A DNA stretch of 64,000 nucleotides from an uncultured Bellilinea sp. (GTDB taxonomy: Bacteria > Chloroflexota > Anaerolineae > Anaerolineales > Anaerolineaceae). This document shows, piece after piece, positions 1 to 64,000 of this stretch (positions within the stretch are counted from its first letter, which is position 1; the number at the start of each line of letters is the position of its first letter). Position numbers and translations under genes: made by a program. Location of the stretch: contig CALHYE010000013.1 of assembly GCA_938040735.1 (NCBI GenBank), positions 1 through 64,000 of the forward strand, given 5' to 3'. The notes under the pieces were generated by a model. The model was not told the DNA's origin and did no database searches. It saw only the letters and a program-made list of their open reading frames with translations.

Positions 1-675
1 GGCAGCCCCCGCTGGGAAGTCTTCCAGAGCATCTCCCTCAACGGTGTCCAATCGCTGATCAGCGAATTGGAAAGTTCCGCAAAGACCGTCATTCTGGTAA
101 GCGTAGATGGAACGCCCAGGGGTGTCATCGGGGTCGCCGATCGAGTTAAGGAAGGCTCAAAAGAAGCCATTGAAGAATTTCACCGGCTTGGCTTGAAAGT
201 TACCCTGTTAACCGGCGATAACCGCCGCACCGCCGAAGCTATTGCCGCTCAGGTAGGTGTGGATGATGTCCGTGCCGAGATTTTACCAGACGGAAAAGCC
301 CAGCAGGTCAAAGAATTGCAAAGCCGGGGGGATGTTGTTGCCATGATTGGAGATGGTATTAATGACGCGCCTGCCTTGGCCCAGGCAGATGTTGGGATTG
401 CAATTGGCACAGGTACCGACATCGCCATGGCAGCCGCACCGATCACCCTGATTAGCGGAGACTTACGTGCAGCAGTGCGCGCCATTCGCCTTTCACGGCG
501 TACATTCAGAACCATAAAACAAAACCTTTTCTGGGCTTTCTTTTATAACACGATCCTCATACCCGCTGCAGCGGCCGGTTTCCTAAACCCGATGTTGGCT
601 GCCGCAGCCATGGCATTCAGCAGCGTGTTTGTAGTCAGCAACAGTTTACGGCTAAGAAGAGTGCGCCTCGATTAA
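1..675 (+). CDS. copA: Copper-translocating P1B-type ATPase, C-terminal part (5' end outside window)
   Basis: The frame is open from base 1, so this is the 3' end of a longer gene; a TTG at base 67 is not needed as a start. The visible part is the end of the ATP-hydrolysis (P) domain and the last two membrane helices of a heavy-metal pump. Seen: the TGDN segment and the [10 protein letters not shown] hinge that holds the Mg-binding aspartates, then a helix with the YN pair (FYNT) and a final helix with the M-A-F-S-S motif. In P1B ATPases this YN plus MxxSS combination marks Cu(+) exporters, which is why I choose CopA over Zn/Cd pumps. The Cys-Pro-Cys helix and phosphorylation site would lie upstream of the window. 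It is followed by a strong terminator. Confidence 0.9.
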
Positions 676-701
676 ACAGCCTCAGGGTTGCTTCGCTTTC
701 C

Positions 702-748
702 AAATGCACAGAAATTCCGGCTCCTGCTCGAATCTGTGCATTTTTTTT
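702..748 (+). terminator. Rho-independent terminator after copA
   Basis: An 11-bp perfect stem (AAATGCACAGA / TCTGTGCATTT) encloses a 20-nt loop and runs into eight T residues. It separates the copper pump from the pentose-phosphate operon. Confidence 0.82.
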
Positions 749-852
749 GTATTCAATTCAAAACCTAAACTTTCTCCGCGATAAAATGGTAGAATTTCAC
801 ATCAGTCATTATTTCAGTAATTCTCCAATTTTTAATACGGAAGGGATTTCTC

Positions 853-2874
853 ATGATCAAGCTCACTCCAGATTTCGAAGAAAAAGCCATTAATACGATT
901 CGTTTCCTGTCTGCAGATGGTGTCCAGAAAGCCAATTCCGGCCACCCCGGCTTGCCCATGGGAGCAGCGGTTCTGGCATATGTCGTTTGGACCCGTTTTC
1001 TCAAACATCACCCGGCTAATCCTGCCTGGGCGGATCGTGACCGATTCATTCTCTCCGGCGGTCACGGTTCGATGTTGCTCTACTCTTTATTGCACCTCAC
1101 CGGTTATGACTTGCCTTTGGATGAACTCAAAAGTTTTCGTCAGTGGGGCAGCCGAACCCCCGGCCATCCCGAATACGGCTTGACCCCCGGGGTTGAAACC
1201 ACCACCGGGCCGTTGGGTCAAGGCTTTGCCAACGGCGTTGGCATGGCGATTGCCGAAGCCCATCTGGCAGCCGAATTTAACCGGCCCGGCTTTGAAATCA
1301 TTAATCATTACGTCTATGCCATTGTCACCGATGGCGATCTGATGGAAGGAGTTGCTTCAGAAGCCGCCTCGCTGGCCGGCCACCTGCGGCTGGGCAAATT
1401 GATCTACCTTTATGATGACAACCGCATCTCCATTGACGGTTCGACCGACCTGGCTTTCACCGAAGACCGCGCCAAACGATTTGAAGCCTACGGCTGGCAC
1501 GTCCTCCGCAATGTGGATGGTCTTTCAATCCGTGCTGTAGAGGCTGCCATTCGCAAAGCCCGTAAAGACCCTCGCCCATCTTTGATTCTTTGCCGCACTC
1601 ACATCGGCTACGGTTTGCCCACCCGTCAGGATACTGCCAAAGCCCACGGCGAACCACCCGGCGAAGAAGAACTGCGCGGCGCCAAACAAAAACTGGGCTG
1701 GCCGCTTGAACCGAATTTCTACATTCCAGAGGATGTGCTTCAATTCTTCCGCTCAGCGCTTCGGAGCGGTCAGCGCGCCGAGCGCAAGTGGCAGCGCCTT
1801 TTCAAAGCCTATCAACAGGCTCACCCCGATCTGGCGGCTGAATTGAAACGCCGGCTGGCTGGGGAACTTCCCGATAACTGGGATCAGAACCTGCCCGAAT
1901 TTTCCGCCGACCCAAAGGGGATTGCCACCCGGGCCGCCTCCGGTAAAGTCATCAACGCTTTAGCCGACCGTCTGCCCGAATTGATCGGCGGCTCGGCTGA
2001 CCTGACCCCCTCCAATAACACCTGGATCGCCAACAGTCCATCGTTTCAGGCTGATAACCGTCTGGGACGCAACTTTCACTTTGGGGTTCGCGAACATGGG
2101 ATGGGAGCGATTGTCAATGGGATGACCCTGCACGGCGGGGTAATCCCCTACTGCGGCACATTTCTGGTCTTTTCGGATTATATGCGGCCGGCTGTGCGTC
2201 TCTCTGCTCTGTCGCACATTCCCTCCATTTGGGTTTACACCCATGACAGCATCGGCCTGGGTGAAGACGGCCCAACTCATCAACCGATTGAACATCTGGC
2301 TGCCCTGCGCGCCATTCCCAATCTGGTGGTAATCCGTCCGGCAGATGCCAATGAAGTCCGTGAAGCCTGGATTGCGGCCATCCGAAATCGCCGTCAGCCA
2401 ACCGCCTTTGCCCTGACTCGTCAGGCTGTACCGGTTTTTGACCGCACAACCTTTTCCCCCGCCAGCGGATTACATCGCGGGGCGTATGTATTGGCCGATC
2501 TTGGCGGAGCCAAGCCCCAAATTATCCTCATGGCTTCCGGCTCTGAGGTTAGTTTGATTGTTGAGGCCGGTTACAGTCTGGCTGCTGAAGGTTACAATGT
2601 GCGCCTGGTGTCTTTCCCATCCTGGGAATTGTTTGAGCAGCAAGACCAGTCCTATCGAGATGAAGTCCTACCCCCATCCATCAGACGCCGGCTGGCCGTT
2701 GAAGCCGGCGTGGCGCAGGGCTGGCATCGTTATGTCGGCGATCAGGGACGCATCATCAGCATCGAGCGTTTCGGCGCATCCGCTCCTTACAAAAAGATAT
2801 ATGAAGAGTTTGGGTTGACCGCCGCCAACATTTTGAAGGAAGCCCGCAACTTGCTCGGTATCAGCAATCCATAG
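853..2874 (+). CDS. tkt: Transketolase
   Basis: Thiamine-diphosphate enzyme of the non-oxidative pentose phosphate pathway; moves two-carbon ketol units between sugar phosphates in the cytoplasm. At 673 residues it has the full family length. Seen: substrate/cofactor histidines at H31 (SGHPG), H71 (GGHGSM) and H105 (GHPE), the GPLGQG segment near 119-124, the ThDP/metal motif starting GDL at 161 and ending at N190 (DDNRISIDG), and the catalytic glutamate E414 in [11 protein letters not shown] of the pyrimidine domain. The start has a purine-rich GGAAGGG site about 8 bases upstream. It is first in an operon with rpiB (14-base gap) and tal-pgi, so interconversion of pentose and hexose phosphates is encoded together. 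Confidence 0.96.
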
Positions 2875-2888
2875 GAGGAAGAATCATC

Positions 2889-3335
2889 ATGCGTGTGGCA
2901 ATTTCTTGCGATCATGCGGGTTTTTTGTTGAAAGATGAAATCCTCGCTGCCGTGCGCGCTTCCGGAAACGAAGCGCTTGACCTCGGCACCAACTCCACCG
3001 AAGCCGTAGATTACCCCGACTTCACTCGCAAAGCCTGCCAGGCGGTACTGAGTGGCGAAGCTCAGCGTGCTATTGTCATTTGCGGGTCGGGTGTTGGCGC
3101 GAGCATTGCTGCCAATAAGTTCAAGGGCATTTACGCCGGTTTGTGCCATGACACCTATTCTGCCCATCAGGGAGTAGAACACGACAACATGAATGTTCTT
3201 TGTCTGGGATCCCGAATCATCGGCGCTGAATTGGCAAAAGAAATTGTGCGCGCCTTCTTATCGGCCTCGTTCAGCGGTGAAGAACGTCATGTCCGCCGTT
3301 TTGGAAAAGTTCAAACCATCGAAAGAGAAAATTGA
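2889..3335 (+). CDS. rpiB: Ribose-5-phosphate isomerase B
   Basis: Interconverts ribulose-5-phosphate and ribose-5-phosphate. At 148 residues it matches the RpiB/LacAB family, not RpiA. Seen: the N-terminal CDHAG motif (D8, H9) that binds the phosphate and opens the ring, and the active-site cysteine C65 within ICGSGVGASIAANK. An AGGAGGAAG ribosome site precedes the ATG by 8 bases. It sits between transketolase and the tal-pgi fusion in one transcription unit. A related activity, allose-6-phosphate isomerase, shares the fold, but the neighbours argue for ribose-5-phosphate. Confidence 0.95.
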   Translation: MRVAISCDHAGFLLKDEILAAVRASGNEALDLGTNSTEAVDYPDFTRKACQAVLSGEAQRAIVICGSGVGASIAANKFKGIYAGLCHDTYSAHQGVEHDNMNVLCLGSRIIGAELAKEIVRAFLSASFSGEERHVRRFGKVQTIEREN

Positions 3336-3346
3336 AAGGCTAGCCT

Positions 3347-6127
3347 ATGAACCGCATCCATCAACTTCATCAACTGGGTCAATCCTTATGGTATGACAAC
3401 ATCCAACGCTCTTTACTGGAAAACGGCAAACTGGCTCAATTAATAGAGCAGGGGCTTATTCGAGGGGTCACATCGAATCCGACCATTTTTCACAATGCCA
3501 TCGCCCGATCAAACGATTACGATGCCGCCCTCAAACCGATGGCATGGTCGGGTTGGAGTTCTGAGCAGATATTTACCCAACTGGCTATCGAAGACATTCA
3601 GGCCGCTGCCGATTTGTTTCGAGCGCTATACGAAGAAACCAATGCCGCAGATGGCTATGTGAGCTTGGAGGTCAATCCTTTATTAGCCAACGACACGGAT
3701 GGCACCATTGCCGAAGCTCAGCGTCTTTGGTCATTGGTCAACCGTCCCAATCTGATGATCAAAATCCCTGCAACTCCGGCAGGTATTCCCGCCATTCGCA
3801 AGACCATTGCTGCCGGCATCAATGTCAATGTGACTCTCATCTTTTCTCTCGTCCGCTATGCCGAAGTCATGGATGCCTACCTTTCAGGTTTGGAAGACCG
3901 TTTGGCGCAAGGGTTACCGATTGACCGGATCGCATCCGTGGCTTCCTTCTTTGTTTCACGGGTGGATACAAAAGTAGATCATCGCTTGAATGAAATTATC
4001 CAGAAAGAAGAAAGTAACGCCCGTCTTGCCCAAACCCTGCTTGGTAAAGCCGCCATCGCCAATGCTCGTTTGGCTTATTCTCTTTACCTTCAAAAATTCG
4101 CCGAAGAGCGTTTTGTCGCTTTGCGGCAAAAAGGCGCCCGCACCCAACGTCCCCTGTGGGCATCCACCAGCACCAAAAATCCGGCTTATCGAGATGTGAT
4201 TTATGTTGAAGAGCTGATCGGGCCGGATACAGTCAATACAGTTCCGCCCCAAACCCTGGAAGCCTTTCTCGATCATGGTGAATCACAGGTCAAGTTGGGC
4301 ATGGATGTCGAAGCGGAAACGAAGGTCATTCAGCAGCTGGAAGAGTTGGGCATCTCCATGGAACAGGTCACCCACGAATTGGAAATCGAGGGTGTCCAGG
4401 CCTTTGCGGATGCCTTTACGGCTTTACAAAAAGCCATTGAGCAGCGCCGACAGGCCGCTTTGGAAGAACTTGGTTCGCTCCGCAACTCAATCCCCGCGGC
4501 GGTGCAACGACAGGAACAGGATCAAGTGGTTCGGCGCATTTTTGAGGCTGACCCCACCCTGTGGACGGATGATCCCCAAGGGCAGGCCGAAATTCGTCAG
4601 CGCTTGGGATGGCTGCGGTCGCCACAAAACAGCCGCAGTTTAATTCAAGAGTATCAACAATTGGCGCAATCCTGCCGAAAGGATGGCTTGACTCATGCGC
4701 TCCTGCTCGGCATGGGCGGTTCCTCTCTCGCCCCCGAGGTTTTACGCCTGACCTTCGGGGTTGGGAAGATCGGCGATCAAAGTGCGCTGGACTTGGCCAT
4801 TCTGGATTCGACCGATCCCGAACAAGTTCTGGCAGCCGCCAATCGCGCGCGGATTGAAAATACACTCTTTATCGTGTCCAGCAAATCCGGCACCACCAAT
4901 GAAGTCAATGCCTTTTTTGAATTTTTCTGGCAGCAAGCCCAAACCGCACTGGGCGATAACGCGCCCGTCCATTTTGTCGCAATTACCGACCCTGGCACTC
5001 CGCTGGAGAAATTAGCGCGCGAGAACGGTTTTCGCGCCATCCTGGCCGGGGACCCGCAGGTCGGCGGGCGATATTCAGCCCTGACCCCGTTTGGATTGTT
5101 CCCGGCAGCCCTGTTGGGCATGAATCTCGAGACCCTGCTCCAGCGTGCCGAGCGGATGATGGCACAATCCTTGCCGGCTTTACCCACTGCACGCAATCCC
5201 GGCTTGGTGCTGGGGACAATTTTGGGGGAAGCAGCCCTTGACGGCCGCGATAAGTTAACCATTCTTGCCGACCCGCCATATGAATCGTTCGGTTCATGGC
5301 TGGAGCAATTAATCGCCGAATCCACCGGCAAAGAGGGCAAAGGCATCATCCCCATTGACCTTGAACCACCGCTACCGGCTGAACACTACGGCGAAGACCG
5401 CCTGTTTGTTTATTTCCGTTCTAATGGACTTGGGGACGAACGGGCAAATGCTCTGCGGCAGGCGGGTCATCCGGTGCTGGTCTTCGATTTGAAGGATGCT
5501 TATGATCTGGGGGCAGAATTTTACCGTTGGGAAATGGCAACAGCCGTAGCCAGCGCAATATTAGGCATCAACGGGTTTGACCAGCCAGATGTCCAGGATA
5601 ACAAAGACCGCACCGCCCGAAAAATCGCGGAGTACCGGCGCACGGGAATCTTAGATGAAGGTCAACCTCAATGGGAAAATGAGCAGGGAAAAGTTTACGG
5701 CATTCAAATGGAAGGGCTGAACAACGCTTCAAACCTGCGGGAAATCATCCGACGGTTCCTCCGGCAAGCGCGCAAAGAGGATTACATTGCCATTAATGCG
5801 TACCTCCCGCGCAATCCCCAAACCATGGAGGCGCTCCAAAAACTTCGTCAAGCCGTGCTTGAAAAGACCGGCTGCGCCACAACGCTTGGGTTTGGCCCAC
5901 GTTTCCTGCACTCCACCGGGCAATTGCATAAAGGCGGCCCCGATCGCGCCATCTTCCTGCAAATCACGCGCGAAGCGGCTCAGGACCTGGATATTCCAGG
6001 ACTGGGAATCACCTTTGGCGTCCTTGAACGCGCTCAAGCCCTCGGAGACCTGGAAGCCCTGCTGGCCAGGCAACGCCGAGTCATCCGCGTCCATCTGACC
6101 CAAAGCGGAGTCGAAGACTTAATTTGA
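3347..6127 (+). CDS. tal-pgi: Bifunctional transaldolase / glucose-6-phosphate isomerase
   Basis: A 926-residue fusion of two sugar-phosphate enzymes. Residues 1 to about 365 are a transaldolase: GVTSNPTIF (40-48), NATD-like segments and the Schiff-base lysine K139 in LMIKIPATPAG. Residues from about 380 to the end are phosphoglucose isomerase: LGMGGSSLAPEV, the phosphate-binding SSKSGTTNE loop, and GGRYSALTPFG. Transaldolase makes fructose-6-phosphate, the substrate of the isomerase, so the fusion couples the exit of the pentose phosphate pathway to glucose-6-phosphate. Such fusions are known in several bacterial phyla. Third gene of the tkt-rpiB operon, 11 bases after rpiB. Its last 9 bases overlap the end of the converging minus-strand gene. 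Confidence 0.95.
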   Translation: MNRIHQLHQLGQSLWYDNIQRSLLENGKLAQLIEQGLIRGVTSNPTIFHNAIARSNDYDAALKPMAWSGWSSEQIFTQLAIEDIQAAADLFRALYEETNAADGYVSLEVNPLLANDTDGTIAEAQRLWSLVNRPNLMIKIPATPAGIPAIRKTIAAGINVNVTLIFSLVRYAEVMDAYLSGLEDRLAQGLPIDRIASVASFFVSRVDTKVDHRLNEIIQKEESNARLAQTLLGKAAIANARLAYSLYLQKFAEERFVALRQKGARTQRPLWASTSTKNPAYRDVIYVEELIGPDTVNTVPPQTLEAFLDHGESQVKLGMDVEAETKVIQQLEELGISMEQVTHELEIEGVQAFADAFTALQKAIEQRRQAALEELGSLRNSIPAAVQRQEQDQVVRRIFEADPTLWTDDPQGQAEIRQRLGWLRSPQNSRSLIQEYQQLAQSCRKDGLTHALLLGMGGSSLAPEVLRLTFGVGKIGDQSALDLAILDSTDPEQVLAAANRARIENTLFIVSSKSGTTNEVNAFFEFFWQQAQTALGDNAPVHFVAITDPGTPLEKLARENGFRAILAGDPQVGGRYSALTPFGLFPAALLGMNLETLLQRAERMMAQSLPALPTARNPGLVLGTILGEAALDGRDKLTILADPPYESFGSWLEQLIAESTGKEGKGIIPIDLEPPLPAEHYGEDRLFVYFRSNGLGDERANALRQAGHPVLVFDLKDAYDLGAEFYRWEMATAVASAILGINGFDQPDVQDNKDRTARKIAEYRRTGILDEGQPQWENEQGKVYGIQMEGLNNASNLREIIRRFLRQARKEDYIAINAYLPRNPQTMEALQKLRQAVLEKTGCATTLGFGPRFLHSTGQLHKGGPDRAIFLQITREAAQDLDIPGLGITFGVLERAQALGDLEALLARQRRVIRVHLTQSGVEDLI

Positions 6128-7126
6128 GCGCCGACGCCGGCTGATTCGAGCCAGTACCAGCAAAATGATCAAACCTGCTGGCAGCCAGGGGCGTTCCAGC
6201 GCCCATAATCCGGCTGCCAGCAGGTTTCTGATTTGGTGGACAAGGATGTATTTTCTCCGCTCAATCCGAACAGACTTCTGCCAGTCAAAATCCAGCAGCC
6301 GCTCCAAAAAACCTTGTTGAACGCAACCCTCCAGACTGAATACGGAAACCTCCGGCTTCAGCAATCCACCTATCAACAAATCGCGGCTGAATTCCTGCCA
6401 ATCCAATGGGCGGGTATCCGCCACTCCCTCTAAATCCACGCCGCCGCCCGTGCTTCCAATCGCAATATACTGAGCATCTTTGCCATAACTTAGCAGGAGT
6501 GCATCTCCCCATGGCCGGCTAAAACTGGAATACAACATCAAAATCTCTCGATCCACCCCAAGGTCTAAAATCCCTAGCCAACGCTGCAAAACCGATGAGC
6601 GGGTTCTCCGCTCTTCCAAAACAGGCGGCAATTGGTAGGCTTCTACCTCGTAGCCATCTGCGTGAATTTGTTCAATCAGCCGTTCGTACATCCTTCGGGC
6701 GCTGGGGAGTTGTTTCTTTCGACGCTTGATCGTGGAAAAAAAGAACCTAAAAAAGGGCAACACCCCTTCCTTCAGGGCAGTAATCAATCGGAAATCCGGT
6801 TCAATGTCCAGCCCAATTCTCTCCCACTTCAAACTTTCTTGTTCACTCCAATCCTTAAAGTCGTTATAACGTTGCACCGCCAGGGGAGCGTTATCCAGAT
6901 TGAACCAGTAACCGTCCTGTTCAGGCAATAACAGCCACGCGGTTACCGGTATGCCGGCCTCATTCATCTGACGGACAACCTGCGCCCTCTCAGCCGAAAA
7001 ATCCCGGATTGCCAGCGCAACCCCTGCCCCTAATTTTTGCAAAACGTTCACAACCTCACCGGTTCGAAAGAGGCTCTCTAATTGGGGAGCGTCCAACTCA
7101 CAAAAAAAGGTCAAGCGCGGCGGCAT
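6119..7126 (-). CDS. Unknown protein, possible barrel enzyme with C-terminal membrane anchor
   Basis: A 335-residue protein I do not recognise. The N-terminal 280 residues look like a beta/alpha barrel: repeated hydrophobic strands, a TAWLLLPEQDGYWFN stretch near 62-76, and WERIGLDIEPDFR near 100-112. An acidic GLDIEP-type motif on a strand end recalls catalytic acids of some glycoside hydrolases, but this is only a resemblance. A basic helix-rich stretch near 125-150 follows. The last 35 residues form one or two hydrophobic helices ending in RRRRSN, typical of a membrane anchor. GGAG lies 7 to 10 bases before the ATG. It starts 17 bases after the fructokinase gene and is probably co-transcribed with it. 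Confidence 0.7.
   Translation of the reverse strand: MPPRLTFFCELDAPQLESLFRTGEVVNVLQKLGAGVALAIRDFSAERAQVVRQMNEAGIPVTAWLLLPEQDGYWFNLDNAPLAVQRYNDFKDWSEQESLKWERIGLDIEPDFRLITALKEGVLPFFRFFFSTIKRRKKQLPSARRMYERLIEQIHADGYEVEAYQLPPVLEERRTRSSVLQRWLGILDLGVDREILMLYSSFSRPWGDALLLSYGKDAQYIAIGSTGGGVDLEGVADTRPLDWQEFSRDLLIGGLLKPEVSVFSLEGCVQQGFLERLLDFDWQKSVRIERRKYILVHQIRNLLAAGLWALERPWLPAGLIILLVLARISRRRRSN
6171..6227 (+). terminator. Large hairpin inside the converging gene, possible tal-pgi terminator
   Basis: A perfect 16-bp inverted repeat (AAACCTGCTGGCAGCC and its complement) encloses a second 5-bp GC hairpin. It lies 44 bases after the tal-pgi stop, within the 3' coding end of the minus-strand gene. There is no T-run after it, so it may act as an RNA-stabilising 3' end or a weak terminator rather than a classical one. 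Confidence 0.45.
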
Positions 7127-7143
7127 GGGTTTTCTCCAAAATA

Positions 7144-8043
7144 TCAGCCCTCTATACGCAATTTTGCCAGCGCGATGGCGCCCATCACTCCGGCGCGGTT
7201 TCCGAGCGCTGGGGGGACGATGTATTCTTCAATTTTTTCCAAAATTTGCGAAGCAAAGATATACCGGTTGAGATATTGCTGGACTTTGACCCGAATCATG
7301 GGGAAAAGATGACTTTGCTGCATCACCCCTCCCCCCAGGATGATCCGTTGAGGTGAAACCACACAAATAAAATCATTCAGCGCCAGGGCGATATACTCAG
7401 CCTCCAGTTCCCAAATGGGATGATAGGCGGGAACGCTCTCAGCCGGCTTACCCAACCGGGCTTGCAACGCCGGTCCGCTGGCAAGTCCCTCAAAGCAATC
7501 GCCGTGGAAAGGGCAAATCCCCACAAACGGGTCTGCTTTTTGATCGTGCAGTAGGCGAATATGCCCCATTTCAGGGTGAACCAATCCGTGATGCGGCATT
7601 CCGTTGATGATTAATCCCCCCCCAATCCCAGTGCCGATTGTGATGTACATATAATCCTTCAGACCTTTGGCAGCTCCCCAAGTCCCTTCTCCTAGGGCCG
7701 CCGCATTGACATCTGTATCCAGAAAGACTGGCACCCCAGTTCCATCTTGCAAGGTTTGAATAATGGGTGTAAAAGACCAGCCCGCTTTGGGAGTTGTGGT
7801 TATTTTTCCGTAATTTGGCGAAGCAGGATTGAGATCCAGCGGCCCAAACGAGCCAATGCCAATTCCCGCCAGCCGGGCATGATTCTTAACCATATACTGA
7901 CGGAAAAACTCGACAGTTTTCGCCAGAGTTTCCTTCGGTTCAGTCGTCGGAAAACGCACCTCAGCGCGGATATCCTCTGGCGATGTTCCGATTGCACAAA
8001 CAAACTTAGTTCCACCGGCTTCAACACCACCATAGAGTTCCAT
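7144..8043 (-). CDS. Fructokinase, ROK family
   Basis: ATP-dependent sugar kinase; the fructokinase branch of ROK proteins forms fructose-6-phosphate. Seen: EAGGTKFVCA phosphate loop (8-17), GSFGPLD (64-70), catalytic aspartate D111 in DTDVNAAALGEG, TIGTGIGGG (135-143), HPEMGH (156-161) followed by the zinc site C177-x2-H180-x2-C183 and EGLASGPA (185-192). The spacing CPFHGDC and the YGGVEAGGTKF start are typical of the GmuE/ScrK group rather than glucokinases. AGGAGG stands 6 bases before the ATG. It heads a two-gene minus-strand unit with the unknown anchored protein, and its product enters the neighbouring tal-pgi pathway. Confidence 0.88.
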   Translation of the reverse strand: MELYGGVEAGGTKFVCAIGTSPEDIRAEVRFPTTEPKETLAKTVEFFRQYMVKNHARLAGIGIGSFGPLDLNPASPNYGKITTTPKAGWSFTPIIQTLQDGTGVPVFLDTDVNAAALGEGTWGAAKGLKDYMYITIGTGIGGGLIINGMPHHGLVHPEMGHIRLLHDQKADPFVGICPFHGDCFEGLASGPALQARLGKPAESVPAYHPIWELEAEYIALALNDFICVVSPQRIILGGGVMQQSHLFPMIRVKVQQYLNRYIFASQILEKIEEYIVPPALGNRAGVMGAIALAKLRIEG

Positions 8044-8140
8044 GACTGACCTCCTGATTTGTGATTTTTATTCTCTCTGGTTATGTTAATAATATCACAA
8101 ACCATCCCTCAATTTTTATCTCGAATGGCAACGAACAGGG

Positions 8141-8146
8141 TATAAT
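8141..8146 (+). promoter_or_regulatory. -10 box for the alpha-oxoamine synthase gene
   Basis: A consensus TATAAT without a convincing -35 element. It would give a leader of about 120 bases before the ATG at 8271. Confidence 0.5.
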
Positions 8147-8167
8147 CCAGACAAGATTTGCCAGACA

Positions 8168-8218
8168 TCTCTGGGCTTGGTGCTTATCCAGAGAATTCGG
8201 TTCGCTTGAATCAAGCGA
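8168..8218 (+). promoter_or_regulatory. Leader with a hairpin and a 17-bp palindrome
   Basis: The leader holds a 7-bp hairpin (TCTCTGG / CCAGAGA, 8168-8194) and, 7 bases later, an almost centre-to-end palindrome TCGCTTGAATCAAGCGA (8202-8218). The second is a plausible repressor site or RNA hairpin controlling the following gene. Confidence 0.4.
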
Positions 8219-8270
8219 TTGTTTTCATAGATAGATGCAATTATCCACAGAAAGAAGAGGTTTTTTTACC

Positions 8271-9449
8271 ATGGATATTTTCGAAAAATGCCGTGAATTT
8301 ACAGCAGCCAAAGAGGCAATTGCTCAGGGTTTTTATCCATACTTTATTCCTCTCGATGAAAACGAAGGCACTGAAGTTATTTACAACGGACACCGCCTGA
8401 TTATGTGCGGCTCAAATAATTATCTTGGCCTGACAACCGACCCGCGGGTTAAGGAGGCTGCCTGTGCTGCTCTGGAACGTTATGGCACCAGCTGCACGGG
8501 TTCGCGATTTCTCAACGGCACACTGGCGCTTCACGAACAGTTAGAACATGAACTGGCAGAGTGGGTCGGGAAAGAAGCCGCGCTGGTCTTTTCCACCGGT
8601 ATGCAGGCCAATCTTGGTGCTGTCAGCGCTCTGGTTGGACGGGGAGATTTTGTCATTCTCGACAAGGATGACCATGCCAGTATCGTGGACGGTGCTCGTC
8701 TTGGTTATGGCAAAATTGAACGCTTCCGCCATAATGATATCGAACATCTCGAACGCGTACTGCAATCCTTACCGGAAGCAGCCGGCAAATTGATCGTGGT
8801 GGATGGGCTCTTCAGCATGGAAGGGGATCTTGCGCCTTTGCCCGATTTGATTCCAGTCGCCAAAAAATTCGGCGCGCGCCTGATGGTAGATGATGCTCAT
8901 GCCATGGGTGTGTTAGGCGGTGGACGAGGGACAGCGGCTCATTTCGGAGTTGCCGAAGAGGTGGACTTAATCATGTCAACCTTCAGTAAATCCTTTGCCT
9001 CGCTGGGAGGTTTTGTGGCCGGCGATGAAGATGTTATCCACTACATCAAGCACCATGCCCGTTCTTTGATATTTAGCGCCAGTATTCCCGCCTCCAACGC
9101 CGTTGCCGCCTTAACCGCGCTCAAAATCATGCGTGAGGAACCGGAAAGAATTGCCCGGGTCAACGAGATTGGGGCAAGAATGCGCAAAGCCTACACGGAA
9201 CTGGGATTTAACATTGGCAATTCGGTAACGCCAATTGTACCCATCATCATTGGTGACGATGAAAAAACCTTCCTCACCTGGAAATTGCTCTTTGAAAATG
9301 GCGTTTTCGTCAATCCCGTCATCAGTCCTGCAGTTGCGCCGGGTCATCAATTACTGCGCACCAGTTACATGGCAACCCACACCGATGAACAATTGGAGCG
9401 GGTAATTGGGATCTTTGAAAAAGTCGGCAAGATGGTCGGTTTGATTTAA
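8271..9449 (+). CDS. PLP-dependent alpha-oxoamine synthase, serine palmitoyltransferase-like
   Basis: Fold-type I PLP enzyme that condenses an amino acid with an acyl thioester with loss of CO2. Members include serine palmitoyltransferase, 2-amino-3-ketobutyrate CoA ligase and BioF. Seen: GFYPYF and EGTEV near the N-terminus, GSNNYLGL (47-54), GSRFLNGT (77-84), H135 stacking on the cofactor, DDAHAMG (207-213) and the cofactor lysine K240 in [21 protein letters not shown] context is that of serine palmitoyltransferases; KBL and BioF usually carry TLGKA. Substrate remains unproven. I chose the ATG at 8271, 10 bases after AAGAAGAGG, over an upstream in-frame ATG at 8235. Monocistronic, with its own promoter and terminator. 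Confidence 0.8.
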
Positions 9450-9470
9450 TCGCTTCAACGGCGAAATGGT

Positions 9471-9506
9471 CAGGCGCAGATGGCTTCTCGGCGCTGCGCC
9501 TGTTTT
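9471..9506 (+). terminator. Terminator after the alpha-oxoamine synthase
   Basis: A 9-bp stem (CAGGCGCAG / CTGCGCCTG) with a 14-nt loop, followed by TTTTATTT. Its T-run touches the stop codon of the converging degV-family gene. Confidence 0.7.
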
Positions 9507-10338
9507 ATTTAACCATGAATAAAATTCCAATGGTATTCGGGCCGCAATGGCTGGAAATGGTTGCCCCAGCCTGAGTAACCAGAACTTCCTCCACCGCCCC
9601 GGTTTTGCGGATTTCTTCGACCAAATAAGCCGCATCCTCATCACAACCGGTATGGGTGACAAAAACACGGCTCGGATCGACGTTGGGCAAATGGGATTTA
9701 AAATCCTCCAGCATAGAATTTAACCCCTTCAACCGTCCACCGCGGATTTTTTCCTTGACACCCAATGTCCCATCCCTGCGAACCTCGATAATCGGACGAA
9801 TTCTCAAAACCGACCCGACAATTGCCTGCAACGCGGTACACCGCCCGCCTTTGTAAAGATACTCCATCGTGTCAATGATGAAAGAAGTCCGTACTTTTGG
9901 TACCCAGCGCTGAATTTCTTCACTGATCTCCGGTGCGCTCCAGCCGGCATCGCGTAAATCGGCGGCCTTCAAAACCAGCAGTCCAATTCCCGTGGAGAGA
10001 TTCAACGAGTCAATAATATACACTTTCTTGTTGCCATCCAACAATTCTAAAGCAAGAATGCTGTTAGGGACTGTGGCAGAAAGTTTAGAAGAGATACCGA
10101 TATAGATTGTTTCTCCGGGGCTCTTGAAAAACTCGGCAAATTCGGCAATCGAAGGCGCTGCCGTCTTCGGAAGATTGCCGCTTTCTTCAACCAACTTGAA
10201 TAACTGTTGGGGGGTTACTTCTCCATCTTTCAGGTTTTGGTCATTGATGAAAACTTGAAGCGGAAGCACCCTGATCTTCCGACTTTGAAGAATTTCACGA
10301 GATAAATCTGAGCATGAATCGGTTGTTAAATCAATCAT
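9505..10338 (-). CDS. DegV family fatty-acid-binding protein
   Basis: A 277-residue DegV/FakB-type protein. Members bind a single fatty acid; FakB forms present it to the FakA kinase for phosphorylation and phospholipid synthesis. Seen: the N-terminal TTDSCSDL (5-12) strand-loop, LPLQVFIND (25-33), GEVTPQQLF, then KTAAPSIAEF (58-67), a TSxPS-like lipid-phosphate loop, followed by YIGISSKLS, and the C-terminal HTGCDEDA and SSHCGPNTIGI segments. No fakA gene is visible in the window. A purine stretch AAGGGAAGAAG stands just before the ATG. It is transcribed divergently from the HAD-like gene, with 77 bases between starts. Confidence 0.9.
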   Translation of the reverse strand: MIDLTTDSCSDLSREILQSRKIRVLPLQVFINDQNLKDGEVTPQQLFKLVEESGNLPKTAAPSIAEFAEFFKSPGETIYIGISSKLSATVPNSILALELLDGNKKVYIIDSLNLSTGIGLLVLKAADLRDAGWSAPEISEEIQRWVPKVRTSFIIDTMEYLYKGGRCTALQAIVGSVLRIRPIIEVRRDGTLGVKEKIRGGRLKGLNSMLEDFKSHLPNVDPSRVFVTHTGCDEDAAYLVEEIRKTGAVEEVLVTQAGATISSHCGPNTIGILFMVK

Positions 10339-10389
10339 CTTCTTCCCTTATGTCCAATGGATGGATTCACTTAAAGAGAACTTCCCTAT

Positions 10390-10395
10390 TATAAT
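10390..10395 (+). promoter_or_regulatory. -10 box for the HAD-like gene
   Basis: Consensus TATAAT 20 bases before the ATG, with TTCACT 18 bases upstream as a weak -35. The 5' leader would be only about 14 bases long. Confidence 0.5.
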
Positions 10396-10415
10396 GAGCC
10401 TTCAGAGGTTTGGCT

Positions 10416-11630
10416 ATGGCAAATATTTTTTTATTGGATATTGATGGGGTTTTGGTTCAACCCGGCGGCTATCGGACAGCGCTTCACCGAACTATCGCGT
10501 TTTTTCTGGAACAACTCGGCTTGCCGGCGCATTTCAACCTGAATGAAGATGAAATTGGAATTTTTGAGGCAAATGGAATTACCAGCGAATGGGACATGAT
10601 CCCCCTCACCTTTGCCACAATTTTCGAATCGGCGCTTACTCATCACGAAATTCATCTGGCTTCTTTACAACAAGCCATGGATTGGTTCCGCTCCACCAAA
10701 CCCGTAAATGACCGTCCTGCTTATACCGCAAATATTCATGAATGGCTGAAATCCGGCTCACCGGGTTTACCCCTTGCGGATTCTTTGTACAACCGTTTTT
10801 TGGAAAATCCTTCCAGCAATCCTTTTCGCAAACTTGCCGCTCAACCCTTTGCTGTTGAAGTCCTTTCCAATACGCGCGATTTTTCTAAAAACCCTTTCAG
10901 CCGGTTGTTTCAAAATCACGTATTGGGTGAAAAGATATTCAAACAATTTTATCCCGGCTTACCCGCATTAACCGTTGAGTCAACCTTGGAAAATTATGAT
11001 AAACCCAACCTACCGCCTGAACTTCAAAGTGAAATACAAAAACTTTTCGAAAAAGGTCAACTTCGAGCGGTAGCCATGACATTGCGTCCCAATCAATTAA
11101 AAGAATTAGCCCTCAACGGCAATTCTTACCGCGCCGGGTTCTCTCCAGAAGCCGAAATTGCTTTACGGTTGACAGGTTTGGAAGGTATTGCGCTGGCTGG
11201 TTATGGCACCTTGTTGTGGGCCTGCCAGCATTATCCGCTTGCCATTGATCAGATTTTAAAACCCTCAGAATTTCATGCCCTAACCGCCATCGCATTAGCC
11301 TTCAACGACCTTCCGGAAGCGCTGCAATTTTGCGTGAACCTGTATCAAGGCAATCCTTCTGAGGGACAGATACAATCATCCGCGAATCTTTCAAGGTATC
11401 TGCCTAACGAACCACTCCACATCCACATTTTTGAAGACTCACCCAACGGTCTCCGATCGGTAATCCGCGCATCCGAAATCCTGAAAAATGCTGGGTGGCC
11501 GGTAACCCCTTACCTTTGGGGAATTACTACCCACCCGCACAAGCAAAAAGCCCTGCAAGAACTGGGCGCTACGGTGTTTTCCAATACCAGCGACGCCCTA
11601 ATTTCTGGGTTGAGATTGATCAACAGCTAA
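10416..11630 (+). CDS. Large HAD-like protein with long inserted domain
   Basis: A 404-residue protein with the outline of a haloacid-dehalogenase phosphatase. Motif I is LLDIDGVL at residues 6-13 with nucleophile D8 and D10; a motif IV-like IFEDSPNGLRSV lies near residue 345, followed by the last Rossmann strand and helix. More than 300 residues separate the two halves, mostly alpha-helical, with no motif I recognise. This is far longer than an ordinary HAD cap. Motifs II and III are not clear. I start at ATG 10416 (AGAGG 7 bases upstream) rather than TTG 10410. Substrate unknown. Its last 4 bases overlap the converging membrane-protein gene. Confidence 0.75.
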   Translation: MANIFLLDIDGVLVQPGGYRTALHRTIAFFLEQLGLPAHFNLNEDEIGIFEANGITSEWDMIPLTFATIFESALTHHEIHLASLQQAMDWFRSTKPVNDRPAYTANIHEWLKSGSPGLPLADSLYNRFLENPSSNPFRKLAAQPFAVEVLSNTRDFSKNPFSRLFQNHVLGEKIFKQFYPGLPALTVESTLENYDKPNLPPELQSEIQKLFEKGQLRAVAMTLRPNQLKELALNGNSYRAGFSPEAEIALRLTGLEGIALAGYGTLLWACQHYPLAIDQILKPSEFHALTAIALAFNDLPEALQFCVNLYQGNPSEGQIQSSANLSRYLPNEPLHIHIFEDSPNGLRSVIRASEILKNAGWPVTPYLWGITTHPHKQKALQELGATVFSNTSDALISGLRLINS

Positions 11631-12379
11631 CGCATAGAATGTTGCTCTACAGAAGTGGCAGCATTCCGGCGCAATTCGGGTACCGGGATATACACCTCAT
11701 CGTTGTTCTCGGCGATGTATTCTGGCTCTGGCCGTCTTTCTTCAGGTTTGCGCGTCCTCGCGTAATAAGCCTCCCTGCGGGTCAATCGTAAAGGCTGCGG
11801 GACTGGCATGGAGGGGCTGCTTGAATTGTTTTGCGGTCGCGTCGTACTCCCCGCAGGTACACGTTGAGCAAACCTCTCTTCTGACCACGTCGCGCCAAAA
11901 GAAAAAGTGCCGATCAACAGGATACGGGTAATCCATACCAACACGGCGATAAAGACGGGTATCACTTCAATCAATATCTCCGGCGAGATGAAAGAACTGC
12001 TTTGAAGGGTACGATTGACTAATGCCAGTGAGATGCTCCACCAGGTCAAGACGGCATTCATCGTAGCCGCAATCAACCAGGCTCCCATCAAGTACCAGGT
12101 TTCTTTCGTATCGTGCGATTCCGGCAAGAACAACCGCGCTATTCCGGCGAAATCAATCCCGCAAAAAGCGACAGCCAGAATCGTTGCCCACCGAAAACCG
12201 GCAAAACGCAAGTCTCCCAACAAATCCCCCAAGGCGAGTTCGGTGGTGCTGTAATTGAACATCTCAAATCCGATCAAAGCCACCGCCAGAATTGCCCCAT
12301 AAATCGCTTTCCGCTGGTCTTGGAGATAATGAAGCGCTCTTTGCCAATCGTTTGGCTCAAAATAGGGTCTAGCACTCAT
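11627..12379 (-). CDS. Unknown four-helix membrane protein
   Basis: A 250-residue integral membrane protein not recognised. Four hydrophobic segments at about 25-43, 63-84, 95-121 and 133-160 are followed by a 90-residue soluble, proline- and arginine-rich tail (about 165-250). The N-terminus is preceded by CAGGAG. It has one of the best promoters of the window, a perfect TTGACA-17-TATAAT, so it is probably strongly expressed or tightly controlled. It lies between the HAD-like gene (convergent, 4-base overlap) and corA (upstream, same strand). Confidence 0.75.
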   Translation of the reverse strand: MSARPYFEPNDWQRALHYLQDQRKAIYGAILAVALIGFEMFNYSTTELALGDLLGDLRFAGFRWATILAVAFCGIDFAGIARLFLPESHDTKETWYLMGAWLIAATMNAVLTWWSISLALVNRTLQSSSFISPEILIEVIPVFIAVLVWITRILLIGTFSFGATWSEERFAQRVPAGSTTRPQNNSSSPSMPVPQPLRLTRREAYYARTRKPEERRPEPEYIAENNDEVYIPVPELRRNAATSVEQHSMR

Positions 12380-12420
12380 CTCATATACTCCTGCACAAAG
12401 GAACGATTTTGTGCAAGATT

Positions 12421-12449
12421 ATTATAGAACACATTTTCTATTTTGTCAA
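12421..12449 (-). promoter_or_regulatory. Perfect-consensus sigma70 promoter
   Basis: On the minus strand: TTGACA (12449-12444), 17-base spacer, TATAAT (12426-12421). Both hexamers are exact consensus. It drives the four-helix membrane protein and begins 1 base after the corA stop. Confidence 0.88.
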
Positions 12450-12450
12450 A

Positions 12451-13425
12451 TTAAAACCAGCGTCGTTTCCTGAAAAAGGTCAACATACCAACGACAATCA
12501 AAACAAAAATCAGCCACACCATGGGATAACCCCATCTCCACTCCAGTTCAGGCATATATCGGAAATTCATCCCGTACACCCCTGCTACAAAAGAAAGCGG
12601 CAGGAAAATGGTTGAAACAATGGTCAATGCCTTCATGACCTCATTCAAACGGAGAGAGGTTGCATTGAGATAAACTTCTAAAGCGCTGGTGGTCAGATCC
12701 CGGATACCATCTAATTGGTCAAATATCCTTACCAGATGATCGTAAATATCACGGAAATACATTCTGCTTTGGGAGTCAATCATTGGAAAATCATCCCGAC
12801 ACAAACGATTGATGACCTCACGCTGGGGAGCGATCACCCGCCGCAGGGTCATCGTATAGCGTTTCAATCGTAAGATTCGTTCAAGGGTTTTCGGGTCAGG
12901 ATTTGAAAGCACTGCCTCTTCCAGATAATCAATTTCTTCTTCCAATTGATCCAGATGTGGAATGAAGTCATCTACCACTTGATCTAACAATCCATGACAG
13001 AGAAAATCAGAACCATTCTGATAAAGCCGTTCATCTTTTTCAAGTCGTTTCCTGAAATTTTCAACAGCTGAAATTTTTCTCAGGGCGCTGGAAACCATGT
13101 AATTTTTTCCGAGGAAAATATTCAATTCTCGGGTTGGCTCATCCTCAAAAGAAAGATCGTTGGTCACCGATTGAACGATCAAAAACAAATAATCGCCATA
13201 ATCATCAATCTTGGGTGTTTGGTATCCATCCGATTGACAGTCTTCCACCGCCAGTGGATGAAAGTGAAATTGATTCACCATGACACGGGTCATCTCCTCC
13301 GAGTCGGGTTCCTGAAGGTCCACCCATACCAATCCTTCAGGATCGGCAAGCGCGCTTCTCAAGGAAGAAAATGGCAAATTTAATTGTGGAGCGCCAATTT
13401 TTGGAAAATAAACTATTCTGATCAT
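12451..13425 (-). CDS. corA: CorA-family magnesium/cobalt transporter
   Basis: Pentameric Mg2+ channel of the inner membrane. The 324-residue protein has the usual large cytoplasmic N-terminal domain (VWVDLQEPDSEE near 33-44, HPLAVEDC near 56-63, long alpha-helices 140-250) and two C-terminal helices. The signature YGMNF sits at the end of the first helix (about 284-288), followed by an acidic-aromatic loop (PELEWRW) in the position of the selectivity loop, and a second helix ending with the basic cluster FRKRRWF. The start at 13425 has only a weak AAAGAGAG site. Divergent from the acyl carrier protein gene. Confidence 0.93.
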   Translation of the reverse strand: MIRIVYFPKIGAPQLNLPFSSLRSALADPEGLVWVDLQEPDSEEMTRVMVNQFHFHPLAVEDCQSDGYQTPKIDDYGDYLFLIVQSVTNDLSFEDEPTRELNIFLGKNYMVSSALRKISAVENFRKRLEKDERLYQNGSDFLCHGLLDQVVDDFIPHLDQLEEEIDYLEEAVLSNPDPKTLERILRLKRYTMTLRRVIAPQREVINRLCRDDFPMIDSQSRMYFRDIYDHLVRIFDQLDGIRDLTTSALEVYLNATSLRLNEVMKALTIVSTIFLPLSFVAGVYGMNFRYMPELEWRWGYPMVWLIFVLIVVGMLTFFRKRRWF

Positions 13426-13475
13426 CGAAGAAACTCTCTTTATGTGGATGAAACTGAATTTTTTCCAGTATAGGC

Positions 13476-13503
13476 TTGACAGAATAGATAGGAAAGTTAC
13501 AAT
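13476..13503 (+). promoter_or_regulatory. Promoter of the acyl carrier protein gene
   Basis: TTGACA (13476-13481), 16-base spacer, TACAAT (13498-13503), giving a leader of about 30 bases. Confidence 0.8.
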
Positions 13504-13541
13504 AATTTCACAGTAGGCATAATCTATACGGAGGTTTTGGT

Positions 13542-13778
13542 ATGAGTGATCTTTACGAAGAGGTCAAAGCAGTTATTGTGGAAGTCCTGAAAGTGGATGC
13601 GGCAGAAATCACTCCAGAAACGCGCTTTATTGAAGATCTCAAGGCTGACTCAATGGATCAGTTTTTCCTGATTGACGGATTGAGCGAAAAATTCGATCTG
13701 GCAATCAGCGATGAGGACGCCCGCCAAATCAGATCGGTGCAAGATGCGATAAATTACATTCAAGCCCATAAAAAGTAA
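13542..13778 (+). CDS. Acyl carrier protein, atypical
   Basis: A 78-residue phosphopantetheine carrier. The attachment serine is S42 in KADSMDQFF. The common fatty-acid ACP sequence is DSLDxVELxMxxE; here the recognition helix reads DSMDQFFLIDGLSEKF, with FF replacing the acidic VE pair. This suggests a dedicated partner rather than the general type II fatty acid synthase, or a lineage-specific form. GGAGG precedes the ATG by 7 bases. It is monocistronic, with its own promoter and a strong shared terminator. A link with the alpha-oxoamine synthase 4 kb away is conceivable, because serine palmitoyltransferases of some bacteria use a special ACP, but the sequence does not prove it. Confidence 0.88.
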   Translation: MSDLYEEVKAVIVEVLKVDAAEITPETRFIEDLKADSMDQFFLIDGLSEKFDLAISDEDARQIRSVQDAINYIQAHKK

Positions 13779-13782
13779 AAAT

Positions 13783-13838
13783 AAAGAAGTAGCGTAGGAA
13801 CAGTTGGGAGGTTTTTCATTTCCACGCTACTTCTTTTA
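13783..13838. terminator. Bidirectional terminator between acp and sucD
   Basis: A 12-bp perfect stem (AAAGAAGTAGCG / CGCTACTTCTTT) with A-rich flank on the left and T-rich flank on the right serves both converging units. Confidence 0.85.
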
Positions 13839-13857
13839 TACCCCTAAATTAATTTTT

Positions 13858-14724
13858 TCAACCTTGCAATAAAGCCGGTATTTCTTCGGGGTGGCGTGCC
13901 ACTCGGACACCCGCGTTGTTTAAGGCGTGGATTTTGTCTGCAGCAGTACCGCTCCCGCCCTCAATGATGGCACCGGCGTGTCCCATTCGTTTGCCGGGTG
14001 GCGCAGTTTGTCCAGCAATAAAGGCAACCACCGGTTTCGTCATGTGTCGTGAAATGTATTCAGCGGCTTTCTCCTCATCTGAACCACCGATTTCGCCAAT
14101 CAAAATCACACGTTCAGTATACGGATCCGCCTCGAACAGACTTAACGCATCAATAAATGATGTACCATTGATCGGATCTCCCCCAATGCCAACGCAAGTG
14201 CTGGCTCCCATACCGTGGAGTTTGAGGGCATACAATACTTCGTAAGTTAAAGTTCCAGAACGGGAAACGACTCCAATGTCACCGGGAATAGCAATGTTTC
14301 CCGGGATGATTCCCACCTTTGCCTCTCCGGGAGTTAACGCTCCAGGGCAATTTGGGCCAACCAAACGGACGCCTTTTTGATCCAGATAAGCGCGAACAGC
14401 CATCATATCCTGGACTGGAATACCCTCCGTAATGCAGAAAATGAGCGGAACGCCGGAATCAGCCGCCTCAAAAATAGCATCGGCTGCAAAACGAGCCGGC
14501 ACAAAAATGACCGAAACATTCGCCCCAGTCGCTTCCACCGCCACCTTAACCGAGTCAAAAACCGGCACTTTTCCATCCAGCACCCACTCACCGCCCTTCC
14601 CGGGGGTAACGCCGGCCACGACATTTGTTCCGTAAGCGAGCATCTGCTGAGCGTGGAATGAGCCTTCGTGTCCGGTTATCCCTTGCACCACCACGCGCGA
14701 TTGTTTATTGATCAGGATACTCAT
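13858..14724 (-). CDS. sucD: Succinyl-CoA synthetase alpha subunit
   Basis: Subunit of the citric-acid-cycle enzyme that converts succinyl-CoA to succinate with NDP phosphorylation. The 288 residues show the CoA-binding Rossmann start [11 protein letters not shown] (11-21), GPNCPG (123-128), [12 protein letters not shown] (151-162) and the phospho-histidine H249 in [12 protein letters not shown]. The start codon overlaps the sucC stop by 4 bases (ATGA), so translation is coupled. A bidirectional terminator lies 20 bases beyond its stop. Confidence 0.97.
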
Positions 14725-15863
14725 AATGCACCTCCCAGGGCAACTTGAACCGATTTCTGGGCTGCCTCCACCAACGTTTCAGCAGTGAGCATATGAGCAT
14801 CCGCAAGCAGACGCCGACCCTCTTCGGCATTGGTTCCAACCAACCTTACCACCATTGGAACCGAGGGTTTGACCTCCCCGATCGCGGAAAGGATGCCACG
14901 CGCAACTTCGTCACAACGAGTTATCCCGCCAAAAATATTGATCAATACTGCCTTGACATGCGGATCGGAAAGGATAATCCTCAGCGCGGCCGCTACCTTA
15001 TCCGCCCCGGCTCCTCCGCCAATATCCAGAAAATTCGCTGGCGCCCCGCCATATAATTTGATGATGTCCATTGTCGCCATTGCCAAACCAGCGCCATTCA
15101 CCATACAGCCAATTTCTCCATCTAATTTGATATAAGATAAACCGTACTTTCGCGCTTCAATTTCGGCAGGCGCTTCAATATCCAAATCCCGCTTCTCGGC
15201 CAAATCCGCATGGCGGAAGAGAGCGTTATCATCAATGCTCATCTTTCCATCCAATGCCAGCAAACGCTGATCTTTGGTAATCACCAGTGGGTTAATCTCC
15301 ACCAGGGTTGCATCGGATTCGCGGTAGACTCGCCATAACGATTCTGCCAGCGCGATAAACGAACGCCAAAACGGTTTCGGCAGATCAATGGATACCGCAA
15401 TATCGCGAGATTGGTATTCTCTCAACCCCAACAGAGGATCAATCAGGATTTTGATGATTTTTTCAGGAGATCGAGAGGCTACTTCTTCAATATCTACCCC
15501 GCCTTCAGCAGAAGCCATCAAAACCGGCCTCCTGGAAGAACGGTCATTGGTAATTCCTAAATAAATTTCTTTTTCGATGCTAACCGCTTCGTCCACCAGC
15601 ACTTTACGGACCGGCAAGCCTTTTATTTCCATTCCCAAAATCAGGGTTGCCAGCTCTTCAGCCTCCTGACTGGATTTTGCCAAACGGATGCCGCCCGCTT
15701 TTCCTCTGCCGCCCACCAGAACCTGCGACTTAACCACAACTTTCCCGCCTAATTCTTCGGCGATCTGTTTTGCTTCCGCCGGATTTGCGGCCACCCGCCC
15801 GCGTGGTATGGGTATCCCATACTGCGCAAAGATTTGTTTTGCCTGATACTCATGTAGATTCAT
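14721..15863 (-). CDS. sucC: Succinyl-CoA synthetase beta subunit
   Basis: ATP-grasp subunit carrying the nucleotide and succinate sites. 380 residues. Seen: MNLHEYQAK start, [14 protein letters not shown] near 43-56, EINPLVI (Mg-binding), and [19 protein letters not shown] followed by [11 protein letters not shown] chose ATG 15863 because MNLHEYQAK is the invariant beginning of the family and GGGGAGAG stands 5 bases before it; an in-frame extension to 15926 would run through the promoter. First gene of the sucCD pair. Confidence 0.97.
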
Positions 15864-15908
15864 AGACTCTCCCCAAACCAAAGATAGCCAGCCTGGAACG
15901 ATGGGAGG

Positions 15909-15914
15909 ATTATA
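15909..15914 (-). promoter_or_regulatory. Extended -10 box for sucCD
   Basis: On the minus strand TGGTATAAT, an extended -10 element, 45 bases before the sucC ATG. No good -35 is visible. Confidence 0.55.
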
Positions 15915-15950
15915 CCACGAGGTCAATTCCGATAAAAATGGTTTTAATTA

Positions 15951-15989
15951 CAAAAAGACCCGACATTATTGAGTAATGCCGGGTCTTTT
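15951..15989 (-). terminator. Terminator after the SPFH operon
   Basis: A 14-bp stem with one G-U pair (AAAAGACCCGGCAT / ATGTCGGGTCTTTT on the minus strand), loop of 9, ending in a T-run. Confidence 0.85.
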
Positions 15990-15998
15990 CCTTGAATT

Positions 15999-17048
15999 TC
16001 AACCTTTCAAAAATTCTTCCAGCGCTTCTTTGCTGATTCGGTAAGCGTTTCCTATCTTTTTGGCTTTCAGTTCACCGGACTGAATTGCCGCCACTACATC
16101 CTCTTCGGACACCTTGAGAATTTGAGCGGCTTCGCCCGGCGTCATTACCGACGGAATTGCCGCCGCACCAGCCGCCGAGGCGGTTTGTCCGCTTTGCCCC
16201 CCGCTGGCCATTCCCTGCAAAGATTGAGAGATCACATTTCCCAATCCAACCCCTGCGCCAATACCTGCGGTCAAACCCGCCCCTCCGCTCGGATTTTGCG
16301 CCGCGTCGCGCAAAGCGTCTGCCGCTTGCAATTGGGTGTAGGTTGCCATGTCGAGCATCCCCATTGCACGCAGTTCTTCGGCAGATTTTTCGGATGGTTT
16401 GAGGCTGCCAATATAAAACGACTTTAACAAAAGGCCCAATGCGGCAAAATCATCTTGCGCTTTAGCGCGCACGCCAGCGCCGATCTCTTCAATCAAACCG
16501 ATCATTTCAGCGACGGTTTTGGTCGCTCCAATCTCTCCTAACAGGTCTTGGAGCTTGGAAAGCAGCATGGTGCGCAAACGATTTTCGATATCGGACATGC
16601 GGTAGGAGCCTTGCGCACCGACAATTTGGGTGACAAATTGCTGCGCATCCTTCACCTGAAAACTGTACGTACCAAACCCTTGCAGCAGTGCAACTCCCAG
16701 ACCCATGCCTGGGTTTCTAACCAATATGGGCTGCGGTGTGCCCCATTTCCGATCGGGGAACTCCCGCATGGAGACAAAATAAACCTCCGCCGTGAAGGGA
16801 GTGCGGTCGTTAAACGCCAGTCCAATGAGACGAGTCAGAAGGGGAATGTTGGCAGTGGTTATGGTATGGCGTCCCGGGCCGAAGACATCGAGGGCATGCC
16901 CGTCACGCATAAAAACGGCATTTTGAGATTCACGTACAATCACCTGAGAACCAAGCCGCAAATCCGCAATTCCTTGCTCAGGAAAGCGACGCACCAGCTC
17001 ATCGGTCATTTCGCTGGGATATTCAACAACATCAAATATTCTTGCCAT
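15999..17048 (-). CDS. SPFH-domain protein with C-terminal excisionase-like helix-turn-helix
   Basis: A 349-residue protein of the YdjI/virion-core SPFH family. SPFH domains form membrane- or stress-associated oligomers. Residues 1 to about 215 match: QVIVRESQNAVFMRDGHALDV (split at 35-55), GPGRHTI, VYFVSMREF, KWGTPQPI, GTYSFQV. A glycine-alanine-serine-rich linker spans about 255-300. Residues 300-349 form a small winged-helix of the excisionase/MerR-like type (MTPGEAAQILKVSEEDV then IGNAYRISKEALEEFL). Related proteins more often end in a zinc ribbon, so the HTH end is unusual. RBS GAGAGGAG. Second gene of a two-gene unit, 39 bases after its partner. Confidence 0.85.
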   Translation of the reverse strand: MARIFDVVEYPSEMTDELVRRFPEQGIADLRLGSQVIVRESQNAVFMRDGHALDVFGPGRHTITTANIPLLTRLIGLAFNDRTPFTAEVYFVSMREFPDRKWGTPQPILVRNPGMGLGVALLQGFGTYSFQVKDAQQFVTQIVGAQGSYRMSDIENRLRTMLLSKLQDLLGEIGATKTVAEMIGLIEEIGAGVRAKAQDDFAALGLLLKSFYIGSLKPSEKSAEELRAMGMLDMATYTQLQAADALRDAAQNPSGGAGLTAGIGAGVGLGNVISQSLQGMASGGQSGQTASAAGAAAIPSVMTPGEAAQILKVSEEDVVAAIQSGELKAKKIGNAYRISKEALEEFLKG

Positions 17049-17087
17049 GGGTAGATTACTCCTCTCAATATTTTATAGGACGAAATG

Positions 17088-17624
17088 TTATGATTCAGCC
17101 CCACCCGCCTGAAAATTGATCATGATTTCATTCCGTTTGTTGAAAGCATCCACGCAGGATTGAGCGGTAGTAGTTAAGTTTCGGATAGCAGCCGGCAGAC
17201 CTTCTGTCCCTAAAGAAGCTTCAACATGATCAATCGCCCGGGCTACTTCATCAGCCAATTCAAACATGGCATTATCATACGTGTAGACCCTTGCCAGATC
17301 TTCGCTATTGATCTTAACGGCAGCAAAAAATGGCGAGTATCCGTAAGATGCCGTGCGAATTCGGTCAATAAACTGGCGCAATTTGATGGCTGCCGCCTCT
17401 AGATCATCCACCCGGCCGATATCACCGGAAGAAATCAACTCCCTCTGCAAACCAGAAACTCGTTGCCATAATTGCTCAAACCGATTGGCTACCGCTTCTC
17501 GTAAGAGTTTATCGGATTGCTTTCGACTCCTTTTTTCAAGGTAACCTTTAAAACCAGGCACGTTGGCCAACAACTTTTTGATGATATCCTGATCACCCGT
17601 TACTCGCTCAAATAAGTCACTCAT
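17088..17624 (-). CDS. Unknown helical protein, partner of the SPFH gene
   Basis: A 178-residue protein without a family I can name. It is almost entirely alpha-helical, with heptad-like stretches around 30-90, no signal peptide, no membrane helix and no cysteine-rich motif except one C near the end. It begins MSDLFERVTGDQDIIKK. GGGAGG stands 5 bases before the ATG at 17624. It is the first gene of a two-gene operon with the SPFH protein, so a role in the same membrane-stress complex is the best guess. Confidence 0.7.
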   Translation of the reverse strand: MSDLFERVTGDQDIIKKLLANVPGFKGYLEKRSRKQSDKLLREAVANRFEQLWQRVSGLQRELISSGDIGRVDDLEAAAIKLRQFIDRIRTASYGYSPFFAAVKINSEDLARVYTYDNAMFELADEVARAIDHVEASLGTEGLPAAIRNLTTTAQSCVDAFNKRNEIMINFQAGGAES

Positions 17625-17655
17625 TTTACCTCCCAATTATCTTTGATCTTTTATC

Positions 17656-17684
17656 ATTATAGCCATCCAACTTGCTTGGCGCAA
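17656..17684 (-). promoter_or_regulatory. Promoter of the SPFH operon
   Basis: On the minus strand TTGCGC (17684-17679), 17-base spacer, TATAAT (17661-17656). Confidence 0.55.
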
Positions 17685-17809
17685 CCAGTTTCGCCAAATC
17701 GTTTAGAGACACGATCAAAAATTCTACAATGCTTTGTTGTTGTATACGTTATTTGTTTATTTCCAGTTGCAAATTTTTGAAAAAATTGAAAAACAAGGGA
17801 GAAAATCAC

Positions 17810-17837
17810 TTGTATTTTTACAAGAATGATGTATAAA
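17810..17837 (+). promoter_or_regulatory. Possible promoter of the first flp gene
   Basis: TTGTAT, 16 bases, TATAAA in an AT-rich stretch, 48 bases before the pilin ATG. The -35 overlaps a short CTTGT/ACAAG dyad. Confidence 0.45.
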
Positions 17838-17885
17838 ATAATATATCCGTACAATCAAATTTTGAACAGAAGGGAGGTGAGACAA

Positions 17886-18032
17886 ATGCTGTTCGCACCG
17901 AAGGAAAAAGCCCAGGGTCTGGTTGAGTACGCGTTAATTCTTGTTCTGGTAGCCGTTGTTGTGATCGTTATTTTGGCATTGCTCGGCCCGGCCATCGGCA
18001 ATATCTTCTCCAACATTATGAATGCTATTTAG
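17886..18032 (+). CDS. flp: Flp-type (type IVb) pilin, copy 1
   Basis: A 48-residue prepilin, the structural subunit of Tad fibres. A short basic leader (MLFAPKEKA) is followed by QGLVEYALIL and a 20-residue hydrophobic helix rich in V, I and L, then GPAIGNIFSNIM. Glu14 and Tyr15 are the conserved EY pair; with cleavage after Ala9 the Glu is at +5 as expected. Ala rather than Gly at the cleavage position is slightly unusual. The ATG is chosen at 17886 because GGGAGGTGAG precedes it; an upstream in-frame extension adds no leader-like sequence. Followed at once by a strong terminator, so it is transcribed alone in large amounts. Confidence 0.93.
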   Translation: MLFAPKEKAQGLVEYALILVLVAVVVIVILALLGPAIGNIFSNIMNAI

Positions 18033-18052
18033 CAAACAGTTCAATTCTCTTC

Positions 18053-18094
18053 AAAAAAGACAAGCCCCTCAATTGAGGGGCTTGTCTTTTTTTT
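18053..18094 (+). terminator. Strong terminator between the two pilin genes
   Basis: An 18-bp perfect stem (arm AAAAAAGACAAGCCCCTC), AATT loop and a run of eight T. Among the strongest terminators in the window. Confidence 0.95.
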
Positions 18095-18170
18095 GTTGAT
18101 CTAAATTTTAGACCTTTGACACAAACGGATTTTGTGTTTGCACCTGTAAGGTATTTGTAATTAATAGTTC

Positions 18171-18198
18171 TTGAATTATCAAACGGTATGGTTATAAT
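18171..18198 (+). promoter_or_regulatory. Promoter of the second flp gene
   Basis: TTGAAT (18171-18176), 16-base spacer, TATAAT (18193-18198), 54 bases before the ATG. Confidence 0.68.
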
Positions 18199-18252
18199 AA
18201 AGTTTAGATTTGGTACTTAATTATTCTTTGAGCGGAAAGGAGGTGAAAAATC

Positions 18253-18399
18253 ATGTTGTTCGCTCCCAAAGAAAAAGCCCAGGGTTTGGTTGAGTATGCA
18301 TTAATTCTTGTTCTGGTAGCCGTTGTTGTGATCGTTATTTTGGCACTGCTCGGCCCGGCCATCGGCAACATCTTCTCCAACATTATGAAAGCCATCTAG
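18253..18399 (+). CDS. flp: Flp-type (type IVb) pilin, copy 2
   Basis: A second 48-residue prepilin whose protein differs from copy 1 only at residue 46 (Lys for Asn). The DNA differs by synonymous changes near both ends, while a central stretch of about 50 bases is nearly identical. AAAGGAGGTGA precedes the ATG. It has its own promoter and a following hairpin, so the two pilins form separate transcripts upstream of the assembly genes. Same Ala9/Gln10 cleavage site and EY pair. Confidence 0.93.
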   Translation: MLFAPKEKAQGLVEYALILVLVAVVVIVILALLGPAIGNIFSNIMKAI

Positions 18400-18429
18400 T
18401 ACTTTGCCGCATTTCATTTCAGCCAGTTT

Positions 18430-18463
18430 TGATAAACCCTGCTCGGTCAGGGTTTATCATTTA
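18430..18463 (+). terminator. Terminator or attenuator after the second flp
   Basis: A perfect 12-bp stem (TGATAAACCCTG / CAGGGTTTATCA) with a 6-base loop but only three following T residues; probably partial termination or 3'-end protection. Confidence 0.62.
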
Positions 18464-18515
18464 ATCAGACAATCTGAACTTTCAAAAGTATTAGGAATTT
18501 TGTCATGGATAATCC

Positions 18516-18543
18516 TTGCACATTTTTATTGATATTATATAAT
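18516..18543 (+). promoter_or_regulatory. Promoter of the Tad assembly operon
   Basis: TTGCAC (18516-18521), 16-base spacer, TATAAT (18538-18543), about 125 bases before cpaB. Confidence 0.75.
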
Positions 18544-18667
18544 GGTGGTATAGTCCAATGCTATTTGGTGGTTTTATTGGCATTATTCAGGCTCTAAATT
18601 CCAAACACCCATTCCCAATCGCTTATGCACATTTCAAAATTCATATCTCAACTCAGGAGGAATTTCC

Positions 18668-19762
18668 ATGGCCGCTAAAGGTAAAAGAGGTGGGCAAATC
18701 ATCATCCTGGTGGCTCTAATCTTGATCTTTGCAGTCGGTGCTGTTTATCTGTGGCTGCAAACGCAACAACAACAGAGCGCACAACCCCTTCCCACAGCAG
18801 AACCAGTCAAACAGATGATCCAAATCGTCATCACGACTCAATTCATCGCCCGCGGTGAAGAGATCACCGAAGCCAAAGTGATGATGATTGACTATCCCGC
18901 CGAATCTTATGTTGAAGGTACATTTTTCCGCGACATTCAATCGGTTGTTGGCAGTCGCGCGAGATACGATTTGCCGCAAAGCGTTCCGCTTACCAGGGCA
19001 GTATTGATCGAACCCGCCGGCGGTTCTGTGGCATCGTTTGATGTACCAAAAGATTTTGTCGCCATGCCAATCCCGGCAACCCGCCTAACATCCGTAGATA
19101 AATCGCTTGCGCCCGGCGATCACGTCATGGTGATCGGGTGTATGTTGCTGATAGACGTGGATACCCAGTTCCAATCCAAATTACCCAACGAAGTGGGTGT
19201 AGTGGAAAGACCGGGCGCAGCCGGCGGTGAACAGGGAGGCCCGGAACGGGCTTCGGCCGGCATAATTCCAGCGCCGGATGGGGCAACCGAGGGAAGAGCA
19301 ATATTAGACCCAACCCTCAACCTGCCGCTTTATATCGTCCCCTCTGAATCCCAACGACCAAGACTGGTTTGTCAGACGGTGATTCAAGATGCGGTTGTAC
19401 TGCGAACCGGACAGGAATCCCAACCCCAAGTACAACCCACCCCAATCCCGCAGGAACAACAGCAACAAGGGGCACAGCCAGCCCCTGTTCAGGGAATGGG
19501 TGAACCCTTCCCCATCACCTTGGTTGTCAGTCCGCAGGATGCCGTCGCGTTGAACTATATGCTTCTCAGTGAAGTAACCCTTAATCTCGCTTTGCGTAAT
19601 CCTACCGATACCAAACCAATCGTTACCGATGCCGTCACGCAGCAGTATCTCATGGACCAAAAGAACATTCCGCTTCCTGCCAAATTGCCTTATGCCATTG
19701 AACCACGGGTGGACAAATTAAAAATGCCCGAACTCGGTCCTACCCCTATCCCGGTTCAATAG
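18668..19762 (+). CDS. cpaB: CpaB/RcpC-type pilus assembly protein
   Basis: Tad pilus assembly protein anchored in the cytoplasmic membrane. 364 residues: basic N-terminus, one membrane helix at about 10-30, Q/P-rich spacer, then an SAF domain (ITTQFIARGEEIT at about 54-66, DYPAESYVEG) that may bind peptidoglycan-like sugars, and the RcpC domain (FVAMPIPATRLTSVDKSLAPGDHV). A Pro/Gln-rich insert lies near 255-280 and a Pro-rich tail ends the protein. In diderms CpaB partners the CpaC secretin; no cpaC is present here, consistent with a monoderm envelope. RBS CAGGAGGAA. First gene of the operon. Confidence 0.88.
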   Translation: MAAKGKRGGQIIILVALILIFAVGAVYLWLQTQQQQSAQPLPTAEPVKQMIQIVITTQFIARGEEITEAKVMMIDYPAESYVEGTFFRDIQSVVGSRARYDLPQSVPLTRAVLIEPAGGSVASFDVPKDFVAMPIPATRLTSVDKSLAPGDHVMVIGCMLLIDVDTQFQSKLPNEVGVVERPGAAGGEQGGPERASAGIIPAPDGATEGRAILDPTLNLPLYIVPSESQRPRLVCQTVIQDAVVLRTGQESQPQVQPTPIPQEQQQQGAQPAPVQGMGEPFPITLVVSPQDAVALNYMLLSEVTLNLALRNPTDTKPIVTDAVTQQYLMDQKNIPLPAKLPYAIEPRVDKLKMPELGPTPIPVQ

Positions 19763-19803
19763 AAATGAGACAGGAATAATTACCGGTTTGATGAGGAGAA
19801 TAT

Positions 19804-21045
19804 ATGCCTGATAACGAATTGGTTCGAGTCATTATCGTAGACGACAATAGTGAAACTCGCAAAGTCATCAACGATTTGATCAGGTTCGAAAAGCGCATCG
19901 AGGTAATTGGCTTTGCGGGCAGCGGGGAAGAGGCGATCCGTCTGGCGCAAGAAACCAAACCAGATGTAGCCATCATGGACATCAACATGCCAGACATGGA
20001 TGGAATTACCGCTACCGAAAGGATTCGCAAAAAAGTCCCCTTCACGCGAGTCGTCATTCTTACCGTGCAAAATGACCCGAACTACATGCGTCGGGCAATG
20101 ATAGCCGGCGCAACCGACTTCCTCAGCAAACCGCCCAATCCCGATGACTTAACCACGGCAATCCTTAGAGCCGGAGAAATGGCCGCTGAGGATCGGAAAA
20201 GGGCTGCGGCGGTCTTGCCGGCTTATAACGTGGACACGGCTCAAGCTGGCTCCTCCCCTGTGCTGCAAAAAGGAAAAATCATCACAGTATACAGCCCCAA
20301 GGGAGGAGTCGGCTGCACGACCATTGCCACCAACATGGCAATTGCTCTCAAAAAAGCCGATAACAAAGTGCTGCTTGTTGATGGCGACCTTCAATTTGGC
20401 GACGTGAGCATCTTTCTGAATGAACAGGGACGAAATAGTTTATATGACCTCACCAAACGTGCCGAAGAACTCGACCCCGAAATTGTCGAGGATGTTGTCA
20501 CCACTCACAAAACATCTGGAATCCACGTACTCACTTGCCCACCCAGTCCCGAACTTGCCGAAACCATTACATCTGACCAGTTCAAACTCACATTGCAGTT
20601 TCTTCAACAAATGTACAACTATGTCATCGTGGACACTGCATCGTATTTGACCGAAACGGTTCAGGCGGCGTTAGAGGTTTCCGATTACATTTTATTGGTC
20701 ACAACGCAAGATATTCCTGCATTGCGAAGTTGCAGCGTTTTCCTTTCCATAGCCAATGAGTCAAAGATCATTGACCGGGTTCTTTTTATCCTCAATCGTT
20801 TCGATAATCGCTTAAAATTAACCGCAGAAACCATCAGTGAAAGGCTTCACCATCCGGTCATTTGCTCGATAGTTCTGGATGACAGGAACATACCCTATTC
20901 GGTAAATCGCGGCACACCATTTGTTCTAGAAAACCCAAACTTGCTTGCCAGCCGGAATATCCATAACCTTGTTGACCAAATCCAAAAAAGAATTCAACAA
21001 GATGAAACCATCACTCCCGAAAGAGAAATGGTTGGGAGAAAGTAA
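19804..21045 (+). CDS. cpaE: CpaE-like protein: response-regulator receiver fused to ParA/MinD ATPase
   Basis: 413 residues. Residues 7-125 are a receiver domain with all phosphorylation residues: acidic DD13-14, phospho-acceptor D59 in IMDINMPDMDG, T87 and K109. Residues 157-400 are a deviant Walker-A MinD-type ATPase: KGGVGCTT (166-173), LLVDGDLQFGDVS and VIVDTASYL. CpaE/TadZ proteins place the pilus machine at the pole. In many of them the receiver lacks the aspartate; here it is intact, so control by a histidine kinase is possible. Lies between cpaB and cpaF in the operon. Confidence 0.9.
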   Translation: MPDNELVRVIIVDDNSETRKVINDLIRFEKRIEVIGFAGSGEEAIRLAQETKPDVAIMDINMPDMDGITATERIRKKVPFTRVVILTVQNDPNYMRRAMIAGATDFLSKPPNPDDLTTAILRAGEMAAEDRKRAAAVLPAYNVDTAQAGSSPVLQKGKIITVYSPKGGVGCTTIATNMAIALKKADNKVLLVDGDLQFGDVSIFLNEQGRNSLYDLTKRAEELDPEIVEDVVTTHKTSGIHVLTCPPSPELAETITSDQFKLTLQFLQQMYNYVIVDTASYLTETVQAALEVSDYILLVTTQDIPALRSCSVFLSIANESKIIDRVLFILNRFDNRLKLTAETISERLHHPVICSIVLDDRNIPYSVNRGTPFVLENPNLLASRNIHNLVDQIQKRIQQDETITPEREMVGRK

Positions 21046-21069
21046 AGGTAAATCAGGGGAGATTTAGCC

Positions 21070-22473
21070 ATGTCTATCTTAAAACGAATTCAAGGCGATC
21101 AAACTCCAACTCCGGGTGGAGCAGGAAAAACGCCCGGCGGGACTACTCCTCCTTCATCTGTCCCAACACGGCGGGTAGGCGCTCCATCCATGCCCACCAC
21201 ACAGGATACCTATCAGGATCTCAAAGTACGCGTACAAAATAAATTGCTCTCAAACCTGGATAGCAACATGGATGTCACCCGCACCGCAGAGGTGCGTCGA
21301 ACGATACAGGAACTATTTGAGCAGATCCTGAGCGAGGAAAACATCGTCCTTTCTCGTCCTGAAAAGGCCAGGATGTACGAGCAAATTGCCGCCGAAATCC
21401 TGGGTTTCGGACCGCTCCAGCCTTTACTGGACGATGACAGCATCACGGAAATCATGGTCAACGGAGCGAAAAACGTCTACGTAGAACGACGAGGGAAAAT
21501 TCAACGGGCGCCCATCACGTTTGAAAACAACGAACATGTCATGCGAATTATTGAACGCATCGTCGCTCCTTTGGGCAGGCGCATTGACGAGTCCTCCCCC
21601 TATGTAGATGCCCGTTTGCCAGATGGCTCCCGCGTCAATGCGGTGATTCCTCCGATTTCACTGGTCGGACCGGTTCTCACCATCCGCAAATTTGCCCGTA
21701 ACCCCATCACCGTGGATCAACTGATTCAATTCGGCTCAATCACCCCCGAAGCGATCCAGCTTCTGGATGCCTGCGTTAAGGCGCGTTTGAACATCGTCAT
21801 TTCAGGAGGTACTGGCTCCGGGAAAACCACGCTTCTAAACGTGCTTTCCGGCTTTATCCCCGCCGATGAACGGATTATCACAATCGAAAACGCCGCAGAA
21901 CTTCAGCTTCGCCAGGAGCATGTAGTTACCCTTGAATCCCGTCCCCCCAACATTGAAGGACGCGGGGAGATTACCATCCGCCAATTGGTAATCAACTCGT
22001 TGCGTATGCGCCCTGACCGTATCATTGTGGGTGAGATTCGCGATGAAGCCGCTCTGGATATGCTCCAGGCTATGAACACCGGTCACGACGGTTCAATGAC
22101 CACGCTGCACTCCAACAGCCCGCGTGACACCCTCTCCCGTTTGGAAACAATGGTGATGATGGCCGGCATGGACTTACCCGTTCGCGCCATTCGCGAGCAG
22201 GTTTCGTCTGCTATTGATGTAGTCGTCCATCAAGAACGCCTGAGAGACGGCACTCGCAAGGTAGTGAACATCTGCGAGGTATCCGGCATGGAGGGCGATG
22301 TGATTACCATGACAGATATTTATCAATTTGAACAAGCCGGGTATGAAAACGGCAAAGTCATTGGACGCTTGCGCCCCACCGGCCTGCGCCCGCGATTTTA
22401 CGAAAAAATTGAAGCAGCCGGCATCCATCTTCCACCCTCTCTATGGGGTATGGGAGAATCTCGTAGAAGGTAA
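21070..22473 (+). CDS. cpaF: CpaF/TadA secretion ATPase
   Basis: Hexameric cytoplasmic ATPase powering Tad pilus extension. 467 residues: a 45-residue Gly/Pro/Thr-rich N-terminus, an N-terminal domain ([22 protein letters not shown] about 111-132), Walker A GGTGSGKT (246-253), the Asp box, [15 protein letters not shown] as Walker B region and the His box [25 protein letters not shown]. 24 bases after cpaE. Length and motifs are complete. Confidence 0.95.
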
Positions 22474-22522
22474 ATTGCTTTAGGCCGATTGGCTAATTTT
22501 TTGCCAGAAAGCAGGTGAACCT

Positions 22523-23494
22523 ATGATTTTCAGCCCTACCATGGTTTTACTGATCGGAGGAGGATTTGCCTTCCTGCTTTTGATTCTCGGAATTGTCGTT
22601 TCAATTACCAGCGAACGCAGCATGGTCGAAGAGCGGCTGGGGCGCTATGTTGAAACCCAACAGCAGGAAATTTTGAGTGAAAAGGGCCGCTCCACCCCCC
22701 TGACCGACTGGTTAAACCGGCGCGTGGAACGCTCTTCTCTGGGAGAACGAATCTCACAGGAACTCAGCCGCGCTGACTTGAAATTGCGGCCGGGCGAATT
22801 CATTGCCTTAATTGTCATCTGCATTATCGTGTCGGCAGGCGTGGGCTATGTCATCGGTCAATACAGTATTGTCACCGCAGTAATTGGGGGAATCATTGGA
22901 GCCTTTTTGCCTCGCTTCTACGTCAAACGACAGCAAAACAAACGGCTCATCCGCTTCAACGAACAGCTTTCGGACATGCTCAACCTGATGGTCAACGGCC
23001 TGCGTGCAGGTTATTCCACCATGCAAGCCATGGAAGCCGTTTCAAAAGAATTACCTCCACCCATCTCGGATGAATTCCACCGCGTGGTTCAGGAAATGCA
23101 GCTGGGTATCACCATGGAAAAAGCGCTGGATAACCTCTTGAAGCGAATTCCATCCGATGACCTTGACTTGGTGATCACCGCGATCAACGTTCAACGAGAG
23201 GTGGGTGGTAATTTAGCCGAGATTTTGGATACAATTTCATTCACCATCCGCGAACGGGTGAGAATTAAAGGCGAGATTCGGGTTCTCACCACACAGGTCA
23301 TGTACTCGGGTAAGTTCCTCTCCTTACTCCCATTATTGCTGATAGCGACCCTGTACCTGCTCAACCGAGACTATATTATGACCTTTTTCAAGCCGGAAAG
23401 TGTCCCATGCGGCTACATCGCTTTGGGTGTGGCAGCCATACTCATTATTTCGGGTTATTTTACAATGACTAAACTCGCCGACATTGAAGTATAG
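22523..23494 (+). CDS. tadB: TadB pilus assembly membrane protein
   Basis: Inner-membrane platform protein of the Tad system, GspF fold. 323 residues with an N-terminal helix (about 8-28), a helix pair near 90-130, a type II secretion F domain (LSDMLNLMVNGLRAGYSTMQAMEAVSKELPPP split at 150-180) and a last helix pair (265-320). The GspF pattern LxxGxSxxxAL is seen as MVNGLRAGYSTMQAM. RBS GCAGGTGA. Followed after 20 bases by tadC; the two probably form a hetero-oligomer. Confidence 0.92.
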   Translation: MIFSPTMVLLIGGGFAFLLLILGIVVSITSERSMVEERLGRYVETQQQEILSEKGRSTPLTDWLNRRVERSSLGERISQELSRADLKLRPGEFIALIVICIIVSAGVGYVIGQYSIVTAVIGGIIGAFLPRFYVKRQQNKRLIRFNEQLSDMLNLMVNGLRAGYSTMQAMEAVSKELPPPISDEFHRVVQEMQLGITMEKALDNLLKRIPSDDLDLVITAINVQREVGGNLAEILDTISFTIRERVRIKGEIRVLTTQVMYSGKFLSLLPLLLIATLYLLNRDYIMTFFKPESVPCGYIALGVAAILIISGYFTMTKLADIEV

Positions 23495-23514
23495 GTCAAA
23501 CTAAGGAGGCTGAT

Positions 23515-24465
23515 ATGTGGATTCTATTCGTTGTCGGTGGTTTGGTAATTCTCGGAGCGGTTATCTTAACCGTCATCGGCCTTCGTAACCCCGAACTGGC
23601 AAACGAACGTGCGCTTCAGGCGCGCCTGGAAGAATTTAGCCGAACCGGCGAACAAGTTGACCTGCGTAAACTGGAACTCTCCCAGCCGTTCACTCAGCGG
23701 GTAATCTACCCTTTGGCTCGTAAAATGGGTGAACTGGCTATTCGTTTCACGCCTCAAAACGCCATCAATTCGATCAACCGCAAGTTGGAACTTGCCGGCA
23801 GCCCGGCTAATATAGATGCTACGATGATCCTTGCCCTTCAGGCGGTTTGCGCGTTCATTTTTGGTGGACTTGTCGTTCTGGTTTTCACCGTCGGAGCAAC
23901 GAAATGGCCCTTCGGCCGGGTGCTGTTGTTTGCGGCTTTGTTTGGCGGCATCGGGTACATGTTTCCCCAATTGTGGCTTTCCAGCAAAATCTCCCGCCGT
24001 CAAAAAGAAATCCGCAAAGCCATGCCGGATGCGCTTGACCTCCTGACAATTTGTGTTGAAGCCGGTTTAGGCTTTGACGCCGCCATGTCGAAAGTAAGCG
24101 AAAAATGGGAATCTCAACTTTCTTTCGCTTTTGCCCGCACCATTCAGGAAATTCAATTGGGTAAAGTCCGCCGCGAAGCCCTGCGGGATATGGCTGAACG
24201 CATCGGCATTCCCGAAATGACCAGTTTTGTAGCCGCAGTCATCCAGTCTGAACAATTGGGTGTCAGTCTGGCAAAAGTTTTGCGTATTCAATCCGATCAA
24301 ATGCGGGTCAAACGCCGCCAACGCGCCGAAGAAGAAGCCCATAAAGCGCCGCTAAAAATGCTGATTCCCATGGCGCTTCTCATCTTTCCCTCTTTGATGA
24401 TCGTTCTGCTCACGCCTGCAGCGCTTCGTTTATTCCAGTCAGCCCTCGGCGGAATGTTTCAATAA
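23515..24465 (+). CDS. tadC: TadC pilus assembly membrane protein
   Basis: Second GspF-fold platform protein. 316 residues: N-terminal helix (2-22), helix pair at about 105-155, F domain (AMPDALDLLTICVEAGLGFDAAMSKVSEKW split at 172-202), then IGIPEMTSFVAAVIQSEQLGVSLAKVLR and a C-terminal helix pair (280-312). AAGGAGG precedes the ATG by 5 bases. Last gene of the visible Tad operon. No pseudopilin (TadE/F), prepilin peptidase or secretin genes are found here, so those parts must lie elsewhere or be absent. Confidence 0.92.
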   Translation: MWILFVVGGLVILGAVILTVIGLRNPELANERALQARLEEFSRTGEQVDLRKLELSQPFTQRVIYPLARKMGELAIRFTPQNAINSINRKLELAGSPANIDATMILALQAVCAFIFGGLVVLVFTVGATKWPFGRVLLFAALFGGIGYMFPQLWLSSKISRRQKEIRKAMPDALDLLTICVEAGLGFDAAMSKVSEKWESQLSFAFARTIQEIQLGKVRREALRDMAERIGIPEMTSFVAAVIQSEQLGVSLAKVLRIQSDQMRVKRRQRAEEEAHKAPLKMLIPMALLIFPSLMIVLLTPAALRLFQSALGGMFQ

Positions 24466-24529
24466 CCGCGATAAAAATTCGGTATTACAACCCGTTTAGG
24501 TACAGGCTCAAAAACAGGCCTGGTAATCC

Positions 24530-25267
24530 ATGCACACCTTGACGAAAGCCTCTCGATTGTTTGCAATCCAAAATTTCTTCTGGATTGCGATGGACTGGCT
24601 TTATCCCCCTTCCTGCGCTGGGTGCGGCAAAAATGGTGAGCGGTTGTGTACCTCTTGCTTGCAACAAATCATACCCATTGACCACCAACGCGCTTGCCCC
24701 CATTGCGACTTGCCGGAGGTTGGTCATCTTTGCCCCGATTGTCAGTCTCAAACCCCGGCTTTTGATCAATTGCGTTCCTTCAGCAAATATGAAGGCATTC
24801 TCCGGCAGAGCATTCATCGGATGAAATACGAGAACGATCTGCCGCTGGCAGACACCCTTTGTCGAATGCTTATCTCTCTCTTCATTCAACAGAATTGGCA
24901 GGTGGATTTGATTTGTCCGGTACCGCTCAGCCCACAGCGGCTGCGACAAAGAGGTTACAATCAATCTGCATTGCTGGCTCAAATCCTTGGCTGGGCAGTT
25001 TCCATACCTTTCAATAACAAAGCCCTGTCTCGTATTCGAGAAACGCGCACTCAGGTGGGATTGAATGCAGAACAAAGGCGCGCGAACGTCCAAGGAGCCT
25101 TCACGGCTCAGTCCAAAATTGTAAAACACAAGACCATTCTTTTGGTTGATGATATTGCCACCACCAGCGCCACACTTTCTGCTTGTGCCGAAGCGCTAAA
25201 AGCCGCTGGAGCCGTAAAAGTATATGCAATCACACTCGCCCGTACTGTTCACCTCGATTCAAGTTGA
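24530..25267 (+). CDS. comF: ComF family protein (phosphoribosyltransferase fold)
   Basis: 245 residues. ComF proteins are linked to DNA uptake and recombination. N-terminal zinc fingers: eight cysteines in four CxxC pairs at C29/C32, C40/C43, C56/C59 and C68/C71. C-terminal PRTase: PVPLSPQRLRQRGYNQSALLA (split at about 126-146), RIRETRTQVGLNAEQRRANVQGAF (split) and the PRPP loop LLVDDIATTSAT near 204-215. The ATG has only a weak ribosome site. It lies 64 bases after tadC; linkage to a type IVb pilus locus is suggestive because ComF acts with pilus-based uptake in other bacteria. Confidence 0.9.
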   Translation: MHTLTKASRLFAIQNFFWIAMDWLYPPSCAGCGKNGERLCTSCLQQIIPIDHQRACPHCDLPEVGHLCPDCQSQTPAFDQLRSFSKYEGILRQSIHRMKYENDLPLADTLCRMLISLFIQQNWQVDLICPVPLSPQRLRQRGYNQSALLAQILGWAVSIPFNNKALSRIRETRTQVGLNAEQRRANVQGAFTAQSKIVKHKTILLVDDIATTSATLSACAEALKAAGAVKVYAITLARTVHLDSS

Positions 25268-25275
25268 GGTATACT
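25248..25275 (+). promoter_or_regulatory. Possible hpf promoter
   Basis: TTCACC, 16 bases, TATACT, at the end of comF and 60 bases before the hpf ATG. Confidence 0.42.
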
Positions 25276-25334
25276 AAGAGAAATCCCGGTATGCCTGTTT
25301 ACCTTACCCCAATCTTACCCCTCAGGAGGAAGGA

Positions 25335-25907
25335 ATGACACCCCAAATTGAAGTATTTACACGTAATCTGGAACTGACCGATCGTCTTCAAGAGTATGTC
25401 ACCAAAAAAGTCTCCAAATTGAATAAATTAATCAATGATGTTGAAGATACCCGGGTAGATCTGTCCTATGTAAAGTCAGCAAGAAGCGCCTCTGACCGGC
25501 AGGTTGCACAAATCACCATTCGCGGTAAGGGTTTTATTTTACGTGCAGAAGAACGGGCGGATGACCTTTTTGCAGCCATTGACGAAGCCGTTGATAAAAT
25601 GCAGCGTCAAATTTCACGGTTTAAGGGGAAACGGCAGCGTGGACGCGGTGACGGCACCCCCGCTTCAGAGGTTGCCCGCGAGCCGGCAGCCGAAGAAACC
25701 TCCACCGATGTGGAGGAAATGCCCATCATTGCCCGTCGCAAAACTTTTTCACTGGTTCCTATGGACGAAATGGAAGCCATTGAGCAGATGAAACTGCTTG
25801 GACATGAAGACTTTTTCGTATTTTATAATGCAAATACCAATGCGATTAATGTCCTGTACACGCGGCGGGATGGCACCTACGGCTTGATCGAACCAAAGTT
25901 GGGTTAA
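25335..25907 (+). CDS. hpf: Long-form ribosome hibernation promoting factor
   Basis: Binds the 30S subunit and pairs ribosomes into inactive 100S dimers in starvation. 190 residues: N-terminal beta-alpha domain 1-105 (IEVFTRNLELTDRLQEYV, KLNKLINDVEDTRVDLSY), a charged linker rich in E, A and R (about 98-130), and the C-terminal dimerisation domain 133-190 (RKTFSLVPMDEMEAIEQMKLLGHEDFFVFYNA split). The extra C-terminal domain identifies the long form found in most bacteria outside the gamma-proteobacteria. RBS AGGAGGAAGGA. Monocistronic, ended by a strong terminator. Confidence 0.95.
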   Translation: MTPQIEVFTRNLELTDRLQEYVTKKVSKLNKLINDVEDTRVDLSYVKSARSASDRQVAQITIRGKGFILRAEERADDLFAAIDEAVDKMQRQISRFKGKRQRGRGDGTPASEVAREPAAEETSTDVEEMPIIARRKTFSLVPMDEMEAIEQMKLLGHEDFFVFYNANTNAINVLYTRRDGTYGLIEPKLG

Positions 25908-25924
25908 TCTCAATCCAAACTGAC

Positions 25925-25960
25925 AAATCACACCCCCATAGAAGGGGTGTGATTTTTTTT
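25925..25960 (+). terminator. Terminator after hpf
   Basis: Perfect 12-bp stem (AAATCACACCCC / GGGGTGTGATTT), 7-base loop, eight T residues. Confidence 0.93.
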
Positions 25961-25962
25961 AC

Positions 25963-25991
25963 TTGCCACTCCTGCTGCTGTGCGCTATAAT
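25963..25991 (+). promoter_or_regulatory. efp promoter
   Basis: TTGCCA (25963-25968), 17-base spacer, TATAAT (25986-25991), starting 2 bases after the hpf terminator. Confidence 0.78.
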
Positions 25992-26032
25992 CTACCCGTT
26001 CTTAATCTATACTGAATACAGGGAAAGATTTT

Positions 26033-26593
26033 ATGATTGACGTCAATGATCTTCGCAAAGGTGTAACTTTCGAACTGGATGGAAACCTCTACAAAGTTCT
26101 TGAGTACAGCCACCACAAACCCGGACGCGGCAATGCCACCATTCGAATCAAAGCCCGCAATTTACGCAGTGGGGCTACGCTCGAAAAGACCTTCACTTCG
26201 GGAGATCGTGTTCCTGAAGCGCGCCTTGAATACCACAATGCCCAATATCTTTACAATGACGGTGAAATTTACTACTTCATGGACACGGAAACCTTTGAGC
26301 AGTACCCCATTCGGGCTGAAATCCTCGGCGATGCGGCAGGTTACCTAAAAGAGGAAATGCCCGTCAAATTGACCTTTTACGGTAGTGAAGCGCTGGATGT
26401 TGAACTTCCTACCACGGTAGATTTGAAAGTTACCTACGCGGAAATTGCTGTACGCGGTGATACCGCAACCGGAGTAACCAAAACCGTCACTGTTGAAACC
26501 GGTATTCAGGTACAGGTACCCAACTTTGTGGAAGAGGGCGATACTATCCGTGTAGATACCCGCACAGGCACTTATGTAACCCGCGTTCAATAA
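26033..26593 (+). CDS. efp: Translation elongation factor P
   Basis: Relieves ribosome stalling at polyproline runs. 186 residues in three beta-barrel domains: KOW-like domain 1 (1-64), OB domain 2 (65-128), OB domain 3 (129-186, ending GTYVTRVQ). The tip of the domain-1 loop reads HHKPGRGNA, with arginine at position 32 where E. coli has the lysine that receives beta-lysine. Arg32 is the residue rhamnosylated by EarP in other lineages; no earP is seen here, so it may be unmodified. RBS AGGGAAAG. Several proteins of this window carry Pro-rich tracts that would need EF-P. Confidence 0.96.
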   Translation: MIDVNDLRKGVTFELDGNLYKVLEYSHHKPGRGNATIRIKARNLRSGATLEKTFTSGDRVPEARLEYHNAQYLYNDGEIYYFMDTETFEQYPIRAEILGDAAGYLKEEMPVKLTFYGSEALDVELPTTVDLKVTYAEIAVRGDTATGVTKTVTVETGIQVQVPNFVEEGDTIRVDTRTGTYVTRVQ

Positions 26594-26609
26594 CAAGGCT
26601 TCGGTTTGA

Positions 26610-26948
26610 ATGAAGACCCCGGCGGGTTTTGAGTGCAGTTATTTTTTCGGCGATTATTATCGAGGACGAAAAAGGGAGGAGTGTCGTCTGATTGGTAATG
26701 CACCTCCTCCCTTCCATTGGACAGCCGATTTATGTAAAACTTGCCCTGTGCCGGGCATTCAAAGAGCCAACGCCTGTCCCTACATGGTTTTGGAAGCTAA
26801 AGTTAACCGTGGATTTTTGGGTATAAACCGGAAAGTAGTCATCAGCGCTTATTGTAATAAGACCTATCAAGTTGTTGCTGAACCGCATGTGGGTTGCGGT
26901 CAATGTCATCCACTTCCACCGCCTTTCATTGAACAAAAACTTCCATGA
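26610..26948 (+). CDS. Small cysteine-rich protein of unknown function
   Basis: 112 residues, eight cysteines at 9, 25, 42, 45, 56, 82, 96 and 99. The strongest motif is LCKTCPVPGIQRANACPYM (41-59), a CxxC pair followed by a third Cys, and a final GCGQCHPLPPP (95-105) with another CxxC. This arrangement could bind two zinc ions or an Fe-S cluster. No signal peptide or membrane helix. 16 bases after efp and overlapping the next gene by 4 bases (ATGA), so it is likely co-transcribed and translationally coupled with the HAD-DinB gene. Not recognised as a named family. Confidence 0.75.
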   Translation: MKTPAGFECSYFFGDYYRGRKREECRLIGNAPPPFHWTADLCKTCPVPGIQRANACPYMVLEAKVNRGFLGINRKVVISAYCNKTYQVVAEPHVGCGQCHPLPPPFIEQKLP

Positions 26949-28159
26949 CCCTCACCGTTCTGTTTGATTTAGATGACACCCTGCTGGATAACGATATTCA
27001 ACCGTTTATCCAACGCTATTTTGAAATGCTGGCTGAAGCGCTGGCAGAAACAATCTCACCTGCTCAATTTCAGCGGGCGATGCAGCAGGCCGTTTATGCC
27101 ATGCTCAGCAAACAATTGCCAGACGGAACGCTGGAAGATGCCTTTGATCAGGTTTTTTACCCCGCAGCGGGTGAATCCAAACCAGCCCTCAAGGAACGGA
27201 TTGATGATTTCTATCGGACGAAGTTCCCTCAATTGAGAGAATTAACCCGACCTAGACCCGCAGCCATCCGCCTTGTTGAATCCGCCTTTGAGCGAGGATG
27301 GCAGGTAGTCATCGCCACCAATCCGCTCTTCCCTCGCACCGCGATTGAACAACGGTTGGAATGGGCTGGCTTGCCAGTAAACCGTTTTCCATTTGCGCTG
27401 GTGACGACTTATGAAAACTCGCACTTTTGCAAACCCAATCCGGCTTATTTTGCGGAGATTCTCGCCGTCCTGCGTTGGCCGCAAACACCGGCTGTGATGG
27501 TTGGCAATAGTTTAGAGGACGATATTCTACCGGCAGAAAAATTGGGGTTACCTACATATTACGTCTCCGAAGACAACCATCCGCCAAAAGTTGTCAACCG
27601 AAACCCTCTCAGCAAGACCGGACGATTGGAAGAAGTGCTGGACTGGCTTGACACAATCGCCAAAATCGAATCTGTGCCTTCCTACGATGGGGTTGCAGCC
27701 ATTCTGGCGACCTTACAATCCACGCCGGCTGCGCTGGATACCTTTTCTTCAATTCTTCCAGTTCACCTTTGGAATCAACGGCCCGAGCCCAAGGAATGGT
27801 GCTTCACCGAGATCTTATGTCACCTGCGCGATGTGGACCGTGAGGTTAATCTCGAACGCATCCAAACCATTTTGACCAAAAACCGGCCTTTCCTGCCGGC
27901 CGCAATGACCGATGGCTGGGTTGAACAGCGGAATTGCATTTTAGAAAACGGGAAAAACGCTCTTGAGGGATTCATTCTGGCTCGCAGTGAGATTATTAGC
28001 AGATTGATCAACCTGCATGAAAAGGAATGGCAAAAACCGGCTCGTCATGCCATTTTTGGGCCGACAACCTTAAAGGAATTGGTCGGTTTTGTTGCCACTC
28101 ATGACCGGATCCACATCAATCAGGCCTGGCAAACCATTCAGGCCGTGAAGGTAGAATAA
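26945..28159 (+). CDS. HAD hydrolase fused to a DinB-like domain
   Basis: 404 residues. Residues 1-230 are a HAD phosphatase: nucleophile D8 and D10 in LFDLDDTLLDND, motif II IATNPLF near 120, lysine in CKPNPAYF near 160, and motif IV MVGNSLEDDILPAEKLG near 178-194. Residues 245-404 look like a DinB/YfiT four-helix protein: LWNQRPEPKEWCFTEILCHLRDVDRE (split) and the C-terminal FVATHDRIHINQ, giving three histidines in positions for a divalent metal. The pairing of a phosphatase with a DinB-type domain is unusual; substrate unknown. Starts inside the stop of the Cys-rich gene. Confidence 0.82.
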   Translation: MTLTVLFDLDDTLLDNDIQPFIQRYFEMLAEALAETISPAQFQRAMQQAVYAMLSKQLPDGTLEDAFDQVFYPAAGESKPALKERIDDFYRTKFPQLRELTRPRPAAIRLVESAFERGWQVVIATNPLFPRTAIEQRLEWAGLPVNRFPFALVTTYENSHFCKPNPAYFAEILAVLRWPQTPAVMVGNSLEDDILPAEKLGLPTYYVSEDNHPPKVVNRNPLSKTGRLEEVLDWLDTIAKIESVPSYDGVAAILATLQSTPAALDTFSSILPVHLWNQRPEPKEWCFTEILCHLRDVDREVNLERIQTILTKNRPFLPAAMTDGWVEQRNCILENGKNALEGFILARSEIISRLINLHEKEWQKPARHAIFGPTTLKELVGFVATHDRIHINQAWQTIQAVKVE

Positions 28160-29074
28160 CTACTTCCGTTCCTCCTCGGTTGTGCCACTGGTCTGCCCCT
28201 CGGCAGTCTTTCCACCCAATTCAACCCGAAAGACATCCAGAATTCTGCGGACAATTTCATAAACTACATTTTGCTTGAATCCGCTTACCCACGCAAACAC
28301 ATAAATGACCAGCGCGGAGCGAATGGTTACATTTTCTTCCGTTCCGGCTGTGAGAGAAAAGAAACCCGCTTGAAAGACCAGAAAAACGAATGCTCCTAAG
28401 GCAATTCCCAACAAGGGGTTGGTAATGTACCAGAGCGCATATTGAGGATCAAAGTCTTGCTCTGCCGCAATGTGCTTCCACAAGGCATATAAAGCGCCCA
28501 CTACACCCCCAAAACCGCCCCATAATAGCGTATTTATGAACTGCACCAGATTGACCGATGCAAACGGGCTTGCCTGATTGATAATGGAGGCCTGCGGTTC
28601 GATATTGGCGAGAACAAATACAGTAATCAACGCCAAAAAAATAAATAACTCATACACAAACAACCGCAAACCAACGGTCCTGGATGATTGTTTCACACGC
28701 TGAATGAAATCCAACCGGTGTTCAACTTCCACAATCAATCGCTCGGATTCTTCAAAATTGTCTTTTCCGTCGAACAGCAATTGACGGGAACTTTCAATTT
28801 TGTCAAACAACTGACCAGCCAATTCAATTTTATTAATTTCCCCTTTGATTCTTTCCAGCGCATAACTGGCGCGATCATGCAGAGCCTGAATCCGCTCCGG
28901 CGTGATGAAGTCGTCCGTTACCAGAGGCTTTTTGTTCTCATCCCCCTCCAATATGGGAAATACAGCCCGCATCGGCCGGTCTGACGGCTCGAGAGTTTCA
29001 CTTTTTTCCTCATGGCTTTCTTCCATGCGTTCGTCAAAGGGTTTATGAGGGAATGATTCCGGCTGGTCGGTCAT
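28160..29074 (-). CDS. Unknown membrane protein with cytoplasmic coiled-coil region
   Basis: 304 residues, no family recognised. An acidic N-terminus (1-55) is followed by a helical, charged region (58-132, probable coiled coil) and four hydrophobic helices at about 138-157, 177-199, 217-240 and 251-266, with a hydrophilic tail. The GGFGGVVGALYALWKH segment (186-201) is glycine-rich and may pack helices. The gene ends immediately beside the converging HAD-DinB gene, and starts divergently from ftsH with its own promoter. Confidence 0.72.
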   Translation of the reverse strand: MTDQPESFPHKPFDERMEESHEEKSETLEPSDRPMRAVFPILEGDENKKPLVTDDFITPERIQALHDRASYALERIKGEINKIELAGQLFDKIESSRQLLFDGKDNFEESERLIVEVEHRLDFIQRVKQSSRTVGLRLFVYELFIFLALITVFVLANIEPQASIINQASPFASVNLVQFINTLLWGGFGGVVGALYALWKHIAAEQDFDPQYALWYITNPLLGIALGAFVFLVFQAGFFSLTAGTEENVTIRSALVIYVFAWVSGFKQNVVYEIVRRILDVFRVELGGKTAEGQTSGTTEEERK

Positions 29075-29112
29075 TTTTCACCTCCATGTCCAAAATTTAT
29101 TTCACTAACTCC

Positions 29113-29141
29113 AGTATAGACAGGGTTATTCATTCCGTCAA
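29113..29141 (-). promoter_or_regulatory. Promoter of the coiled-coil membrane protein gene
   Basis: On the minus strand TTGACG (29141-29136), 17-base spacer, TATACT (29118-29113). Confidence 0.72.
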
Positions 29142-29204
29142 CATAAGAGTTATGTAAATACCGTCCTAATCCTTATTCATAGACTAGCAGGGGCATAGAT
29201 AGAT

Positions 29205-29213
29205 TGGTATAAT
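29205..29213 (+). promoter_or_regulatory. Extended -10 box for ftsH
   Basis: TGGTATAAT, an extended -10 element, 60 bases before the GTG start; no clear -35. Confidence 0.6.
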
Positions 29214-29272
29214 TCTCCACAATGATAAAGGCAATTAGCCCAAATGGGTTTTCTATTAATCTGGAGGTATAA

Positions 29273-31135
29273 GTGAGCTCTCGCAACCAATCCTATGTTG
29301 TCTACCTGCTGTTGTTTGTAGCCATCATCGCAATGGTGATGTATAGCTTCAGCCAGCGGAGCAGCACCTCCGAAGTTTCAATCAACCAGCTGGCAGAAGA
29401 TATCAAAAATCAGCGGGTTACTAAAATTGAAGAGGATGACAACCGCCTGAAGATCACCTACAAAGACCTGAGCGAAGCGCTTTCCACCAAAGAACCTTCT
29501 GCAACTTTGGTTGAGCAACTTCTTAATTTAGGGGTAACTCAGGAACAACTGCACCCGGAACGCATCAAAATTATCATCAAACCCCCCAGCGCCTGGGTTG
29601 GCGTTTTGACCGCACTGGGTTATATCTTACCGTTTCTGATTCTAATCGGCGCTTTCTTCTTCATTTTCCGGCAGGCCCAGGGCAGTAACAATGCGGCCAT
29701 GTCCTTTGGAAAATCCCGCGCGCGCATGTTCACCGGAGATCACCCAACCGTGACCTTTTCGGATGTTGCCGGAGTAGAAGAAGCCAAGGAGGAACTGAAA
29801 GAGGTTGTCGAATTTCTTCGAGAACCTCAAAAGTTCATCCAGCTGGGAGCTCGTATCCCCAAGGGAGTGCTGCTGGTTGGTCCACCCGGAACGGGAAAAA
29901 CTCTACTGGCAAAAGCCGTTTCGGGTGAAGCCGGAGTTCCCTTCTTCTCAATCTCCGGGTCGGAGTTTGTTGAAATGTTTGTGGGCGTTGGCGCCAGCCG
30001 CGTGCGCGACCTTTTCGATCAGGCCAAACGCCACTCCCCCTGCATTGTGTTCGTGGATGAAATTGATGCTGTTGGGCGTCAGCGCGGGGCTGGTCTGGGC
30101 GGCAGTCATGATGAACGCGAACAAACCCTGAACCAAATGCTGGTCGAGATGGATGGGTTTGATACCGATACCAACATCATCATCATGGCCGCAACCAACC
30201 GCCCGGATATTCTTGACCCGGCCTTGCTGCGTCCCGGCCGCTTCGACCGGCGGGTAGTGCTGGACCGGCCCGACGTCCGTGGGCGAGAAGCCATTCTCAA
30301 AGTGCATGTCAAAGGCAAGCCCCTCGAACCCAACGTAGACCTCAGCGTGCTGGCTCGGGCAACTCCCGGTTTTGTCGGCGCAGATTTAGAAAATCTGGTG
30401 AACGAAGCCGCCATTCTCGCCGCTCGCCGCAACAAAAAGAGCATCTCTCAGGCGGAATTTGAAGAAGCCATTGAGCGCGTCATCGCCGGCCCAGAACGCA
30501 AAAGCCGTTTGATCAGCGATGAGGAAAAACGCATCATTGCCTATCACGAGGCCGGACATGCGGTGGTGATGAACGCACTGCCAGATCACGACCCCGTCCA
30601 AAAAGTCACGATTATCGCTCGCGGAATGGCCGGAGGCTATACCATTGCCCTGCCAACCGAAGATCGAACCATCATCCCGCGCAAAAAATTAATCGCCCAA
30701 ATGGTCGGTTTGCTGGGCGGGCGTGCCGCCGAAGAGATCGTCTTTGACGACATCACATCCGGTGCGGGCAACGATATTGAACGGGTTACCCAAATAGCCC
30801 GCACCATGGTTACCCGTCTGGGCATGAGCAGTGAAATGGGACCGATGGTTTACGGACAGAAAGAAGAATTAATCTTCTTAGGACGGGAGATCTCGGAACA
30901 GCGCGATTACTCCGAAGCCGTCGCCGAACAGATTGATGCCGAAGTACGCCGCCTTGTCAATGATGCCTATCAGCAAGCCCGTCAAATCCTCATCGAATAC
31001 CGCGACAAACTGGACGCGGTTGCCCAGCGATTATTGGAAGTAGAAACCATCTCCCGCGAGGAGTTTGAGCGTCTCTTTCCGCCACCCGTCCCCAAACGAA
31101 GCGGTGTGCCAATGATGGCAGCCAACAACTCATAA
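29273..31135 (+). CDS. ftsH: ATP-dependent zinc metalloprotease FtsH
   Basis: Membrane-bound AAA+ protease that degrades misfolded and short-lived proteins. 620 residues: helix 1 at about 8-25, extracytoplasmic domain 30-105, helix 2 at 111-132, AAA domain with Walker A GPPGTGKT (203-210), [12 protein letters not shown] (261-272), SRH region and the zinc site HEAGH (425-429). A C-terminal coiled coil follows. Start is GTG at 29273, 5 bases after CTGGAGGT; no ATG fits. The gene ends with a terminator located inside the converging miaA gene. Confidence 0.97.
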
Positions 31136-31138
31136 GCG

Positions 31139-32077
31139 TCAACAATCCCCTAACCACCCGCGAATCAGCTCTGCAATATCGCGGGTGGTTTTTTCGTTCA
31201 TTTCAAACCAGTGTATTTGCGGGTCGTTTTCTTTGAACCAGTTGGCCTGTCGGCGCACGAATTGGCGGGTGTTTTTCTTGATTAAACTAACTGCCTCATC
31301 AAGACTGATCTTCCCTTGCAGGTAAGCCGCAATCTCGCGGTAACCAATCGTTGAAAAAACCGGTGAGTTGGTTTTCAGTCCACCCTCAATTAGATTCTTG
31401 ACTTCGTCCACCAATCCCGCTTTGAGCATTTGATCAATCCGCTGGTCAATCCGTTGATATAACACCGGACGTGGTCTTTTTAAGCCGATTTTCAGCGTTT
31501 GATACGGCGACTCGCCCTTTTGGCGCTGTTGCGAGAAACGCTTACCGGTCTTCAGGATGACCTCCAAGGCGCGGATCGTACGGCGGAGGTTACGCGGATC
31601 AATGGTTTCGGCAGCCGACGGGTCTAAAATCGCCAGTTTGCGATGAAGATCATCCTGACCAATGGTTTTTGCCCACCGTTCTAAAACTTCTCTCAATCGG
31701 GTATCCGGCTGTTGAGCGGGTACAGTCCAATCTTCAAGCAAGGCAGTGATATACTGACCGGTTCCGCCAACCAAAAATGGCAATTTATTGCGGGCGTGAA
31801 TTTCAGCGATGGCCTGTTTTGCCGCATTCTTAAAAACCCCCAAACTCCACACCTCGTTGGGGTCTGCAACATCAATCAAGTGATGATGTACACGCTGCCG
31901 CTCTTCCAAAGTGGGTTTGGCTGTTCCAATATCCATCCCCCGGTAAAAGAGCCGTGAATCCCCCGAAACAATCTCCCCATCAAATTGCTCGGCCAGTTGA
32001 ATAGCCGTTTCGGTTTTTCCAACCGCTGTCGGCCCCACAATCACGATCAAGCGATTCGAAGCTTTAATGGGCGACAT
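31139..32077 (-). CDS. miaA: tRNA dimethylallyltransferase
   Basis: Adds the isopentenyl group to A37 of tRNAs reading UNN codons. 312 residues: P-loop GPTAVGKT (15-22), DSRLFYRGMDIGTAKP (tRNA and DMAPP binding), HHLIDVADP, GGTGQYI, and the C-terminal STIGYREIAAYL and TRQFVRRQANWF. I start at ATG 32077 within the end of yraN; an in-frame TTG at 32092 would extend it by five residues. Its last 50 bases contain the ftsH terminator hairpin on the other strand. Confidence 0.96.
   Translation of the reverse strand: MSPIKASNRLIVIVGPTAVGKTETAIQLAEQFDGEIVSGDSRLFYRGMDIGTAKPTLEERQRVHHHLIDVADPNEVWSLGVFKNAAKQAIAEIHARNKLPFLVGGTGQYITALLEDWTVPAQQPDTRLREVLERWAKTIGQDDLHRKLAILDPSAAETIDPRNLRRTIRALEVILKTGKRFSQQRQKGESPYQTLKIGLKRPRPVLYQRIDQRIDQMLKAGLVDEVKNLIEGGLKTNSPVFSTIGYREIAAYLQGKISLDEAVSLIKKNTRQFVRRQANWFKENDPQIHWFEMNEKTTRDIAELIRGWLGDC
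31152..31194 (+). terminator. ftsH terminator inside the miaA coding end
   Basis: Perfect 12-bp stem (AACCACCCGCGA / TCGCGGGTGGTT), 15-base loop and six T residues. It reads in the ftsH direction although it is part of the miaA open frame. Confidence 0.88.
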
Positions 32078-32459
32078 CTTCAAACCACTCAATTTCAGGG
32101 TCTTTTTGACCTAATTTTCCTCGAATAGCGATCAAGTCAATCCGCCAATCACCCGTGAAGTCGGGGCGTTGTTGGATAAAATACAGAGCGGCGTTGATCA
32201 AATGCTCAACTTTTTTGGCATCTACGGATTCCTCGGGATTTCCAAAATCATCCGTACTGCGCGTCTTAACCTCAAAGAATACCATTGTCTGTCCTTGTTG
32301 GGCAATCAGGTCAATTTCCCCATAGGGGGTGCGAACATTCTGATCAATCAGCGAATATCCTGCAGCGCTGATACAGTTGGCGGCAACAAACTCACCCCAC
32401 GTTCCAAATTGTTGACGATAAGTTTTCACACGATCCTCAGTGATCTGGCGGTTTCTCAT
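32064..32459 (-). CDS. yraN: YraN/UPF0102 family putative nuclease
   Basis: 131 residues, a restriction-endonuclease-like fold of unknown cellular role. Seen: GTWGEFVAANCISAAGY near 19-35 (glutamate of the active site), YGEIDLIAQQG (46-56) with the metal-binding aspartate, and VFFEVKTRS (60-68) with the E-x-K pair. Together these form the PD-(D/E)XK core. It overlaps miaA by 14 bases and is divergent from cinA. Confidence 0.92.
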   Translation of the reverse strand: MRNRQITEDRVKTYRQQFGTWGEFVAANCISAAGYSLIDQNVRTPYGEIDLIAQQGQTMVFFEVKTRSTDDFGNPEESVDAKKVEHLINAALYFIQQRPDFTGDWRIDLIAIRGKLGQKDPEIEWFEDVAH

Positions 32460-32493
32460 TCCCGCCGAAGATTTCCGGGCGCCTTATCGAGTT

Positions 32494-32521
32494 TTGCTAC
32501 AAGGCTGTTTTGTGCTAAACT
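32494..32521 (+). promoter_or_regulatory. Weak promoter candidate for cinA
   Basis: TTGCTA, 16 bases, TAAACT, 47 bases before the cinA ATG; both hexamers are four of six. Confidence 0.35.
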
Positions 32522-32567
32522 TTGAGAAAGGTTTAAACACTTTCTTATTTTATCAAAAACCAAACCT

Positions 32568-33740
32568 ATGCCTGCTGCTGAAATCATTGCTATCGGTACC
32601 GAATTGCTGTTGGGAGAATCGTTAGACACCAACACCGCCTTCATTGCGCGCACATTGCGTGATTATGGGGTGGATATTTACCGAACCATGATTGTCGGCG
32701 ATAACGCCGGACGGATTAGCGAAGCCATCCGCGAATCGCTCTCGCGTGCCCAAATTATCATCACAACCGGCGGTTTAGGCCCCACCGTGGATGACCCCAC
32801 CCGCGAAGCCGTCGCTCTGGCCACTCACACCGAACTAATTTTCCATCCCGAATTGTGGGAGCAAATTCAAGAGCGCTTTCGACGCTACAACCGCCAACCA
32901 ACAGAAAACAACCGAAGGCAAGCCTATCTTCCCGACGGGGCAGTGGCCATCCCCAACCCAGTCGGGACTGCACCGGCATTTTATGTTCCTGTGGGGGATA
33001 AAGTGATTATCTGTCTGCCGGGGGTCCCCAGCGAGATGGAAACCATCCTCTTTCAATCCGTGATCCCTCTCCTGCGCTCAAAATTTGATCTGCGAGAAGT
33101 GATTCGTGCTTATGTGTTACATGCCGCCGGCGTTGGTGAATCTCAGGTGGACGAATGGCTTGCCGATTTGGAAAAGCAGTCCAATCCAACCGTCGGACTG
33201 CTCGCCCATCCCGGTCAGGTGGATATTCGCATTACTGCCAAAGCCGCCTCGATTGAGGAATGCGATCAGATGATTCAGAAAACCGTCCGTCAAATTTACG
33301 AACGAATGGGGTTTGCCATTTTTGGGATTAATCAACAAAAATTAGAACAGGTTGTTGCCGAAAAACTCCGCGAATTAAATTGGGAAATTTTCATTGCCGT
33401 TGCCGGCTTTCCGGAAGAAGTAAAAAAGCGGCTGGAAACCGTCGCACTCAACGTACAAAACCTGCTCTTTTTACCATACACCGAATGGGACAAACTCCTG
33501 GAAAGCCATCAACAAAATCCCGCTTTTAGTCAAAGTCATATTGGTTTAATAGCCAGCCTCAAGCGCGGAGAGCAACAACAGCAGTTGACCATCTATCTGC
33601 GTACGCCGCAGGATATCGAAAAAATAACCCGATCTTACGGCGGCCCGCCATCTTTAGCCGGTACATGGGCTATGCGCACCATGCTCGAATTTGTGCGCCG
33701 CCGTCTGCCTTCAAATCCTTCCGGAGAAGATAACTTATGA
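32568..33740 (+). CDS. cinA: CinA-like protein with decayed C-terminal domain
   Basis: 390 residues. The N-terminal COG1058/MoCF domain (1 to about 170) is well kept: EIIAIGTELLLGE (5-17), TTGGLGPTVDDPTRE (66-80), PNPVGTAPAF, LPGVPSEM. In the family it hydrolyses ADP-ribose-type nucleotides. The region where the NMN deamidase (PncC) domain should be (about 255-390) keeps length and fold-like periodicity but lacks the catalytic TAESCTGG motif, showing IFIAVAGFPEEVKKR instead; the end SYGGPPSLAGTWAMRTMLEFVRRRL (split) is recognisable. So only the first activity is likely. No Shine-Dalgarno is visible. Ends overlapping the next gene by ATGA. Confidence 0.88.
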   Translation: MPAAEIIAIGTELLLGESLDTNTAFIARTLRDYGVDIYRTMIVGDNAGRISEAIRESLSRAQIIITTGGLGPTVDDPTREAVALATHTELIFHPELWEQIQERFRRYNRQPTENNRRQAYLPDGAVAIPNPVGTAPAFYVPVGDKVIICLPGVPSEMETILFQSVIPLLRSKFDLREVIRAYVLHAAGVGESQVDEWLADLEKQSNPTVGLLAHPGQVDIRITAKAASIEECDQMIQKTVRQIYERMGFAIFGINQQKLEQVVAEKLRELNWEIFIAVAGFPEEVKKRLETVALNVQNLLFLPYTEWDKLLESHQQNPAFSQSHIGLIASLKRGEQQQQLTIYLRTPQDIEKITRSYGGPPSLAGTWAMRTMLEFVRRRLPSNPSGEDNL

Positions 33741-35716
33741 CATTTTCAGCCGATCTTATCTTAAAGAACGCCATTGTTGTTTCAATGGACAAACAATATA
33801 ATCTATACGAACCCGGAGCAGTTGTAATTCGGCAAGAAAACATTGTGGCTGTCGGGCAGCAAAATGAAATCATGCAGCAATACTTTGCGGATCAAGTGAT
33901 GGATTGCGGCGGGAAAATCCTTATGCCGGGTCTGGTCAACGCCCACACCCACGTACCCATGACCCTGCTGCGCGGTCTGGCGGATGACCTGCGGCTGGAT
34001 GTCTGGTTGTTGGGCTATATGATGCCGGTTGAACGGGAATTCGTTTCCCCCGATTTTGTCCGTCTTGGCACCGGATTGGCGTGTGCGGAGATGATTCGGG
34101 GCGGCGTAACCACTTTTGCCGACATGTATTACTTTGAAGAAGACATTGCCAAAGCAACGGCTCAGGCCGGCCTGCGCGGGATTTGTGGTCAATCCGTGCT
34201 AAAGTTTCCAACCCCGGATGCTCAATCCTATGAAGAATCCCTTGCCTACGCCCGCGATTACATCCAACGCTGGAAGAACCACCCGTTGATCATCCCGGCA
34301 GTTGCCCCACATGCTCCCTACACTTGTACGGATGAAATTCTGCGGGCTTGTGCACAACTGGCAATTGAAATGGATGTTCCGCTTCACATCCACCTTTCCG
34401 AAACCGCTCAAGAAGTGGAAAATATGCGCCGCGAACAAGGTATGCCGGTCATCCCCTTTGTCAAAAAACTGGGTTTGCTGGATGCCAAAGTCATCGCAGC
34501 TCATTGTGTCCATGTGGACGAGGGCGAAATGCGTACTTTTCAACACTACAATACCGGTATCGCCCACAACCCCTCCTCAAACCTCAAGTTGGCCTCTGGC
34601 ATCGCTCCGGTTAAGAAGATGCTGGAGTTGGGGTTGAACGTAGGTATCGGCACAGACGGACCGGCCTCTAACAACGACCTTGACATGTTTGAAGAGATGC
34701 GTCTGGCATCCTTTCTGGCCAAGGGATCCAGCGGCGATCCTACGGCTCTGCCTGCCCTGGAGACGTTAGCCATGGCGACTTGCAAAGGGGCCAAAGCGCT
34801 GCACGTTGGTCACCTGACCGGTTCGATTGAAGCCGGCAAACGCGCCGATTTAATTCTGCTCGACCTTGCCCCAATACATAACTCTCCCCGCTTCCAACGC
34901 GACCAACAAGGCATTTATTCTCAGGTTGTTTACGCCGCTAAGGCGATGGACGTCACCGATGTGATGGTCAACGGCAAATGGTTGATGCGCGATCGCGAGC
35001 TGCTGACCCTCAATGAAGAAGAAATGCTGCGCGAGGCTGAGGATTATGCCCGCCGGATTGATGTCTTTCTCATCCAGCGTGAAAAATCGCTGCTTTCCAA
35101 ACTGCTAGCGTTGGGTGAGGCTACCGAAGAGGAAGAATCCTTTGAGGTTCAGGTCAAGGCACCGGTGGAAAACATCTCCTCAATTCAAGAACGGCTCTCC
35201 GATCCTGCATTTGAAATTGTGCGCACCCGCCATTACCGCGAATATGATGTGTACTTTAATTTCCCGCTCCCTGAAGAATCGCGCCTGCGTTATCGCGAGG
35301 ATCACTTCATCACTCCGACCGGTGAGGTCAGCCGAGTGCGCACCCGCTTAACCCTGCTCGGTCCAACCCGCGAATATTCTTTTCCGCAAAAGGTTCTGCT
35401 TTCCCGCAGCCGCTATTTAGCCACTGCTACCCAGAGTCTGCGTTTTTATCGCGAGTACTTCAAACCCCTTAGCGAAACGGAAATTGAAAAAGAGCGATTG
35501 CGCTATCTGGTGCGCTACCAAGAAACTGAATTTTTTATCAACCTCGACCATGTGCAAAAGCCCGAATTGGGTAACTTTCTGGAAATCAAAAGCCGCACGT
35601 GGAGCCGCAAAGATGCCGAGTTGAAATCAAGGCTGGTGGTGGAAATTTTGGAAAAATTAGGCGCATCACCCCAGCAAACCATCTCTCAGGATTATATTGA
35701 ACTGGTCAACGCATAA
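33737..35716 (+). CDS. MtaD/SsnA-type amidohydrolase fused to a CYTH domain
   Basis: 659 residues. Residues 1-455 are a metal-dependent amidohydrolase like 5-methylthioadenosine/S-adenosylhomocysteine deaminase: metal ligands H70 and H72 (NAHTH), H216 with E219 (HIHLSET), H253 (AAHC), D304 (GTDGPASNN). Residues about 465-655 form a CYTH (triphosphate tunnel) domain: ExQxK at 467-471 in place of ExExK, RLRYRED near 513-519, RVRTRLT, YLVRYQETEFFINLDHV (split) and FLEIKSR near 611-617. CYTH domains bind triphosphates or make cAMP. I know of no common fusion of these two. Translationally coupled to cinA by a 4-base overlap. Confidence 0.88.
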   Translation: MTFSADLILKNAIVVSMDKQYNLYEPGAVVIRQENIVAVGQQNEIMQQYFADQVMDCGGKILMPGLVNAHTHVPMTLLRGLADDLRLDVWLLGYMMPVEREFVSPDFVRLGTGLACAEMIRGGVTTFADMYYFEEDIAKATAQAGLRGICGQSVLKFPTPDAQSYEESLAYARDYIQRWKNHPLIIPAVAPHAPYTCTDEILRACAQLAIEMDVPLHIHLSETAQEVENMRREQGMPVIPFVKKLGLLDAKVIAAHCVHVDEGEMRTFQHYNTGIAHNPSSNLKLASGIAPVKKMLELGLNVGIGTDGPASNNDLDMFEEMRLASFLAKGSSGDPTALPALETLAMATCKGAKALHVGHLTGSIEAGKRADLILLDLAPIHNSPRFQRDQQGIYSQVVYAAKAMDVTDVMVNGKWLMRDRELLTLNEEEMLREAEDYARRIDVFLIQREKSLLSKLLALGEATEEEESFEVQVKAPVENISSIQERLSDPAFEIVRTRHYREYDVYFNFPLPEESRLRYREDHFITPTGEVSRVRTRLTLLGPTREYSFPQKVLLSRSRYLATATQSLRFYREYFKPLSETEIEKERLRYLVRYQETEFFINLDHVQKPELGNFLEIKSRTWSRKDAELKSRLVVEILEKLGASPQQTISQDYIELVNA

Positions 35717-35750
35717 TCAGCCACGGAAATGATAAGAAGGAGGAGTCAGG

Positions 35751-37232
35751 ATGACAAAACCCACTGATAAATCATCATTGAATGTGATCTTTCTGGCATC
35801 CGAAGCTGCACCTTTGGTCAAAGTGGGAGGATTGGGAGATGTAGCCGGCTCGCTCCCTTCCGCTTTACGTCAGTTACAGCCTCCATTCTGGACAGGCCCG
35901 AGTTTGGATGTTCGCCTGGTCTTACCCTTTCATGAGGAAATCAAACTCAAAGTACGTGAACCTCGTTTTGTTGCCTCCTTTCTGGTTGACCACCCCGGTG
36001 AAGACCTGCCCGCCAAAGCCTTTTTGACCGAAGTCAATGGTTTACCGGTTTACCTCATCGAAGGCCCTCCCATTTTACCGGATATGCCGGTTTATAGCAG
36101 CGACGCCGCGTTGGATGGAGAAAAATACGTTTTCTTCTCTCTGGCAGTACTGGAATTGATAAAGCATCTGGATTGGCAGCCGGACATCATTCACGCTAAC
36201 GACTGGCACACAGCCGCCAGCCTGTACGCTTTACAAATCCGCCAAAAAAACCAGCCCGAACTTCAGAAAATTCGGAAGATTCTGAGTATTCATAACCTGC
36301 CGTTTATGGGAAAAGACGCCGAAGAGGCCATGATTAAATATGGTATTCCTCGATCAAGGGACAAGCGTCTTCCTAAATGGGCTACCTTGTTTCCCCTGCC
36401 ATTAGGATTGCTGGCCGCCGATCGAATCATCGCCGTTTCACCGGGGTATGCCAGTGAAATTTTGACCCCGGAGTTCGGCTGCGGCTTACAGGACTTTCTT
36501 AAGACCCGCCGCTCCTCGATCTCCGGCATTTTGAACGGTCTTGATCAAGACTCGTGGAATCCCCAAACCGACCCAGCCCTGATTGAACGATATTCCATCG
36601 AAACCCTAGAAAAGCGCTCCCTGAATAAGAAAACCTTGCAGGAAGATTTGAACCTGCCGGTTGAAGCAGATACTCCCTTGTTAATCATCATCAGCCGGCT
36701 GGATCAACAAAAAGGAATTGATATTGCCATCGCCGGGCTGCGCCAAATGGCAGATCAAAACTGGCAATTCGTCCTGCTGGGAAACGGTGACCCGCTGCTG
36801 GAAAGTGACTGCCGCAGTCTGGAAGCTGAATTTCCCGACCGGGTGCGCGCCATCATTCGCTTTGATGCCGGTTTTGCTCGTCGTATGTACGCCTCTGGCG
36901 ATATTCTCCTGATGCCCTCACGTTACGAGCCATGCGGTCTGGCACAAATGATCGCCATGCGGTACGGCTGTGTCCCATTGGCCCGCGCCACTGGCGGGTT
37001 GAAAGATACGATCCGCGACCATGATGATCCAGCCCAATCTACCGGTTTTTTGTTTGAGGAGGCTTCTCCTCAAGCCTTTATTGGCGCACTGGAACGCGCC
37101 CTAAACCTTTACCCCAACATGGAAGTCTGGCGAACCATTCAACGAAACGGAATGCAGCAGGATTTCTCCTGGGAAAAATCAGCCGTTGAATATGCCAAAA
37201 TCTATCTCGAACTCGTGGAGCAGACTAAATGA
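35751..37232 (+). CDS. glgA: Glycogen synthase (GT5)
   Basis: Transfers glucose from ADP-glucose to glycogen. 493 residues with two Rossmann domains. Seen: the N-terminal [10 protein letters not shown] (24-33) that contacts the nucleotide sugar, [31 protein letters not shown], and in the second half [23 protein letters not shown] and [23 protein letters not shown]. First gene of a glycogen unit glgA-glgC-malQ with overlapping ends. Confidence 0.96.
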
Positions 37233-38485
37233 AAATCCGAAGTCTGATACTTGCCGGCGGTGAAGGCACTCGTCTAAGCATACTGACCGCCAAACGCACC
37301 AAACCAGCGGTGCCGTTTGCGGGTAAATATCGCATCATTGATTTTCCCTTATCCAATTGCGTCAATTCTCGCCTTTTCGATGTGATGTTGGTAGCCCAAT
37401 ACCGCCCCCATTCATTGATTGAACACATTGGCGCCGGCGGTCCCTGGGATTTGAACCGCGATTTTACCGGCGGCGTACGAATTCTCACGCCTTATCGGGC
37501 TCGCGGTTCAAGCTGGTTTGTTGGTACGGCTGATGCCGTTCAGCAAAACTTCACTTTTATTAAACGCGGCAACATAGATACGATCCTGATTTTGTCTGGC
37601 GATCACATTTACACCATGGATTACAACCCGATGATTCAATTCCACCAGCAAAATCAGGCCGAAGTAACCGTAGCCGTGATTGATGTCCCCATCGAAGAAG
37701 CCTCCCGCTTCGGAATTGTAGGGATTGATGAAAACAATCGGATTACCTCCTTTGTTGAGAAACCAGAAAATCCGCCATCCACACTGGCAAACATGGGCAT
37801 TTACTTGTTCAATCTGGATGTCCTCAACGAAGCATTGTGGGAAGATCACCTGATGCAGGACTCCCACCATGACTTTGGCAAGAATATCCTTCCTCGTTTG
37901 GTTGAATCGGGGCGAAGGGTGTTTGCCTACCGCTACGAAGGTTACTGGATGGATGTCGGGACAGTCCAGTCCTATTGGCAGGCACACATGGATCTGTTGT
38001 GCGATCCGCCGGCATTCAACCTCTACCGTCCCGATTGGATTATTCACACCCGGACAGAAGAGCGGCCGCCGGCTTTGCTCCAAAAGGGCTCCACAGTGGA
38101 AGATAGTCTGATTTGCCACGGTTGCCTGATTGAAGAAGGCGCCAGCGTGATCCGCTCGGTACTTTCACCGGGTGTTGTTATCCGTTCAGGCTGTCATGTT
38201 GAAGATTCAATAATCCTCACAAACACGCTGGTTGACCAAAACACTCGAATCCTGCGTTCCATTTTAGATAAACGAATTCAAGTTGGAAAGAATTGCCAGA
38301 TTGGTGAAATATTGGACGGCCAGCTAGAGTTTGCCATGATTGGGAGAAATAGCATTGTGCCGGATGGCACAATCGTGCATGCCGGTGGTACGGTCGGTAC
38401 GGATGTGGTATTATCAGATTATCCGGGCAATGAGGTCAAGCCCGGGGAATACATTCAAACACGGAGATTACCCAATGAAATTTAA
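37229..38485 (+). CDS. glgC: Glucose-1-phosphate adenylyltransferase
   Basis: Makes ADP-glucose, the committed step of glycogen synthesis. 418 residues: nucleotide loop LAGGEGTRL (8-16), [17 protein letters not shown] (split near 23-39), [20 protein letters not shown] (123-133), [13 protein letters not shown] (238-250), and a C-terminal left-handed beta helix (290-418). Overlaps glgA by ATGA, so the two are coupled. Confidence 0.96.
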
Positions 38486-40013
38486 ACGCGCCGCGGGAAT
38501 CATCCTTCACCCTACCAGTCTTCCCGGCCCAGATGGGATTGGCGACCTTGGGCCGGAGGCATACCGCTGGGTCAACTTTTTAGCCGATTCCGGATGTAAG
38601 TTGTGGCAAGTGCTGCCGCTCGGCCCGACCGGCTACGGCGATTCTCCTTATCAATGTTTCTCAGCATTTGCCGGTAATCCCTATCTGATCAGTCCGGCGC
38701 TGCTTTTGGAAGACGGTCTTTTGCGGCGAAGCGACCTGACCGACCGTCCTGAATTTAACCCCATTCGCATTGATTACGGCGAAGCCATCACCTGGAAACT
38801 AAAAATTCTGGATCGCGCTTATGAAAACTTCAAGCGCCTGAAAAATCCTAACCTTAATGAGGAATATCAGCAATTCATCAAAAATGAGGCCGATTGGCTG
38901 GATGATTTTGCCCTCTTCATGGCAATTAAAGAAGCCAACGGCGGTGTATCTTGGGACAACTGGCCTAAGGAATTGCGCACTCGGCAGGCAGATGCCATCA
39001 ACAAATTCAAAGAAATCGAGACCGACCGCATTCAACGCCATGCCTTCCGTCAGTTTTTATTTTTCCGCCAGTGGCTTGATCTGAAAGCATACGCCAATCA
39101 AAAAAATATCCAGATCATCGGCGATATTCCAATTTTTGTCGCCTATGATAGCGCAGATGCCTGGTCTAACCCGGAATTATTCTATCTGGATGAAGAAGGC
39201 AAACCAACCGTTGTAGCAGGCGTTCCGCCCGATTACTTCTCTCCCACCGGTCAGTTGTGGGGCAATCCCCTTTACAAATGGGAAGTTCATCGTCAGCAGA
39301 ACTTCCGCTGGTGGATTCGACGGATGCAGGCCACCCTGCGGTTGGTGGATATTGTACGATTGGATCATTTTCGCGGTTTCGCCGGCTACTGGGAAGTGCC
39401 TTTTGGCATGCCCACCGCAGAAATTGGCCGTTGGGTCAAGGGCCCAGGGAAAGAACTATTCAACGCAATTGGCGAAGCCCTCGGCGATTTACCCATTATT
39501 GCCGAAGATTTGGGGGTCATTACACCCGATGTGGTCGAACTTCGCGATTCGTTTAACCTGCCGGGTATGAAGGTCTTTCAATTTGCCTTTACCACCGATC
39601 CGCTGGATCCCTTCCTGCCACACAACTACGAGACGAATTGCGTTGCCTATACCGGCACCCACGATAATGATACGGCATTGGGTTGGTACCAAAGCGCGAC
39701 CGAAAAAGAACAAGATTTTATCCGCCGTTATCTCGCTCGTTCTGGAGAGGATATTTCCTGGGACATGATCCGCGCGGTTTGGTCTTCTGTGGCTGTTTTT
39801 GCACTTGCGCCCATGCAAGATGTATTAAGTCTCGGTAACGAAGCCCGCATGAATCTCCCCGGCAGAGCCAGCGGCAACTGGTGTTGGAGACTGCATCCCG
39901 AGGCTTTCAACCCGGTGATCTTAAGACGGCTCAAAGAAGTCAACTACCTATATGCGCGCGCAGATATTGAGCGCAGCGTCCAAACCGAAATACCCCCTAA
40001 TTATCCTCTGTAA
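38475..40013 (+). CDS. malQ: 4-alpha-glucanotransferase (amylomaltase)
   Basis: GH77 enzyme that disproportionates maltodextrins during glycogen turnover. 512 residues. Catalytic triad of the family: nucleophile D297 (VRLDHFRGF), acid/base E344 (IAEDLGVI), stabiliser D397 (GTHDNDT). N-terminal LHPTSLPGPDGIGDLG (11-26) is typical. The start is ATG 38475, within glgC, preceded by CGGAG; a longer in-frame extension through glgC is unlikely because the family begins around [14 protein letters not shown]. Ends 7 bases from the converging transporter gene. Confidence 0.96.
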   Translation: MKFKRAAGIILHPTSLPGPDGIGDLGPEAYRWVNFLADSGCKLWQVLPLGPTGYGDSPYQCFSAFAGNPYLISPALLLEDGLLRRSDLTDRPEFNPIRIDYGEAITWKLKILDRAYENFKRLKNPNLNEEYQQFIKNEADWLDDFALFMAIKEANGGVSWDNWPKELRTRQADAINKFKEIETDRIQRHAFRQFLFFRQWLDLKAYANQKNIQIIGDIPIFVAYDSADAWSNPELFYLDEEGKPTVVAGVPPDYFSPTGQLWGNPLYKWEVHRQQNFRWWIRRMQATLRLVDIVRLDHFRGFAGYWEVPFGMPTAEIGRWVKGPGKELFNAIGEALGDLPIIAEDLGVITPDVVELRDSFNLPGMKVFQFAFTTDPLDPFLPHNYETNCVAYTGTHDNDTALGWYQSATEKEQDFIRRYLARSGEDISWDMIRAVWSSVAVFALAPMQDVLSLGNEARMNLPGRASGNWCWRLHPEAFNPVILRRLKEVNYLYARADIERSVQTEIPPNYPL

Positions 40014-40020
40014 CGCTTTA

Positions 40021-40959
40021 TTATGAAGATTCTCGATTGGCGAGGGAAGCGAGGTAAATACCGCCCAAAATCATTCCCCCGCCAATCACTTCATTTAGAA
40101 GCGGTATTTCTCGCAAGAAAATCATCGCAAGAATGGTCGCCCCCACCGGTTCACCCAATAAAGCCAGAGAGACGAAAGTAGCCGGTAAATAACGCAATGC
40201 CCAATTGAAAGAAGAATGACCGATCACCTGCGGGATGATGGCCAGCAACACAAACCATCCAAAGACGGGCAACGGATAACCGGTGAACGAATACCCATTT
40301 AGGGCAGCCAGTCCAATCAGAACAACAGCGGCGGTTGAATAGACTAACAGGGTATAGGATCGCAATGAGATCAGCGGGCGAATTTTTCGTCCAACCAACA
40401 GGTAACCGGCTGCCATCCACGCCCCAATCAGCGCCAAAAAATTACCCAGCAGGGCTTTTCCTTGGAAAAAGGAACTTATGGATGTACAGGCCACCCGGCT
40501 TTCTTCCCAAACACAAACCTGACTGGCAGCTACCATCACCCCACCGCCGAGAGCCAGACTCAACCCCCACCACACCTCTTTTTTCATGCGTTCTTTCAAG
40601 AACAAGGGAGAGAAAATAGCCACCCACAAGGGAGTTGTGGTAACCAGCACCACCGAACTGGCTACGGAAGTAAGTTCTAATGAAACAATCCAGGTCGCAA
40701 AATGAACCGCTAGGAAAACCCCAGCCAGCAGGGCTTGAATTTTACCGCTTGTCGTCAAGGTGGATACTTCCCTTCGCGCCTGCCGGAAGGAAAACGGGAG
40801 TAAAAACAAGCTGGCCAAACCCAATCGGTAAGCCGCGATGATCAGTGAAGGCGCTTGCTGTTGAGCGTAGCGGATAAAAATGGCGGCCGTGGATACCGCC
40901 AGAATGCCCATCACCAAAATCAGCGGAGCATAACGGGATGATTTCTGGGGCGAGATCAT
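40021..40959 (-). CDS. EamA/DMT-family transporter
   Basis: Ten-helix permease of the drug/metabolite transporter superfamily; substrate unknown. 312 residues as two EamA repeats: about 5-135 (FIRYAQQQAPSLIIAAYRLGLA split; VVLVTTTPLWVAIFSPLFLKERM split) and 170-300 (GHSSFNWALRYLPATFVSLALLGEPVGATIL split). I begin at ATG 40959; an in-frame TTG at 40995 lies upstream of the -10 box. The predicted transcript start is only a few bases before this ATG, so the message may be nearly leaderless. Confidence 0.88.
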   Translation of the reverse strand: MISPQKSSRYAPLILVMGILAVSTAAIFIRYAQQQAPSLIIAAYRLGLASLFLLPFSFRQARREVSTLTTSGKIQALLAGVFLAVHFATWIVSLELTSVASSVVLVTTTPLWVAIFSPLFLKERMKKEVWWGLSLALGGGVMVAASQVCVWEESRVACTSISSFFQGKALLGNFLALIGAWMAAGYLLVGRKIRPLISLRSYTLLVYSTAAVVLIGLAALNGYSFTGYPLPVFGWFVLLAIIPQVIGHSSFNWALRYLPATFVSLALLGEPVGATILAMIFLREIPLLNEVIGGGMILGGIYLASLANRESS

Positions 40960-40968
40960 AATCACCCT

Positions 40969-40995
40969 ATTATATCGCGGAGGAATGCTTGACAA
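40969..40995 (-). promoter_or_regulatory. Transporter promoter overlapping the ferredoxin promoter
   Basis: On the minus strand TTGTCA (40995-40990), 15-base spacer, TATAAT (40974-40969). The -35 hexamer overlaps the plus-strand TTGACA of the ferredoxin promoter, so the two likely compete. Confidence 0.5.
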
Positions 40996-41017
40996 ACGGG
41001 TATCGGCTGGCTAGAAT
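40989..41017 (+). promoter_or_regulatory. Ferredoxin promoter
   Basis: TTGACA (40989-40994), 17-base spacer, TAGAAT (41012-41017). The resulting leader of about 170 bases contains a possible 37-codon open frame. Confidence 0.78.
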
Positions 41018-41195
41018 AACTTTATCCCAATCCTACAAAACGGGTCAGAAAACCCAATATCGGCTGCGGGGAGGTGTCTGGAGTTTTGATCTTTCAATGT
41101 TTTTTGCCGCGTGGTTTGATTAATCCTTCTTTTCAACAAATGGTTAATTTCCCCTTATTTCGGTTCCAATCAAATTCAGCTAAACGGAGGTTGCG

Positions 41196-41606
41196 ATGAC
41201 CCATATTATTACAAGCCTGTGTCTGCGGGATGGCGGCTGCGTAACCGTCTGCCCGGTAGAATGTATTGTACCCGGCAAGCCGCAGGACAAATACCCATGG
41301 TTTTACATTGACCCGGAAACCTGCATTGACTGCGGCGCCTGTGTGCCAGAGTGTCCTTATGCTGCCATTTTCCCGGAAGATGAAGTTCCCTCAGCCTATG
41401 TCGCTCGCGGCGGTGAACGGCAATCCATGCCGGTCGGTACCCCGGGCTTTACCGAAGTTTACGATGGTGTGAATCACGACGGCGAACCGGTTCACCTTGA
41501 AGCAACCCGCACGCTTAAACCCGGCGAAGTCGTGGATTTGACCCCCGACATTCCCAAAAATTACGAGTACTTTAAAGAAGGTCCCGGTTACAGCGCAGTT
41601 GGTTAA
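41196..41606 (+). CDS. Ferredoxin with two iron-sulfur clusters, seven-iron type
   Basis: 136 residues, electron carrier. First cluster cysteines C9-x5-C15-x3-C19-P with C23; second cluster C43-x2-C46-x2-C49-x3-C53-P (CIDCGACVPECP). The first site spacing (CLRDGGCVTVCP) fits a [3Fe-4S] or mixed cluster as in seven-iron ferredoxins, the second a [4Fe-4S]. The C-terminal 80 residues extend beyond a minimal ferredoxin and lack cysteine. Strong RBS ACGGAGG. Monocistronic, with own promoter and a structured 3' region. Electron partner not shown by neighbours. Confidence 0.9.
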   Translation: MTHIITSLCLRDGGCVTVCPVECIVPGKPQDKYPWFYIDPETCIDCGACVPECPYAAIFPEDEVPSAYVARGGERQSMPVGTPGFTEVYDGVNHDGEPVHLEATRTLKPGEVVDLTPDIPKNYEYFKEGPGYSAVG

Positions 41607-41624
41607 CCCTTTCCTTTCCTGATT

Positions 41625-41731
41625 ACAGGGTTGTTATCGGTGGACAATGCAAAAATCCCGGTGAAAAACAGGCATGAATAACCGGGAAAGTGTTGAATTA
41701 TCATCGCCACTGATGAAACAACCCTGTTTTT
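41625..41731 (+). terminator. Branched 3' structure after ferredoxin
   Basis: An 11-bp perfect outer stem (ACAGGGTTGTT / AACAACCCTGT) ending in TTTTT encloses about 80 bases that hold an inner 7-bp hairpin (TCCCGGT / ACCGGGA). A simple terminator does not need the long interior. Confidence 0.6.
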
Positions 41732-41768
41732 ATTCAAACAAATCTGCCAAAGGAGGTAAATAAAGTCA

Positions 41769-43226
41769 ATGACTGAAGAAAATGTGCGGGTGGAAAGAGA
41801 CTCATTGGGCGAAATCATGGTACCGGCAAATGCCCTTTACGGCGCCCAAACCCAACGGGCCGTCCTCAACTTCCCGGTCTCCGGCATGCGGCCCTATCGC
41901 GCTTTCATCTGGTCTATGGCCCTGATCAAACGCGCTGCTGCCGAAGTCAACCATGCGGTTGGTCTGCTGGATGAACAACGCGCCAAAGCAATCATCCAGG
42001 CTGGTGAAGAGATTATGGCAGGTCAGTGGAATGATCAGTTTGTGGTGGATCCTTTTCAAGCCGGGGCTGGCACCAGCCACAACATGAACGCCAATGAAGT
42101 CATCGCAAACCGTGCCACACAAATCTTAGGCGGCAAAATCGGTGAGTATTTGGTTCACCCCAACGATCATGTCAATATGTCCCAATCCACCAACGATACC
42201 ATCCCCACCGCCATCCGATTGGGTTGTTTGTGGCGGTTGGACGAGTTGACCTACACCATTCAAAAATTAATTGAGGCGCTCAAGGATAAAGCCGTAGAAT
42301 TCGACGACATCGTCAAATCCGGGCGCACCCATCTGCAGGATGCTGTACCGGTACGGTTGGGCCAGGAATTTGGAGCTTATGCCCGGGCGGTTGAACGCGA
42401 CCGCGAACGCATTGAACGCGCAGCCGAAGGATTGCGCCGGTTGGGTATTGGCGGTACTGCCACCGGTACTGGGTTGAACGCTCATCCAGAATACCATCCC
42501 CGCATGGTGGAAGTCCTCTCGCGGGTTTCGGGACTTAAACTTTATACTTCCGATAATTTATTCGAGTCCATGCAGTCCATGGCCGACATGGCGGATTTCT
42601 CCGCTTCCTTACGCACCCTCGCCCTGACCCTTACGCGCATTGCCAACGACCTGCGCCTGCTTTCTTCCGGACCGGCAACCGGGCTGGACGAAATTCGCTT
42701 GCCGCCAGTGCAACCGGGATCCTCCATTATGCCCGGCAAAGTCAACCCGGTTTTAGCGGAAATGCTTAACATGGCCATGTATCATGTGATTGGGTTGGAT
42801 ACAGCCGTTGCGATGGCATCTCAAGCCGGACAGCTCGAGTTAAATGTGATGATGCCGATCATTGCTCATGATCTATTTGAGATGATGCATGTGATGATTG
42901 GCGCAATCAGCGCATTTACCGATAAATGCGTGGTCGGGATCAAAGCCAACCGCGCTAAAGCCGAGGGATGGCTAGCCCGCAACACCATCGTGGTGACTGC
43001 GTTGAACCCAATCATCGGCTACCTGGCGGGAGCTGCTCTGGTCAAAGAAGCCCTCAGCCGCGACTTAACCGTTCAGGAAGTGGCGCTGGAAAAAGTGCGG
43101 GAAGGCGCTCTTAAACATAAAGATACCGGTCAACCGCTGACCGAAGACGACATTCACGCCGTATTTAGCGACATGCGTAAACTGACCGAAGGCGGATTAT
43201 TCGGCGGTGGGGGCGGCGGCGGATAG
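41769..43226 (+). CDS. Aspartate ammonia-lyase/fumarase class II family lyase
   Basis: 485 residues of the fumarase/aspartase superfamily; removes ammonia or water to give fumarate. Seen: GAQTQRAVLNFPVS near 25-38, AGTSHNMNANEV, NDHVNMSQSTND, KSGRTHLQDAVPV and the signature loop GSSIMPGKVNPV with catalytic serine. The continuation KVNPVLAEM and the later SQAGQLELNVM resemble aspartases (KVNPVxPE, EAGQLxLNVM) more than fumarase C (KVNPTQ). I favour aspartase but do not exclude fumarase. A glycine run ends the protein. RBS AAAGGAGG. Terminated by a hairpin within the converging ppgK gene. Confidence 0.85.
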   Translation: MTEENVRVERDSLGEIMVPANALYGAQTQRAVLNFPVSGMRPYRAFIWSMALIKRAAAEVNHAVGLLDEQRAKAIIQAGEEIMAGQWNDQFVVDPFQAGAGTSHNMNANEVIANRATQILGGKIGEYLVHPNDHVNMSQSTNDTIPTAIRLGCLWRLDELTYTIQKLIEALKDKAVEFDDIVKSGRTHLQDAVPVRLGQEFGAYARAVERDRERIERAAEGLRRLGIGGTATGTGLNAHPEYHPRMVEVLSRVSGLKLYTSDNLFESMQSMADMADFSASLRTLALTLTRIANDLRLLSSGPATGLDEIRLPPVQPGSSIMPGKVNPVLAEMLNMAMYHVIGLDTAVAMASQAGQLELNVMMPIIAHDLFEMMHVMIGAISAFTDKCVVGIKANRAKAEGWLARNTIVVTALNPIIGYLAGAALVKEALSRDLTVQEVALEKVREGALKHKDTGQPLTEDDIHAVFSDMRKLTEGGLFGGGGGGG

Positions 43227-43227
43227 A

Positions 43228-43968
43228 CTATCCAATCTTTTGGCTGGCATATACTGCAGCGCCAACAATACCGGCATTGTTCAAGAACGATGCCGGTGTT
43301 ATTTTTGCCCTGGTAGAAAGATAGGGCAAGAATTTTTCCACATTCTTGCTCAAACCGCCGCCAATTATGATCAATTCCGGCCAGAATAGTTTTTCCATCT
43401 CACTTAAGAATTCCTGCAATCGTTTAGCATACTTTTTCCAGGAGAGGTCTTTTCTCTGCCGCGCCGCGTCCGAAGCGCGCCATTCGGCATCTTTCCCCCG
43501 AATCTTAAGATGGCCAAATTCAGCATTGGGTACCAGCACGCCGTCGGTAAATATGGCCGTCCCGATGCCTGTGCCAAGCGTGATGACCAGCACCACTCCC
43601 GGCACATCCTTGCCGGCCCCAAATTTCATTTCGGCAATACCGGCGGCATCGGCATCATTCAAAGTAAATGTTCGGCAATTCGTATATTGGGTTAACAATT
43701 CATTGACATTCGTCCCAATCCAGCTTGGGTGGATGTTGGCGGCCATCATGGCTATTCCCTGTAAGATTGGGGCGGGAAAACCGCAACCAATCACCCCTTC
43801 ATACCCAAATTGATGAACTAACTCTGCACAGGTTGCGGCCACGTCCTCTGGTTTTGCCCCTTCGGGGGTCGGCAATCGCCGCCGTTCCGTCAGCAGCGAG
43901 CCTGTTACCGGGTCAACCACCGCTCCCTTAATCCCCGATCCGCCGATATCAATTCCCAGAACTTCCAT
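43228..43968 (-). CDS. ppgK: Polyphosphate glucokinase
   Basis: ROK-family kinase that phosphorylates glucose with polyphosphate or ATP. 246 residues: phosphate motif GIDIGGSGIKGA (5-16), AANIHPSWIG (76-85), catalytic base in NDADAAG (104-110), TLGTGIGTAIF, LVPNAEFGHLKIRGKDAE (split) and the C-terminal GGGLSKNVEKFLP. The LPTPEGAKP and SWKKYAKRLQ segments are characteristic of strictly polyphosphate-type enzymes rather than ordinary glucokinases. The start is ATG 43968 with AAGGAGAAG in front; an 11-codon upstream extension is ignored. Its glucose-6-phosphate product connects to tal-pgi and glycogen synthesis. Confidence 0.92.
   Translation of the reverse strand: MEVLGIDIGGSGIKGAVVDPVTGSLLTERRRLPTPEGAKPEDVAATCAELVHQFGYEGVIGCGFPAPILQGIAMMAANIHPSWIGTNVNELLTQYTNCRTFTLNDADAAGIAEMKFGAGKDVPGVVLVITLGTGIGTAIFTDGVLVPNAEFGHLKIRGKDAEWRASDAARQRKDLSWKKYAKRLQEFLSEMEKLFWPELIIIGGGLSKNVEKFLPYLSTRAKITPASFLNNAGIVGAAVYASQKIG
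43267..43306 (+). terminator. Lyase terminator inside the ppgK coding end
   Basis: A 16-bp stem with two G-U pairs (centre ACCGGCAT / ATGCCGGT) with a tight loop, then ATTTTT, 40 bases after the lyase stop and within the ppgK frame. Confidence 0.8.
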
Positions 43969-43991
43969 TTTAACTTCTCCTTCCCTTTTGA

Positions 43992-45134
43992 TTATGGACA
44001 TGCGTTTTGTAAATGCTCTTCAAACGTTTTTGCAAAGGAATGCCTCCCCGATCCGTCGCAGCGCGCCCGAAAATAAAAATAGGGCGAATCCGCCGGATAA
44101 GCCACCGCCCGTAAAGCGCTCAGGGATGGGTTACAAATTGGAGCGGGCGGCAAACCGGTATTTTGATATGTATTATAGGGGGAATTAATCATCAAATCGT
44201 TGCGGCTGAGCGGATTTGTCCACCATGTCTGTTGAATGGAATTATATCCCAATGCATATTGAACGGTTGGATCAGCGTCCAGTTTCATACCCACCCTTAA
44301 ACGGTTATAGAAGACGGAAGCAATCATTGGTCTTTCTTCTTCAACTACGCCTTCCCGCTGAACAATGGAAGCCAATGTCACCGCTTCATGCAAGGTCAAT
44401 CCCTGACGAGAGAAAACCTCCCGCAAATCGGCATCCACCTGCTGATCGAAACGCTCCAAAAAAGCGGCGATCACCTCGCGCACACCGGCATCCCGCCTGA
44501 AGCGGTATTCCCCAGGGAAAAGATAACCTTCCAACCCCATTCCGCCTGAATTTCTGCCCGCCGGATGCCATTCAGCGGGGGGATTGCGCACAAATTGAAG
44601 GAACTCCTCCGGTGTAATTTGCAGGCCCGACGTCCTCAATGAAGCGGCTATTTCCTCAACCCGCCAGCCCGCCAGAATAACAAACGTAATTTGGTTTGGG
44701 GTTGCATCCAGCAAATGATGTCCAATCTCAATTGCGTTCCATGCCGGGCTAATTTCATATTCCCCAGCCTGAATTGCGGTATCCAAACCGGAATAGACCA
44801 TATAATCCCGGAAAGCCTCAAAATTGCGGATTAAACCTTCGCGCTGTAAACGGATGGCAACCTGCTCGGCCGTTTCCCCACTTTGAATGACAAACCACCT
44901 CGGCGATCCTTGCCCATCTAATGGGGTCGTTAGGTCTTCATGCTTCAAGATAAGCCGAATAGAGTAATAATACCGGTCAAAAATATCCAATCGTGAACTG
45001 GCATAACCGAATTGTGCCTCTGCAAGAGAGGGAATTTGAACCGTAAACCAACCCAAAGCAATTAAACCGGCAAAGAATACCAGCAGAGCTATAAAACATC
45101 CAAAGGAAAGGCGTTGTTTCTTCGTTTTTTCCAT
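43992..45134 (-). CDS. mltG: Endolytic murein transglycosylase MltG
   Basis: Membrane-anchored lytic transglycosylase that ends nascent glycan strands. 380 residues: N-terminal helix at about 12-32, a LysM-like segment (FVIQSGETAEQVAIRLQREGLI split, 81-102), and the YceG domain with LEGYLFPGEYRF (201-212), the catalytic glutamate E261 in TLASIVQREG, LDADPTVQYALG, and SPYNTYQNTGLPPAPICNPS. I use ATG 45134, just after the ruvX stop, over the overlapping GTG 45140. Usual ruvX-mltG order. Confidence 0.94.
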   Translation of the reverse strand: MEKTKKQRLSFGCFIALLVFFAGLIALGWFTVQIPSLAEAQFGYASSRLDIFDRYYYSIRLILKHEDLTTPLDGQGSPRWFVIQSGETAEQVAIRLQREGLIRNFEAFRDYMVYSGLDTAIQAGEYEISPAWNAIEIGHHLLDATPNQITFVILAGWRVEEIAASLRTSGLQITPEEFLQFVRNPPAEWHPAGRNSGGMGLEGYLFPGEYRFRRDAGVREVIAAFLERFDQQVDADLREVFSRQGLTLHEAVTLASIVQREGVVEEERPMIASVFYNRLRVGMKLDADPTVQYALGYNSIQQTWWTNPLSRNDLMINSPYNTYQNTGLPPAPICNPSLSALRAVAYPADSPYFYFRARCDGSGRHSFAKTFEEHLQNACP

Positions 45135-45136
45135 TC

Positions 45137-45586
45137 TCACTCTTCCTCAGGTGGAAAGACCGAATCACGGCTGTCTAGGTACGACTGTAAAATGACTACC
45201 GCAGCCAGGTCATCCATGTGACCGCGCCGCTGGCTTCGTTTTACCCCCATTTTTTGTCTTGCGCTGCGGGCGGTTTGGGTGCTGCCGCTTTCATCCCATA
45301 GGACTACCGGGATTTCGGACTGAGAGCGAAGTGCCTCAGCCAACCGCTGCGCCTTTCTTCCCATCACGCCGGGTGTTCCATCCAATTCCATCGCCTGCCC
45401 GATTACAATTTCAACCACCCCCCATTCTCTAGCAATCTGCGCAATACTGGCGGCATCGATCAACCGGGAAACATGCTTAAGCACCTGAAGAGGATTGGCA
45501 ATCGTCCCGGTGGGGTCTGAAATTGCCAAACCAATCCGCTTTTCTCCCGGATCAACCGCCAATACCCGCCCACGTTCGCGGCTCAT
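45137..45586 (-). CDS. ruvX: YqgF/RuvX putative pre-16S rRNA nuclease
   Basis: RNase-H-fold protein linked to 16S rRNA 5' end maturation. 149 residues: VLAVDPGEKRIGLAISD (9-25) with the first catalytic aspartate, IVIGQAMELDG, and VVLWDESGSTQTAR with the second acidic site. A late AAVVILQSYLD holds the third. GGAGG precedes the ATG at 45586, which lies in the 4-base overlap with the upstream gene. A 51-base upstream extension is rejected. Confidence 0.95.
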   Translation of the reverse strand: MSRERGRVLAVDPGEKRIGLAISDPTGTIANPLQVLKHVSRLIDAASIAQIAREWGVVEIVIGQAMELDGTPGVMGRKAQRLAEALRSQSEIPVVLWDESGSTQTARSARQKMGVKRSQRRGHMDDLAAVVILQSYLDSRDSVFPPEEE

Positions 45587-47079
45587 CGTTCCTCCACAAC
45601 CATCCGAAAAGTGAGAAACGGCAAACGTCTCCACCATGCCGGTTGAATGAGGATTTCTGGGGATGCTGCGAGTCGGAATTGCTGGTTAACCAATTCAAAA
45701 GCATTTTCCAGCGGCAACCCCCGTATTGCGGCTGTGATCTGAGCCGCTTCAATTTTCGCCTTCACCAGCCGGTTTGCCTCAACCATAAACTCCACCGCCT
45801 CTCCCTCCCTAAAACTGATTTTCCCTTTATTTCGATATTGGAGAGAGCCTTCAACCTCAGTCATATCCTCCGGCAAGTTGGCGTTCATCGCATCGCTCAA
45901 AACCCTTTCAAGGTGAGCCCGATCATAAGCCCATGCTTCAAATTCCACTTGTAAATCCAAAACGAACCGATCGGCCAGTTCGCCGGGAGCTGGCTGGTAA
46001 ACTTTTTCGATCAACCGGTTAATCGTCAGTGTTTCCGGCAACAGCGCTTTACCGTGCGGGAGTATTTTCTGCATCTCTTGCCGGGCATCCTCGGCGAGGG
46101 AAGTGATCAAAGTGTCATATACCCGCATTGCATCCGCTTCGCTGACTATTCTGGCTTGCCGTTCGCTGCCCCCAAAAATCGCCTGCGGATTCTCCACCGC
46201 CACTACCAAACCGAGACTTCCTTCCACCGTCCCCAAAGTCCCGGCTGCCACATTTCCCTGACTGCCTGCCGCAACAGCCCGCACATTGACTTCACGGCTT
46301 TGCCCATGACCGGCTGGCAAAGTCACATTCTGGGTAGTTTCATAACGAATAACCGGCTCAGAAAACGTCCGGATGATCGTTCCTTGCGGGATAAAAACCG
46401 CCTCATCCGTCAAATTGATTAAGTTGACCGTCCCGCTTGCTTTTTTGTCTCCTACCAGTTGCATTCCACTGGCATCTTCCGAAAGCGAGCCTCGCACGGT
46501 TACCTTATAAACTTCAGCCGGGAGTAATCCCGAAGGGGAAACCACTTCAATTTGCGGACTTGCGCGGATGCGCATCTCAATGGATTGTTCTTCCCGATAG
46601 GGTTTAAGCCCAATGCTAGCGGAAGGGAGGAAAAACAACATCAAACCGCTGAAACTGACCACACCCAATAAAAATGAAATCAATCGCAGCCAGGCTTTTT
46701 CTGGGCCAGGGTGTGCCTCCTTGAGCAATTTCCTCAATGTCTGAGGGTCGGTTTTTTGCTTCTTGCGAAATCGAAGCAGCCTTCGCCGCCGCAAACCGGA
46801 TTGCCAGCCGATTCGCTGGGCAGCTGGAATGGTCGGAAAAACGGGAATGCCCAATTCCTGCGCTTCCGCGATAAAGTTTTTTTCCTGCGTGACCACACCA
46901 ACCTGACTGCCAAGGGCTTGCGCCTGCCGCTGGATAAGAATCAAGTCCAAACGCTGCAAAACCGGCGGACGACGGCGGGGAATCACCAGCAAAATCCGCC
47001 TCGCTTTGCTCCAAGTCATCTTGTCGCGGATCGAGATGTAGTCATCATGGGTTTCCAGACGAATAATTTGGGTTTTCAT
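45583..47079 (-). CDS. Baseplate-J-like membrane protein of unknown function
   Basis: 498 residues. Residues 1-110 form a small alpha/beta domain (ILLVIPRRRPPVLQ, LGSQVGVVTQEKNFIAEAQELGIPVFP split). A membrane helix lies at about 133-152. The outer part contains a segment like phage baseplate J/gp47: ASGTVNLINLTDEAVFIPQGTII (split), then a sequence in the form VRAVAAGSQGNVAAGTL followed by Pro/Asn-rich GSER. The rest is a beta-rich domain ending ITAAIRGLPLENAFELV. In this phylum such proteins are chromosomal; function unknown, but linkage to ruvX and mltG suggests a cell-envelope role. No Shine-Dalgarno is obvious before 47079. Confidence 0.75.
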   Translation of the reverse strand: MKTQIIRLETHDDYISIRDKMTWSKARRILLVIPRRRPPVLQRLDLILIQRQAQALGSQVGVVTQEKNFIAEAQELGIPVFPTIPAAQRIGWQSGLRRRRLLRFRKKQKTDPQTLRKLLKEAHPGPEKAWLRLISFLLGVVSFSGLMLFFLPSASIGLKPYREEQSIEMRIRASPQIEVVSPSGLLPAEVYKVTVRGSLSEDASGMQLVGDKKASGTVNLINLTDEAVFIPQGTIIRTFSEPVIRYETTQNVTLPAGHGQSREVNVRAVAAGSQGNVAAGTLGTVEGSLGLVVAVENPQAIFGGSERQARIVSEADAMRVYDTLITSLAEDARQEMQKILPHGKALLPETLTINRLIEKVYQPAPGELADRFVLDLQVEFEAWAYDRAHLERVLSDAMNANLPEDMTEVEGSLQYRNKGKISFREGEAVEFMVEANRLVKAKIEAAQITAAIRGLPLENAFELVNQQFRLAASPEILIQPAWWRRLPFLTFRMVVEER

Positions 47080-47115
47080 GAAAAAGAAGCGTGCAGCCGA
47101 ATTAATTTACCGTAA

Positions 47116-47694
47116 TTATACACGCCGGGCAGGTTGCCGATATTCCCATAACCGTCGGACTTCCTCAGATCCCAATTCACGCCATTCCCCCGGCTGTAAA
47201 CCTTCCAGAGTAATCGGCCCAATTGCCACCCTTACCAAACGGAGCGTAGGAAATCCCACCGCAGCCGTCATGTGCCGGATCTGTCGCTTGCGTCCTTCTT
47301 GAAGAACTAGCCTCAACCAGCTTGTTTCGGCATGAGGGGTTATCGGCTTGCTCCGCGGCGGGAGATTAGGTTCTGGGATGAGCAACGCATCGCAGCGCCG
47401 GGTTTTCCTCCCCTTCACGACTACGCCTCTTTGCAAGGCAGCCAGCGCTTCTGGGGTAAGTTTGCCTTCCACCTGCACCAGGTAAGTTTTTGGGATTCGA
47501 TGACGGGGGTCGGTTAGCGCATGAATTAACCGCCCGTCATCGCTCAAGATCAACAAGCCTTCACTATCCAGATCCAGCCTCCCAGCCGGATAAATTTCGG
47601 GTATGGGGATATAATCTTTTAGCGTCGGACGACCTTCCGCATCAAGAAAAGCGGTAAGAACGCCATAGGGTTTGTAAAACGCAATCACTTTCAT
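47116..47694 (-). CDS. 23S rRNA pseudouridine synthase, RluE-like
   Basis: 192 residues, RsuA/RluB/E/F family but without the N-terminal S4 domain, like RluE. Seen: FYKPYGVLTAF (6-16), GRLDLDSEGLLIL (38-50) with catalytic D41, KTYLVQVEGKL, and the C-terminal EGRKRQIRHMTAAVGFP-type motif. It probably modifies one uridine in 23S rRNA. Only a weak ribosome site is visible. The gene is divergent from the lipoprotein gene; both may share a palindromic -10 element. Confidence 0.92.
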   Translation of the reverse strand: MKVIAFYKPYGVLTAFLDAEGRPTLKDYIPIPEIYPAGRLDLDSEGLLILSDDGRLIHALTDPRHRIPKTYLVQVEGKLTPEALAALQRGVVVKGRKTRRCDALLIPEPNLPPRSKPITPHAETSWLRLVLQEGRKRQIRHMTAAVGFPTLRLVRVAIGPITLEGLQPGEWRELGSEEVRRLWEYRQPARRV

Positions 47695-47734
47695 CGAAAT
47701 TTCGTTCGATTATCTTTCCAGCTGAGTGATTCCG

Positions 47735-47742
47735 ATTATAAT
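47735..47742. promoter_or_regulatory. Shared divergent -10 element
   Basis: ATTATAAT reads TATAAT on both strands within the palindrome GATTATAATC (47734-47743), between the divergent rluE-like and lipoprotein genes. Confidence 0.45.
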
Positions 47743-47795
47743 CAAGTTAGTTCAAAATTGGTCTAATCAATGGTTTGTTGTAACAAGGATGAGCC

Positions 47796-48641
47796 ATGCC
47801 AAAATGGATACTCTCTCTCGTATTAATCTTGGTTTTCTTAGCCGGCTGCAATTTACCAACTAGTGGTAGCCCAACCCCAACCATTGATTTGGTGGGGACA
47901 CAGATAGCCGCAATCTTAACCAGCCAACCGACCGTTCAACCGCCTCTAACCGACACCCCTGCCTCAACCGTCCAGCCGGCTCAACCCATCTCTGCTACGC
48001 CCACCCCAACTACTTCTCCCGAACCTTCCCCCACCCCTACCCCCATTGGTGAAGATCCTCGCCGGGTTTTGGGTAACCCCACCTTCGTGGATACGCTGGA
48101 CAGCGGCCGATCCTTTGGTTTGCAGGACAAACCTTACGACGATGATTACACCTTCATCCGCGTCGAAAATGGCGCGCTGGTGCTGACCAGCCGTTACGCC
48201 ACCGGTTACCGCGGTTGGCGCACCGGCGGCGCCAAAGTCGGAAACGCCTACCTGGAGACCCTCGTCCGCACGGGGGAATGCGGCGGTTTAGATACCTACG
48301 GTTTGGTTTTTCGCTCGCCGGATTTCGTAAAGGGATACTGGTTTCAACTGACCTGCGATGGTCAATGGGCATTTGGCTACTGGGATGGACAACAGTACGT
48401 CAATCTTGCGGAGGGCGGCAATCTCAATGATGCCATTCGTACCGGCTCCAACCAGACCAATCGAATTGGGGTTTACGCAGTCGGCGGCAACTATACCCTG
48501 TACATCAATGGGATTAAAATCCGCGAAATTAGCGACAATACCTTTACCGAGCCCGGCTCATACGGCATCGTGATTGCTGCCCGCAACACCCCAAATTTCA
48601 CTGTTTACGCCGAAGAATTTGCCTACTGGCGTCTGGATTAG
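47796..48641 (+). CDS. Lipoprotein with concanavalin-like beta-sandwich domain
   Basis: 281 residues. Signal peptide with lipobox LAGC (residues 15-18), so it is a membrane-anchored surface lipoprotein. Residues 20-85 are a Pro/Thr/Ser-rich linker. Residues 95-281 form a beta-rich domain resembling laminin-G/glucanase-fold proteins: GNPTFVDTLDSG, TYGLVFRSPDFVKGYWF, LYINGIKI and GSYGIVIAAR. No catalytic residues are evident, so a sugar- or protein-binding role is inferred. ATG 47796 follows a weak AAGGATG site. A short gap precedes the exonuclease gene. Confidence 0.85.
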   Translation: MPKWILSLVLILVFLAGCNLPTSGSPTPTIDLVGTQIAAILTSQPTVQPPLTDTPASTVQPAQPISATPTPTTSPEPSPTPTPIGEDPRRVLGNPTFVDTLDSGRSFGLQDKPYDDDYTFIRVENGALVLTSRYATGYRGWRTGGAKVGNAYLETLVRTGECGGLDTYGLVFRSPDFVKGYWFQLTCDGQWAFGYWDGQQYVNLAEGGNLNDAIRTGSNQTNRIGVYAVGGNYTLYINGIKIREISDNTFTEPGSYGIVIAARNTPNFTVYAEEFAYWRLD

Positions 48642-48646
48642 TCTCT

Positions 48647-49225
48647 ATGTCAATGCCTTTCGATCCCCATCGTCAGCAAGTCATTCAACAAGCCCGCCAA
48701 TGGATCAGCGAAAAGCCGGTTTACATAGATACCGAAACCACCGGTTTAGATAAAACCGCCGAAATCGTCGAAATTGCCGTTATTGACCACGATGGCTCTA
48801 CCCTGTTTGAATCGCTTGTCCGACCATCCCGCCCCATTCCGCCGGACCTTACTGAAATTCACGGGATTGACAACCAAATGGTGGACAGGGCTCCCCCTTT
48901 TCCGGTTGTCTGGGCCTCATTGCGCGGTTTGCTGATTGCGCGAAAGATTGCCGTTTATAACGCAGAATTCGACCTGCGGATGATGCGCCAATCGTTTGAA
49001 ACCTATAAACTTCCGTGGAAAGAGCGGCTAATAACCCTTGATATTATGGTGTTATATGCCGCTTATCGCGGCGAGTGGGATGCCACTCGCCGGGCTTACC
49101 GCTTCTTCAAATTAGAAGAAGCCGGTCGAAGTCTGAAAATCCCCTTACCCAATTCTCACCGGGCTGCGGATGATGCCCGCCTGACCCGTGCGTTGCTTCA
49201 CGCAATTGCCGGTGCGAATGATTAA
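48647..49225 (+). CDS. DEDDh 3'-5' exonuclease (DnaQ-like)
   Basis: 192 residues of the epsilon-subunit/exonuclease family. Catalytic residues D28 and E30 (YIDTETTGLD), D109 (YNAEFDL), H171 and D176 (HRAADDARLT) are all in place. The N-terminus has about 20 extra helical residues. It is smaller than the DNA polymerase III epsilon subunit C-terminus would need, so it is likely a stand-alone exonuclease. It starts 6 bases after the lipoprotein stop, and the next gene starts inside its end. Confidence 0.92.
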   Translation: MSMPFDPHRQQVIQQARQWISEKPVYIDTETTGLDKTAEIVEIAVIDHDGSTLFESLVRPSRPIPPDLTEIHGIDNQMVDRAPPFPVVWASLRGLLIARKIAVYNAEFDLRMMRQSFETYKLPWKERLITLDIMVLYAAYRGEWDATRRAYRFFKLEEAGRSLKIPLPNSHRAADDARLTRALLHAIAGAND

Positions 49226-51356
49226 CCCGCTTCCCCTGATGAATCTGCCAAAATTATCCTCTGAACAACTTCAAGCAGCTCAAGCCCCTTTGAACCGAAA
49301 AATCTTTCTGCAAGGCGAACCGGGCAGTGGCAAAACCACGGCTGGATTGGCGCGTTTGGCTTTTCTTTTAGAAAGCGGCATCCCGGCTGAGCAAATTTTA
49401 ATTTTGCTGCCCCAGCGCACCTTAGCCAAACCGTATTATGATTACCTGACCCAAAATCCCCTTCCTCCCGGTAGTTTGCCAACCATCGTCACGCTGGGAG
49501 GTTTGAGTCAGCGAACCATACAATTATTTTGGCCGGCTATCAGCGCTGAAGCAGGATTTGCCCGGCCTCATCAGCCGCCTTTGTTTCTCACCCTGGAAAC
49601 CGCCCAATACTACATGTCCAAAGTTGTTGAGCCGTTTCTTAATCAGGGTTATTTTGAACAACTGGTGATTGATCGTAACCGCCTTTACTCCCAACTGCTG
49701 GATAACCTCAACAAAGCGGCGCTGATTGGGTTTGCGCACACAACGCTCGGTGAACGCTTGAAACAAGCCTGGAACGGCCAGCCCCAGCATTTGATTTTAT
49801 TCGACCAAGCCCAGGATTGCATGAATGCCTTTCGGGAATATTGTATGGCAAACAACTTGCTGGATTTCTCCCTGCAAATCGAGTTGTTCATTCACTACTT
49901 GTGGCGTTCTTTTCTGGTGCGCAATTATTTGCACACCCATTTCCATCACCTGATTTACGATAACATTGAAGAAGATGCGCCTGCTGCCCACGATGTGATT
50001 GGTGAGTGGCTGCCGGTTTTCGACTCAGCCTTGCTTATTTACGATCAGCAGGGTGGATACCGGGTATTTTTGGGAGCCGATCCGCAATCGGCAGCCTCGC
50101 TGGCTGACTTTTGTGATGAAATTGTGGAATTTCCCCCCAACCTGATTTGCCCTCCGACTGTCCGCCAGTTTCAATCTGCCCTGGTTAAAGCCGTTCAGCG
50201 CCAACTGACGCATGAAGAACTGACTCCCCCCATCAAGACGGCGTTTAGCCATTTGCCTGCCCGTTTTTACCCGGAGATGGTGGACCAGGTTTGTAAAACC
50301 ATTGATGAATTAGTCCACCAAAAACAGGTGGCTCCATCTGAAATTGCCGTGTTGGCTCCGTTCATGTCCGATTCGTTGCGGTTTTCGCTGATGAGCCGGC
50401 TGGAAGAATACCAGATACCTGCCCGCTCCCACCGACCTTCTCGCAGCCTCTACGATGAACCGGCAGTGCGTACCCTGATCACATTGGCGAAATTAGCCCA
50501 CCCCCATTGGGAGATGCCCCCCAGCCGCGAGGAAATTCGCTCCATGCTGGTGCATTGCATCGAAGATCTCGATTTAGTGCGTGCTGACCTGCTAATGCAA
50601 ATGGGATTTACTGCCAAAAAGCAATCCTTCCCCTTGCGTCCTTTTGAAGAAATTGGCGAAGATGGCCGCGAAAGAATCACTTATTCGGCCGGATTGCGTT
50701 ATTCCCGGCTGCGCGAATGGCTGTTGAATTATATTGAGCAGGGAGAAGAAGAGGAACTGGATGTCTTTTTTGCCTTTTTGTTTGGAGAAGTATTATCGCA
50801 GCCCGGTTATGGGTTTCACGATCATTTAGACGATGCTGCCGTTACCGCTCGTGTGATTGAGTCCATTAAAAAATTTCGGCAGGTAATTGAACCCGTACGC
50901 AGCCAGCAGCCAGGTTTTTCAGTAGGGATGGAATATCTGAACATGGTCGGGCAGGGGGTTATTTCAGCCCTTTATCTGCCCCCTTCCGAAGAAGAGGATG
51001 CCGTCTTAATTTCACCGGCTTATTCCTTCATCATCAACAATCGTTCGGTACGGTTTCAATTCTGGTTAGATTGTGGCAACTATGGCTGGTGGGAACGTTT
51101 ATTTCAACCGCTCACTCATCCGTATGTTCTCAGCCGCAACTGGCAGCCGGGAAGGTTGTGGACCGATGCGGATGAGTACGAAACCAACCAGCAATCCCTG
51201 ATTCGGATCATTCGGGGTCTCACCTACCGCTGCCGAGAGCATATCTTCCTTTGCACCAGCCGTATCAATGAACGTGGCGCCGAAGAGCGTGGCGCTTTGT
51301 TGCTGGCTTTTCAGGGATTACTGCGCCGGTTACATCAGCAAGGGGGAGAATCATGA
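49218..51356 (+). CDS. AddB-like SF1 helicase-fold protein without nuclease domain
   Basis: About 712 residues with a UvrD-like core. Motif I is intact: FLQGEPGSGKTTAG. Motif II is altered (LIYDNIEEDAPAAHD instead of DExQD), motif III-like VFLGADPQS, and the C-terminal motif VI region reads LTYRCREHIFLCTSRINERG. The pattern, a kept Walker A with worn helicase motifs, recalls AddB/RexB; the C-terminal nuclease domain and its cysteines are missing. In this operon those features are on the third protein. Start may be ATG 49218 or ATG 49239; there is no clear ribosome site. Overlaps the helicase gene by ATGA. Confidence 0.75.
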   Translation: MINPLPLMNLPKLSSEQLQAAQAPLNRKIFLQGEPGSGKTTAGLARLAFLLESGIPAEQILILLPQRTLAKPYYDYLTQNPLPPGSLPTIVTLGGLSQRTIQLFWPAISAEAGFARPHQPPLFLTLETAQYYMSKVVEPFLNQGYFEQLVIDRNRLYSQLLDNLNKAALIGFAHTTLGERLKQAWNGQPQHLILFDQAQDCMNAFREYCMANNLLDFSLQIELFIHYLWRSFLVRNYLHTHFHHLIYDNIEEDAPAAHDVIGEWLPVFDSALLIYDQQGGYRVFLGADPQSAASLADFCDEIVEFPPNLICPPTVRQFQSALVKAVQRQLTHEELTPPIKTAFSHLPARFYPEMVDQVCKTIDELVHQKQVAPSEIAVLAPFMSDSLRFSLMSRLEEYQIPARSHRPSRSLYDEPAVRTLITLAKLAHPHWEMPPSREEIRSMLVHCIEDLDLVRADLLMQMGFTAKKQSFPLRPFEEIGEDGRERITYSAGLRYSRLREWLLNYIEQGEEEELDVFFAFLFGEVLSQPGYGFHDHLDDAAVTARVIESIKKFRQVIEPVRSQQPGFSVGMEYLNMVGQGVISALYLPPSEEEDAVLISPAYSFIINNRSVRFQFWLDCGNYGWWERLFQPLTHPYVLSRNWQPGRLWTDADEYETNQQSLIRIIRGLTYRCREHIFLCTSRINERGAEERGALLLAFQGLLRRLHQQGGES

Positions 51357-53620
51357 ATAACCGCCATCAGCCTCGCCCCCATCAAACCCAAATCCTGAAT
51401 TATTCCGGCGGATGGATGGGAGTTTCGGCTGTTCCCGGCAGTGGAAAAACCTATACGCTTTCATTGCTGGCTGCCCAAATTATCACCAGCGGCCAAATCA
51501 ACGAAGAACAGGAAGTCTTAATCGTCACCCTGGTCAATTCCGCAGTGGATAACTTTGCCGGCCGGATTGGTTCGTTCGTCGAACAATTTGGTTTGATGCC
51601 CGACATGAACTACCGCGTCCGCACCTTACATGGGTTAGCGCATGACATCGTGCGCGAACGACCAGACCTGGCCGGTCTTTCCGACCGCTTCAGCATCGCC
51701 GATGATCGGGACAGCGACGAGATTGTCAAAGCGGCAGTTTCAGGCTGGATGCGCTCCCATCCGGAATTTATCCTGGAATGGACAAACCCCAACCTCAACC
51801 CCCAAAGGAATTCTGACCTGCCCAAGAAATGGGAGGATCTGCTGGTGAAAGTGGGACGGGCATGCATCCGCCAGGCTAAGGATCTGCAGCTATCCCCTCA
51901 GCAGTTACGCGATCAATTGAGCAATACCCGCTACAATCATTCTCTGCTTCAATTTGGGTTGGATATTTACGAAACTTATCAACGCGGCTTGGCGCTGCGC
52001 AGCTTGATTGATTTTGATGACCTGATCCGGCTGGCGTTGAGTGTCCTCAATACCGATTTGGATTATTTGCAGCGGTTGCGCTACCGTTTTCCTTACATAT
52101 TGGAGGATGAAGCTCAGGATAGTTCACGGCTTCAAGAAGAAATTTTACGCCGGTTGGCTGGGGAAGGCGGCAACTGGGTGCGGGTAGGCGACCCAAACCA
52201 AGCCATCTACGAGACCTTTACCACCGCCAGCCCGGATTATTTGCGCCGTTTTCTCAAACTCCTAAGCGTCCAGGCCTATGACCTGCCCGATTCAGGACGC
52301 TCAACGGTCAGCATCATTCGTCTGGCAAATGAACTCATCCGCTGGACGATGGAAGACCACCCGGTAGAAGCGTTGAGAAGCGCGCTGACTCCCCCGTACA
52401 TTCGCCCGACGCCCCCCGGTGATCCGCAGCCAAATCCGCCGGACGAACCCGATGAAATCTTCCTTGTGAGAAAAAAATTCTCCCCGGATGGGGAAATTAA
52501 AGCCGTGGTGGACTCGCTCAAACGCTGGATGCCGGAACACCCCGATCAAACCGTGGCCGTGCTTGTGCCCCGCAATGAACGCGGCAGCAAAGTGGTCAAC
52601 GCCCTAAAAAGCGCCGGTCTCCCCGTAATCGAGCTGCTTCAATCCAGCCAAACGACCCGGCAAACCGCTGCAGTTCTGGAAAAAATCCTCAAAAGTCTCA
52701 ACAAAGCCGCCGATTCCAGATTACTGATGGAAGTTCTAAAGGAAGTAATCCGGCTGCTATACCCGGAAAATGCTCCGGAAAATGGAGTTGTCCAGCAGGC
52801 TGCTCATTTATTATTGACCAATACTCAACCCGAAAATTATCTCTATCCGCGGCTCGAAAACAACTGGCTGGAGGGGTTACGCCGCAGAGAGGATTTACTC
52901 CCTCAAACAATCCAAATTTTGGAAGATTTTGGTTTGCTCATTCGCCGCTGGCAGCAAGCCATTCTGCTGCCCATTGACCAGTTGATCCTGACCATTGCGC
53001 AGGATTTGTTCCACGAACCAACCCAACTGGCTCTGTCGCACAGTCTCGCCCTTCTGCTGGGACGCACGGCTCAGCGTCACCCCGAATGGCAGCTGCCGCA
53101 ACTGACCGAGGAATTAGGGATGATTGCTCGTAATGAACGGCGCATCCTCGGTTTTAGTGATGAAGAACCGGGATTTGACCCGGACGAACACCCCGGCAAA
53201 GTAGTGGTGTCCACCATTCACAAAGCTAAAGGGCTGGAATGGGACCGGGTTTACCTGATGTCGGTCAATAATTATGACTTTCCCTCTGCCCAGGGATTTG
53301 ACCGCTACTACTCCGAAAAATACTTTGTCCGCAATCAACTTAATCTGGAAGCCGAAGCGCTTAGCCGTCTGAAAGCCCTTGCCAATAAAGAACTGACATC
53401 CCTGTATCTGGAAGAAGGCATCGCCACCCAGCAGGCCCGCCTGGAATACTGCGCTGAACGACTGCGTTTGTTATATGTTGGCATTACCCGCGCCCGGCGT
53501 TCCTTGATCATGACATGGAACACCGGAAAAGATACGCAAGGCAGCGAGAACTCTCCCGCTTTACCCTTTGTCCATCTACAAAAGTTTTGGGAGGAATACC
53601 GCCGTGAAACTTCCGCCTGA
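51353..53620 (+). CDS. UvrD/AddA-like superfamily 1 DNA helicase
   Basis: 755 residues with complete motifs: I SAVPGSGKT (25-33), II ILEDEAQDSS, III WVRVGDPNQAIYETF, IV near DLPDSGRSTVSIIRLANELI (split), V VVSTIHKAKGLEWDRVYLM, VI LLYVGITRARRSLIM. This makes it an active 3'-5' helicase of the UvrD/PcrA/AddA type. It has no nuclease domain, unlike AddA. The next gene supplies one, and the preceding gene a degenerate partner helicase, so the three may form an AddAB-like end-processing complex. Overlaps both neighbours. Confidence 0.92.
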   Translation: MNNRHQPRPHQTQILNYSGGWMGVSAVPGSGKTYTLSLLAAQIITSGQINEEQEVLIVTLVNSAVDNFAGRIGSFVEQFGLMPDMNYRVRTLHGLAHDIVRERPDLAGLSDRFSIADDRDSDEIVKAAVSGWMRSHPEFILEWTNPNLNPQRNSDLPKKWEDLLVKVGRACIRQAKDLQLSPQQLRDQLSNTRYNHSLLQFGLDIYETYQRGLALRSLIDFDDLIRLALSVLNTDLDYLQRLRYRFPYILEDEAQDSSRLQEEILRRLAGEGGNWVRVGDPNQAIYETFTTASPDYLRRFLKLLSVQAYDLPDSGRSTVSIIRLANELIRWTMEDHPVEALRSALTPPYIRPTPPGDPQPNPPDEPDEIFLVRKKFSPDGEIKAVVDSLKRWMPEHPDQTVAVLVPRNERGSKVVNALKSAGLPVIELLQSSQTTRQTAAVLEKILKSLNKAADSRLLMEVLKEVIRLLYPENAPENGVVQQAAHLLLTNTQPENYLYPRLENNWLEGLRRREDLLPQTIQILEDFGLLIRRWQQAILLPIDQLILTIAQDLFHEPTQLALSHSLALLLGRTAQRHPEWQLPQLTEELGMIARNERRILGFSDEEPGFDPDEHPGKVVVSTIHKAKGLEWDRVYLMSVNNYDFPSAQGFDRYYSEKYFVRNQLNLEAEALSRLKALANKELTSLYLEEGIATQQARLEYCAERLRLLYVGITRARRSLIMTWNTGKDTQGSENSPALPFVHLQKFWEEYRRETSA

Positions 53621-54428
53621 TTTTTCTTTCAGCCAAAATAATTTGCAGGATTTTTTGGAATGTCCCCGCCGCTTTGAATTGCGTTATCTGCTGCGTCAAC
53701 CCTGGCCGGCCATTCAATCTCAACCCGTTGTGGAACACGAACAACATCTGCGCCGCGGAGAGATTTTTCATCAGATGGTGCAGCAACACCAAATCGGCTT
53801 GCCTGTGGATAAAATCGGCGCTCAGGCTTACGATCAAACCCTGTTGGGCTGGTGGGAAGATTACCTCGGAAGCATGCCGCAGCCCTTGCCTGAACATCGT
53901 TTGGTTGAACACACCCTGCAAAGCGCTCATAGCGGCTACCGCTTCATTGCCAAATTCGACCTGATCGCCATTCAACCCGGCGAAAAAATGATCATTGTGG
54001 ACTGGAAAACCAGCCGGCGCAAACCCCCGCGCGCCATCCTCTCCCAACGCATTCAGACCCGCCTGTATCCATTTCTTTTATGGAAGTGTTCTGGCGCGTT
54101 TGATCAAGCAATCTCCTACTCGCCCGAACAAATTGAAATGATTTACTGGTTCACGGCGGATCCGCTCAGCCCCGAACGCTTCAAATACTCCCAAAAGCAG
54201 GCCGAGCGTGACGGGGAGTACCTGCTCGAACTGGTTCAACAGGTCGAGCATCATACTCAAACCTACTTTCCGCTGACTTCACAGGAGCAGCGTTGTTCGC
54301 TGTGCGTCTATCGCTCGCTGTGCAATCGAGGTATCACCGCCGGGAACATAGATGATGAGATCGATGAGGAAGTGGATGATGACCGGCTGGATATCGCTTT
54401 CGATCAAATTGGTGAGACCGAATTTTAG
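53604..54428 (+). CDS. Stand-alone Fe-S PD-(D/E)XK nuclease (AddB/Cas4-like)
   Basis: 274 residues, RecB/AddB-type nuclease. Active site: H56 (GEIFHQMV), D119 (KFDLI), D133 and K135 (IIVDWKTSRR), and Q151-Y155 of the QxxxY motif. Four cysteines C20, C231, C234 and C240 have the spacing of the 4Fe-4S staple seen in AddB and Cas4 nucleases. The C-terminus is strongly acidic. I start at GTG 53604 (GAGGAATA upstream), 17 bases inside the helicase gene; an earlier ATG at 53568 is less likely. Immediately followed by recJ. Confidence 0.9.
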   Translation: MKLPPDFSFSQNNLQDFLECPRRFELRYLLRQPWPAIQSQPVVEHEQHLRRGEIFHQMVQQHQIGLPVDKIGAQAYDQTLLGWWEDYLGSMPQPLPEHRLVEHTLQSAHSGYRFIAKFDLIAIQPGEKMIIVDWKTSRRKPPRAILSQRIQTRLYPFLLWKCSGAFDQAISYSPEQIEMIYWFTADPLSPERFKYSQKQAERDGEYLLELVQQVEHHTQTYFPLTSQEQRCSLCVYRSLCNRGITAGNIDDEIDEEVDDDRLDIAFDQIGETEF

Positions 54429-56765
54429 ATGAAAAAGCTGTTTGCCGGTATTGAACGAATCTGGCTGGACGCTGACGAAACTCCCATTCCACCGGGAATC
54501 CAGCAATTAGCGGGAGAGAATTCCCTGCTGGCTCGCACGCTTGCCCGGCGCGGACTGAAAACCTTTGAGGATGCCCGCGCCTTTTTGGATCATCGCTTTT
54601 ACCACCCGGCTGACCCCCGCGACATGCCGGATGTGGAAAAAGGGGTGAACTTGATTCACAACGCCATTTTCACAGGAAAGAAAATCGGCGTTTGGGGCGA
54701 TTTTGATGTGGACGGACAGACCGCCACCACGCTGCTGGTTTCAACCCTCAAATCGCTTGGTGCGCAGGTCGAATATTACATTCCCGTGCGTGAGCGCGAA
54801 TCGCACGGTGTTAATATTGAAGGTTTGGAGCGGATGCTCGCGAAGGGGGTGAAGGTCATCCTCACCTGCGATACGGGCATCAGCGCTCACCCCGCCGCGG
54901 AATTTTTGCGCCAGCGCGGTGTTGCTTTTGTGATCACCGATCACCACTCCCTGCCCGAAATACTCCCCGCGGCTGACGCGGTGATCAACCCCCAGCGTTT
55001 ACCCAACGATCATCCCATGCACAGCCTGGCCGGGGTTGGAACTGCTTTTGTTTTTGCACAAGCCCTGTGTCAGAAAATGGGGAAACCCGAAGTGGCCGAA
55101 GAACATCTCGATCTGGTCGCTTTGGGGTGCGTGGCCGATGTGGCTATTCTGCGCGGGGATACCCGCTATTGGGTTCAGCGGGGGTTGGAATCGCTGCGCA
55201 ACCCGCGCCGACCGGCGCTTTTACAACTCATGCAAAATGCTGAAATCAACCCGGCCCACCTGAACGAACAACATATTGGCTTTAGTCTTGCTCCGCGTTT
55301 GAACGCCATCGGGCGGCTGGGCGATGCGAACCCGGTTGTCGAGTTCCTTTCCTCCACCGATTCGCAAGCCATTGCCGTTTTTGCCGCTCAATTGGAAGGC
55401 TACAACAGCCAGCGCCGTTTTCTCACCGATCAGGTCTTCCTCGCCTCTTTACAGCAGATTGATCAGGACCCGCGGGTCTTGGATTTTGCGGCGCTGGTTT
55501 TGCACCACCCCGAATGGCCCGGCGGCATCAACGGCATCGTTGCCAGTCGGCTGGTTGAGATCTTTCAACGCCCGGTAATTTTACTAAGTTCTCCCCCCGG
55601 CCAGCCCATGCGCGGTTCGGCTCGCTCGGTGGAAGGGATCAACATCACAGCAGCGATTGCCAGCGCACAAAAGCTGCTGATTGGTTTTGGCGGTCATCCA
55701 ATGGCCGCCGGTCTGGCTTTACCGCCTGAGAATTTTCACGAATTTCGCCGTCTGGTTTCCGCTCACGTGGAGTACCAGCGAGCCCAAAATCAACAAAAAC
55801 CGATGATCACCGTAGATGCGTGGGTGAAAATCCATGATTTAGATTTGAAATGGATTGAGGAATTAGAAAAACTGGCTCCTTTTGGCGCTGGCAATCCACC
55901 CCTCGTTTTCGCCAGCCGCAACCTCACTTTGCTGAACGCAGCCCCGATTGGTAAAAATCAGGAACACCTGATGACCCTTGTGGAGGACGAGGAAGGGAAC
56001 ACCCGCCGCGTGATCTGGTGGCAGGGCGCCCGCTCCTTGCTGCCTGAGGGGCGCTTTGATCTGGCGTACCATGCCCGACCAGTTAACTTCGGCGGCGATT
56101 TGGAGGTGCAGTTGGAGTGGATTGTTGCCCGCCCGTTGGAAACTGAAGCCGTTCGTCTCTCAGACACCAGACAGATTGAAATTCTTGACCTGCGTACCGA
56201 CCAATCTCCGTTCGAGCGACTGGCTCAATTGGCCATATCCCCCGATCAAGTCGTCATCTGGGCGGACGGGGCGGTCAATCTCGATATACCGGTTAAGCGC
56301 CGTTGGCAGCTTGTCCCGGCCGAAACGCTGGTCGTCTGCTCTCCGCCACCCTCCCAAAAGATATTATCCGATGCAATCCGGCAAGTTCGAGCCAAGAGAA
56401 TCATCCTGTGCTGGCTTGAAGAGCCCAATGACAAACCCCAGGCATTTTTACAGGCTCTATCTGGCATGATCCGGTATGTATTAAGGAAGAATGGCGGTCG
56501 GGCATCCTTACCCCAATTGGCTGCTGCCTTAAATCAGCGTGAAGAAACTATCCACACGGGACTTGAATGGCTGGCTGGCAAGGGATTTATCCGGTTCATT
56601 GAACGGGAAGGTCAATCCCTCGTAATCGCCGAAGGCGGCATTCCAGACCCCTTGCTGGTCAAGGAAAAAGAAGCGCGGCTGCGTTCTTTGCTGGAAGAAA
56701 GCCGCGCCTTTCGCGAATTTTATCGGCAGGCATCTCCTCTCAGTCTGATTAGGGAAAATCCTTAA
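54429..56765 (+). CDS. recJ: Single-stranded-DNA-specific exonuclease RecJ
   Basis: 778 residues. Degrades 5'-ended single strands in recombinational and mismatch repair. DHH-family motifs: DFDVDG (91-96; DYDVDG in most), CDTG (147-150), DHH (171-173), then the DHHA1 motif GFGGHPMAAGLAL and an OB domain. About 200 C-terminal residues add a winged-helix-like extension (LRKNGGRASLPQLAAAL) beyond the core enzyme. Starts directly after the nuclease stop codon and ends overlapping the AIM24 gene by 4 bases. Confidence 0.94.
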   Translation: MKKLFAGIERIWLDADETPIPPGIQQLAGENSLLARTLARRGLKTFEDARAFLDHRFYHPADPRDMPDVEKGVNLIHNAIFTGKKIGVWGDFDVDGQTATTLLVSTLKSLGAQVEYYIPVRERESHGVNIEGLERMLAKGVKVILTCDTGISAHPAAEFLRQRGVAFVITDHHSLPEILPAADAVINPQRLPNDHPMHSLAGVGTAFVFAQALCQKMGKPEVAEEHLDLVALGCVADVAILRGDTRYWVQRGLESLRNPRRPALLQLMQNAEINPAHLNEQHIGFSLAPRLNAIGRLGDANPVVEFLSSTDSQAIAVFAAQLEGYNSQRRFLTDQVFLASLQQIDQDPRVLDFAALVLHHPEWPGGINGIVASRLVEIFQRPVILLSSPPGQPMRGSARSVEGINITAAIASAQKLLIGFGGHPMAAGLALPPENFHEFRRLVSAHVEYQRAQNQQKPMITVDAWVKIHDLDLKWIEELEKLAPFGAGNPPLVFASRNLTLLNAAPIGKNQEHLMTLVEDEEGNTRRVIWWQGARSLLPEGRFDLAYHARPVNFGGDLEVQLEWIVARPLETEAVRLSDTRQIEILDLRTDQSPFERLAQLAISPDQVVIWADGAVNLDIPVKRRWQLVPAETLVVCSPPPSQKILSDAIRQVRAKRIILCWLEEPNDKPQAFLQALSGMIRYVLRKNGGRASLPQLAAALNQREETIHTGLEWLAGKGFIRFIEREGQSLVIAEGGIPDPLLVKEKEARLRSLLEESRAFREFYRQASPLSLIRENP

Positions 56766-57442
56766 TCGCTGGAGCGTTTGGGAATCTTTGGAAGCAGCCA
56801 GTTGAGAAAGGCTCCTTCACTGCGGGTTTGCAGCAAAACCCGGCCCGGTCCGGTCAGGTCAACCACCAGCCCTTCACCGCCCAACACAGTGGTTTTCAGC
56901 CCGCCGATTGCCCGCACCTTAAAACCCATTTTCTCGCTGAAAGCCACCAGATGACCGGTATCCACAGTGTAGGTTTCGCCCGCCGCTAAGGTTAATTCAT
57001 GGATGGCGCCGTAGCTGGAAAGGATCAGGGTGCCGCTGCCGCTGCAACGCAGCATAATCAATCCCTCACCGCCAAAAAAGGTGCGCGCCCCCGACCATTT
57101 TGTGTCGGTGACCACACCTTCCGCCGAAGCCAGGAATGAACCGGATTGGACAAGGTAAGTTTCACCGGCCAATTCGGTCGTGAAGACATCACCCGGCAAG
57201 GTGGGCGCCAGCAGCAATTCGCCGCCTCGCGCGGAAGCGCGGTAGGTGTTGACAAAAAACGACTCGCCGCCCAACACCGAACGCGCCAGCGATTGAAACA
57301 AACCGCCGCGCATCTTGGTTTCCACCTGTAAATCGGTTGACATACCGACCATAGCGCCGCTTTCCGCGACAATCCCTTCATTGGAATCCAGCAGTACTTT
57401 TGCAATCGAATACGAAGGACGGAAGAGAATTTCGACTTTCAT
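56762..57442 (-). CDS. AIM24 family protein
   Basis: 226 residues of the AIM24/TIGR00266 family, glycine-rich beta-helical proteins of unclear function. Seen: ILFRPSYSIAKVLL, SGAMVGMSTDL, KMRGGLFQSLARSVLGGESFFVN (split), FLASAEGVVTDTKW, FFGGEGLIML, and VLGGEGLVVDLTGPG. No signal peptide or membrane helix. It may be a scaffold-like or tryptophan-RNA-binding-like trimer; that is only family knowledge. RBS AGGAGATTGAGG precedes the ATG. Divergent from rpsF. Confidence 0.88.
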   Translation of the reverse strand: MKVEILFRPSYSIAKVLLDSNEGIVAESGAMVGMSTDLQVETKMRGGLFQSLARSVLGGESFFVNTYRASARGGELLLAPTLPGDVFTTELAGETYLVQSGSFLASAEGVVTDTKWSGARTFFGGEGLIMLRCSGSGTLILSSYGAIHELTLAAGETYTVDTGHLVAFSEKMGFKVRAIGGLKTTVLGGEGLVVDLTGPGRVLLQTRSEGAFLNWLLPKIPKRSSD

Positions 57443-57544
57443 ACCTCAATCTCCTGAAAAAGAATTATGGGTATACTGTATCAGATTTTTAAGCTTCCGT
57501 GTTTATTTACATTTTTTTAATTGCGCCTACCCAAAAAAGCGGTT

Positions 57545-57560
57545 TTGTAGTAAACTACAA
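57545..57560. promoter_or_regulatory. 16-bp palindrome upstream of rpsF
   Basis: TTGTAGTAAACTACAA, a perfect inverted repeat with a 2-base centre, in the AIM24/rpsF intergenic region. Possible operator. Confidence 0.45.
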
Positions 57561-57592
57561 CGGCTTGCAACACAGAACAACATGGTTGCTTT

Positions 57593-57628
57593 CCGCTCTT
57601 TGACCGGCCTGCGGCCGGGACAGAGGGC
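57593..57628 (+). promoter_or_regulatory. Candidate S6:S18 ribosomal-protein leader
   Basis: Just before rpsF an RNA stem (CCGGCC / GGCCGG) stacks on an outer CTCT/AGAG helix with a nearby CCG triplet. S6:S18 leaders use a stem with a conserved CCG bulge for feedback control. The fit is by eye only. Confidence 0.35.
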
Positions 57629-57655
57629 AATCCCAAGGAAAGGAGGAATCCCTTG

Positions 57656-57940
57656 ATGCGCAGCTACGAGTTGGTTTTCATCCTCCAACCGGAACTGGAT
57701 GACACAGCCGTTGAAGGGTTGGTTGAAAAGGTCAAAGGTTGGATCACGGAAGCCGGCGGAACTGTCAGCAAAATTGATCGCTGGGGAAAACGGCGTATGG
57801 CATACCCAATCAATAAACGCCGCGAAGGCCAGTACATTTTGTTCGACATGAATATGCCGCCTGCTTTCAGCAATGAACTGGAACGCAATTTGCGCTTTCA
57901 GGAACAGGTAATGCGCTTCTTAATCGTCAATCGCGATTGA
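57656..57940 (+). CDS. rpsF: 30S ribosomal protein S6
   Basis: 94 residues of the small-subunit protein that pairs with S18. Seen: MRSYELVFILQPELDD, VEKVKGWITEAGGTVSKIDRWGKRRMAYPI (split), and QEQVMRFLIVN at the end, all typical. GGAGG stands 9 bases before ATG 57656, which I prefer over the TTG directly in front. First gene of the rpsF-ssb-rpsR operon, the classical arrangement. Confidence 0.97.
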   Translation: MRSYELVFILQPELDDTAVEGLVEKVKGWITEAGGTVSKIDRWGKRRMAYPINKRREGQYILFDMNMPPAFSNELERNLRFQEQVMRFLIVNRD

Positions 57941-57968
57941 GGCTATTTTCAGACTTAGGGAGAATATC

Positions 57969-58382
57969 ATGAGCCGCGGTCTTAACAAAGTCATGATCAT
58001 CGGCCACCTGGGACGCGATCCGGAAATGCGCTATACCCCTTCCGGCAGACCGGTTACCACCTTCAGCGTTGCTACCAGCCGCACGTGGAACACCTCGGAT
58101 GGCGAACGGCACACCGAAACCGAATGGTTCAATGTGGTAACCTGGGGAAATCTGGCGGAAATTTGTAAGCAATACCTGACCAAGGGTCAACAAGTGTATG
58201 TCGAAGGACGGCTTCAAACCCGCCGTTGGGAAGACTCAGAAGGAGTCAAGCATACTTCCGTTGAAATTGTCGCCAGTGAAATGATGATTCTCGGTGACCG
58301 CCGTGATAATGCCCAAAATCAAGCCTCTCCTTCTTTGGAAGAGGGCGAGGAAGAAGAAATCGAAGACGAATATCCGTTCTAG
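57969..58382 (+). CDS. ssb: Single-stranded DNA-binding protein
   Basis: 137 residues: OB fold 1-108 (LNKVMIIGHLGRDPEMRY at 5-22, RTWNTSDG, ETEWFNVVTWG, KGQQVYVEGRLQTRRWED split) and an acidic tail ending DEYPF, the partner-binding tip that usually reads DDDIPF. The tail is short and glutamate-rich. RBS AGGGAGAA. Lies between rpsF and rpsR. Confidence 0.97.
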   Translation: MSRGLNKVMIIGHLGRDPEMRYTPSGRPVTTFSVATSRTWNTSDGERHTETEWFNVVTWGNLAEICKQYLTKGQQVYVEGRLQTRRWEDSEGVKHTSVEIVASEMMILGDRRDNAQNQASPSLEEGEEEEIEDEYPF

Positions 58383-58394
58383 GAGTAAGACAGT

Positions 58395-58679
58395 ATGACC
58401 GACCAAATTTCAGGCGAGAACGAACAGGTTGCCGGTCCGCGACGGTTTGTCGCCCGACCCAAAATTTGTCAGTTCTGCGCTGATAAAGACCTTGCAATTG
58501 ATTATAAAAATGTAGATCTCTTGCGCCGTTACGTCACAGAAGAAGGTAAAATCCGGCCTCGCCGTCAGACCGGTACCTGCGCAAGACATCAGCGGGTTCT
58601 GGCACGCGAAATTAAGCGCGCCCGCCACATCGCTTTGCTTCCCTTTGTCGCAGAAGACTGGAGTGAGGCAATCCGCTAA
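58395..58679 (+). CDS. rpsR: 30S ribosomal protein S18
   Basis: 94 residues. Seen: [20 protein letters not shown] (23-42), [23 protein letters not shown], and the end ARHIALLPF. CxxC near the N-terminus together with CARH further on makes this the zinc-binding (C+) form of S18. Twelve bases after ssb. A terminator follows. Confidence 0.97.
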
Positions 58680-58704
58680 TTCCTTTTCTTCGTTGTCAAC
58701 TTTC

Positions 58705-58746
58705 AGGGCATGGGCAAAAACACGCCCAATGCCCTTTTCTATTTTT
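58705..58746 (+). terminator. Terminator after rpsR
   Basis: Stem AGGGCATGGGC / GCCCaaTGCCCT with one bulged base and an 8-base loop, followed by TTTTCTATTTTT. Confidence 0.7.
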
Positions 58747-58766
58747 GATTTGGAAAGGCTTTTCAA

Positions 58767-60071
58767 ATGGCTAAAACCTCCCGACCTGCTGTAGTTTCCC
58801 GTAAACAACAAAGCCGGGTTGAAAAAGAACGGCAGCAACGCCGAATCGTTCTGATGGTAACCATCACCATCGCGGTTGCGGTGGTTCTGATTTTAGGATA
58901 CGGATTGCTGGATACCTTATACCTGCAAAACATACGGCCTGTGGCCACGGTGGACGGCGAAAAAATCACGCTGGAGCAATTTCAAGCCCGCGCCCGCTTT
59001 GACCGTTTTCAATTGATTCAAACTACGCTTCAACTCGCCCAATATCAGCAACTCTTTCAAGCCGATCCCAATTCAGCCAATTACTTTACCTCTCAAATTC
59101 AACTTAATCTTTCTAAACTCAACGATCCCACTCAATTGGGTAATCAGGTCATTGATGAGTTAATCAATGAATTCATTATCCGCCGAGAAGCCGAAAAACG
59201 AGGGATCATTGTAACCGATGATGAAGTCAATAAGGTATTTCAAGAAGCCTTTGGTTTCTTTCCGGAAGGTACCCCAACCAGTGAATCGACCGCTACTCCC
59301 TTCAGCACCGCCACCTATTCACCGCAACAGTTAACCCTGGCGCCCTATACGGCTACCCCAACCGAGGCTCCGCCCCCCACTCAATCACCCGAAACAACCG
59401 AAGCGCCACTGGAGACGCCTCAGGCAACGGCAACTACGGGACCGACCAGCACACCCTTCCCTACCCCCACTGCGATAACCGAAGAAGGGTTTAAGGCAAG
59501 TTTAGAGAATTATCTGTCCACTTTAAGAACCGAAGCTCAGATTGATGAAAAGACTTTTCGAGAAATTGTACGCTCGTCCTTACTATATGAAAGAGTCTTT
59601 GAAGCAATTACCCAAGATGTGCCGAGCGAAGATGAGTGGGTATGGGCGCGTCATATTCTGGTTGCAACCCCCGAAGAAGCCGCTGTAGTGGTTGAATCGC
59701 TCAAAAACGGGGCTGACTTTGCTCAACTGGCAGCCCAATTCTCAACCGACACTTCAAACAAAGATCGCGGCGGAGATTTGGGATGGTTTGAACGAGGGCA
59801 AATGGTCAGCGAATTTGAAAACGCGGTGTTTGCCATGAGCGAAATTGGACAAATCAGCGATCCCGTTCAAACTCAATTTGGTTACCACATTATCCAATTG
59901 CTGGGAAAAGAACGCCGGCCGGTCAGCGAGAACCGCCTCAGCACACTCAGACAGCAAAAGTTTGACTCCTGGCTGGAGGAAACCAAAGCCAGCCTGAAGA
60001 TTGAGCGGAACGAAAACTGGGTCAACAAAGTTCCAACCGTGCCGACACTGCCGCCCGGGCTGGGATTTTGA
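58767..60071 (+). CDS. Membrane-anchored SurA/PpiC-type peptidyl-prolyl isomerase
   Basis: 434 residues. A basic N-terminus, one membrane helix at about 27-49, SurA-like N-terminal domain (VATVDGEKITLEQFQARARFD split at 59-80), then a 70-residue Thr/Pro/Ser-rich insertion (about 170-240) and the parvulin domain 290-390: WARHILVATPEEA, FAQLAAQFSTDTSNKDRGGDLGWF (split), VFAMSEIGQIS, TQFGYHIIQLLG. The catalytic-type histidine and the GGDLGW motif are present. It presumably folds exported proteins on the outside of the membrane. Located between rpsR and smc. Confidence 0.9.
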   Translation: MAKTSRPAVVSRKQQSRVEKERQQRRIVLMVTITIAVAVVLILGYGLLDTLYLQNIRPVATVDGEKITLEQFQARARFDRFQLIQTTLQLAQYQQLFQADPNSANYFTSQIQLNLSKLNDPTQLGNQVIDELINEFIIRREAEKRGIIVTDDEVNKVFQEAFGFFPEGTPTSESTATPFSTATYSPQQLTLAPYTATPTEAPPPTQSPETTEAPLETPQATATTGPTSTPFPTPTAITEEGFKASLENYLSTLRTEAQIDEKTFREIVRSSLLYERVFEAITQDVPSEDEWVWARHILVATPEEAAVVVESLKNGADFAQLAAQFSTDTSNKDRGGDLGWFERGQMVSEFENAVFAMSEIGQISDPVQTQFGYHIIQLLGKERRPVSENRLSTLRQQKFDSWLEETKASLKIERNENWVNKVPTVPTLPPGLGF

Positions 60072-60095
60072 TCTGTTTGTTTGATTTAGAAACAC

Positions 60096-60128
60096 AAAAA
60101 GGCCGGGCTATAGAACCCGGTCTTTTTT
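60096..60128. terminator. Bidirectional terminator between the isomerase and smc
   Basis: AAAAAGGCCGGG / CCCGGTCTTTTTT stem with one G-U pair and an 8-base loop; A-run and T-run flanks serve both strands. Confidence 0.88.
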
Positions 60129-60136
60129 GTAAATTT

Positions 60137-63100
60137 TCATCGCACCATCTCCTCCCCCACCTCGTCCAACCGCAGGGAGATAACCTGACTGGCCGTATCC
60201 TTTCCCATGGTCACGCCATAAATCACATCCGCCACCTGTACCGTGTTGCGATTGTGAGTAATCACAATGAATTGAGTGTTGTGACTTAATTCCTCCAACA
60301 ATTCACAAAAGCGCCCCACATTGGCCTCGTCCAGCATGGCATCCACTTCATCCAGCACACAAAACGGCGTCGGAGAAACTTTTAAGAGCGAAAAAATCAA
60401 TGCGACGGCCGTCAGGCTGCGTTCTCCGCCAGATAGCAGGGATAACCCTTGCTCACGTCTGCCCGGCAAACGTGCTTCAATATCAATACCTCCCTCAGTG
60501 GGATTTTCTTCATTTTCTAAAACAAGCCGCGCTGAACCGCCTCCAAACAGGCGGGCAAAATTTTCCTTAAATTCTGCCGCTACTGCATCAAAAGTTTTGC
60601 GGAATTCTGTCTTCATTAAACTGTCCAGCTCGGCAATGATTTCGCGGAGATCTTGATCGGCTTTCTTTAGGTCCGTCACCTGCTGAACGAGAAACTCATA
60701 ACGCTCTTTTACGGAGAGATACTCAGCATGAGCATCCGGGTTAATCGCTCCGAGCCGACGCAACTGGCTGCGCTGGCGGTTGATGTTTTCCTCTAAATCG
60801 GGCGAAATTTCTCTAACCGCCGGCAATTGTTCGACCATTCCCTCCAAGGGGAGCGGCGTCGGTCCGGAAACTTCGCTCTGGTACTCAAAAGCCACCAGAC
60901 CAAAGTCCTCCTCGATACGCCGCCGTAAACTTTCCAGATTTTCGCGCAACCGCCCAAATTCTAACTGCGCCTGGGTTGCATGCCGTTCCGCAACAGCCGT
61001 ATTTTGTTGCGCAGCGCTTAAGTCCTTTTGTAATTCATCGTATTTGCTTTCCATCTCTTTCAGCTCTTTTTCGGCTGGTTGAATTTTGGACTGCACCTCA
61101 TCAATGGCTTGATTCAAGTGGGTCGCTTCCGTTTTACGCCTGTCCTTTTCCTCTTCCAGCTCAGCGAACAGCCGGTCGAGTTGATTCAGGCGTTCCCGGT
61201 AAGATTGCTGCTGCTGTTCATTCCTTTCAAGCGCCTGTCGAAAATCATTCAACCGCCGCTGGGTATCCTGCAGGGCGCGTTCCATTACGCTTACCTGGGT
61301 GTTCCAATGAATAAGCTGCGCTTGAAGATCGTCCAGAACAAGGCTGTTCAACTCGCGCTGCTTTTCCCGCAAATCAGATTCCGCTTGCTGAGATTCACGC
61401 TTGAGGACATTTATTTGCGCTGTCAGGTCTTTTATTTCCTTTTGACTGCTGTGGATTTGCTGTTTGTGCTGCTCCAACTGACTTTGCTGCCAGTTCAATT
61501 TTTGACGGAATTGTTCCGCCTGCATGGAAATTTTTTGCAGATTGCGCTGCTGCTGCTTTTCCTGCTCCCGCGCCTCTTCCAGATCCTCCTCAATTGCCCG
61601 TCGTTGCTGTTCCAGCGCTTCTCGCTGCTTTTGATTTTCAAATAGACGGGCATCACCCTCGGCCAGTCGTTCTTCTAGATTGTGAATTTCTTCGCTCAAC
61701 TCCTTCAATTGACGCGGGCGGGAAATGATTTCGGCTCGACTTTCCTTACCGGCACGCACCTCGCCGCTGCCAAAAAACACCTCACCTTGCAAGGTAACGA
61801 TGCGCAAATCGGGCGGCTGACTTGAGATCAAACGCCGGGCAGTTTTACGGTCGCGAACGATCCACACCTTCCCCAATAAAAGCCTCACCAGTTTGCTCAT
61901 CGCCGGAGGATAGGATACCAGCTCGGCGGCATTCCCAATGACATTTTCTTCTTGCGGCGCTGGATAGTGGCTTTCGCCTCTCAACCATTCCAGCGGGAAC
62001 AATACTGCCCGCCCCTTTTCGGTGTTTTCCAAAAATTGAAGGACTTCCTCAGGTTCTACATCCGATTCCGCAGCCATACCTTCCAAACGATCTCCGAGAA
62101 CAGCTGCAAGCGCAGTTGCCAATTCAGCAGGCGCTTCAATCAAACGAGAAATTGGGTGAATTTCACCCCTGATTTGGCGTTGTTCAGCCGCCGTCATGAT
62201 CAGTTCAACCCCCTGACCTAACCCACTGAGGTTTTTATCGGCCTGTTCCAGCACTTTGCGCTCAGCCTGCTTACGAGCCAGCTCCGCGCGGATTGCATTC
62301 TGTTGTTCATGCAGTTGGCTGCGGTTTTCCTCCAGGTGACGTTGTTTTTTTTGCAAGATCTGAAGCGCATCTTGTACCTGTTGTCGCTTGCCGGCCAGCG
62401 CATCCAGCGCTTGTTGAACGCCCTGCAATTCACTCTCTGACCGATGGAGCGCATCGGTCAGTTGTGGAATCTGCTGCCCAAGACGGCTTGCTTCGCCCTC
62501 CAATCGTTCCAGGCGATGAATCAATTCCCGTTGACGCGCATTGAGTTCAACTTGTTGGGTTTCCAGACGGGTTAGTTTTTTGCGCAATTCACGCGCTTCA
62601 CCTTCCACCCGGTCACGCTGAGATTTCATTTCAGCAAATGCTGTCTGGGCGGCAGCCGCTTGATGTTTTGCCTCAACCAGCGCAGCTTGCTGAGCGGTAA
62701 TCTCTTCCTCCACTGCCTGCACTCGCTTGCGATGTTGCTGCTTTTCTTCCTCCAATCGAGCCAGATCGTGCTGAGTGGTCATTTTTTGCTCATTCAGAGA
62801 ACGCTGGCGTTCGTCCAGAACAGCCAGAACGCGGTTGATTTCTTCACGCTGCCGGTGCACCTCTGCCGATTGGGTGTGCCAGTCATTCAACACTTCTCTC
62901 AGACGTTGAATTTGAAAACGAATATCCTGCACCCGTTTTTCTGCTTGCTGGCTTTGCTGACGCGTCTGATGCAGCCGATTTTCCTGAACGGTTAGCACTT
63001 CACGGGCATGAGTCAATTCCTTTTGCAAACGCTGCCACTGGAATCCATACCACTCCCGCAAAAGCAGACGCAAATCAGCCTTGATTCGTTCGTATTCGAC

Positions 63101-63742
63101 CACCCGGGCAGCTTGTTTTTCCAAACTCTTCAGGCGCGGTTCTAATTCGCTCAAAATATCCTGCACCCGCTCCAGGTTGCGGCGGGTTTGTTCCAGGCGA
63201 TTGAGCGCTTCTTCCCGCCGGGAGCGGTATAAACCAATACCGGCTGCTTCTTCAAAAAATTTTCGGCGTTCCTCCGGGCGTAGAGAAAGCGCAGCGTCCA
63301 CCAGCCCCTGCCCAATGATGGTGTAAGTTCGTTCCGCCAGACCGGATTGAGCCAAAATTTCCGAAATCTCTTTCAGCCTCACCCGTTGACCGTTGAGCAG
63401 GTATTCATTCTGCCCATCCCGATAGGCGCGCCGCGCAATGGAAACCTCAGCATAATCTATCGGCAGCCAGCCATCCTCATTTTCAAACGTGATCATTGCG
63501 GATGCCATGCTGGCACGCGGACGCAATTCTGAGCCGGCGAAAATCATATCCTCGGTCTTTCTGCCGCGCAAAAGGGTATAGGATTGTTCTCCCAACACCC
63601 ACCGAATTGCATCGGCAATATTGGATTTACCTGAACCATTAGGCCCAACAATTGCGGTAATTTGGCCGGGGAACTCAAAAACCGTTCGACTGGCAAAAGT
63701 TTTGTAGCCTTGCAATTCAAGGGTTTTCAATCGGTTGGTCAT
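60137..63742 (-). CDS. smc: Chromosome segregation protein SMC
   Basis: 1201 residues, the condensin ATPase of the bacterial chromosome. Walker A GPNGSGKS (33-40), long coiled coil (about 165-500), hinge (about 520-670, ending near VFFGSGEVRAGKESRAEI), second coiled coil (680-1000), signature LLSGGERSLTAVALIFSLL and Walker B FCVLDEVDAMLDEANVGRF. Length is standard. It lies 35 bases after rnc on the minus strand, a common rnc-smc pairing. Confidence 0.96.
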   Translation of the reverse strand: MTNRLKTLELQGYKTFASRTVFEFPGQITAIVGPNGSGKSNIADAIRWVLGEQSYTLLRGRKTEDMIFAGSELRPRASMASAMITFENEDGWLPIDYAEVSIARRAYRDGQNEYLLNGQRVRLKEISEILAQSGLAERTYTIIGQGLVDAALSLRPEERRKFFEEAAGIGLYRSRREEALNRLEQTRRNLERVQDILSELEPRLKSLEKQAARVVEYERIKADLRLLLREWYGFQWQRLQKELTHAREVLTVQENRLHQTRQQSQQAEKRVQDIRFQIQRLREVLNDWHTQSAEVHRQREEINRVLAVLDERQRSLNEQKMTTQHDLARLEEEKQQHRKRVQAVEEEITAQQAALVEAKHQAAAAQTAFAEMKSQRDRVEGEARELRKKLTRLETQQVELNARQRELIHRLERLEGEASRLGQQIPQLTDALHRSESELQGVQQALDALAGKRQQVQDALQILQKKQRHLEENRSQLHEQQNAIRAELARKQAERKVLEQADKNLSGLGQGVELIMTAAEQRQIRGEIHPISRLIEAPAELATALAAVLGDRLEGMAAESDVEPEEVLQFLENTEKGRAVLFPLEWLRGESHYPAPQEENVIGNAAELVSYPPAMSKLVRLLLGKVWIVRDRKTARRLISSQPPDLRIVTLQGEVFFGSGEVRAGKESRAEIISRPRQLKELSEEIHNLEERLAEGDARLFENQKQREALEQQRRAIEEDLEEAREQEKQQQRNLQKISMQAEQFRQKLNWQQSQLEQHKQQIHSSQKEIKDLTAQINVLKRESQQAESDLREKQRELNSLVLDDLQAQLIHWNTQVSVMERALQDTQRRLNDFRQALERNEQQQQSYRERLNQLDRLFAELEEEKDRRKTEATHLNQAIDEVQSKIQPAEKELKEMESKYDELQKDLSAAQQNTAVAERHATQAQLEFGRLRENLESLRRRIEEDFGLVAFEYQSEVSGPTPLPLEGMVEQLPAVREISPDLEENINRQRSQLRRLGAINPDAHAEYLSVKERYEFLVQQVTDLKKADQDLREIIAELDSLMKTEFRKTFDAVAAEFKENFARLFGGGSARLVLENEENPTEGGIDIEARLPGRREQGLSLLSGGERSLTAVALIFSLLKVSPTPFCVLDEVDAMLDEANVGRFCELLEELSHNTQFIVITHNRNTVQVADVIYGVTMGKDTASQVISLRLDEVGEEMVR

Positions 63743-63777
63743 GAACGGCTCAATCTTTTCTTCTTTCTCGATAGGTC

Positions 63778-64000
63778 TTAAAACACCATTCCCAATTTTT
63801 CTAGCGCTTTGCGGGCTGCGTTTTTAGCGGCGGCCTGCTTACTCGGCCCAACCCCCTCGGCGTAAACCTCCCCGCCGATTATCACCGCCACTTCAAAAAG
63901 TTTCGAATGGTCAGGCCCCTGCTCTGAACGGGTCACATACTGCGGAGCGTGAAAACCCTGGGACTGCGCCCATTCCTGTAAAAGACTTTTCGGGTCTTCG
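63778..64000 (-). CDS. rnc: Ribonuclease III, C-terminal part (5' end outside window)
   Basis: The visible 73 residues are the double-stranded-RNA-binding domain of RNase III: DPKSLLQEW, then a beta-beta-beta part (QYVTRSEQGPDHSKLFEVAVIIGG split) and GPSKQAAAKNAARKALEKLG. The nuclease domain lies beyond the window. Gap of 35 bases to smc. Confidence 0.9.
   Translation of the reverse strand, partial: EDPKSLLQEWAQSQGFHAPQYVTRSEQGPDHSKLFEVAVIIGGEVYAEGVGPSKQAAAKNAARKALEKLGMVF

Follow-up and report, generated by a model that had tools for sequence, protein, structure and literature searches.

In the recombination-starting helicase-nucleases known to us, RecBCD, AddAB, and AdnAB, the nucleases form part of helicase-fold chains. 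A gene cluster of an uncultured Bellilinea sp. raised the question of whether a machine of this type could be built from unfused subunits. The window, a stretch of 64,000 nucleotides, is part of contig 13 of a genome with a size of 1.71 Mb and a completeness of 77%. Five open reading frames (ORFs) were located head to tail on the + strand at 48647–56765 of the window, overlapping or abutting each other, as an earlier note on this DNA had claimed. The Pfam domains also agreed with the DEDDh exonuclease, helicase folds, nuclease, and RecJ that were named there. The four ORFs downstream of the exonuclease gene were termed B, H, N, and RecJ2.

The helicase-fold proteins B and H

The first ORF (48647–49225, + strand) encodes a DEDDh-type 3'–5' exonuclease (Pfam RNase_T, E = 1.7e-23). 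Among the 21 relative loci holding both genes, it immediately preceded B in 13, and it was ruled out as a core part since it was missing from many relative loci and from the plasmid pSR56 described below. A lipoprotein-like gene (47796–48641), with a borderline match to a 3-keto-disaccharide hydrolase, was observed upstream of the DEDDh gene and accompanies it in many relatives.

B (49188–51356, + strand; Pfam UvrD N-terminal domain, E = 9e-6) was assigned as an inactivated SF1A helicase-fold subunit, and was 90% identical to B of Bellilinea caldifistulae (Anaerolineaceae, Chloroflexota). Its start codon is probably the ATG at 49218 or 49239 rather than the GTG at 49188. The intact Walker A and degenerate other motifs noticed earlier in this single protein held across the family. 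The Walker A lysine was kept in 114 of 116 distinct homologues and the motif-VI arginine in 115, and the position of the motif-II catalytic glutamate was occupied by asparagine in all 116, within a constant D-N-x-E-E block. Since this asparagine is uniform in a strongly conserved block, the replacement looks like a functional state rather than decay.

The structure of B predicted by AlphaFold2 (pLDDT 91, pTM 0.88) contained the whole SF1A fold. When the model was compared with known structures, the top Z score was obtained with UvrD-group chains (28.8), followed by AdnB (616 residues, Z 25.3, r.m.s.d. 4.7) and AddB (604 residues, Z 21.4, r.m.s.d. 6.1). The alignment with AdnB is long and tight, and together with that of AddB it favours a machine of the AddAB/AdnAB type, against which the order by Z score speaks. 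In profile comparison, B matched the AddB helicase-like region (E = 9e-10) ahead of H (6e-7) and AddA (1e-6). No match to the ADDB_N domain (PF21445) was found in B, whereas the canonical AddB of relatives does match it.

H (51353–53620, + strand) is a 755-residue UvrD-type 3'–5' helicase with both Pfam UvrD domains (N, E = 3e-43; C, E = 6e-24) and no nuclease domain. Motifs I–VI were essentially intact in 88 H proteins, in agreement with its earlier description as a complete helicase lacking a nuclease. The best NCBIfam matches of H were PcrA/Rep (132 bits), above addA (80 bits), and in the phylogenetic tree the H proteins grouped together, away from the PcrA and AddA encoded by the same genomes. 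By sequence, H is therefore a separate UvrD-like clade and not AddA. H was ruled out as the PcrA/UvrD of the genome for ten relatives, each of which has a separate PcrA-like helicase (E ~1e-90), and in three relatives the UvrD-family helicases over threshold were limited to PcrA and H, joined by B in two of the three. PcrA was not found in the window genome, probably because this genome is 77% complete. The only other UvrD-family gene found there (contig 23, 3819–5882) encodes a UvrD-like helicase that bears a NERD nuclease-related domain at its N-terminus.

The free nuclease N and the module RecJ

N (53604–54428, + strand; PDDEXK_1, E = 1.5e-26) is a PD-(D/E)XK nuclease of 274 residues encoded by a separate ORF, for which the GTG at 53604 is probably preferred over the TTG at 53568 as start codon. 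Residues Cys20, Cys231, Cys234, and Cys240, the predicted four-cysteine iron-sulfur staple, were invariant in 71 of 71 N proteins, and the nuclease residues (Asp119 and the D-W-K motif at Lys135) were kept too. The profile of N matched the AddB nuclease (E = 1.8e-8) with the cysteines aligned, whereas the match to the AddA nuclease was weak (1.6e-3). The resemblance to the AddB staple seen in the earlier note was thus borne out by sequence and profile. The predicted structure of N (AlphaFold2, pLDDT 86) was nearest to the AdnA nuclease (Z 18.3, 221 residues, r.m.s.d. 2.7), followed by the AddB nuclease (Z 15.2 over 230 residues) and the Argonaute-associated ACE1 (also 15.2), with lower values for Cas4 (Z ~12) and RecB (Z 10.6). 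Taken with the sequence and profile, this places N among the AddB-type four-cysteine nucleases, with a predicted Fe-S cluster. The window genome (77% complete) yielded no second PDDEXK_1 protein, and no natural B–N or H–N fusions were seen by ORF length among the matches listed. N was ruled out as a CRISPR Cas4, since it scored 18.8 bits against a cas4 cut-off of 65 and its neighbours are repair genes.

RecJ2 (54429–56765, + strand) is a long RecJ paralogue of 778 residues with DHH, DHHA1, and RecJ_OB domains, and scored 471 bits in the recJ model against a cut-off of 396.9. The relatives carry two RecJ proteins, a housekeeping one of ~570–630 residues and a module one of ~780 residues, and the window genome holds both (contig 2, 59927–61522, and contig 13, at 54522, respectively). 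In the RecJ tree, 14 housekeeping and 22 module proteins were split with full SH-aLRT support. The existence of a second, short RecJ and the separate clade of the module protein ruled out RecJ2 as an ordinary housekeeping neighbour. The long RecJ was present in 37 of 40 scorable module genomes and in 1 of 14 genomes without the module, that one being 64% complete. Because RecJ2 forms its own clade and tracks the module, the conserved unit, as judged from these comparisons, is B–H–N–RecJ2, with the DEDDh exonuclease optional. The three-subunit reading proposed earlier was correct in that the set is AddAB-like and its nuclease is a separate chain, but the unit has four parts, to which the dedicated RecJ belongs. 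A C-terminal extension of ~200 residues was observed past the RecJ domains of RecJ2, part of which, in the pSR56 copy, weakly matches a PaaX-like profile.

Conservation, transfer, and comparison with known machines

The module was compared among 101 relative genomes, with weak B matches left out of the count. A free B ORF of ~700 residues occurred in 65 genomes and H in 66, with both in 63. B occurred alone in two genomes and H alone in three; all five are draft genomes, and the H matches in the latter three were fragmentary, mostly at contig ends. The p-values of this co-occurrence are descriptive only, as they ignore shared ancestry. In the relative loci holding both partners, B and H were adjacent in 44 of 46 (median overlap 8 nt), H and N in 43 of 45, and N and RecJ in 35 of 38. 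B and N were separate ORFs in the relatives' loci examined. The conservation of the B, H, and N trio was therefore upheld among relatives. In one family the genes are dispersed, but none of the four (B, H, N, and the long RecJ) is missing. The divergences of B, H, and N were correlated (0.78–0.84), although shared ancestry alone yields such values. Strong B matches were confined to Anaerolineae among 300 sampled Chloroflexota genomes. No description of this operon in Chloroflexota was found in the literature covered, most subscription papers lying outside it.

When 72,556 plasmids were searched by tblastn, one full set was found, on pSR56 of Salinibacter ruber M8 (Rhodothermota; NC_014028.1, 8059–17884). 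The order B–H–N–RecJ was the same as in the window, with identities of 40, 43, 39, and 41%, respectively, and the H and RecJ of pSR56 fell inside the module clades of the H and RecJ trees. The set is located behind an XRE/Peptidase_M78 regulator and a 202-residue protein with no Pfam match. A distant B (23% identity) was found on pILYOP01 of Ilyobacter polytropus (11998–13971), where it has neither H nor N nor RecJ as a neighbour. Since gene order and paralogue identity are kept across phyla, B, H, N, and RecJ very likely work together. What sequence and comparison establish is which parts and motifs the module has, that its genes are inherited together, and that two phyla hold it as a four-gene cassette.

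Canonical AddAB or RecBCD, the presence of which was to be checked according to the earlier note, was not found in the window genome (77% complete). The RecC domain (PF04257) was detected in one of the 101 genomes, which lacks the module, and gave no match in the window genome, so that the module was not assigned to RecBCD. The AddB N-terminal domain occurred together with at least part of the trio in 14 relatives, and without the trio in five. In the 49 module genomes that are at least 90% complete, counted by hand and approximately among the matches listed, 13 contained the AddB N-terminal domain, two a fused nuclease ORF of >1100 residues, and about 34 neither. The module therefore appears, from these matches, to be the only candidate of its kind seen in most of these bacteria. 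It is not simply interchangeable with AddAB, because the 14 relatives keep canonical AddB too.

AddAB couples one SF1A motor to two nucleases, of which that of AddA cuts the 3' strand. AddB contributes both the nuclease for the 5' strand and, in its helicase-like domain, the reader of Chi (PMC4824097). Like AddAB of the Bacillus subtilis type, the module has one active SF1A motor, an inactivated helicase-fold partner with an ATP-binding site, and an AddB-type Fe-S PD-(D/E)XK nuclease, the cluster being predicted in the module. However, the module nuclease is a free protein, B lacks the ADDB_N signature, the motor lacks the AddA nuclease and is closer to PcrA/Rep, and a dedicated RecJ is included in the operon. 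AddA is a helicase with a C-terminal nuclease in one chain of ~1100–1230 residues, which H is not, and AddB has its helicase-like N-terminal region fused to the Fe-S nuclease, whereas B and N are separate. When compared with AdnAB of mycobacteria, predicted B covers the AdnB helicase region and N is nearest to the AdnA nuclease domain, but AdnA and AdnB each have a fused nuclease while the module has a single, unfused one. Judged by these fused-chain features the module is not AddAB, and is better called AddAB/AdnAB-like. The idea of a split AddAB accordingly stood for B, which aligned best with AddB, and for N, which aligned with the AddB/AdnA nuclease, but, by sequence, not for H.

Proposed mechanism and alternative functions

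The module is, somewhat more probably than not, an AddAB/AdnAB-type double-strand-break resection machine built from unfused subunits. In such a machine, H would serve as the single 3'–5' motor and B as its inactivated-helicase partner, in the role of AddB or of the RecC N-terminus. B probably binds ATP without hydrolysing it, and may guide or scan the 3' strand. N would be an iron-sulfur nuclease with two tasks, holding DNA ends and, like the AddB nuclease, cutting the 5'-terminated strand, and RecJ2 a further 5'–3' exonuclease trimming the same strand. As the module contains no equivalent of the AddA nuclease, unless the DEDDh enzyme acts as 3'-strand nuclease where it is present, the 3' strand is expected to stay intact. 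The 3' overhang for RecA would then be the direct product. Assembly, strand choice, and any Chi-like control are likewise proposed by analogy with AddAB. The resemblance of H to PcrA/Rep rather than AddA and the canonical AddB kept in 14 relatives speak against this assignment, and carriage on a plasmid fits a defence role as well.

A defence system, in which the same unwinding and strand degradation would be aimed at incoming or plasmid DNA, is the main rival, although it appears unlikely. The whole cassette on pSR56 lies behind the XRE/Peptidase_M78 regulator, N also resembles ACE1, and the top PADLOC matches of H were GajB models (E = 2e-46). In Gabija, GajB lies beside GajA, and no GajA-like protein was found in the ORFs adjoining H. 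Synechococcus elongatus is transformed more readily and maintains RSF1010 better on loss of a Cas4-like nuclease, a UvrD, a RecJ paralogue, and a PD-(D/E)XK protein (PMC10653904). By description, this set resembles the module in its Cas4-like nuclease, UvrD paralogue, and second RecJ sharing one restriction phenotype, but it is tied to Argonaute and plasmid restriction and no B is named (PMC10653904). Cyanobacteria with a second RecJ have also been described (PMC5101192). Against a defence role, the module is widespread in Anaerolineales, flanked by ordinary genes such as ssb and smc, and is not patchy like defence genes, and no B was found in 50,697 phage records or in IMG/VR.

It is still less probable that the genes encode separate repair enzymes sharing an operon with no AddAB-like complex. 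In that case, H would be a helicase for forks or gaps, acting with RecJ2, N would be a solo Cas4-like exonuclease, and B a regulator. In favour of this reading, operons with unfused UvrD and Cas4-like genes have been described from Clostridiales (PMC5704561), H is PcrA/Rep-like, and AddAB is also present in some relatives. Against it, all four genes are retained even where they are unlinked, and they stay together in the plasmid cassette; moreover, the lack of a catalytic role in B itself suggests that B is a partner subunit. The Clostridiales operons, as described, resemble the module in having an unfused UvrD beside a PF12705 nuclease in a non-defence context, and differ from it in the absence of a B subunit and RecJ (PMC5704561). 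The H–N pair is therefore less new than the four-part set.

A resection machine of unfused subunits may, more tentatively and with the balance rather against it, be a class of its own among the bacterial machines for DNA-end resection, the fourth after RecBCD, AddAB, and AdnAB. This class would be a four-protein, phylum-crossing cassette acting on the 5' strand only, perhaps in repair as well as in restriction of foreign DNA, and would need no Chi switch because the 3'-strand nuclease is absent. An unfused machine, having a single nuclease and a dedicated RecJ, would allow each activity to be left out separately, and would reveal which of its components Chi-like control depends on. A link between repair and defence becomes testable through the possible parallel with the cyanobacterial cas4/uvrD/recJ-paralogue set. 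The module would also provide a presynaptic system for bacteria that seemingly have none.
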